32,759 nt of DNA, taken from positions 1-32,759 of the forward strand of contig CACZJR010000010.1 of assembly GCA_902781545.1 (NCBI GenBank), given 5' to 3'. The stretch comes from an uncultured Spirochaetales bacterium. GTDB lineage: Bacteria; Spirochaetota; Spirochaetia; Sphaerochaetales; Sphaerochaetaceae. The notes beneath the pieces were generated by a model, which was not told the origin of the DNA, ran no database searches, and saw only the letters and a program-made list of their open reading frames with translations. A program made the translations under genes and the position numbers. Shown one piece after another: positions 1-32,759 of this stretch; positions within the stretch are counted from its first letter, which is position 1; the number at the start of each line of letters is the position of its first letter.

Positions 1-183
1 AACACCGCTCTCTTTGAGGAGCCTTCTGGCATCCTTGAACGCACCCACACCGGGCAGGACCAGGCGGTCTGCGGATTTCAGGACATCAGATGACCTGGAG
101 ACAAAGGCCTTCTCCCCTATGGCAGAGAAGGAGCTCTGCAGGGAGAAGAGGTTTCCCACCCCGTAATCGATTATGGCGGTCAT
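1..183 (-). CDS. hisH: Imidazole glycerol phosphate synthase, glutaminase subunit HisH (partial, N-terminal 61 residues)
   Basis: Only the first 61 codons are in the window; the gene continues beyond base 1. The protein opens [19 protein letters not shown] and later reads [12 protein letters not shown], both hallmarks of the class I glutamine amidotransferase HisH. HisH releases ammonia from glutamine and passes it to HisF for imidazole ring formation in histidine synthesis. The catalytic Cys-His-Glu lie in the missing part. The ATG (183-181) overlaps the hisB stop as ATGA, so the two are translationally coupled as part of the same minus-strand operon. hisA, hisF and hisI would be expected further downstream, outside the window. 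Confidence 0.93.
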
Positions 184-767
184 AGAACTCCCTTTGTTGA
201 GGGAATCTCGTCACGCGCGGCCTCATCAATTGAGACTGCCTTTCTCATGGCCCGGGCAACGGCCTTGAACATTCCCTCGGCTATGTGGTGGGAGTTCCTG
301 CCGTCAAGCTGCCTGATGTGAAGCGTTATCCCGGCATTTGCGGCAAAGGCCTGGAAGAACTCCTCTACAAGCTCCGTGTCGAATGTCCCGATCTTCTCGG
401 TCCTGAACTCAGCGCTGAGGCAGAGCAAGCCGCGGCCTGAGATGTCCACCGATGCAAGAATCAGGGCCTCGTCCATTGGAAGGATGATGTCCCCGTAGCG
501 GCAGATACCCTTCTTGTCCCCCAGAGCCTGGCGCAATGCCTGTCCCAGGGCAATCCCGATGTCCTCAGTGCTGTGATGGTCATCAACGCAGGTATCGCCC
601 TTGCATGTGATGCAGAGGTCGAATCTCCCGTGACGCGCGAACAATGTCAGCATGTGATCCAGAAATCCGATTCCTGTCGAGATCTCGGCCTTGCCTGTCC
701 CGTCAACGCAAAGTGACAGGCTGATATCAGTCTCCGCTGTCTTTCTCTTTATCTCACTCTCTCTCAT
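180..767 (-). CDS. hisB: Imidazoleglycerol-phosphate dehydratase HisB
   Basis: Dehydrates imidazoleglycerol phosphate to imidazole-acetol phosphate, the sixth step of histidine synthesis, in the cytoplasm. It is the monofunctional IGPD form of about 195 residues, with no histidinol-phosphatase domain. Visible signatures are FLDHML, the first metal-binding cluster [14 protein letters not shown], and the second cluster [11 protein letters not shown], which supply the manganese ligands. I prefer the ATG at 767: a GAGGAG Shine-Dalgarno (778-773) lies five bases upstream, whereas the in-frame GTG at 773 sits inside that site. hisC ends nine bases before this start. The stop overlaps the hisH ATG. 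Confidence 0.96.
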
Positions 768-776
768 GATCACTCC

Positions 777-1841
777 TCATGCCTCTGAAAGAATCTCAGC
801 CGTGGCCTTCAAAAAGGCCTCCATGTTTTCTCTCGAACCTATAGATACCCTGCACCAGTTCTCAATCCTCTTCTTGGTGAAGTGCCTGATCAGGATTCCC
901 TTGTCCTTCATCCTTGAATAATAATCAGCGCCGCTTATCCTGTCCGATGATACGAATATGAAGTTCGCGCTGGAATCAAGGACCTTGAAGCCAAGCCTCC
1001 TCAGTCCGTCAACGGTGAAGGACCTGTTCTCCATTATGGTCCTGCAGTTGGCCCTTGTATACTCCTCGTCGGAGAGAATCCCTATTCCCATGGCGCTTGT
1101 CATTGAGTTCACGTTGTACGGGTTGGTGGAGTACTTGATCGTGTTCAGGTCCGCGATGATTGACTTGGACCCTATCCCGTAGCCCAGCCTTCCGCCTGCG
1201 AAGCTCCTTGACTTGGAGAACGTCTGGCAGACAAGGATGTTGTCATATCTTCTGACAAGGTCAATGCAGCTCTCTGCTCCGAAGTCCACATAGGCCTCGT
1301 CCACCACGACTATCCTGTCCGGATCGGCCTTCACTATCCTCTCGATCTCCGATGCGGGAAGGGCTATTCCTGTCGGTGCGTTAGGATTTGCGATGAACAC
1401 CGTGCCCTTCAGGCCGATGTAGTCATCCACGCAGAGCGAGAAGTCGTCCCTCAGCGGAATGATCTTGCTTGCGGAGGCGTTTATCTGCGCGAACACAGGA
1501 TAAAAACCGTATGTGATATCCGCGAACAGCGCAGGATTCCTGTCATCAGTGTAGGCCATGAACGCGAAGTTCAGTATCTCATCAGATCCGTTTGTGACAA
1601 GAACCATGTCAGGGTCAACGTTGTAGCAGCCGGCAATAGCCTTTGTCACCTGAGCAGAGTTCGGATCGCTGTAGAGCTGAAGGGACCTTGTGTTCGCCCG
1701 GGCATAAGAGAGGGCCTTCTCAGATGGCGGGAACGGGCTCTCATTTGTGTTGAGCTTGATATACCTTGCCATGTCAGACGGCTGCTCACCGGGAACATAG
1801 GGCTCAAGGTCAGCATATTTGTATGAGAAGAACCTGCTCAT
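777..1841 (-). CDS. hisC: Histidinol-phosphate aminotransferase HisC
   Basis: PLP-dependent fold-type I aminotransferase that converts imidazole-acetol phosphate and glutamate to histidinol phosphate and 2-oxoglutarate. The protein is 354 residues, normal for the family. It shows the N-terminal KLNTNESPFPPS substrate loop, NPNAPTG, the VVDEAYVDF segment, and the PLP-lysine motif QTFSKSRSFAGGRLGY in which the lysine after TFS forms the Schiff base. The ATG overlaps the hisD stop (ATGA at 1841-1838). Gene order hisG-hisD-hisC-hisB-hisH is the classical one, so assignment to histidine rather than another aminotransferase pathway is secure. Confidence 0.96.
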   Translation of the reverse strand: MSRFFSYKYADLEPYVPGEQPSDMARYIKLNTNESPFPPSEKALSYARANTRSLQLYSDPNSAQVTKAIAGCYNVDPDMVLVTNGSDEILNFAFMAYTDDRNPALFADITYGFYPVFAQINASASKIIPLRDDFSLCVDDYIGLKGTVFIANPNAPTGIALPASEIERIVKADPDRIVVVDEAYVDFGAESCIDLVRRYDNILVCQTFSKSRSFAGGRLGYGIGSKSIIADLNTIKYSTNPYNVNSMTSAMGIGILSDEEYTRANCRTIMENRSFTVDGLRRLGFKVLDSSANFIFVSSDRISGADYYSRMKDKGILIRHFTKKRIENWCRVSIGSRENMEAFLKATAEILSEA

Positions 1842-3118
1842 CTTGCCTCCTCCTTCCTGGCCAGGGCTGATCTGGCATGTGCCTCAAGACCCTCGCGGCG
1901 TGCAAACAATGCAATGTCGTCAGCCACCTCTGAGAGCGCCTTCTCCGTGTAATATGTGAACTGATACTTCTTCACAAAATCATCCACAGAGAGCGGGGAC
2001 GAGAACCTTGCAGTGCCGCTTGTCGGCAGGGTGTGGTTCGGACCTGCAAGATAATCACCCAGAGCCTCAGGGCAGCTCCTGCCCAGGAACACGGATCCTG
2101 CATTGTGGATCCTGTCCAGGTAATCAAACGGATTGTCCACACACACCTCAAGGTGCTCAGGAGCAATCCTGTCACTGATTTCAATAGCCTGTTCTATGGA
2201 AGAAGCTATGATTATCTTACCATTTGTCTCAATTGAGACCCTTGCTATCTGCTCACGTGGAAGTACTGAAAGCTGCCTCTCAAGCTCAGATGCGACCTTT
2301 GAGGCAAGGTCCCTGCTATCGGTGACAAGCACTGCTGAGGCGTTCCTGTCGTGCTCAGCCTGACTGAGCATGTCGGCCGCAACCACTGCAGGATCCGACT
2401 TGCCGTCCGCTATGATCAATATCTCCGAGGGTCCTGCGATCATGTCGATCGAGACAACTCCTGAGACCTGCTTCTTTGCCTCTGCCACGAAGATGTTTCC
2501 GGGTCCCACGATCTTGTCAGCCTTCGGGATGCTCTCTGTGCCGTAGGCCAGTGCGGCAATCGCCTGGGCACCGCCCACGCGGAAAACCCTGTCCACTCCC
2601 GCCACCTTTGCCGCCGCAAGGACTGCCTTGCTGACCTTCCCGTCTTTTCCCGGAGGGGTGACCATCACGACCTGCCCGACCCCTGCTATCTTTGCGGGGA
2701 TTGTGTCCATCAGGACAGTTGAGGGATAAGCCGCGGTGCCTCCCGGAACATAGATTCCCGCAACCGCCACCGGCACGATCTTCTGCCCAAGGACTATTCC
2801 CTCTTTCTCCGATATGACAAAGCTCTCGCGCTTCTGTCTGAGGTGATAGGAGCGGATGTTGCCTGCGGCCTTGTACAGCACGCTTATGAAGGCCTCGTCC
2901 ACTGAGTCATATGCCTCCTGGATCTCTGATTCGGAAACCTCGATGCAGTCAATGTCAACGCCGTCGAACTTCCTCGTATAATCCCTCAGGGCCTGGTCCC
3001 CGCGCTCTCTGACATCCTGTATTATGGGGGAGACTATGCCTGACACATCCTGGGATGAGGATGTGCGGGCAAACACCTCCTTGTCGGATACTGTCCCGTA
3101 CTTATATATCTTGATCAT
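1838..3118 (-). CDS. hisD: Histidinol dehydrogenase HisD
   Basis: NAD-dependent, zinc-containing enzyme that oxidises L-histidinol through histidinaldehyde to L-histidine, the last two steps of the pathway. At 426 residues it has the usual length. Diagnostic segments are [16 protein letters not shown], the family signature [15 protein letters not shown], the zinc-ligand stretch [10 protein letters not shown] (Gln and His), APEHLEV with the catalytic Glu-His pair, and the C-terminal [14 protein letters not shown]. The ATG at 3118 follows the hisG stop by one base, and the end of hisG (GAGGAATAAG) supplies the Shine-Dalgarno. Its own stop overlaps hisC. Confidence 0.97.
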
Positions 3119-3119
3119 C

Positions 3120-3743
3120 TTATTCCTCCACAGCCGTTGCCAGTGCCTGCATCACCTTCAGCACCTGGTCCTTCTTGAACTCGAACGATGACTTGTTGAC
3201 AATCAGTCTGGCTGAGATCGGCATTATCGTCTCAATCACCTCAAGTCCGTTCTCCCTGAGAGTCGTTCCTGTCTCGACAATGTCCACAATCACATCGGAC
3301 ATGCCGAGAACCGGAGCCAGCTCAATCGAGCCGTTCAGGTGAATGACATCTATCTCCCTTCCCACAGACGCATAATAGCGCCTGGCTATATGGGAGAATT
3401 TCGTGGCCACCCTCAGTGTCAGATCAGGATTGTCACGGAAATCCTTCCTTGCCGCGACGCACATCCTGCATTTACCCATTCCCAGGTCCAGCATCTCATA
3501 GACATCAGGACGGTACTCGTCGATTATGTCCTTCCCGGCAACGCCGATGTCAGCTGCCCCGCGCTCCACGTAGACCGCCACATCGCTTGGCTTTGCCCAG
3601 AAATACCTCACACCGTTTGCCGGATTCTCAAACACAAGTTTCCTGGAATCCCCGAGAACCTCAGGACACTCAAAACCTGAGCGTGCGAATATCTCATAGA
3701 CCTTCTCTCCCAGCCTGCCCTTCGGAAGCGCGATATTAAGCAT
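3120..3743 (-). CDS. hisG: ATP phosphoribosyltransferase, short form, catalytic subunit HisG
   Basis: Catalyses the committed step of histidine synthesis, joining ATP and PRPP to phosphoribosyl-ATP. At about 207 residues it is the short HisG form, which lacks the C-terminal ACT-like regulatory domain and works only in a hetero-octamer with HisZ, encoded immediately upstream. Motifs include the N-terminal IALPKGRLGE, GVAGKDIIDEY, and the PRPP-binding segment DVIVDIVETGTTLRENGL. The start is taken as the ATG at 3743, five bases after an AGGAGG; the in-frame GTG at 3749 abuts the Shine-Dalgarno and is unlikely. The start lies inside the last codons of hisZ (8-base overlap). Confidence 0.96.
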   Translation of the reverse strand: MLNIALPKGRLGEKVYEIFARSGFECPEVLGDSRKLVFENPANGVRYFWAKPSDVAVYVERGAADIGVAGKDIIDEYRPDVYEMLDLGMGKCRMCVAARKDFRDNPDLTLRVATKFSHIARRYYASVGREIDVIHLNGSIELAPVLGMSDVIVDIVETGTTLRENGLEVIETIMPISARLIVNKSSFEFKKDQVLKVMQALATAVEE

Positions 3744-4809
3744 TCTCACCTCCTATTATGTCCCTGTATCTCAGACCTGCGGGAACAGTTCTGAGAACAA
3801 CAACGGACATCCCGTTCTCCCGGAGTGATCTTGCCTTCTTCAGAACTGCAGCCGGATTCTCATCATCCTTGTAAAGGAGCACGATGTCCACATCATATTC
3901 AGATCTGACCTGAAGCATCCGCTCAAGGGGATCCATGTAAACTGCAAAACCGATTGCCCTGCTCTTCTTGCCCATCCTCTTCATCAGCCTGTCATACTGT
4001 CCGCCGGAGAGAACCGCTGCAGGAATGCCCTCCACATAGCCGCGGAGTGTGATGCCGTTGTAGTATTTCATGCCGCCGAGAACGGAGAAATCGATTCTCA
4101 CCGAATCCTGCTCAAGGGCAGAGACAACTGACTCCAGAACGGACACCAGATCCTCATCCGCCCCCATCTTCCTGAGCTCGGAGACAACAGCCTCATTGGA
4201 TCCTGTCATTGAGCTCAGACGTGCAAGGCTCTCAAGCTCGGAAGCGAACTGAGGATAATCACCGGAAAGCTTTGCCAGCTGCGGTGTATTTCTTGCAGAA
4301 AGAGCCTCAACTGCCATTTCAGTGACTTCTTCTGATGTTATACCTTGTAAAAACTGTTCTATGATTCCCATATGGGAAATCGTAAGCATTGAGCTGTCTG
4401 ATATCTCCTTAAGGCTTTTCTGTGCCAGGACAGCCACCTCTGTCAGCTCAAGGATCCCGATATCGCCTATGCACTCAAGCCCGGCCTGCATGATCTCTCG
4501 GAAGGTCCCTGACTTGTCTGACACGCGGTAGACATTCTCGTCATAGCAGATCCTTGAGACCGCAGATGAGCTGTCCTTCAGGCTTCTTACGATGGACAGC
4601 GTAACATCAGGCTTCAGGGCCATGAGCTTTCCGTCAGTATCGGTGAACGTGATCATGTTGCCCGAGACAAGAAAGTCCTTGTATCCGGCATAGAGATCAT
4701 ATTCCTCGAACCTGCTCATCTTATAAGGCCTGTATCCGTATGACCCGTAGAGAGACCTCAGGGCCATTATCACCCTCTCCTCTCCCTTGAGGTTAAGTTT
4801 CTCAGTCAT
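3736..4809 (-). CDS. hisZ: ATP phosphoribosyltransferase regulatory subunit HisZ
   Basis: HisZ is a catalytically inactive paralogue of histidyl-tRNA synthetase that activates short-form HisG and carries its histidine feedback site. The 357-residue protein has the class II synthetase core, including KPDVTLSIVRSL near residue 70 (motif 2 region), EIMQAGLECIG, and a glycine-rich GGQYDRLMKRMG with AIGFAVYMDPLERM (motif 3 region). It lacks the C-terminal anticodon-binding domain of a true HisRS. Direct pairing with a short hisG supports HisZ over HisS. The ATG at 4809 overlaps the end of the upstream regulator gene by eight bases. Confidence 0.94.
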   Translation of the reverse strand: MTEKLNLKGEERVIMALRSLYGSYGYRPYKMSRFEEYDLYAGYKDFLVSGNMITFTDTDGKLMALKPDVTLSIVRSLKDSSSAVSRICYDENVYRVSDKSGTFREIMQAGLECIGDIGILELTEVAVLAQKSLKEISDSSMLTISHMGIIEQFLQGITSEEVTEMAVEALSARNTPQLAKLSGDYPQFASELESLARLSSMTGSNEAVVSELRKMGADEDLVSVLESVVSALEQDSVRIDFSVLGGMKYYNGITLRGYVEGIPAAVLSGGQYDRLMKRMGKKSRAIGFAVYMDPLERMLQVRSEYDVDIVLLYKDDENPAAVLKKARSLRENGMSVVVLRTVPAGLRYRDIIGGENA

Positions 4810-5101
4810 CCGAGCCTCCGTCCTTCATGCGCTTTATGACGGTCCTGTATCCGCCGTCCCCGTAGACAAGGCAGCGGTTGACCCTGGAGATGGTGGCAGA
4901 TGATACGCTGGTCTGCCTTGAGATCTCCATGTAGTTCTTCCCCTCATCCAACAGAAGCGCGACCTGGAATCTCTGCACCAGGTCCTGAAGCTCCTTGATC
5001 GTGCATACATCATCAAAGAATGATCGGCATTCATCCATGGTCCTGAGCTTGAGGACCGCAGAATAGAACTGCTCAGCCGCTTTTGTGTCTATCTTCTCCA
5101 T
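4802..5101 (-). CDS. hisR: TrpR-family (YerC/YecD) regulator, probable histidine operon repressor
   Basis: A 99-residue all-helical protein of the Trp-repressor superfamily, YerC/YecD branch. It shows SFFDDVCTIKELQDLVQR, then the helix-turn-helix DEGKNYMEISRQTSVSSATISRVNRCL and the terminal YGDGGY typical of YerC. In Gram-positive bacteria this branch includes HisR, a proposed histidine-responsive repressor of his genes. Here it is the first gene of the his operon, overlapping hisZ by eight bases, so autoregulated control of the whole operon is likely. The ATG at 5101 has AGGGAG six bases upstream. The symbol is functional inference; the fold and family are read directly. Perfect palindromes just upstream are candidate operators. 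Confidence 0.85.
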   Translation of the reverse strand: MEKIDTKAAEQFYSAVLKLRTMDECRSFFDDVCTIKELQDLVQRFQVALLLDEGKNYMEISRQTSVSSATISRVNRCLVYGDGGYRTVIKRMKDGGSDD

Positions 5102-5111
5102 CTGATGCTCC

Positions 5112-5126
5112 CTATATACTATATAG
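5112..5126. promoter_or_regulatory. Perfect 15-bp palindrome before hisR, candidate HisR operator
   Basis: CTATATACTATATAG: two seven-base arms around one central base, a perfect inverted repeat ending about three bases before the hisR Shine-Dalgarno. Its position in the 5-prime leader of the his operon fits a roadblock or autoregulatory operator. It is AT-rich, so chance is not excluded. Confidence 0.5.
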
Positions 5127-5153
5127 AATAATCATTGCTGTACGCATCATCAC

Positions 5154-5180
5154 ATTATCACTTTAACGCATTAAAGTAAA
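5154..5180 (-). promoter_or_regulatory. Candidate his operon promoter with a palindrome in the spacer
   Basis: On the minus strand a -10-like GATAAT (5159-5154) lies downstream of TTTACT (5180-5175), with a rather short 15-base spacer. Most of the spacer is covered by the inverted repeat CTTTAAcgcaTTAAAG (5161-5176). A repressor bound there would block RNA polymerase. This is a second candidate HisR operator. Confidence 0.4.
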
Positions 5181-5250
5181 TAGGTCTGCTGCAATTAGTT
5201 GAAACATAAGGGCCAATAAACAAAGAAAATAAAAGAAAAACATAACATTC

Positions 5251-5270
5251 AAAACCTAACGTAAGGTTTT
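5251..5270. promoter_or_regulatory. 20-bp near-perfect palindrome, LacI-family-like operator
   Basis: AAAACCTAACGTAAGGTTTT: symmetric at 18 of 20 positions with a central CG step, the arrangement typical of LacI/GalR-family operators. It lies about 50 bases before the ABC importer operon. No LacI-type regulator is encoded in the window, so the regulator would act from elsewhere. The rest of 5127-5321 is AT-rich and holds no convincing further gene. Confidence 0.4.
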
Positions 5271-5321
5271 ATGGTGTAATATATTTTATTTTAAAATAAG
5301 GACTTACATACTCGAATCAAC

Positions 5322-6221
5322 TTGACCATCATCAGCAAAAAAGCTAAATTACCTGATGTGAAAAACGCTTCCAACCTTATCCACAGGACAAAACCATACC
5401 TCTTTGTCGCTCCTGCAGTGCTTCTGGCAGCCCTTTTCTGCTGGTTCCCGGCACTCAAAGGCTTTTTGGAGTCGTTTCTCACAGTAAACCAGGCAGGCAA
5501 GGTGCTCGGCTTCGCAGGATTGGGGAACTACAGGATACTTTTTTCTGACAAGGCGTTCCTCAGCAGCCTGAAGATCACCGGGTTATTCATTGTGCTTTTT
5601 GTCCCTGCCAACACATTCCTCACGCTTCTGGCCGCCTCGCTCACTAGACGTAAGAGCAGGCACTCGTCCGTGCCTGAGTACATCTTCTTCTCCCCTGTCG
5701 CGATCTCGCTTTCCGCATACAGCCTTCTCTTCAAGGAGCTGTTCCGCGGAAAATCATCAGTCATAAACAGGATCCTTGGACTTAACTCAGGCTGGATCAC
5801 CGAGCCAGCAGGGGCAATGGTGACGGTGGTAATTCTGGGAGTGTTCCTGGATTTCGGAATTGACTACATACTCCTTATGTGCGCATTCAGAAGCACTGAC
5901 AGGAACGTCATAGAGGCAGCTCGGATGGACGGTGCCGGCGGATGGAGGCTATTCTTCGACATGGAGCTCCCGCTGATCCGTGAGACAGTGCTTGTCACCG
6001 TGTTCCTGGCGCTGAAAGACGCCATCCTGATCTCAGCCCCCATAATAATCCTCACAGAGGGAGGCCCCTTCAGAAGCACAGAGACCATCATGTTCTATTA
6101 TTATGTGGAAGCCTTCAAGAGCGGGAACCGTGCCGTACAGAACTCCCTGGCCTCCCTTGTGCTGTCTTTGGCCGCATGCGCCATGGCTGTCTACAACATC
6201 CGCAGGAGGAGGCAACCATGA
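5322..6221 (+). CDS. Carbohydrate ABC transporter permease (MalF/UgpA-like)
   Basis: Inner-membrane permease of a binding-protein-dependent CUT1-type sugar importer, 299 residues with about six membrane spans. The first span is YLFVAPAVLLAALFCWFPAL near residue 30. The conserved EAA loop that docks the ATPase reads EAARMDGAGGWRLFFDMELPL near residue 200, and the ending AVQNSLASLVLSLAACAMAVYNIRRRR is typical of UgpA-like proteins. The start is uncertain: TTG at 5322 is the only convenient initiator upstream of the first span and has no adjacent Shine-Dalgarno (AAGGA is about 20 bases away). The stop overlaps the next permease start (ATGA). The substrate cannot be told; a polyol-phosphate or oligosaccharide is a guess. 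Confidence 0.88.
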   Translation: MTIISKKAKLPDVKNASNLIHRTKPYLFVAPAVLLAALFCWFPALKGFLESFLTVNQAGKVLGFAGLGNYRILFSDKAFLSSLKITGLFIVLFVPANTFLTLLAASLTRRKSRHSSVPEYIFFSPVAISLSAYSLLFKELFRGKSSVINRILGLNSGWITEPAGAMVTVVILGVFLDFGIDYILLMCAFRSTDRNVIEAARMDGAGGWRLFFDMELPLIRETVLVTVFLALKDAILISAPIIILTEGGPFRSTETIMFYYYVEAFKSGNRAVQNSLASLVLSLAACAMAVYNIRRRRQP

Positions 6222-7045
6222 GAAAGAGAGTCCAGCGCAGGCCGTTTGACACATTCAAGTACATCCTGAGGAAGGTGATCCTCCTGCTGCTCGCAGTAAT
6301 TGTGGCTTTCCCCCTCCTCTACATGTTCAGCTCCTCTTTTTTCTCGCCTAAGGACTTCAACAACCTGAGACTCTTCACAGTAACTCCAAGATGGAGCAAC
6401 TATGCCAAGGCCCTGGGACACGGGTATTTCGGATCATTCATCTTCAATTCCATAGGGACTTCTGTCCTTGCGGCCCTCATCAGGACCTGTGTCGTGGTGC
6501 TGGCGGCATTTGCCTTCACGCATCTGAGGTTCAAGGGAAAGAACCTGATCTTGGGGGCACTGGTCCTGACGCTGTTCGTCCCGCAGGAGGCCATCCTGTA
6601 CCAGAACTACAAGACTGTGGCCACGCTCGGGATGCTCAACACATGGGCGGGGATAATAGCCACAAGCCTCTTCTCCGCGGCTCAGATGCTTCTTCTCATG
6701 GGATCTTTCGTGTCCCACGGCATGCAGGCATATGACGCTGCAAGGATCGACGGGGCAAGCGACATCAGATACATATGGGATGTGCTTCTGCCGCTTTCGG
6801 GACCTGCCGTCCTGACAGTGATGATTCAGACGCTGATCACGACATTCAACAATTACCTGTGGCCTCTTCTTGTCACGAACAGGCCCAGGAGCAGGACCAT
6901 TCAGGTCGGAATCACCATGCTCGGTTTCTCCGAGTCCGGAGAGACCGGTGCCCAGATGGCAGCCCTTGTGATGGTCACAGTGCCGTTCCTGGTCATAATG
7001 GCACTGGCTAAAAAGAGAATAGAGACTGCACTAATAAGCAAATGA
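6218..7045 (+). CDS. Carbohydrate ABC transporter permease (MalG/UgpE-like)
   Basis: Second permease of the importer, 275 residues from the ATG at 6218, with six predicted spans beginning VILLLLAVIVAFPLLYMFSSSFF. The EAA-type loop is DAARIDGASDIRYIWDVLLPLSGPA, and the C-terminal half includes NNYLWPLLVTNRPRSRTIQVGI, as in UgpE/MalG-type subunits. A run of AGGAGGAGG lies six bases before the ATG, which overlaps the preceding stop as ATGA; an in-frame ATG 42 bases earlier is inside the first permease and is rejected. With its partner it forms the transmembrane heterodimer. Confidence 0.92.
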   Translation: MRKRVQRRPFDTFKYILRKVILLLLAVIVAFPLLYMFSSSFFSPKDFNNLRLFTVTPRWSNYAKALGHGYFGSFIFNSIGTSVLAALIRTCVVVLAAFAFTHLRFKGKNLILGALVLTLFVPQEAILYQNYKTVATLGMLNTWAGIIATSLFSAAQMLLLMGSFVSHGMQAYDAARIDGASDIRYIWDVLLPLSGPAVLTVMIQTLITTFNNYLWPLLVTNRPRSRTIQVGITMLGFSESGETGAQMAALVMVTVPFLVIMALAKKRIETALISK

Positions 7046-7060
7046 TTTCGGAGGAAATAA

Positions 7061-8341
7061 ATGAGAAAACTTACATTGATCTTCATCATCATCGCAATGG
7101 CTATCACAGCACCGCTTTTCGCAGCCGGCGGCAAAGAGAAGGCGGAGACCGCCAAGGTCACAATCTGGCACTCAGCACAGGGAGCCAACGCCACCGTCTT
7201 TGAGGAGATAGCCCAGACCTTCAATGACACAATCGGAAAGGATAAGGGAATTGAGATAGAGGCTATCTATCAGGGAAAGGCCAATGACGTGCTGACCAGC
7301 GTCAATGCCGCATCAGGCACAGGAAACCTGCCTGACATAGCCATGATGGACGCGACAGCCGCCACAGACATGAATCACTCACAGTATCTTGTCACAGTTG
7401 ATAAGCTCGGGATCGACACAAGCGACATCCTTGCCTGCGGCATAAGCTCCTATACATCCGAAAACGGACTTCTAGCCTTACCGTTTAACGCTTCCGCCCT
7501 TCTTTACTACTACAACAAGACACTTTATGACTCGCTCGGGGTAAATCCGCCTAAGACACTTGATGACATGGTAGAAGTAATGAAGAAGACCGGGACCAAG
7601 GACCGCGCGGCATTCGCAGGCGTTCCTGCCACGTTTGAGCTCACCACATTGATCGGCGCTCAGAACGGCCTCTCTTACATGCTGAACAACAGAAACGGCC
7701 ACGACGGAGCTGCCACAGAGGTCCTCTTCGGGAAGGAAGGGACATACAAGACATTCCTTGAGAAGTGGAAGGCAGTCTATGACACAGGCTTCTACAGCCC
7801 CATCACAAGCGGAGTCACAGCCGAGTTCACAAGCGGACGCTGCGCTGCAATGCTAGCATCATCCAGCAACCTCGCATCAGTGATCAACTCAGTCTCAGGA
7901 GAGTTCGAGGTAGGAGTCGCGAAGGTCCCGATGGTCAATGAGAAGGCCACAGGCGGCACGGTCATCTCAGGCGGAGCGCTTTTCAGCTTCACTGACAGCC
8001 CTGCGGTCAAGACAGTCCTGGAGTACATGATCTCTCCGGATGTTCAGGCCAAGTGGTCAGAAGCCACAGGCTATGTCCCGGTGAGCACAAAGGCTTATGA
8101 GACAGAGGCTTACAAGGCATTCTTGGAGAAGAACCCGCAGTACAAGGTGGCCATCGAGTCATTGCTTGACTCCAACCCCGGTCTTGCCAATGTCTGGGTC
8201 CCGTCAGCTTACTCCGTCTACTACTCCTTCCAGTCCAATATAGCTGATGTGCTCAACGGCAAGGACATAGACGCCGCCGTCTCCGACATGGTGGCCATAG
8301 TCGAGGGAGCCATAGCCTCCTACTCGGCACAGAACAATTGA
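7061..8341 (+). CDS. Extracellular solute-binding protein of the ABC importer (family 1)
   Basis: A 426-residue periplasmic binding protein. Residues 1 to about 22 form a Sec signal peptide (TLIFIIIAMAITAPLFA) followed by AGGKEKAE, an ending often seen in spirochaete sugar-binding proteins. There is no lipobox cysteine, so it is probably soluble. The mature N-terminus KVTIWHSAQG, then GNLPDIAMMD and LPFNASALLYYYNKTLYDSLG, are typical of family 1 binding proteins of the MalE/UgpB type. The GGAGG Shine-Dalgarno is well placed before ATG 7061, 15 bases after the permease stop. No ATPase gene follows; these systems commonly share an MsmX/UgpC-type ATPase encoded elsewhere. Confidence 0.92.
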   Translation: MRKLTLIFIIIAMAITAPLFAAGGKEKAETAKVTIWHSAQGANATVFEEIAQTFNDTIGKDKGIEIEAIYQGKANDVLTSVNAASGTGNLPDIAMMDATAATDMNHSQYLVTVDKLGIDTSDILACGISSYTSENGLLALPFNASALLYYYNKTLYDSLGVNPPKTLDDMVEVMKKTGTKDRAAFAGVPATFELTTLIGAQNGLSYMLNNRNGHDGAATEVLFGKEGTYKTFLEKWKAVYDTGFYSPITSGVTAEFTSGRCAAMLASSSNLASVINSVSGEFEVGVAKVPMVNEKATGGTVISGGALFSFTDSPAVKTVLEYMISPDVQAKWSEATGYVPVSTKAYETEAYKAFLEKNPQYKVAIESLLDSNPGLANVWVPSAYSVYYSFQSNIADVLNGKDIDAAVSDMVAIVEGAIASYSAQNN

Positions 8342-8357
8342 ACCCATGGACATGAAG

Positions 8358-8389
8358 AAAGGGGTCACCGTTATGCGGCGACCCCTTTT
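8358..8389. terminator. Bidirectional intrinsic terminator
   Basis: AAAGGGGTC pairs with GACCCCTTT, and inside these CCG pairs with CGG around a TTATG loop, giving a strong GC stem with one A-C mismatch. It ends in TTTT on the plus strand and is preceded by AAA, read as TTT on the minus strand. It lies between the convergent ends of the binding-protein gene and trpB2 and can serve both. Confidence 0.85.
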
Positions 8390-8408
8390 CCTTTACTGCT
8401 GGTTCTGA

Positions 8409-9791
8409 TCAATCCACCTTCGGGAGCTTTGCAAGGGATGCGGCGATATCCGCGTCGGTCGGGATTGAGTCTGTCATTGTCCCGTCGTTGAAGCTCTTGT
8501 AGGCTGAAAGGTCGAAGTAACCTGTTCCGGTAAGGCCGAACAGGATGTCCTTGGCCTCTCCTGTCTCCTTGCACTTGAGGGCCTCGTCAATCGCGACCCT
8601 GATGGCATGGCTGCTCTCCGGTGCAGGCAGGATTCCCTCTGTCCTTGCGAACTGCTCCGCAGCCTCGAAGACCCTGGTCTGCTCCACGCTTGTTGCCTCC
8701 ATGTAGCCGTCATCGTACAGCTGTGAGAGGATGCTCGACATTCCGTGGAATCTCAGACCGCCTGCGTGGTTCGGTGACGGCATGAACTGGCTTCCCAGTG
8801 TGTACATCTTCGCGAGCGGGCAGACATAACCTGTGTCGCAGAAGTCGTATGCGTATTTTCCGCGTGTGAATGACGGGCAGGAAGCAGGCTCGACAGCGAT
8901 GATGCGGTAGTCTGCCTCGCCTCTGAGCTTCTCACCCATGAACGGGGCGATCAGGCCTCCGAGATTCGATCCGCCGCCGGCGCATCCGATGATGATGTCA
9001 GGCTTGACGCCATACTTGTCCAAAGCGGCCTTTGCCTCAAGACCGATGACAGACTGGTGCAGGAGCACCTGGTTCAGCACTGATCCGAGGACATACCTGT
9101 AACCCTCATGTGTGACGGCATATTCGACTGCCTCACTGATGGCGCATCCGAGAGATCCGTTTGTCCCCGGGAATGCCTCGAGGATCCTTCTTCCTGCCTC
9201 TGTGGTGTTGGACGGTGACGGAGTGACCTCTGCACCGTAGGTCCTCATGACCTCACGGCGGCCAGGCTTCTGCTCGTAGCTGATCTTGACCATGTAGACC
9301 TTGAGGTCCAGTCCAAGATATGCGCAGCTCATCGAGAGAGCCGTGCCCCACTGCCCTGCTCCGGTCTCTGTGGTCACACCCTTCAGGCCCTGCTGCTTGG
9401 CATAATAGGCCTGTGCGATTGCCGAGTTGAGCTTGTGGCTTCCTGAGGTGTTGTTTCCCTCGAACTTGTAGTAGATGTGCGCCGGTGTTCCCAGAGCCTC
9501 CTCAAGACAATATGCGCGTACGACCGGAGACGGCCTGTACATCTTGTAGAAATCACGGATCTCCTTGGGGATCTCGACGAATCTTGTGTCGTTGTCCAGC
9601 TCCTGCTTTACCAGCTCCTTGCAGAAGACGCCCTCCAGTTCCTCAGCTGTCATGGGCTTGAGTGTGCCCGGGTTGAGAAGCGGTGCCGGCTTGTTCTTCA
9701 TGTCCGCGCGGAGATTGTACCAGGAGGAAGGTATCTCATTCTCTGAGAGATAAATCTTGTAAGGGATGTCTTTGATTGCTTTTGTTGCCAT
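8409..9791 (-). CDS. trpB2: TrpB2-type tryptophan synthase beta chain
   Basis: PLP enzyme of the TrpB2 (TIGR01415-type) branch, 460 residues with the longer N-terminal region of that branch. It condenses indole and serine to tryptophan without needing a TrpA partner, and may act as an indole salvage enzyme. The PLP lysine is K120 in NNTSGSHKLNSA, and the phosphate-binding loop is CAGGGSNLGG. ETGAGQWG near residue 143 carries the conserved glutamate region. The ATG at 9791 has AGGAGGA seven bases upstream. No trpA or other trp gene is nearby; the only neighbour in the same direction is a MerR regulator. Confidence 0.93.
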   Translation of the reverse strand: MATKAIKDIPYKIYLSENEIPSSWYNLRADMKNKPAPLLNPGTLKPMTAEELEGVFCKELVKQELDNDTRFVEIPKEIRDFYKMYRPSPVVRAYCLEEALGTPAHIYYKFEGNNTSGSHKLNSAIAQAYYAKQQGLKGVTTETGAGQWGTALSMSCAYLGLDLKVYMVKISYEQKPGRREVMRTYGAEVTPSPSNTTEAGRRILEAFPGTNGSLGCAISEAVEYAVTHEGYRYVLGSVLNQVLLHQSVIGLEAKAALDKYGVKPDIIIGCAGGGSNLGGLIAPFMGEKLRGEADYRIIAVEPASCPSFTRGKYAYDFCDTGYVCPLAKMYTLGSQFMPSPNHAGGLRFHGMSSILSQLYDDGYMEATSVEQTRVFEAAEQFARTEGILPAPESSHAIRVAIDEALKCKETGEAKDILFGLTGTGYFDLSAYKSFNDGTMTDSIPTDADIAASLAKLPKVD

Positions 9792-9824
9792 GTTCTGTTC
9801 CTCCTGTGGCTATTGTTTCTGTGT

Positions 9825-9843
9825 ACAGTAACGTTACTGTCAA
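9825..9843 (-). promoter_or_regulatory. trpB2 promoter element with 16-bp perfect palindrome
   Basis: ACAGTAACGTTACTGT (9825-9840) is a perfect palindrome overlapping a consensus -35 TTGACA (9843-9838, minus strand). The best -10 (AACAAT) lies about 20 bases downstream, a long spacer of the kind MerR-family activators correct by twisting DNA. The adjacent upstream gene encodes a MerR protein, which makes it the natural candidate ligand for this site. Confidence 0.5.
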
Positions 9844-9894
9844 TAGAAACATACCATCAGTAGGAAAAAGATGCAATAGTTTTTTTGAAATTTT

Positions 9895-10338
9895 TCAGAT
9901 TTGCTTGAAGAAAACGCATTTCGTCTTGTGCTCGCAGCCTGCGCAGGCAGATCCGGGGCATTCGGTGAAGCCGTCCTCCGCGCTCTCAAGCTGGTCTATG
10001 TGCCACTTCAGCTCGTCAATGTGGCTCTGGATCACGCTCATGCGCTCCATGCTCTTGGAGAGCTTGCTGCGGTACTGGGACAGAAGAGCTGTCCTTCTCT
10101 TGTTTCCGCTCTGGTCCTCTTCCTTCAGCTTGATGATCCTGGATATCTCATCGAGTGTGAAGCCAAGGGACTTGAGCTCCATGATGCGCTTGAGGTAGAC
10201 AAGGTCCTGGTCCGAGTAATAACGCTGGTTGCCTCCGGTCCTTCCCTCGGAGAGCAGACCGAGCTCACCATAATATCTTATGGTCCTGAGCGTCAGCCCG
10301 GAGAGCTTTGCGATCTCACCAATCTTGTACCGTTTCAT
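9895..10338 (-). CDS. MerR-family transcriptional regulator with a cysteine-rich C-terminus
   Basis: A 147-residue regulator starting MKRYKIGEIAKLSGLTLRTIRYYGELGLL, the winged helix-turn-helix of the MerR family, followed by GGNQRYYSDQDLVYLKRIMELKSLGFTLDEI and a long coiled-coil dimerisation helix (residues about 70-118). The tail carries C127, C132, C135 and C141 in the pattern C-x4-C-x2-C-x5-C, suggesting a metal or Fe-S site; SoxR has a related but tighter arrangement, and ligand identity is unknown. Two adjacent ATGs (10341, 10338) have no Shine-Dalgarno, but a -10-like box ends seven bases before 10338. It precedes trpB2, whose promoter holds a matching palindrome. Confidence 0.88.
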   Translation of the reverse strand: MKRYKIGEIAKLSGLTLRTIRYYGELGLLSEGRTGGNQRYYSDQDLVYLKRIMELKSLGFTLDEISRIIKLKEEDQSGNKRRTALLSQYRSKLSKSMERMSVIQSHIDELKWHIDQLESAEDGFTECPGSACAGCEHKTKCVFFKQI

Positions 10339-10345
10339 CATGAGA

Positions 10346-10374
10346 ATATTAACAGACGAGCCATGGGCTGACAA
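10346..10374 (-). promoter_or_regulatory. merR promoter, predicted leaderless
   Basis: On the minus strand TTGTCA (10374-10369), a 17-base spacer, then TAATAT (10351-10346). Transcription would start about seven bases later, at the A of the ATG at 10338. No ribosome-binding site lies between. Confidence 0.55.
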
Positions 10375-10385
10375 CATCAAATCAC

Positions 10386-10414
10386 TTTACAAGAACCGCT
10401 ACTTTATTTATAAA
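10386..10414 (+). promoter_or_regulatory. NUDIX gene promoter, predicted leaderless
   Basis: TTTACA (10386-10391), a 17-base spacer and TATAAA (10409-10414). The predicted start of transcription is about 10421-10423, at the ATG itself. The -10 is embedded in the palindrome TTATTTATAAATAA. It is back-to-back with the merR promoter. Confidence 0.55.
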
Positions 10415-10422
10415 TAAGCACG

Positions 10423-10920
10423 ATGGAACTCTGGGATATCTACGACATCAACAAGAACAAAACAGGCCGCACCATGGTCAGAAACGACTGGACCATGAAG
10501 GAAGGAGACTATTATCTCTCCGTCCTCGGTGTGATCCACAGGCCTGACGGCAGGTTCCTCATCACCAGAAGGGCCATGGACAAGGCCTGGGCTCCCGGCT
10601 GGTGGGAGATTCCCGGAGGCGGAGTCAAAGCCGGAGAGACATCATTTGAGGCAGTCTGCCGAGAGGTCCTTGAGGAGACAGGAGTAGATGTCTCAAAGGC
10701 GGAAGGCGGCTACCGCTTCTGCTATCACAGGGAGAACAAGGGCCAGAACTACATCGTGGACATCTACCGCTTCGAGATGAATATCACGGACAAGGACGTC
10801 AGGCTACAGACAGATGAGGACATTGACGGCAAGTTCGCCACCCTTGATGAGATCAAGGCCATTGCCGAGGAAGGAAAGTTCCTCCACTACAGCAGCATCA
10901 AGGCAATCTTCGAGTCTTAA
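10423..10920 (+). CDS. NUDIX hydrolase
   Basis: A 165-residue NUDIX protein opening [20 protein letters not shown], like the isopentenyl-diphosphate-isomerase-like NUDIX subgroup (YfcD-type). The NUDIX box is [24 protein letters not shown] (residues about 66-89), with all the Glu residues that bind magnesium in place. It would hydrolyse a nucleoside diphosphate linked to another moiety, substrate unknown. The start is fixed by the conserved N-terminus even though no Shine-Dalgarno precedes it. The TAA stop shares a TTAA with the stop of the convergent glutamine synthetase gene. Confidence 0.9.
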
Positions 10921-13016
10921 TCAACGTAATGCAGGATGTCCCCGTAGGTCGGGAACGGCCAGTACACGCGTCCTACCAGAAGCTCAAGCTCATCTGCAAC
11001 CTTTCTCGCATCCTCCATTGCCGGGACTATGCACTGACGGCAGAAATGGGAGAGCTCCGAGCCTCCGTGAGACTTGCTCTTCTCGATCAGGGATGAGAGT
11101 ACATCACATCTTTCGGAAAGCACATCCATCAGAGAGCTGATTTTTTCCAGAAGAGACCGCTCAACCTTACACGAGAGTGCCGGGTTGGCAGTTTTCTTGG
11201 CATTGATGCTCTGAGCCATGATACTAGTGTAATAACTTACAGCTGGTATGATCTCCTGGACTATCATATCGCGCATCGTCAGTGCCTCGATATTGATGGT
11301 CTTGCAGTACTCGTCAGTCAGGATCTCAAAGCGGGAATGCATCTCAAGCGGGCTGAAGACACCGAACTCCGCAAAGAGGTCAATGTTCTTCTTGGCCACA
11401 AAAGCATCAAGGGCCTCAGGTGTGGAGCGGAGGTTCGCAAGTCCTCTTCTGGCTGCCTCATCAAGCCACTCAGGTGAGTAGTTGTTTCCGTTGAACACAA
11501 TCCTCTTGTGCGCGTTGTATGTGTCGCGGATCAGGTCTGTCACGGCCTGCTCAAAGTCCTTGGCTCCCTTAAGCTTCTCATAGAAGGACCTGAGCTCCTT
11601 GGCCACGATTGTGTTCATCACGATGTTCGGACCTGAGACGGAGAATGAAGAGCCAAGCATCCTGAACTCGAACTTGTTTCCGGTGAAGGCGAACGGGGAT
11701 GTCCTGTTGCGGTCGGTGGTGTCCTTTGAGAAGGACGGAAGGACATGGACTCCGAGCTCCATGCTTATCTTCTGGGCACCCTTTGCGCTCTTACCCGCGG
11801 CAATTGACTCAAGGATCTCAGTCAGGTCGCTTCCGAGGAACATCGAGACAATCGCAGGAGGTGCCTCGTTGGCCCCGAGCCTGTGGTCGTTTCCGGCACT
11901 TGCCACAGAGACCCTGAGAAGGTCCTGATACTCGTCAACGGCCTTGATTACGGCGGAGAGGAAGAGCAGGAACCTGAGATTGTGCTTCGGGTTCTTTCCA
12001 GGATCAAGGAGGTTCATTCCGGTATCTGTGGAGATGGACCAGTTGTTGTGCTTGCCGCTTCCGTTCACACCTGCGAACGGCTTCTCATGCAGAAGGCACA
12101 CAAAGCCGTGACGCTCTGCGACCTTCTTCATCATGTCCATGGTGATCTGGTTGTGATCAACGGCAACATTGGTTGTGGCAAAGACGGGTGCAAGCTCATG
12201 CTGGCACGGGGCAACCTCATTGTGGCGGGTCTTGGCGCTGACACCCAGCTTCCAGAGCTCCTTGTCCAGGTCCCTCATGAACTCGGCCACACGGGTCTTG
12301 ATGGCTCCGTAATAGTGGTCATCCATCTCCTGGCCCTTGGGTGCCCTGGCCCCGAAAAGCGTGCGCCCGGTGAAGATCAGATCCCGTCTTCTGACAAAGT
12401 CGCTCTTGTTGATCAGAAAGTACTCCTGCTCGGGTCCGACTGTGGTTATGACACGCTTCACGTCATCTCCGAAAAGGCTGAGGATCTTCACCGCCTCTGA
12501 GCTGATGGCCTCCATGCTTCTGAGCAACGGTGTCTTCTTGTCCAGGACCTCTCCCGTGTAAGAGCAGAAGACTGTGGGTATATACAGGACATCATCACGG
12601 ATGAAGGCATAACTTGTAGGGTCCCATGCGGTGTAGCCGCGGGCCTCGAACGTGGCGCGCAGGCCTCCTGACGGGAAGGATGAACCGTCAGCCTCACCTT
12701 TGATCAGGCATTTTCCGGAGAACTCCAGGAGCACGCGGCCGCCCTCCGCAGGATTTACAAAGGAGTCATGCTTCTCGGCTGTTATTCCGGTCATGGGCTG
12801 GAACCAGTGGGTGTAATGGGTGCAACCGTGCTCCAGCGCCCATGTCTTCATGGCATTGGCAACGCTGTTCGCCACGGCAAGATCAATGTCCTTGCCCTCG
12901 GCGATTGTGCGGCGCAGAGTCTTGTAGATGTCCTTCGGGAGCTTCTCCCTCATGACGTTGTCGTTGAAAACCAGACTTCCGAAATAATCAGCCACTGTCT
13001 CCATGAAAAACCTCAT
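10917..13016 (-). CDS. glnN: Glutamine synthetase type III
   Basis: GSIII, the large dodecameric form, forming glutamine from glutamate, ammonia and ATP; about 699 residues, as expected. Signatures are [27 protein letters not shown], the metal-ligand segment [21 protein letters not shown] and [21 protein letters not shown], all intact, so it should be active. Two starts are possible: ATG 13016, with no Shine-Dalgarno but a TATATA box seven bases upstream, or ATG 13004, with AGG six bases upstream. Its end overlaps the NUDIX stop by four bases. It is divergent from a degenerate glutamine-synthetase-like gene, so it is likely the working enzyme of the pair. Confidence 0.95.
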
Positions 13017-13042
13017 GTTTCTGTATATAGTTATGACTTCTT

Positions 13043-13098
13043 CTACTTTATTTCAGCCAAACCGTCAACTTATTTGAAATAAAAACTGGAAATAAAGT
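13043..13098. repeat. Three GAAATAAA(GT) half-sites between the two glutamine synthetase genes
   Basis: ACTTTATTTC at 13045-13054 is the exact reverse complement of GAAATAAAGT at 13089-13098, and a partial third copy GAAATAAA lies at 13076-13083, 13 bases from the second. The 11-mer CTACTTTATTT at 13043-13053 recurs at 10399-10409 in the merR/NUDIX intergenic space. These may be half-sites for a nitrogen-related regulator; AT-richness weakens the case. Confidence 0.4.
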
Positions 13099-13103
13099 AT
13101 AAT
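13074..13103 (+). promoter_or_regulatory. Promoter of the glutamine-synthetase-like gene
   Basis: TTGAAA (13074-13079), an 18-base spacer and a consensus TATAAT (13098-13103), followed by a GGAGG Shine-Dalgarno six bases before ATG 13126. Both half-sites of the preceding repeat entry on this strand overlap the promoter. Confidence 0.7.
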
Positions 13104-13125
13104 AGGTACTGTTCTGGAGGACAGC

Positions 13126-14379
13126 ATGGACAGCAAAACCCGTGACAGGATCATGGCTTTCATCGAGGAGCAGGACGTCAGGTTCGTCAAGCTCGCATTC
13201 TGCGACATTTTCGGACAGCTGAAGAACATCTCTATCAGCGCCAAATCACTGCCCAAGGCAATGGAGAGAGGTGTGGGCCTCAATGCCGCATCCATAAGGG
13301 GCTTCTTGAACATAGATGACTCAGACCTGCTGCTCTTCCCTGATCCGGACACACTGACAATCCTTCCCTGGAGACCTGCGGACGGAAAGGTGGCCCGCTT
13401 CTTCTGCGAGATCCGGCAGTCAGACGGAAGCCTGTTTGACGGCGATGTCCGCTCAATGCTTAAAACCTATGAGAAATCACTGATCAAGTCCAAAATAAGC
13501 CTTCAGGCAAGAACTGAGATAGAATTTTATCTCTTCAAGAAAGATGCGGACGGAAACCCGACAGACATCCCAATGGACCGTGCCTCCTACTTTGAGGCCG
13601 CCCCGATCGACAAAGGAGAGAACATCAGGCGTGAGATATGCCTGAACATGGAGCAGATGGGAATCACCTATGTGGCAAGCCACCATGAGAAAGGCCCCGG
13701 CCAGAATGAGATCCGCTTCAGCCCTGCCCCGCTTCTGGATGCAGCCGATCATCTGGTAACCTTCAAGGACATAGTGAAGATCACTGCGGACCGGATGGGT
13801 CTTTTCGCGTCATTTTTACCGAAGCCGCTTTTCAACGAGAACGGATCGGGTCTTGCCATCAGCCTTTCACTTGACAAGGCAAAGGCAGCTGACAGAGGCG
13901 CCCTTGCAAGGCAGATGACAGGCGGAATCCTCAGACGAATAGAGGAGATCACACTCTTCTTAAATCCCATCGCAAACTCCTATGAGAGGATCGGTACGTT
14001 CGAGGCGCCTTTTGCAGTCAACTACGGACTTGGCAACGGAAACTACCTGATCAAGACCCATCCTGAGGCCGCAAGAGTCAAGGTCAGAAGCACGGACCCG
14101 TCCTGCAACCCCTATCTTGCCTGCCTGCTTCTTGCTGGAGCCGCCATGGAGGGCATACGCGACAATCTCAATCCTGATGACTTCCAGACCGGCTCAGAGC
14201 TCCCTGACACACTCAATGACGCCATCAAGCGTGCGGAGAAGTCAGAGTTCGTGACCACGATGATCCCGCAGGTGCTCTTTGAGAAGTTCCTCCAGGCAAA
14301 GCGTGATGACTGGCTTGAGAGCTCCCTCTCAGGAGATCCGATGCTTAAGGCCAAGAACATGGAGTTCCCTGTCACATGA
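13126..14379 (+). CDS. Glutamine-synthetase-like protein with degenerate active site
   Basis: A 417-residue type I glutamine synthetase homologue with beta-grasp and catalytic domains. Ligands of the first metal are kept: E131 and E133 (TEIEFYLF), E188 (SHHEKGPGQ) and E195 (QNEI). By eye alignment to E. coli GlnA, the second-metal ligands are lost: NGSGMH is NGSGLA, so H269 is A244, and RIEVR is RVKVR, so E357 is K319. The arginines of NRSASIRIP are changed (NGNYLIKTHP), and the ammonium-site Asp50 is Asn (LNAASI). NSYER, TDPSCNPYL and the E327-like FEAP remain. Ordinary glutamine synthesis is unlikely; a regulatory, ligand-sensing or altered ligase role is possible. The stop overlaps the membrane-protein gene (ATGA). 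Confidence 0.88.
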   Translation: MDSKTRDRIMAFIEEQDVRFVKLAFCDIFGQLKNISISAKSLPKAMERGVGLNAASIRGFLNIDDSDLLLFPDPDTLTILPWRPADGKVARFFCEIRQSDGSLFDGDVRSMLKTYEKSLIKSKISLQARTEIEFYLFKKDADGNPTDIPMDRASYFEAAPIDKGENIRREICLNMEQMGITYVASHHEKGPGQNEIRFSPAPLLDAADHLVTFKDIVKITADRMGLFASFLPKPLFNENGSGLAISLSLDKAKAADRGALARQMTGGILRRIEEITLFLNPIANSYERIGTFEAPFAVNYGLGNGNYLIKTHPEAARVKVRSTDPSCNPYLACLLLAGAAMEGIRDNLNPDDFQTGSELPDTLNDAIKRAEKSEFVTTMIPQVLFEKFLQAKRDDWLESSLSGDPMLKAKNMEFPVT

Positions 14380-15503
14380 GAAAGACAAAAGAGAAGAAAA
14401 AGAAGAACAGGCGCTATCTCAGCTCCTATGAGATCGAGCTCTCCGGAGTGGGCAGCAAACTCTCCGAGTATTACGACTACGATGAGAAGAAGAAGGTCTT
14501 TGAGATTCCCCTTCACTATGAGAAGGCAAGCGACCTCTACTGTCCCAATGTCGACTTCAAGGAAAAACCCAACATCTCCGACGAGACAACAGACAACATG
14601 GTCGATCTTCTCCAGGACATACCAGACGGAAGGAAGGCCGAATTCTCCATTACAATCGACGACTATGAGGGGATAGCACCCGGCAAAGTGCTTGAGGGAA
14701 TCAACGATGCCCTGGCTCTGAGGCACCTCAGGTTCATACATGAGGACACGGCAAAGGGCATCAAGGTGGGAATGCTGATGTTCTTCGGAGCATCACTGAT
14801 CCTGCTGAAGACCTACGGGATCCTGTTCGGATGGTGGGGCGAGGGAAATGTCTCAAGCGACCTCTTCACCTACATCCTGGATATCTTCGGCTGTGTCCTG
14901 ATCTGGGAGTCAATATACGGTGTTTTCGTGGACCGTTCTGAGGAGATAGCTTTCGAAAAGGCGATATCGAAGAAGGTTCACGCCATCAAGCTCTATGATG
15001 AGAGCGGAAACAAGGCACTTTCCGGCGAGGGCAGTTCAAGCCTAATAACAATAATGGGCAGGAACAAGAAAAAGCAGATATCAAACCGCCTGCTGCTTCT
15101 GAGCGGGTTCTCCCTTCTTGCAGCCTCCGTGTCCGACATATTGTGGACCATCCAGAACGCATCCACATTCGTCGAGTACGGCCGTCTCTCGGTGATCGTC
15201 GCAGCAGTCACAGGCCTGATCTCGGCCATGGTTATAGCAAGGGTCGGACTTGTCGCCATAAGCATTTACAGGGGCAGATTCACCAAGAACATCACAGGCG
15301 CCATACTGACTGTGATAATGCTTGGAATCCTTGTGGGAAATATCGTCACGCTGAACATAAACGCCAGGGAGGTCATGATCTCGACCATCTTCAAGATCAT
15401 CGTGGAGGCAGCCTTTGTCGTAGGTCTTGTCCTGAGATTCTCCTACTTCATTGAGCTCAACAAGTCCTACAGGGAGAAGCACAATACGGAAGCCGGGAAA
15501 TAA
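14376..15503 (+). CDS. Hypothetical six-helix membrane protein coupled to the glutamine-synthetase-like gene
   Basis: I do not recognise this 375-residue protein. Residues 1-125 are hydrophilic, starting with a very basic stretch (KTKEKKKKNRR), then acidic and probably folded, ending HLRFIHEDTAKG. Six hydrophobic segments follow at about 128-150, 162-185, 238-258, 268-297, 305-326 and 335-358, with a charged cytoplasmic-type loop at 186-237. The tail LNKSYREKHNTEAGK is basic. No signal peptide or known transporter motif is seen. The ATG overlaps the preceding stop as ATGA, so both proteins are made together and may interact. It ends two bases before the convergent ABC exporter gene. Confidence 0.82.
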   Translation: MRKTKEKKKKNRRYLSSYEIELSGVGSKLSEYYDYDEKKKVFEIPLHYEKASDLYCPNVDFKEKPNISDETTDNMVDLLQDIPDGRKAEFSITIDDYEGIAPGKVLEGINDALALRHLRFIHEDTAKGIKVGMLMFFGASLILLKTYGILFGWWGEGNVSSDLFTYILDIFGCVLIWESIYGVFVDRSEEIAFEKAISKKVHAIKLYDESGNKALSGEGSSSLITIMGRNKKKQISNRLLLLSGFSLLAASVSDILWTIQNASTFVEYGRLSVIVAAVTGLISAMVIARVGLVAISIYRGRFTKNITGAILTVIMLGILVGNIVTLNINAREVMISTIFKIIVEAAFVVGLVLRFSYFIELNKSYREKHNTEAGK

Positions 15504-15505
15504 CG

Positions 15506-17281
15506 TCACTCATACTGTGACGCATAGAGCTTGTAATAGAATCCCTTCTTGTCCATCAGCTGGCGGTGAGTGCCCTGCTCCACCACATCTCCGTGATCCA
15601 GGACCAGGATGTTGTCCGCGTTCTGGATGGTGGACAGCCTGTGGGCTATGACAAAGCATGTCTTTCCGCTCATCAGCTCAAGCATGGCGTCCTGGATCTC
15701 ACGCTCGGTGGATGTGTCGACGTTGCTCGTGGCCTCGTCAAGGATAAGCATCTTTGAGTCATAAAGCATGGCCCGTGCGATTGTCAGAAGCTGTTTCTGA
15801 CCCTTTGAGATATTGCCTCCGTCCTCTGATATGACGGTGTCATAGCCGTTGGGGAGCCGCATGATGAACGGATGGATGTGGGCCTTCTTGGCAACACTCA
15901 CAACATCGTCCAGCGTTGCGTTCTCACTTCCGTATGCTATGTTCTCGTACACCGTGCCGCGGAAAAGCCAAGTGTCCTGCAGGACCATTGCATAGGCGGC
16001 GCGCAGGCTGGGCCTTGTGTACTCAAGCTCGTTCTTCCCGTCCACGCGGATCATACCGCTGTCACAGTCATAGAAGCGCATCAGCAGGTTGATCATAGTG
16101 GTCTTTCCGGCTCCTGTGGGACCGACTATTGCTATGAGTTTTCCGCTGTCAGCCTTGAAGCTCAGGTTGTGCAGGATGGTCTTCTTCTTGTCATAGCCGA
16201 ACGACACATCGTCGAACTCGACATCGCCCTTGACCTCATTGAGCACCGTGGCGCCCTCAAGGTCCTCAACCTCCTCCGGCTCATCCAGCAGGTTGAAGAT
16301 CCTCTCAGAGGCGGAGAGAGCGGAGAATATCTCGTTCATTATGTTGGCTATCTCGTTGATCGGACCTGAGAACTTGCGTGAGTAGAGGATGAAGCTGGAG
16401 ATCTGTCCCAGTGAGACCCGGCCGCCCATGAAGAGGAAGGATCCGAGCGTGGCGATCAGACCCAGGGAGAGGTTGTTGATCATTCCCATGGAAGGACCTA
16501 TGGCCACTCCGCGGCTGTCTGCGTTGTAGTATGCGTCGGCTGCCTGGCCGTTGACCTTTGCGAACTTCTGGCAGACCTTGTCGTTGTATGCGTAGGCCTG
16601 GATTGTCTTCTGGCCTGAGAACATCTCCTCCACAAAGCCGTTCATGTAGCCGTAGCTCTTGGACCTCTTGATGAAGAGAGGTCTTGTCTTCTTCTTGATG
16701 TAAACCGTGTAGGACACAGAGACAGGAATGGTCACAAGCACTATCAGAGCCAGCGCGGGAGAGATCCTGATCATCATGAACAGTGATCCAAGCACCGTTA
16801 TGGAGCTTGTCATGATTGCCACGATGTCCGTCTGGATTGAGGCTGACACAACATCAACGTCGTAGCTGACGCGGCTGATGATGTCTCCCGCCTGGTTCTT
16901 GTCAAAGAAAGAGACGGGAAGCCTTGAGAGCTTCTCAAAGCACTCCTTGCGGAGCTTACGCGCCGTGTACTTGGCCACAAGCGTCATGATGATGCTGATT
17001 CCAAGCGATATCATGGATGAGGAGACATAGAAGAGAAGCATCAGCTTCACATAGTGCAGCACATTGCCGAAGTTGACCTTGCCTGCACCGGCTGCGGCCT
17101 CGTTTATGGCCTTTCCTGCAAGGCTGGGGCCTATGAGGGACAGCACGTTGGCGGTAAGACTCATTATCAGGGCAAGCAGGATCAGGAGCCTGAACTCCTT
17201 CACATATGAGAGGATTCTCCTTAAGGCCTTCCTGCTGTCCTTTGGCTTGTGCTCGTTGACGCTGAATCTTCTTGGCGGCAT
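15506..17281 (-). CDS. ABC exporter subunit with intact catalytic ATPase site (TM288-like)
   Basis: A 591-residue half-transporter: six membrane spans in residues about 20-310, then the ATPase domain. Walker A is GPTGAGKTT, the signature ISKGQKQLL is non-canonical, Walker B is MLILDEATSNVD with the catalytic Glu, and the switch is IAHRLSTI with His. This matches TM288/BmrD-type subunits, whose Walker B and His build the competent site while the odd signature faces the degenerate one. The start is the ATG at 17281, with GGGGGAGG upstream, one base after the partner stop; upstream in-frame codons lie in the partner gene. Substrate unknown; drugs, lipids or peptides are typical. Confidence 0.92.
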   Translation of the reverse strand: MPPRRFSVNEHKPKDSRKALRRILSYVKEFRLLILLALIMSLTANVLSLIGPSLAGKAINEAAAGAGKVNFGNVLHYVKLMLLFYVSSSMISLGISIIMTLVAKYTARKLRKECFEKLSRLPVSFFDKNQAGDIISRVSYDVDVVSASIQTDIVAIMTSSITVLGSLFMMIRISPALALIVLVTIPVSVSYTVYIKKKTRPLFIKRSKSYGYMNGFVEEMFSGQKTIQAYAYNDKVCQKFAKVNGQAADAYYNADSRGVAIGPSMGMINNLSLGLIATLGSFLFMGGRVSLGQISSFILYSRKFSGPINEIANIMNEIFSALSASERIFNLLDEPEEVEDLEGATVLNEVKGDVEFDDVSFGYDKKKTILHNLSFKADSGKLIAIVGPTGAGKTTMINLLMRFYDCDSGMIRVDGKNELEYTRPSLRAAYAMVLQDTWLFRGTVYENIAYGSENATLDDVVSVAKKAHIHPFIMRLPNGYDTVISEDGGNISKGQKQLLTIARAMLYDSKMLILDEATSNVDTSTEREIQDAMLELMSGKTCFVIAHRLSTIQNADNILVLDHGDVVEQGTHRQLMDKKGFYYKLYASQYE

Positions 17282-17282
17282 G

Positions 17283-19046
17283 TCAGACCTCCCCCATCTG
17301 CGTCTCGTAGATGTCACGGTACTGGGGTGTGGATGCAAGAAGCTCCTCGTGGGTGCCTATTCCGATTATCCTGCCCTCGTCCAGCATGATTATCTGGTCA
17401 AGGCTCATGATCGAGCTCACACGCTGGGCGATTATTATCATTGTCGCATCATCATGGTTCTGGCGGATGTTCTTCCTGAGTAATGAATCAGTCCTGTAAT
17501 CAAGGGCACTTGAGGAGTCATCCAGCACCAGGATGTCCGGATGTGCGGCAAGGGCCCTGGAGATCAGAAGCCTCTGCTTCTGGCCTCCGGAGAAGTTCGC
17601 ACCATGGATCGCAGCCTCATGCTCGTACTGGTCATCGTAGTCCTCTATGAACTCCCCCGCCATGGCATTCCAAGCAGCATTTTTCATATCATCATGGCTT
17701 ACATCGCGTCCAAAGCTAAGATTCTCAGCTATTGTGTCTGCAAAGATGGCATCGTTCTGGAAGACAACCCCGAAGTGCCTTCTGAGCTTGTCAAGCTCGT
17801 AGGTGCGCACGTCACGGCCGTCTATGAAGACATGACCCTCCTGCGGATCATAGAAGCGCATCAGTAGATTCAGGATTGTTGTCTTGCCGCTTCCGGTTGC
17901 TCCGATTATTCCGAGGCTGCCTCCGCGCGGGATACGGAAGCTGATGTCGTTCAAGGTCTTCTCCCTGCTTCCGCCTGCGAATGCGGAGACTGAGCTTCCG
18001 TCACCTGCAGCATCTGTCCCGCCGTTGTAGGTGAATGAGACATTGTCGAAGATGATGTAGTCGTCAGACGGAGCCTCTGCACCCTCAGATACAGTCTCAA
18101 GCCCGTCCGGGCGGTTCATCACAGAGGAGATCCTGTTTGCGGATGCGTTTGCCTTGCTCATGTTCAGGAAGAACCTGTTGAGGATCAGGACCCCCATTAG
18201 GATCATCTGGAAGTAAGAGAGGAAGGCAAGGATCACACCGGGCTGGGTCACGCCCTTGTTCACCCTGTATGCTCCGAAAAGCACAACCAGCGTCAGGCCA
18301 ATGTTCATGGCGAGGCTGATAACAGGTCCGGGAAGAGACATCACCACGCTTGCCTTGATCTCGGAGCGGCTCATGGACTCATTGGCATCTGAGAAACGGC
18401 GCTTCTCGTATTTTTCCTTGGACAGTGCCTTGACCACGCGGATTCCCGTGATGTTCTCACGCATTATCCTTACCACGTTGTCCAGCTTTGTCTGCACTAT
18501 GTCGTAAAGGGGGATTCCCTTTCTGGAGATTATCACAACCGCGACAAGCAGGATCGGAGCAAGGATTATCAGCACCAGCGCAAGGCCGGTGTCCATCGTG
18601 AGTGTGATGAAGATTCCTCCGAACAGCAGAAACGGCGCGCGTATGGCGATGGTCTGTGTTATCTGCATGAATGACTGGACGTTGTACGAGTCACTGGTCA
18701 TCCTGGAGATAAGTGACGGAAGCCCGACCTCATCCATCTGGTCTCCGGAGAGATTGATTGACTTGGTGAACAGGTCCTGCCTCACCTTGTATATGCATTT
18801 ACGCGCGATGCGCACTGAGCCCCTGTTGGCCCCGACACTGATGAAGCGCGTTATTATGGCCACACTGAGCATTATCCCGCCCCAGAGCAGGATCATCCTC
18901 ACGTCCTTTGTGGGGGCGACCGTGTCTATCATATATTCAAGGATGTATGGGAGAAACAGCTCAAGGACCGTTGCAAGAGACTTCATGAAAAGGACAAGGA
19001 CTATTGCCCAGATATGCTTTCTCATGTACGACCATATGAACTTCAT
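17283..19046 (-). CDS. ABC exporter subunit with degenerate ATPase site (TM287-like)
   Basis: A 587-residue partner half-transporter with N-terminal membrane domain and C-terminal ATPase. Walker A is GATGSGKTT and the signature FSGGQKQRLLISRAL is canonical, but Walker B ends LVLDDSSSALD (Asp in place of catalytic Glu) and the switch reads IAQRVSSI (Gln in place of His). This is the degenerate pattern of TM287/BmrC/LmrC subunits, so the pair forms an asymmetric heterodimer. An insertion at residues about 348-365 (GGTDAAGDGSSVSAFAGG) extends the start of the ATPase domain. The ATG at 19046 has no Shine-Dalgarno; an extended -10 (TGAGATAAT) ends seven bases before it. Confidence 0.92.
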   Translation of the reverse strand: MKFIWSYMRKHIWAIVLVLFMKSLATVLELFLPYILEYMIDTVAPTKDVRMILLWGGIMLSVAIITRFISVGANRGSVRIARKCIYKVRQDLFTKSINLSGDQMDEVGLPSLISRMTSDSYNVQSFMQITQTIAIRAPFLLFGGIFITLTMDTGLALVLIILAPILLVAVVIISRKGIPLYDIVQTKLDNVVRIMRENITGIRVVKALSKEKYEKRRFSDANESMSRSEIKASVVMSLPGPVISLAMNIGLTLVVLFGAYRVNKGVTQPGVILAFLSYFQMILMGVLILNRFFLNMSKANASANRISSVMNRPDGLETVSEGAEAPSDDYIIFDNVSFTYNGGTDAAGDGSSVSAFAGGSREKTLNDISFRIPRGGSLGIIGATGSGKTTILNLLMRFYDPQEGHVFIDGRDVRTYELDKLRRHFGVVFQNDAIFADTIAENLSFGRDVSHDDMKNAAWNAMAGEFIEDYDDQYEHEAAIHGANFSGGQKQRLLISRALAAHPDILVLDDSSSALDYRTDSLLRKNIRQNHDDATMIIIAQRVSSIMSLDQIIMLDEGRIIGIGTHEELLASTPQYRDIYETQMGEV

Positions 19047-19053
19047 GGGCCAA

Positions 19054-19062
19054 ATTATCTCA
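19054..19062 (-). promoter_or_regulatory. Extended -10 of the ABC exporter operon, predicted leaderless
   Basis: TGAGATAAT on the minus strand, ending seven bases before the exporter ATG at 19046. No clear -35 is present. A leaderless or near-leaderless transcript is implied. Confidence 0.4.
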
Positions 19063-19081
19063 CAAATGATATTTTATTCCT

Positions 19082-19113
19082 ATACGATATTTCTCGTATT
19101 TTCTGCGTACGCA
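19082..19113. promoter_or_regulatory. Two palindromes between the exporter and pyrimidine operons
   Basis: ATACGA-N6-TCGTAT (19082-19099) and the perfect TGCGTACGCA (19104-19113) lie upstream of the pyr -35 and about 40-70 bases from the exporter start. Either could be an operator for one of the divergent operons. No local regulator gene is seen. Confidence 0.35.
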
Positions 19114-19119
19114 ATGCAC

Positions 19120-19148
19120 TTGAAAACATCGGGTCGTTCTGATAGATT
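19120..19148 (+). promoter_or_regulatory. Pyrimidine operon promoter
   Basis: TTGAAA (19120-19125), a 17-base spacer and TAGATT (19143-19148). Transcription would start near 19155, giving a leader of about 113 bases that contains a nine-base direct repeat ATGAAATGA (19153-19161 and 19200-19208) and an intrinsic terminator. Confidence 0.55.
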
Positions 19149-19207
19149 TTCTATGAAATGAGATACAAGGCAGAGAGAGACACATTCCAGATAAACTTTA
19201 TGAAATG

Positions 19208-19236
19208 AAGTACCGGTTCATACCGGTATTTTTTTT
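19208..19236 (+). terminator. Intrinsic terminator in the pyr leader, probable attenuator
   Basis: TACCGG (19211-19216) pairs with CCGGTA (19223-19228) around TTCATA, extended outward by G-U and two A-U pairs, then an uninterrupted run of eight T. It stands after the pyr promoter and before pyrB, where no upstream gene needs terminating. An ATG at 19205 opens a frame (MKYRFIPVFFLPC...) that runs through the hairpin and T-run in the pyrB frame, so translation-coupled attenuation as in E. coli pyrBI is plausible. The true pyrB start is downstream. Confidence 0.7.
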
Positions 19237-19267
19237 GCCTTGCACCTTCATGAAGGAGTTTTTGCTT

Positions 19268-20842
19268 ATGAACAGCTTCAAGGGAAGATCCCTGTGCGTG
19301 ATTGATGATTTCTCAAAGAAGGAGAGACTTTACCTCTTCTCAAAGGTCAGGAGCCTCAAGGAGGCCACCGCAGCAGATGACAGGAAGAAGATTGACAGCT
19401 TCAGGATCAACGATCCCGATTTCGGAATCTATGAGGTGTTCCTGGAGGACAGCACCAGGACAAAGGAGAGCTTCCGCAATGCGGCGAACTTCCACCACGC
19501 AAAGCTCACAGAGATGAGCGCGGACAACTCCTCATTCAACAAGGGTGAGAGCTACGCTGACACCTTCAACACACTGTGCGGCTACAACAACAGGATATTC
19601 ATCATCAGAAGCAAGGTCGAGGGAGTCTGCAGGCACCTCAGCGAGGAATGCTCCAGCTACGCCAAACGCAACGGCCTTCCGTTCACACCGGCATTCATCA
19701 ACGCAGGTGACGGCAAGCATGAGCACCCCACGCAGGAGCTTCTGGACGAGTACTCCTTCCTTGAGGACAACAACTGGGACACACAGAGCATCCACATCGC
19801 ACTTGTCGGAGACCTCTACCACGGCAGGACGGTCCACAGCAAGGCAGACGGACTTAAGCTCTGGAACAAGGTCCGCGTCGACCTGATTGCCCCGGAGGAG
19901 CTCGCAATGCCCGAGAGCTACGTGACAAAGATGAAGGACAACGGCTTTGAGGTCCGCACCTTCAGCTCGATCGAGGAGTATCTGGACCAGAATGACATAG
20001 CCACAAAGTGGTACTTCACAAGACCACAGCTTGAGCGCATGGGTGAGAAGATCCTCGCGAAGGCCGACAGCCTCAGGGCATCGATCACATTCCAGCAGTC
20101 ATTCATGGACAAGCTCCCCGAGGGCACCAAGTTCTATCACCCGCTTCCAAGGCACAAGGTCCACCCCACAATCCCGACATTCCTGGACGATACCCCTCTC
20201 AACGGATGGGAGAAGCAGTCAATCAACGGAATGTACTGCAGGATCGTGCTCCTTGCGCTTGTGGCAGGCAAGATCGGCGATGACTATGTCCCAGAGGACG
20301 CAAAGGAGGAGAAGCCAGATGACAAGTGGATCATCGAGGCAACTCCGAACAGCGCCCCCAAGAAAGAGGAGATATCCGAGGGAGTCAGACCCATCAGAAA
20401 CGGAATTGTGATAGACCACATCTGCAAGGGCGACTCACCCGAGGAGATCAGGCGCCACATGATCCTCATCAGGAAGGTCATGGGACTCGATGCCCTGAAG
20501 GGCGGCGAATGGGTCAGCCAGAGCGCAAGCGGTCAGTTCAAGGGAATAATCTTCAGGCCGGGTGAATTCGACTTCGACCACAAGCAGGTAAAGCGTCTTG
20601 CTGCCGTAGCTCCGGGATGCACGCTCAACATCATCCAGGACGGCAAGGTCGCAAAGAAGTACCGCACTTCCCTTCCCCCGAGAATCTACAACTTCGATGA
20701 CATGATGTGCCGCAACGAGGCATGCATCTCCAACGACAGCCAGAACGAGCATGTCCAGGCCATGTTCACCAGAACCCATGACGGAAGATACACCTGCGCA
20801 TACTGCGGCAGGGTCCATACATTCAAGGAGATATTCAAATGA
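19268..20842 (+). CDS. pyrBI: Aspartate carbamoyltransferase, fused catalytic and regulatory chains (PyrBI)
   Basis: Makes carbamoyl aspartate from carbamoyl phosphate and aspartate, the first committed pyrimidine step. The 524-residue protein is a PyrB-PyrI fusion. The catalytic part (about 1-340) has the carbamoyl phosphate loop FLEDSTRTKESF (58-69), HPTQELLD (153-160) and HPLPRHKVHPTIP (291-303). The regulatory part (about 370-524) has NGIVIDHICKG and the zinc ligands C481, C486, C510 and C513, spaced as in E. coli PyrI. Allosteric nucleotide control is therefore likely built in. The start is ATG 19268 after GAAGGAG; the longer frame from 19205 has no ribosome site and would run through the attenuator. 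The stop overlaps pyrE. Confidence 0.95.
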   Translation: MNSFKGRSLCVIDDFSKKERLYLFSKVRSLKEATAADDRKKIDSFRINDPDFGIYEVFLEDSTRTKESFRNAANFHHAKLTEMSADNSSFNKGESYADTFNTLCGYNNRIFIIRSKVEGVCRHLSEECSSYAKRNGLPFTPAFINAGDGKHEHPTQELLDEYSFLEDNNWDTQSIHIALVGDLYHGRTVHSKADGLKLWNKVRVDLIAPEELAMPESYVTKMKDNGFEVRTFSSIEEYLDQNDIATKWYFTRPQLERMGEKILAKADSLRASITFQQSFMDKLPEGTKFYHPLPRHKVHPTIPTFLDDTPLNGWEKQSINGMYCRIVLLALVAGKIGDDYVPEDAKEEKPDDKWIIEATPNSAPKKEEISEGVRPIRNGIVIDHICKGDSPEEIRRHMILIRKVMGLDALKGGEWVSQSASGQFKGIIFRPGEFDFDHKQVKRLAAVAPGCTLNIIQDGKVAKKYRTSLPPRIYNFDDMMCRNEACISNDSQNEHVQAMFTRTHDGRYTCAYCGRVHTFKEIFK

Positions 20843-21522
20843 GAAAGACAAGGTACGCAGAGGATATCGCACGCAAGGCACTTGAGATGGGAGCCATCAG
20901 GCTCTCGCCGGAGAAGCCGTTCTGCTGGGCAAGCGGCTATTACATGCCGATCTACAATGACAACAGGACCCTGCTGGGGGACTACGAGACAAGGAAGATG
21001 ATCGCCCTTTCCTTCAAGGAGATCCTTGATGACCTGGGCTTTGATCCGGACAACATCGCCGGCACAAGCACCGCCGGAATCCCTCATGCCACAACCCTGG
21101 CGGACCTCCTCAAGAAGCCGGTCTCCTACATCCGCTCCTCCTCAAAGGACCATGGTCTTCAGAACCAGATCGAGGGTCTGGGAAGAGCTAAAGGCTATGA
21201 AAAACATAAGGTTGTCCTGATAGAAGACCTCATTAGCACAGGAATGTCCTCCATAAAGGCAGTCAAGGCAATCCAGGAGGCAGACGGCTTTGTACCCTAC
21301 TGCCTTGCAATCTTCTCATACGGGACTGACCAGGGGAAGGAGGCCTTCGCATCCCTCGATCCTGCATGCGAGCCCATAACCATTCTCGATTACAACTACG
21401 TCATCCCCATTGCCAGGGAGACCGGTTACATAAAGCCTGACCAGGAGGCGATGCTCCTTGAGTGGTCAGCATCCCCGTTCACCTGGGGAGAGAAGCACGG
21501 CTGGAAGAAGGAGGAGCGCTGA
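20839..21522 (+). CDS. pyrE: Orotate phosphoribosyltransferase PyrE
   Basis: Transfers phosphoribose from PRPP to orotate, giving OMP. The 227-residue type I phosphoribosyltransferase has the PRPP loop VVLIEDLISTGMSS near residues 130-143, the FCWASGYYMPIYNDNR opening that binds orotate, and the flexible loop SYIRSSSKDHGLQNQIEG. The ATG overlaps the pyrBI stop (ATGA) and the TGA stop overlaps the pyrF ATG (TGATG). It works with the next gene to give UMP. Confidence 0.96.
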   Translation: MRKTRYAEDIARKALEMGAIRLSPEKPFCWASGYYMPIYNDNRTLLGDYETRKMIALSFKEILDDLGFDPDNIAGTSTAGIPHATTLADLLKKPVSYIRSSSKDHGLQNQIEGLGRAKGYEKHKVVLIEDLISTGMSSIKAVKAIQEADGFVPYCLAIFSYGTDQGKEAFASLDPACEPITILDYNYVIPIARETGYIKPDQEAMLLEWSASPFTWGEKHGWKKEER

Positions 21523-22385
21523 TGAACTACATTGAGCTTTTGAGAGACACCGCCAGAAAGGCGGGAAACTGCGCCTGTCTGGGAATTGACCCGAACTTCG
21601 GAGCCCTGCCTGAGGGCCTTGATGTGAGACAGTTCTTCCTGGAGCTCTTCGAGGCCATGGACAAGGCAGGCATCAAGGTCGCCGCCATAAAGCCGAACAT
21701 CGGTTATTTCTCCAAGCTCGACAGACCGCTTGAGGGAGACTTCTCAGGCTCAAAGGCACTTGCCGACATAGTGAAGGCGCTGCCTGCAAGACCTTTCATC
21801 CTTGATGCCAAGCGCGGTGATATCGCAACATCATCCGCGAACTATGCGTTCGAGGCTTTCAGGTGCTGGGGTGCAGACTGCGTCACAGTCTCCCCTTACA
21901 TGGGAAATGACAGCATCAGCCCGTTTGCAAGTGCAATCGGAGACGGAGCCGCCGACAAGGGCTTCTACATCCTCAACCGCACAAGCAACCCCGGCGGCAA
22001 GGACCTTCAGAACCAGGTGATGCAGGACGGAAGACCGGTTTACATGCATGTGGCTGACCTGATTGCAAAATGGAACAAGGAGTACAGCAGCGGCATCGGG
22101 GCTGTTGTGGGAGCCACCAACCTTACGGAGTTCGAGCAGCTCTCGGATTTCTATGCGGACAAGAGCGTGCCTCTTCTGATTCCGGGAGTGGGAAGCCAGG
22201 GCGGAAGCGCACCGGATGTCATTGGCATAATGAAGAAGACAGGCTACCCCCTTGAGCTCTGCAGGATAAACTCATCATCCGCACTCACCCATCCATGGGC
22301 CAAGAGAAAGGAGGCAGCTCCTGCCGACTGGAAGGATGTCTGCATTGACGCGATCAGGAAATTCACCGAGGAGTGCTCACTGTGA
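21522..22385 (+). CDS. pyrF: Orotidine 5-phosphate decarboxylase PyrF (longer, type 2 form)
   Basis: Decarboxylates OMP to UMP. The 287-residue length and the motif FILDAKRGDIATSSANYAFEAF, with the catalytic Asp-Lys-Asp array, place it in the longer PyrF subfamily 2 rather than the 230-residue E. coli type. LGIDPNFG at the start and the phosphate-binding LIPGVGSQGG near residues 220-230 agree. The start is ATG 21522, after GGAGGAG and overlapping the pyrE stop; an earlier in-frame ATG lies inside pyrE. The stop overlaps the pyrDK GTG start as GTGA. Confidence 0.95.
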   Translation: MNYIELLRDTARKAGNCACLGIDPNFGALPEGLDVRQFFLELFEAMDKAGIKVAAIKPNIGYFSKLDRPLEGDFSGSKALADIVKALPARPFILDAKRGDIATSSANYAFEAFRCWGADCVTVSPYMGNDSISPFASAIGDGAADKGFYILNRTSNPGGKDLQNQVMQDGRPVYMHVADLIAKWNKEYSSGIGAVVGATNLTEFEQLSDFYADKSVPLLIPGVGSQGGSAPDVIGIMKKTGYPLELCRINSSSALTHPWAKRKEAAPADWKDVCIDAIRKFTEECSL

Positions 22386-24088
22386 CAGAGACCTTTGTCC
22401 GCAGGCCTTTTCCGATGGGCCATCTGGAGCATAAGCTTCATCTGGCTACCGTAAGCGGAGTAGCCACAACCAAGCCGGATCTCATCAGATGGTTCGAGAG
22501 AAATGTCCCGGATGTCGAGATCATCACGACCAAGAGCTTCCAGGTCCGTCCGAATCCGGGAAACCGTGAGCCTGTTATCTGCGAGACCCAGGAAGGAAAC
22601 TTCGGGAACTCCGTAGGACTGAGGAACCCGGGCATGGAGGTCGCCCTCCCGCAGCTTGAGAAACTGAGGCGGGAAGGCCTTTCCAGATGGCTCAACGTCT
22701 CGGTCTCCGCCGACAACCCGGATGACTTCACAACACTAGTCAGATCCTTCGACCAGGTGGCCGATTCGATTGAGCTAAACTTCTCCTGCCCCCATGCAAA
22801 GGCAGGCTTCGGAGCCTCCATCGGCGTGGACAAGAACATAGCCTCTGATTATGTCAGGAGGATCTGTCAGGATTATCCTGAGAGAAAGAGCCTTCTTTTC
22901 ATCAAGCTCACCCCGAACGTGGACAACATCGGTGAGATCGCAAAGGCTGTCATTGACGCCGGAGCTGACGGAATAACAGCAATCAACACAGTAGGTCCCG
23001 CCCTTCATGTGGATCCGGCCTGCGGAAAGCCCATACTGCAGAATGCACTCGGCGGAAAGGGCGGAAAGTCAGGCTCCTGGGTCTATGACCGTGCCATAGA
23101 GGCAATCAGGGAGATCAGGGAAGCCGTTGGAGAGAACATCCCCATCATCGGAATGGGAGGTGTCTCAACCAAGGACCAGTGCGCTGAGATGATCAGTTCC
23201 GGTGCGGATGCGGTAGGAATAGGATCTGCCCTGGCGCACATAAGGCAGCAGGACTGGCCGCAGTTCTTCCATTCAATGACAAATGACTCTGACGTCCCTC
23301 ACAGAAGCGGCAGGGTCATGGAATACGTAAAGCATACCGTCACAGGAAAGAGACTTCATTGTGAGGACACCTTACTTCTGACTCTTGAGGACAAGAGCCA
23401 CACCATGGCCTCCTTCAAGGCAGGAGAGTTCGTGTTCCTCTGGATTCCGGGAATCGGAGAGAAACCCTTCAGCGTGGCTATGACTGAACCTCTGACCTTC
23501 ATCATCAAGAAGCGCGGCCCGTTCACAGAGGCTGTGTTCAACAGCATCCAGGTGGGTGACACCATCATGCTCAGAGGCCCTTACGGAGCCGAGGTAGATG
23601 TCCCGAAATCAAAGAAGGCAGTCATAATCGCCGGCGGCACAGGAGAGGCCGTAGCCTATCCTCTTGCCCGGAAACTCAAGTATAGAAAGACTCCGATGAG
23701 CTTCCTTGTAGGCACAAGCGTTGACGGAAACAATGGCATATTATCCAAAGAACTCTCAGAATTCGGAAGGTATGTCTGCATTTCAGATAACGGAAAGCCC
23801 GGGAGAATCCTTGAGAACCTTGATGATGAGATAAGATACATCACATCTGATGGGACACCGATCAGTGATGTTGCCTTCTACCTGATCGGACCCGAGATCT
23901 TCATGAAGATCGCAGCAGGCAAGATCAAGGCCCATGGGGTTGATCCTGATATGATTTTGCTCTCAATGGAGAGAAACTCAATGTGCGGCATAGGCCTTTG
24001 CGGGGAATGCTCCTGCGGAGGACACCTTGCCTGCCAGTGGGGGACCTTCATGAGACTGTCATTCCTTGAAGAGGAGAAAGTGCTGTGA
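22382..24088 (+). CDS. pyrDK: Dihydroorotate dehydrogenase fused to its electron-transfer subunit (PyrD-PyrK)
   Basis: A 568-residue fusion. Residues about 1-305 are a class 1 dihydroorotate dehydrogenase barrel: TTKSFQVRPNPGN, the catalytic-cysteine motif ELNFSCPHAKAG, and GMGGVSTKDQCAEMISSGADAVGIGSA binding FMN phosphate. Residues about 310-568 are a PyrK-type ferredoxin reductase: KPFSV for FAD, IIAGGTGEAVAYPLA for NAD, and a 2Fe-2S cluster site MCGIGLCGECSCGGHLAC. It should pass electrons from dihydroorotate through FMN, Fe-S and FAD to NAD. PyrD and PyrK are normally separate chains. The start is GTG 22382, eight bases after GAGGAG and overlapping the pyrF stop. Confidence 0.92.
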   Translation: MTETFVRRPFPMGHLEHKLHLATVSGVATTKPDLIRWFERNVPDVEIITTKSFQVRPNPGNREPVICETQEGNFGNSVGLRNPGMEVALPQLEKLRREGLSRWLNVSVSADNPDDFTTLVRSFDQVADSIELNFSCPHAKAGFGASIGVDKNIASDYVRRICQDYPERKSLLFIKLTPNVDNIGEIAKAVIDAGADGITAINTVGPALHVDPACGKPILQNALGGKGGKSGSWVYDRAIEAIREIREAVGENIPIIGMGGVSTKDQCAEMISSGADAVGIGSALAHIRQQDWPQFFHSMTNDSDVPHRSGRVMEYVKHTVTGKRLHCEDTLLLTLEDKSHTMASFKAGEFVFLWIPGIGEKPFSVAMTEPLTFIIKKRGPFTEAVFNSIQVGDTIMLRGPYGAEVDVPKSKKAVIIAGGTGEAVAYPLARKLKYRKTPMSFLVGTSVDGNNGILSKELSEFGRYVCISDNGKPGRILENLDDEIRYITSDGTPISDVAFYLIGPEIFMKIAAGKIKAHGVDPDMILLSMERNSMCGIGLCGECSCGGHLACQWGTFMRLSFLEEEKVL

Positions 24089-25128
24089 CAGACGCTCATG
24101 TGCATCTCAGGGACTGGAACCAGAGTAGCAAGGAGACCGTGCTCCACGGCATGCTCACAGGTGCCAAGGCAGGCTTTGACATCTTCTTCGACATGCCTAA
24201 CACAAACCCTCCTGTGACATCACGGGATGCAGCCCTGAAGAGACTTGAGCTTGGCAGTGATGCAGAGAGACAGCTTGGGAAACTTGGTTATGATGTCCAT
24301 TACCACATCTATCTGGGCCTGACACAGGACAAGGACCAGATCGCAGAGATGGTCAGGACCTACAATGACCTTTTCCCGAAGGTCTGCGGCCTGAAGCTGT
24401 TCGCATCCCAGTCCACAGGTAACATGGGGATAATCGGAAAGGATAATCAGTACGGAATCTGCAGGGCTCTTTCTGAACTCGATTACAGAGGAGTCCTTGC
24501 CGTTCACTGTGAGAAGGAGGAGCTCTTCAGGCCTGATGAGGTCTCCCATTCCAAGAAGAGACCTTCTGAGAGTGAGGAGGCATCTGTCCGCGACCAGATT
24601 GAGAATGCTGAGAGATCAGGCTTCAAGGGAAAGCTCCATATCGCCCACATCAGCACCGAGGGTGCGCTGGATGCCGTTAGAGAGGCCAGAAGACGTGGCA
24701 AGATCAGAGTAACATGCGGAGCCACCCCGCACCACATCCTCCTGAACTCGGATTCAGAGAGCATGATCGTCAAGATGAATCCCCCGCTCCGATCGGAGTC
24801 AGACCGCCTTGCAGTATGGAACGCGCTCTTTGACGGAACCATAAACTGGGTTGAGAGCGACCATGCGCCACACACCCTGGAGGACAAGGAAAACGGGGCA
24901 AGCGGAATTCCCGGCTTTGAGGGGATGATCCTGACGATACAGGCTCTCAGGAAGGCCGGCATGACAGAGGCAAGGCTTACAGAGCTTTTCTGCACCAACG
25001 CCCTGAGCACATTCGGCATAGAAGAGAAATCGTCCCCCGTACCTGAAGTCACACAGCAGATGCTGGACTCCGCCCGCTCAGCCTACCCTTTCTCCGCCTG
25101 GAATACTCAGTCAATTACTGGAATCTGA
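24085..25128 (+). CDS. pyrC: Dihydroorotase PyrC
   Basis: Zinc amidohydrolase that closes carbamoyl aspartate to dihydroorotate. The 347-residue protein starts directly at the first metal motif, TDAHVHLRD, so it lacks the small N-terminal beta domain of longer type I enzymes. Further signatures are DMPNTNPP, GLKLFASQSTG, LAVHCEKEE, IAHIST and ESDHAPHT, with the metal-binding His and Asp. The start is GTG 24085, after GAGGAG and overlapping the pyrDK stop as GTGA. Its last six codons overlap the end of the convergent toxin gene. It is the last gene of the operon. Confidence 0.94.
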   Translation: MTDAHVHLRDWNQSSKETVLHGMLTGAKAGFDIFFDMPNTNPPVTSRDAALKRLELGSDAERQLGKLGYDVHYHIYLGLTQDKDQIAEMVRTYNDLFPKVCGLKLFASQSTGNMGIIGKDNQYGICRALSELDYRGVLAVHCEKEELFRPDEVSHSKKRPSESEEASVRDQIENAERSGFKGKLHIAHISTEGALDAVREARRRGKIRVTCGATPHHILLNSDSESMIVKMNPPLRSESDRLAVWNALFDGTINWVESDHAPHTLEDKENGASGIPGFEGMILTIQALRKAGMTEARLTELFCTNALSTFGIEEKSSPVPEVTQQMLDSARSAYPFSAWNTQSITGI

Positions 25129-25162
25129 TTCATTCTGTTGTCTGCAGTCAATTACTGAATCT
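25108..25162. repeat. 13-bp direct repeat at the pyrC/toxin junction
   Basis: CAGTCAATTACTG occurs at 25108-25120 and again at 25145-25157, 37 bases apart, and similarity continues (GAATCT versus AATCT). The first copy encodes the end of pyrC, the second lies in the 3-prime part of the toxin gene. No third copy is seen beyond the antitoxin. Confidence 0.6.
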
Positions 25163-25422
25163 ATAAAAACGTCATGGCCCTCAACTGTGAACAGTGCCTT
25201 GTACCTTCCTTCAAATAAGGCACTCCGATATGGCAGGTTTAAATTCGACAATACATGATCAGACGGAAACTGAAACGGGTTTTCCTTGATTCTTTCTTTT
25301 TTTTCCTCAAATGAAAACTGTAATCTTCTTGCTGCGTGAGGGCTGACTCTGGAAAGAAAAGTGATATGGTTCAGTAGTTGCGATCTAACTCTTGTCGCCA
25401 GGATTACTCTGTATTTTTCCAT
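25111..25422 (-). CDS. RelE/ParE-family toxin
   Basis: A 103-residue small basic protein, MEKYRVILATRVRSQLLNHITFLSRVSPHAARRL, then LPYRSALFEGRYKALFTVEGHDVFIDSVIDCRQ, the beta-strand pattern of RelE/ParE plasmid-stabilisation toxins. RelE members cut mRNA on the ribosome, ParE members poison gyrase; which applies cannot be told here. I choose ATG 25422, nine or so bases after GAGGAA; the in-frame ATG at 25458 would deepen the overlap with the antitoxin. The start lies inside the antitoxin gene (38-base overlap). The end overlaps pyrC by 18 bases, which is unusual for an essential gene and suggests recent arrival. Confidence 0.82.
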   Translation of the reverse strand: MEKYRVILATRVRSQLLNHITFLSRVSPHAARRLQFSFEEKKERIKENPFQFPSDHVLSNLNLPYRSALFEGRYKALFTVEGHDVFIDSVIDCRQQNESDSSN

Positions 25423-25717
25423 AGCCCGGATTCCTCTCTGCCACGGAGATGATTTCATCCATCTCCTTCAACACATAATCTGCATCATAGCCCTTGAATC
25501 CGTTCCTTCTCTCTTCTCTGGCAGCGAGAATGTCGTCCAAAGCAGTCCTGTCTTGTGGAGACAAAGACAGGTTCAGAGGAACAGCTTTCTCCCTCACAAT
25601 CTGAGTCAGAAACATGTTGATTGTCCCGCTCATTGTCATTCCAAGCTGGGACAGGACATCCTCTGCCTGTTTTTTCAAGTTTGAATCGATTCTGATGCAC
25701 ATGTTGACGCTTGGCAT
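25385..25717 (-). CDS. RelB/DinJ-family antitoxin
   Basis: A 110-residue antitoxin. MPSVNMCIRIDSNLKKQAEDVLSQLGMTMSGTINMFLTQIVREKAVPLNLSL is the ribbon-helix-helix domain of the RelB/DinJ family, which binds DNA and represses its own operon. The C-terminal half (QDRTALDDILAAREERR onward) should wrap the toxin. It is encoded first, as usual, and overlaps the toxin gene. AAGGAG lies eight bases before ATG 25717. A promoter with an embedded palindrome lies just upstream. Confidence 0.88.
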   Translation of the reverse strand: MPSVNMCIRIDSNLKKQAEDVLSQLGMTMSGTINMFLTQIVREKAVPLNLSLSPQDRTALDDILAAREERRNGFKGYDADYVLKEMDEIISVAERNPGYGKIQSNPGDKS

Positions 25718-25739
25718 ATCCTAGGCTCCTTACATTATT

Positions 25740-25773
25740 ATTGTAAAGCCTTTGTATATGCATTGTCAATGCA
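25740..25773 (-). promoter_or_regulatory. Toxin-antitoxin promoter with operator
   Basis: Consensus -35 TTGACA (25769-25764), an 18-base spacer and -10 TACAAT (25745-25740) on the minus strand. The perfect 15-bp palindrome TGCATTGTCAATGCA (25759-25773) covers the -35, as expected for autorepression by the ribbon-helix-helix antitoxin. Confidence 0.65.
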
Positions 25774-25781
25774 AATCAACA

Positions 25782-26219
25782 TCAGACCTTTTGACTACGC
25801 GCATTCCGGAAAATAACCAGCTTGCCCAGAAGGTAGTTCATTATGCCTACAATTATGGCGGCTATGGCCTTCATCCCAACAGGCCACCATGCCAGTACAT
25901 CGACCGTGACATACATGAAGAGCATGTTGAACAGACCTGTGAGGATCCTGAACCAGTAGAATGAGAGAATCTCCTTCAGGACAGGCTTGAATTCCCAGAC
26001 TCTGGACCTATAGACAAAGATCTTGTTAGTGAAAAACGCGAATGTGATTGTGATGAATATGGCTATCACCGTGGAGACCATGTTGCTCAGGCCGATGACC
26101 TCATAGAAAAGCCAGTACATGAAGGTCTCAAGTAATGTCGCCAGGAGCCCGAACACCATGTACACGAGGAAGGTCCCGTATTTATCCCAGAGTCTTTTCA
26201 AGCCAGGTTCCATGATCAT
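25782..26219 (-). CDS. GtrA-family membrane protein
   Basis: A 145-residue protein with four membrane segments: FLVYMVFGLLATLLETFMYWLFY, MVSTVIAIFITITFAFFTNKIFVY, FYWFRILTGLFNMLFMYVTV and AIAAIIVGIMNYLLGKLVIF. FFTNKIFVY and NYLLGKLVIF are the family landmarks. GtrA-like proteins are linked to flipping or transfer of prenyl-linked sugars in cell-surface polysaccharide synthesis. The ATG overlaps the oxidoreductase stop (ATGA), so the two are coupled. Confidence 0.87.
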   Translation of the reverse strand: MIMEPGLKRLWDKYGTFLVYMVFGLLATLLETFMYWLFYEVIGLSNMVSTVIAIFITITFAFFTNKIFVYRSRVWEFKPVLKEILSFYWFRILTGLFNMLFMYVTVDVLAWWPVGMKAIAAIIVGIMNYLLGKLVIFRNARSQKV

Positions 26220-27175
26220 CTCTCAAAAGGATAGACCAGATTCATCTGGCGCCTGCACTCATCAAGGATGCGCATGCAGTCAAGCGTGGACCTCATGGGG
26301 ATGAAGCGGCTTTCAGTAAGCCCCTCCAGGATCTCAAAGGCAACAGCATCGAACTCCTTGTTGTATCCCCTGTCTCCTTGGATGACCTCAACATCATCAC
26401 CGACCTTGACTGCGGCAGGAAGCCCATAGTGGTAATCGACGTTCATAAGCGTTCCTTCCGAACCGTCTATGATCATCACCTCACCCTTGGTGCCGACTAT
26501 GGACACGTCCATCCTGACCTTGAATCCGTCATAATCAAGGACAATGTCATCTGAGTAATCAGCACCATTAACGATGTCTCCATTACAATGAATACCTTTA
26601 GGAAATCCAAATAATCTGTATGAATAGGTTATCGGATAGATTCCGATATCCAGAAGAGCTCCACCCCCAAGAAGCGGATCGGAGACCCTCGGGGCATAAT
26701 CGATGCTGTATCTTGAATAAGACATGTATACGTCTTTTACCTTTCCAAGTCTGCCTGATCGCACAAGCTCAAGCACCTTGTTCGGAACATCGCTGTACCA
26801 GGTCCACATGGCCTCTGAGAGATACAGGCCTTTGCTCTTTGCAAGAGCCTGGAGCCTCTCAGTCTCCTCAGCCTTGATTGTGAAAGGTTTCTCCAGGAGC
26901 ACAGGCTTTCCCAATTCAAGGCACCTGCGGCAGATCTCATAATGGCTCTCATTGGTCACTGATATGTACACCCCGTCCACATCCGGGCGGCTCACTGCAT
27001 CCTCGACTGATTCTGCGGCATAGGTTCCGTACGGTCTGCAGAACGCCTCAAGGCGCTCTCTGCTTCTGCTGTATGCGGAAACCACCGCATGCCTTCCTGT
27101 GGCGGTTATCTCCTTTATCACCTTCTTCGCAAGTGTACCGGTTCCGATGAACGCCCATCTGAATGCCTCTGCCAT
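26216..27175 (-). CDS. Gfo/Idh/MocA-family oxidoreductase
   Basis: A 319-residue NAD(P)-dependent oxidoreductase. The Rossmann loop is WAFIGTGTLAKKV, followed by VYISVTNESHYEICRRCLELGKPVLLEKPF with the family EKP motif, and GGGALLDIGIYPITYS with the catalytic Asp. The overall form is like trans-1,2-dihydrodiol dehydrogenase or glucose-fructose oxidoreductase relatives; substrate unknown, probably a sugar or sugar derivative. The start is ATG 27175, preceded by GGGAGGA; an in-frame ATG 60 bases earlier lacks a ribosome site. The stop overlaps the GtrA-like gene, hinting at a surface-sugar role. Confidence 0.88.
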   Translation of the reverse strand: MAEAFRWAFIGTGTLAKKVIKEITATGRHAVVSAYSRSRERLEAFCRPYGTYAAESVEDAVSRPDVDGVYISVTNESHYEICRRCLELGKPVLLEKPFTIKAEETERLQALAKSKGLYLSEAMWTWYSDVPNKVLELVRSGRLGKVKDVYMSYSRYSIDYAPRVSDPLLGGGALLDIGIYPITYSYRLFGFPKGIHCNGDIVNGADYSDDIVLDYDGFKVRMDVSIVGTKGEVMIIDGSEGTLMNVDYHYGLPAAVKVGDDVEVIQGDRGYNKEFDAVAFEILEGLTESRFIPMRSTLDCMRILDECRRQMNLVYPFER

Positions 27176-27270
27176 GCCAGTCCTCCCAAGCACAGGATAG
27201 CACGCCTGAGCGCACAAGGAGAATATGCCGCGCAAAATCGATATATGCCCTGTTTCCTTGCCGCCTCTTA

Positions 27271-27298
27271 TTGACTACGGGCACGTAATCAGTAGAAT
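27271..27298 (+). promoter_or_regulatory. Candidate promoter of the antiporter gene
   Basis: TTGACT (27271-27276), a 16-base spacer and TAGAAT (27293-27298), with the antiporter ATG 18 bases beyond the -10. Confidence 0.5.
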
Positions 27299-27316
27299 TC
27301 TAGACGGGGACCCGGA

Positions 27317-28684
27317 ATGAGCAGAAAAGGAGACATATTCATATTCACAGCCTTGATTGCCGTGATTGTCACAGGCATCATGATTCTGCATCTTCCAACG
27401 TTCATTCCCCTGATGGTCTGCACCGTAATAGTCTCACTCTATGCGATCCTGTTTCTGAAGAAAAACACAGCAGAGATCCTCAAGGCCATTCTTGGCGCCT
27501 CACTCAAGGCACCCTGGCCGCTTCTACTGGCAATCGGAGCGCTGATTGCCTCATGGGTGCAGTGCGGAGCAGTTCCCTACCTTGTTGCCTCTGGACTCAG
27601 GATTATCAATGTGCAGTTCTTCCTGCCCCTGGTGCTTCTGATCTGCACGGCCATGTCCGCAGTCACAGGCTCCTCATGGACCACATGCGGGACGCTAGGG
27701 ATCGCGTTCATCGGCATGTCCATCAGCCTCGGGATACCCATAGGCATGACTCTGGGTGCGGTGCTCTGCGGAGCCTTCTTCGGAGACAAGATATCAAGAC
27801 TATCTGACTTCGCCGTCAGCACGGTCTCAATCGCCCAGGCAGACTTCTCACGCCATGTCCGTCTGATGCTGTACTCTGCAGTCCCTTCCCTTCTCATATC
27901 ACTTGTGCTGTTCTTCTTCGTGGGACGCTCTTATGCCGCAAATGAGGCAGACTTCTCCTCCATCAACGGGATTGTCGTCTCATTAGTTGATAATTTCAGG
28001 CTGTCAGTCCTGACGCTCATTCCGCTTGTCGTGCTGGTGGGCTCGCTTCTGGCAAAGCTTCCGGGAATCATCCCCATTGTTCTGAGCACTGTCTCTGCCA
28101 TGGTCATCTCACTGACCGTCCAGGGATGCTCCTTCATGGAGACCCTGCTCCCGCTTCTCAGGGGTTTCAGCATCCAGAGCGGTCATGACCTAGTGAACTC
28201 AATCTGCAACCGCGGCGGCATGCTCAGCATGGTAAAGATAACCTTACTTGTGATATTTGCCTTCACAATGGGAGCTATACTCAAGAAAACGGACATCATG
28301 AACACTGTAGCAAGTCCCGTAAAGAGAATCGTGAGAGGCAGGCTCAGCCTGTTTGCGGCGACATATCTGATCAGCGCCGTCATGGCCTTCACCACAGGCT
28401 CTGGGACAATCGGTGTCATTGTCTCCTACAACGTGCTTTCCTCTTTCTATGACAGGTTCAAGGTGGACCATGCGTTCTTCACAAGGACCATATGCGAGAT
28501 GATCACAATCCAGCAGCCGATGGTCGTCTGGGGAAGCTCAGGGGCATTTGTTGCCCAGTGCTTCGGAATCAGCGCATCCGTCTATGCACCATATTACTTC
28601 ATCGCGTTCCTTCTTCCTCTGTTCGGCCTGCTTTATGCGGCAACCGGCTGGGGATATGGACCAAAGACAGGAGAGACAGCGTGA
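27317..28684 (+). CDS. NhaC-family Na+/H+ antiporter-like membrane transporter
   Basis: A 455-residue integral membrane protein of the NhaC/ion transporter superfamily with about eleven spans. The diagnostic segment is TGSSWTTCGTLGIAFIGMSISLGIPIGMTLGAVLCGAFFGDKISRLSDF (residues about 118-167). It would exchange sodium for protons, or carry an organic substrate such as malate or lactate, as MleN-type relatives do. The ATG at 27317 has only a weak GGA site. Its stop overlaps the next gene as GTGA, linking the two in one transcript. Confidence 0.88.
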   Translation: MSRKGDIFIFTALIAVIVTGIMILHLPTFIPLMVCTVIVSLYAILFLKKNTAEILKAILGASLKAPWPLLLAIGALIASWVQCGAVPYLVASGLRIINVQFFLPLVLLICTAMSAVTGSSWTTCGTLGIAFIGMSISLGIPIGMTLGAVLCGAFFGDKISRLSDFAVSTVSIAQADFSRHVRLMLYSAVPSLLISLVLFFFVGRSYAANEADFSSINGIVVSLVDNFRLSVLTLIPLVVLVGSLLAKLPGIIPIVLSTVSAMVISLTVQGCSFMETLLPLLRGFSIQSGHDLVNSICNRGGMLSMVKITLLVIFAFTMGAILKKTDIMNTVASPVKRIVRGRLSLFAATYLISAVMAFTTGSGTIGVIVSYNVLSSFYDRFKVDHAFFTRTICEMITIQQPMVVWGSSGAFVAQCFGISASVYAPYYFIAFLLPLFGLLYAATGWGYGPKTGETA

Positions 28685-29067
28685 AAAGCATCAGGGTCAC
28701 AGCAGCGGTGATCAGAGACAAGGACAGGATATTCGCCACACAGAAAGGCTACGGCAACTACAAGGGATGGTGGGAGTTCCCCGGAGGAAAGATCGAGCAG
28801 GGAGAGACCGCAGAGCAGGCCCTTGTCAGGGAGATAAAAGAGGAGCTGGATACCGAGGTTGAGGTCGGTGACCTGATCTCCCATGTCAGCTACGACTATC
28901 CTGAGTTCCACATGGAGATGGACTGTTTCTGGTGCACCGTGAGGGAAGGTCATCTTGTCCTGAAGGAAGCCGAGGATGCACGCTGGCTGGGAAAGGACGA
29001 GCTCCTGTCCGTCAAATGGCTTCCTGCGGACTTTGATGTTCTTGAGAAGATTGCAAAAGAGCTCTGA
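28681..29067 (+). CDS. MutT-like NUDIX hydrolase (8-oxo-dGTP diphosphatase family)
   Basis: A 128-residue MutT-type protein, KSIRVTAAVIRDKDRIFATQKG then KGWWEFPGGKIEQGETAEQALVREIKEEL, an intact NUDIX box with the REIKEEL metal site. The small size and GWWEFPGGK agree with oxidised-nucleotide sanitising enzymes, though substrate is not proven. The start is GTG 28681, overlapping the antiporter stop and six bases after AGGAGA; a longer in-frame reading starts inside the antiporter gene and is rejected by the fit of the NUDIX fold. Confidence 0.92.
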   Translation: MKSIRVTAAVIRDKDRIFATQKGYGNYKGWWEFPGGKIEQGETAEQALVREIKEELDTEVEVGDLISHVSYDYPEFHMEMDCFWCTVREGHLVLKEAEDARWLGKDELLSVKWLPADFDVLEKIAKEL

Positions 29068-29085
29068 CAGATTCCTGATGCAGTT

Positions 29086-29679
29086 CTAAAGCTCCAGCCC
29101 GAAAAGCGCATTGTCATAAAGGAATCTCTTCAGATCCCCGTTACTTCCGGTATTGTACATGTCGGACAACAGTTCATTGAACGATGGCATGTCCTTGTCC
29201 TTGATTGTCAGAAAACCGCAGCCCTGAGTTATCAGGAGTTTGTTTGCGGTCATCAGGGCTGTACGCTTGTTGCCGTTCCAGAACAGATGGTTGTATGTGA
29301 TGTAGCAGAATAGCTCCAATGCCCTGGATGTAGCAGTCTCATAAGCTGATGTGATTTGCCTGATATCTGATTCCACCTTTGATTTGACAGGAACAGTAGG
29401 AACGTAATCGGTTCCGGAGATTCCGACCCTGCCATAACGGAGCACTCACCACTCCAAAGCCTCATTTCTGGCAATGAAGGAGTTGAGTTTGCAGATATAA
29501 GCAAGATCCAGTCTGCCATCCACAGAATCCAGAAGGCACTTCCAAGCATCGCGCATGTTCAGGATTGCGGTGATATCGTCAATGCTCACACCCGGGACAT
29601 TCACGCCCTCTATTATGGTCCTGGTCTGCGGAAATGTGACATTTCGGTTCTCCATACGCATTCCGCAGTATACATTCAT
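29086..29679 (-). pseudogene. Fic/Doc-family gene interrupted by one in-frame UGA
   Basis: Two pieces in one frame: residues 1-77 (29679-29449) end ARNEALEW, then TGA at 29448-29446, then VLRYGRVGISGTDYVPTVP and the Fic motif HLFWNGNKRTALMTANKLL to TAG at 29086. Fic proteins of this kind usually read EWGxLR here, so TGA most simply replaces GGA, a single G-to-T change at 29448. The motif is Doc-like (GNKRTA rather than GNGRxxR), a family that modifies target proteins by AMPylation or phosphorylation. The downstream half could still be made: GTG at 29445 follows the stop directly and GGAG lies six bases before it. The first ATG lies 18 bases after the upstream stop and lacks a ribosome site. 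Confidence 0.8.
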
Positions 29680-29696
29680 TTATCTGAGTTCAGTTA

Positions 29697-31688
29697 TCAC
29701 TTGACCCAGTTGGGGAAGCTGTACTCACCGCGGTAGTTGGAGCCGTTGTACTCAGGGTACTTGAAGGGCCTGTATTCTCCTCTCGGATCCTTTTCTGCCT
29801 CTCCGTCCTGTGTGTAGATGTAAAGCCAGTGCCTGTCCCAGGTTACAATCTCATCCCGGGCATCACCTGTAAGGTCAATGACCTCGGTGCACATCTCAGG
29901 ATGTCCGTCATCAGGCAGGACCATTACTCTGTGGCCGTCTCCGTCAAAGGCTCCCTCATGGGCGCTCATCCAGATGAGCTCCTCTCCGTTTCCGTCCCAG
30001 TTCAGCGGGCAGATGACGTTGCCGTTGGAGAGCATCTCACGGTGCCAGATCTCCTTGCCGTTGCAGTCGTGAAGGTACACAATGCCGTTGTTGCCCCAGT
30101 ACGTGGTGGTTGCAATCTCAAAGCCCTGTCTATCAGGGCAGTAGTTGGCACTGCTGATCCTCTGGGCATGGCCGTTTATGTCACGGACGATTATCTTTCC
30201 GCTCTTGTCCACGATCATGAAGCCTTCCCAGCCTGAGACAATGGCAAGCCTCTCATCCTGCCCCGGACCAAAGGTTCCGACTATTATCTCATCGGTGTGA
30301 TCGATGTCTATCGGAAGAGACCACATGAGCTTTCCAGTGCTGTCGACCATGTTGTAGCAGGAGAATATCTCGTCCCTGCCGTCACCGTTGAAGTCATGGG
30401 AGAACGGGAAATGGCCTGTGTTGTACTTTGAGAACTGCCACTCGTAGTTCAGGTCTTTGTCATAGATCCAATAGCGAGAATAGCGGTCCTTGATGAGAAT
30501 TTCAGAAGGTCTCTTGTTTCCTGAGACATTGACAATGCGGATTGCATCAACATTAAGACGCTTGAAGGCGTACTTGCCGAACTCAAGCCCCGTGACAGTC
30601 TCAGGAGCCGCCTCGTTAAGCGGGGTCGGTATGCTCTTCTTGATCTCACCGGTTCTTCCGTCCAGGATCATCAGCTTGAAATCCCAGGAGCAGATGACCT
30701 CGTCAATCCCGTCATTGTCTATGTCATAGATCTGGAACGGAAGGTCTGTGGTGAGCTTCTCGATCTCAGCGCTGTCACAGGGCTCTCCGATCTGCCAGAG
30801 AACCTCTCCTGTCTCCACGCTGACAGCCGTCATGCATGAGATGACCGGATAGCGGTCCTTGTAGACCTTGCGCTGGTTCTGGCACATAACAAAGAACCAT
30901 TCCTTTGTTCCTGTGAGGTGTCCGAACCTGATCTGACGGGCAGCACCGAAGTTTCTGAGGTCGATCTTCTTCCAGAGCTTTGCCTTGAGGTGCTCTGCCT
31001 GCCCCTCTTTCTCCGCATTCTCCCAGCTGCAGCGTTTTCTGCCATAGGAGGCATACTGCTCATCTGTCATCTCAACTGATATGTCGCGGTATCTGGTAGG
31101 ACGGCACGCACAGAGCGCGATGCAGCCTTCTGAGTATCTGCCGTCTGTTGTCTCAATGACAAGGATTCCGTTCACATAGCATTTGATGGAAGGACCGGAG
31201 ACCTCAACAGTAAGTCGCTGGTAGCTGTCAGGATCCCATGAGTAATCAGCATGGGAGAGAACCGCGCGCTCAAGCTTCTCCACTCTCTGAAGCTCTGCGC
31301 CTCCCGGGACAAGGAAGAAGCCGTAATGCATCATGCTTGTCTGGTAGCGGAAGAGGATTCCGTTTATCTGGTCGGCTATCATCGGTCTGACCAGGGCACT
31401 TAAGGTATAGTCCTCCCACATCACATCACCTGCACGCAGGACAGGTATGGCCTTTTTCTCACCGGGCTCTGCAAGACGCATCTGCTCAATGCAGCGTCCA
31501 CCGTCCATGTCTGCATTGGAAATCAGCCATGTCGGTCCGCGGTATGACCAGTCAGAGATCGGGTCGAACCACTGTCCCGAATATCCGGGATTCGGATAAT
31601 AATGATATTCCCCCATGGCGCTGTGCTCAGCGTCAAAGGGGAATGCTCCTAATTCAAATGATGTGAAATCTTCAGAAAATACCTTCAT
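29697..31688 (-). CDS. Jelly-roll plus FG-GAP-like beta-propeller protein, no signal peptide
   Basis: A 663-residue protein. Residues 1 to about 205 resemble a concanavalin-like fold (DUF1080 type): WEDYTLSALVRP, GILFRYQTSMMHYGFFLV, YQRLTVEVSGPSIKCYVNGILVIETTDGRYSEGCIAL. The rest is a propeller with calcium-loop-like repeats DIDNDGIDEV (about 320), DFNGDGRDEIF (about 430), NWDGNGEELIW (about 562) and DLTGDARDEIV (about 604), reminiscent of family 11 rhamnogalacturonan lyases and FG-GAP proteins. No catalytic assignment is safe. There is no signal peptide, odd for such domains. It starts 11 bases after the oxidoreductase stop without a Shine-Dalgarno. Context suggests carbohydrate breakdown. 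Confidence 0.8.
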   Translation of the reverse strand: MKVFSEDFTSFELGAFPFDAEHSAMGEYHYYPNPGYSGQWFDPISDWSYRGPTWLISNADMDGGRCIEQMRLAEPGEKKAIPVLRAGDVMWEDYTLSALVRPMIADQINGILFRYQTSMMHYGFFLVPGGAELQRVEKLERAVLSHADYSWDPDSYQRLTVEVSGPSIKCYVNGILVIETTDGRYSEGCIALCACRPTRYRDISVEMTDEQYASYGRKRCSWENAEKEGQAEHLKAKLWKKIDLRNFGAARQIRFGHLTGTKEWFFVMCQNQRKVYKDRYPVISCMTAVSVETGEVLWQIGEPCDSAEIEKLTTDLPFQIYDIDNDGIDEVICSWDFKLMILDGRTGEIKKSIPTPLNEAAPETVTGLEFGKYAFKRLNVDAIRIVNVSGNKRPSEILIKDRYSRYWIYDKDLNYEWQFSKYNTGHFPFSHDFNGDGRDEIFSCYNMVDSTGKLMWSLPIDIDHTDEIIVGTFGPGQDERLAIVSGWEGFMIVDKSGKIIVRDINGHAQRISSANYCPDRQGFEIATTTYWGNNGIVYLHDCNGKEIWHREMLSNGNVICPLNWDGNGEELIWMSAHEGAFDGDGHRVMVLPDDGHPEMCTEVIDLTGDARDEIVTWDRHWLYIYTQDGEAEKDPRGEYRPFKYPEYNGSNYRGEYSFPNWVK

Positions 31689-31699
31689 TTTTTTAATGT

Positions 31700-32759
31700 T
31701 TACCAGTGAATCAGGCTATCAACATTAACAGGCATACCGGATGCGATTGCCTTGTTTCCTGCAATTCCGACCAAGATGGACTCGACTCCGTCATGGAAGT
31801 CCGCGGCCCTGTGGAACTCGTCATACGGAGGATTGTCCAAAAACACATCATCCAGCATGACCGGGTCTCCGCCGCCATGTCCGCCCTCTCCTGTCTTGAC
31901 AGGAACATCGTACGGATCTCCGAACATAGGATAGACGCGGATACTGCTGTACTTAAGTGCACCCTCATCCTTCTTGTCTCCGCCGGCGTTGATGTATGGC
32001 CTTTCGACCGAATGGTACTCAAGCCTTCCCTTTGTGCCGTTGATCATGACGTTGAAGCCCTCCCAAGGCATGTAGGAGGAGAGTGAATAGGACATCTGGA
32101 CGCCGTTCTTGTAGCGCACCACAAGGTTCATCGTGTCCTCGATGCTGATGTCATCGGAGAAGACGCTGCGGTCACGGATGTAGCCGCTGTCTGCCTCGGC
32201 ATCAAGATAAAGGGCCTTAAGTGTAGGATTTGACTCGATGTCAATCGCAAACGGATCGCCTTTGGCCTCCTCGCTTCCATGGCAGCGGTAGTAGAACTTC
32301 TCCACCCCGCGCTTCTCGGCAGCAGCTCTTCCGTAGAACTGCAGTGATCCGAAACCGAACACTGTCTCAGGCTCTGTTCCGAGCCAGAAGTTCACCAGGT
32401 CAAAGTGATGTGTGGCCTTATGGACCAGAAGCCCGCCGCTGTTGTACTTGTTGCGGTGCCAGCGCCTGTAGTAGTCGGCACCGTGCTCTGTGTTCAGGAG
32501 CCACTCGAAGTGAACTGATGTCGGATTGCCTATTGCCCCGTCACGGATAAGCTCCCTGACCTTTGTGTGGTAAGGGGCATATCTGTAGTTGAATGTCACC
32601 CTGATATGCTTTCCGGTCTTCTTCTGTGTGTCGATGATCCTCTGTGCCTTGCGCTCGTCGATTGTCAGAGGCTTCTCGGTGATGACATCGCAGCCTGCCT
32701 CCATGGCGCGGCAGATGTAATCATCGTGTGTGCGGTCGACTGATGTGACTATCACCACA
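31700..32759 (-). CDS. Gfo/Idh/MocA-family oxidoreductase (partial, N-terminus outside the window)
   Basis: The C-terminal 352 residues of an NAD-dependent sugar oxidoreductase; the Rossmann GxGxxG start lies beyond base 32759. Visible are VIVTSVDRTHDDYICRAMEAGCDVITEKPLT with the EKP motif, FNYRYAPYHTKVRELI, HRNKYNSGGLLVHKATHHFDLVNFWLG with the Lys and His of the active site, and a long C-terminal beta sheet including NVMINGTKGRLEYHS. GGHGGGDPVMLDDVFL near the end is typical of the larger members that act on glycosides or uronates. It is upstream of, and likely cotranscribed with, the propeller protein 11 bases away. Confidence 0.9.
   Translation of the reverse strand, partial: VVIVTSVDRTHDDYICRAMEAGCDVITEKPLTIDERKAQRIIDTQKKTGKHIRVTFNYRYAPYHTKVRELIRDGAIGNPTSVHFEWLLNTEHGADYYRRWHRNKYNSGGLLVHKATHHFDLVNFWLGTEPETVFGFGSLQFYGRAAAEKRGVEKFYYRCHGSEEAKGDPFAIDIESNPTLKALYLDAEADSGYIRDRSVFSDDISIEDTMNLVVRYKNGVQMSYSLSSYMPWEGFNVMINGTKGRLEYHSVERPYINAGGDKKDEGALKYSSIRVYPMFGDPYDVPVKTGEGGHGGGDPVMLDDVFLDNPPYDEFHRAADFHDGVESILVGIAGNKAIASGMPVNVDSLIHW

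Follow-up and report, generated by a model that had tools for sequence, protein, structure and literature searches.

The window, by which we mean the whole stretch of 32,759 nucleotides that was analysed, comes from an uncultured Sphaerochaetaceae genome of herbivore-gut origin (93% complete) and encodes a 417-residue glutamine synthetase (GS)-like protein, hereafter GSL (13126..14379, + strand). GSL matches two GS families above their Pfam cut-offs (PF00120, E 2.9e-64; PF03951, E 1.6e-22), its AlphaFold model has a pLDDT of 84, and a Foldseek comparison aligned it with solved type I GS at E 2e-39 and TM 0.85-0.89; the protein has the type I GS fold, with an N-terminal beta-grasp domain and a catalytic domain. 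Its scores lie below the cut-offs for type I GlnA (TIGR00653, 290.3 vs. 429.15 bits), gamma-glutamylputrescine synthetase (NF045547, 163 vs. 650 bits), and the TIGR03105 ligases (175.9 vs. 469.6 bits), and its active-site residues, described below, mark it as a putative pseudoenzyme. Immediately downstream, the GSL stop overlaps by four bases (ATGA, 14376..14379, +) the start of a gene for a 375-residue membrane protein (14376..15503, +), in which hydropathy places six membrane segments after approximately 125 soluble residues; both the overlap and this topology agree with an earlier sequence-only reading of the locus.

On the opposite strand lies the gene for a type III glutamine synthetase, GlnN (10917..13016, -), which the sequence-only reading had taken to be intact and in which all Pfam domains are indeed present (PF12437, PF18318, PF00120). 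The 109-base intergenic region between the two genes (13017..13125) contains a promoter-like TTGAAA-18-TATAAT element upstream of GSL (13074..13103, +), which as a pattern only matches 11 of 12 consensus bases, and a similar element is found upstream of GSL in two further genomes, G001 and G007. The divergent arrangement of GSL and GlnN is kept as one neighbourhood in all eight members of the GSL clade discussed below, and GlnN also lies near the corresponding gene cluster in many more distant relatives. The other GS genes of the window genome, two in number, are all of type III. The second of these (contig C7, L008) is located between an asparagine-synthase-like gene and a CTP synthase gene, and this locus is probably what is left of the place where the ancestral nitrogen cluster lay. 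In G007, GlnN (L041) is as distant from the window GlnN as are those of remoter species, despite an 88% identical GSL, and it is possible that glnN was replaced there by recombination.

Residues were placed by aligning GSL to Bacillus subtilis GlnA and relatives, using the metal, glutamate and ATP residues listed in PMC6529630 and, for reference residues, S. Typhimurium numbering. E131, E133, E188 and E195 are all kept in GSL. The first metal site (n1) is complete, as is the glutamate-binding set, in which reference E131, N264, G265, R321 and R359 correspond to GSL E133, N239, G240, R288 and R321; Glu327 is retained as E293. In the second metal site (n2) E129 is kept and two ligands are gone, leaving the six-ligand set incomplete: His269 is replaced by A244 (13855..13857, +; A, T or S in 8/8 clade members, H in 85/85 other rows) and Glu357 by K319 (14080..14082, +; K in 8/8, E in 85/85 others). 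The ATP-site set is likewise broken, with K310 for Arg344 (14053..14055, +; K in 8/8, R in 85/85 others). G305 replaces Arg339 (14038..14040, +; R in 1/8 clade members and 85/85 others), and N53 stands in place of the catalytic Asp50 (13282..13284, +; N in 8/8, D in 84/85 others), so that none of the catalytic residues Asp50, Arg339 and Arg344 is present. The 85 comparison rows, from spirochaetes and clostridia, comprise 73 named loci and 12 from further genomes, a few genomes being counted twice. Since the motifs flanking the ligand sites (NGSG, SHHE.GPGQ, and DP.CNPYL) align unambiguously, the missing His and Glu ligands are not replaced elsewhere in the GSL sequence. The alignment therefore bears out the pattern that had been read by eye, namely four retained metal ligands and the loss of His269, Glu357, two arginines and Asp50.

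The eight proteins that share these losses, apart from that of Arg339, which one of them keeps, belong to one uncultured Sphaerochaetaceae genus, and the recurrence of the losses in eight genomes argues against sequencing error. They form a monophyletic clade (SH-aLRT 100) in a quick tree, with the G006 protein basal and the clade nested in the spirochaete branch of the GlnA-like family, and they represent full-length reading frames from eight species with 69-90% identity to the window GSL. The closest named relatives are spirochaete metagenome-assembled genomes from water buffalo rumen, roe deer rumen, and horse faeces. No GSL gene was found in viral contigs or in G004, a 95% complete genome of the same genus, indicating that GSL is dispensable within the genus. 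The losses are concentrated on catalytic positions: among 102 columns conserved outside the clade, 12 are catalytic, and of the eight columns lost in all clade members four are catalytic (hypergeometric P 0.006, columns being treated as independent here and in the next comparison). Relative to the sister group, five of 13 lost columns are catalytic (P 0.0008). One of these five is N264, which is Ser in most relatives and Asn in 7/8 clade members; as aligned, this is a shift towards, not away from, the classical glutamate site.

When compared with the type I GS of B. subtilis and of methanogens (PDB 4lni, 8s59), GSL is 35-36% identical and shares the fold, the first metal site and the glutamate-binding residues, whereas it lacks the second metal site, R344, R339, Asp50, and Arg62, and its Glu flap is one residue shorter. 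A passage of PMC2667176 (citing Wyatt 2006 and Grassi 2006) describes lengsin as a pseudo-GS of the vertebrate lens, which, according to that passage, keeps the type I GS fold but not the activity. GSL, predicted from its residues to be inactive, is similar in this respect, although lengsin as described there belongs to the vertebrate lens and has an altered N-terminus, and GSL is bacterial with a nitrogen gene context. A GS fold that lacks catalytic residues and is kept by selection is what defines a pseudo-GS, and GSL has these properties; its likeness to lengsin is an analogy, and we do not claim common descent. The pseudo-GS as such is thus known from vertebrates, and a bacterial example was not found described in the literature searched, which lacks most subscription journals.

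By sequence and by its position in the tree, GSL is a member of the GlnA-like family that is encoded in glutamate synthase (glt)-GlnA-ANTAR clusters. A frequent gene order in relatives is GltB1-GltB2-(ferredoxin-oxidoreductase)-GltB3-GlnA-ANTAR-PyrG, with GlnN near by. Outside the clade, the GS-like gene is directly followed on its own strand by a gene for a receiver-ANTAR antiterminator, as recognized by Pfam, in 72 of 73 named relatives, and the same holds for G006 within the clade. The cluster resembles one for nitrogen assimilation in C. saccharobutylicum, in which the ANTAR protein NitR induces GS/GOGAT genes (PMC6316151), and ANTAR leaders have also been associated with GS genes beyond this case (PMC3369936). 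The GlnA-like proteins of this cluster in clostridia and spirochaetes are direct relatives of GSL (43-56% identity). In the 82 ANTAR partners, the receiver Asp57 is Asn in 69 and still Asp in nine, and none of the 82 retains the D12/D13 acid pair, making phosphorylation unlikely as the input to these regulators. As an observation in its own right, the phosphorylatable Asp is missing from 73/82 cluster receivers (e.g., L045:7477-8046 and L047:9983-10552), and regulators of this predicted non-phosphorylatable type are probably the rule in glt-glnA clusters. Other ANTAR proteins, such as AmiR and NasT, are controlled by a bound sensor protein (AmiC on AmiR, and NasS on NasT). By analogy, a GS-like protein that is the fixed neighbour of an ANTAR protein would be a natural candidate for the sensor input.

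The window clade differs from these relatives in lacking the catalytic residues and, in 7/8 members, the ANTAR gene beside the GS-like gene. Neither an ANTAR protein nor a glutamate synthase (PF01645) was found in the window or in the rest of the 93% complete window genome, and glutamate synthase was likewise not found in G001, G008, G009, and G002, although several of these genomes are only 67-80% complete. Near the genes, a simple scan for loop patterns turned up no convincing ANTAR-type tandem hairpins. With no ANTAR protein in the window genome, the ancestral output of GSL appears to be gone. The basal G006, however, combines a GS-like protein that has the same dead site with an adjoining ANTAR gene, and with a large glutamate synthase elsewhere in the genome; on the quick tree, therefore, loss of the catalytic residues preceded that of ANTAR. 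The window genome also has glutamate dehydrogenase-family genes, and with these and two type III GS it seems not to need GSL as an enzyme.

The membrane protein had been described in the sequence-only reading as unassignable, and this is borne out in that no Pfam or NCBIfam family matches it above cut-off, the best Pfam score being 12.9 bits for DUF2231, against the 26.4 required. The same reading had proposed that GSL and the membrane protein are coupled and that their co-occurrence be examined, and the distribution of the genes does not support the coupling. A membrane gene follows GSL in only three of the eight clade members (G000, which is the window genome, G001, and G008), and beside GSL relatives outside the clade none was found. 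The stop/start overlap is not conserved among the three pairs, the junction being a 4-base overlap in G000, a 16-base gap in G001, and a 7-base gap in G008. In G007, G009, G002, and G003, another gene directly follows GSL and leaves no room for the membrane gene, and the close relatives without it are on intact contigs. No match to the membrane protein was found in viral contigs or plasmids, and among 393 Spirochaetota genomes a full-length match was present in the window genome only; in G168, a 95-residue stretch matches (E 1e-4) inside an open reading frame of other make-up. Its structural model, based on only three sequences, has a pLDDT of 51. The soluble front and helices one and two of the membrane protein align weakly with small two-helix proteins of approximately 194-209 residues, found in G003 (25% identity, E 5e-9) and in three of 391 Clostridia genomes (E 4e-10 to 6e-4). 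These proteins lack the last four helices, and the stretches read around their genes showed no GS-like gene. The membrane protein is an occasional neighbour of GSL, and the gene distribution led us to reject it as a fixed partner.

Several explanations of GSL may be weighed against these observations. The loss of catalytic residues, together with the absence of GSL from G004, could be taken as signs of a decaying pseudogene. Pairwise dN/dS of GSL, however, is 0.04-0.18 (ratios that are rough, as dS is near saturation), in the same range as for the neighbouring GlnN, and full-length frames are intact in eight species; it follows that GSL is not decaying. K310, K319, and N53 are also invariant across the clade, and we consider a pseudogene, rejected on dN/dS, to be extremely improbable. 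Alternatively, GSL may still be an enzyme, but one that catalyses a different reaction, such as a gamma-glutamyl transferase working with one metal or a ligase acting on some other amine. The retained glutamate residues, n1 site and Glu327 (E293) would suit such a role, as would the variability of the flap Glu327 across the family (K, Q, S, D or R in 18/85 rows), and GS-fold enzymes for polyamines and ethanolamine do exist (PMC6529630). Yet all six metal ligands are present in the GS-fold ligases known (PMC6529630), whereas GSL has lost two of the three n2 ligands in addition to R339 and R344 and is not accompanied by a biosynthetic gene cluster; we give a changed enzyme a small but real chance.

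The role favoured by the sequence-only reading, a sensor or adaptor dedicated to the downstream membrane protein, draws on the ATGA overlap in the window, on the gene order and orientation shared by G000, G001, and G008, and on the location of the membrane gene in the slot held elsewhere by ANTAR. It is at odds with the absence of that gene beside five of eight clade members and all other relatives, with a divergence three to four times faster than that of GSL (dN 0.217 vs. 0.053 between G000 and G001), and with a similar constraint on GSL where the membrane gene is absent, and we regard it as unlikely. What stands of this proposal is its more general part, that a GS fold kept after catalytic loss is likely a ligand sensor, which is consistent with strong purifying selection, an intact glutamate site and losses concentrated on catalytic residues; the specificity for a membrane protein present in only 3/8 members does not. 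It is also conceivable, albeit quite improbable, that GSL is a regulatory subunit binding the type III GS encoded divergently from it, which is its neighbour throughout the clade, lies near the cluster in many relatives and is the one GS type that the genome has apart from that of GSL. Hexamers are stacked in different ways in type I and type III GS, which makes a mixed ring unlikely, and the adjacency may reflect nothing other than shared promoter DNA.

The explanation that we favour, with roughly an even chance of being right, is that GSL is a catalytically dead type I GS that descended from the GlnA-like member of a glutamate synthase/GlnA/ANTAR nitrogen cluster and now senses glutamate or glutamine for nitrogen assimilation. 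The combination of a kept glutamate pocket and lost chemistry suggests such a nitrogen sensor. GSL would most likely still assemble into a GS-type ring and bind glutamate or glutamine with one divalent metal, while ATP-driven phosphoryl transfer should no longer be possible. Counting against this explanation are the kept Glu327 and flap, which might support a different reaction, the dispensability of GSL in the genus, and the absence of ANTAR from the window genome and of convincing ANTAR-type hairpins near the genes. The ancestral GS-like protein may have passed its ligand state to the adjacent ANTAR antiterminator, whose receiver is mostly non-phosphorylatable. In the window genus, the catalytic site would have been lost first, with ANTAR disappearing afterwards, as did glutamate synthase in most members, so that the present GSL would report glutamate/glutamine status to nitrogen assimilation without catalysis. 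Its likeliest target may be the divergent type III GS or its expression, given that the divergent arrangement is kept in all eight members, or else an unlinked regulator, and the membrane protein would be an optional, lineage-specific output. There are precedents for regulation by GS in the control of GlnR by glutamine-bound GS (PMC9249791) and in catalytically dead GS mutants of Fusarium that keep regulation (PMC3829961).

More tentatively, and as a possibility that we hold with less confidence, the whole GlnA-like cluster family may be a GS-fold sensor that controls non-phosphorylatable ANTAR antiterminators by direct contact, comparable to AmiC/AmiR and NasS/NasT, with type III GS making the glutamine. 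The window clade would then stand at the end of this line, its protein sensing glutamate/glutamine independently of ATP and acting on a new output. In bacteria, GS is already known to act also as a nitrogen sensor, although it does so while catalytically active. If our explanation is true, a GS kept by selection after the loss of its chemistry separates sensing from catalysis and provides a natural test of the dual-role idea. The wider pattern, in which GS-like genes are fixed beside genes for mostly non-phosphorylatable ANTAR proteins, also means that cultured gut bacteria could be used to test whether a GS-like sensor acts directly on RNA antitermination.

Other divergent GS-like proteins were encountered in the survey. 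A second GS-like clade (clade B; L055-L058, in G005, G010, and G003:C180) occurs in the same genus, with metal ligands kept and Lys in place of the flap Glu327. A clade B contig assigned to G007 (C33) is 99.5% identical over 10.9 kb to one of G005 (C87; L055, L056), across two species bins; the G007 copy is probably a binning artefact or contamination, and was left out as evidence for two coexisting copies. In L150 and L157 (Oscillospiraceae, Fournierella massiliensis), E129 has independently changed to Ala and Arg occupies an ATP-site Asn/His position, with ANTAR adjoining, and judging from these residues the proteins are possibly a second pseudo-GS. Elsewhere in the window, two small overlapping open reading frames (25111-25717, minus strand), the upstream one of which resembles a RelB/DinJ-type antitoxin by eye, possibly encode a toxin-antitoxin pair.
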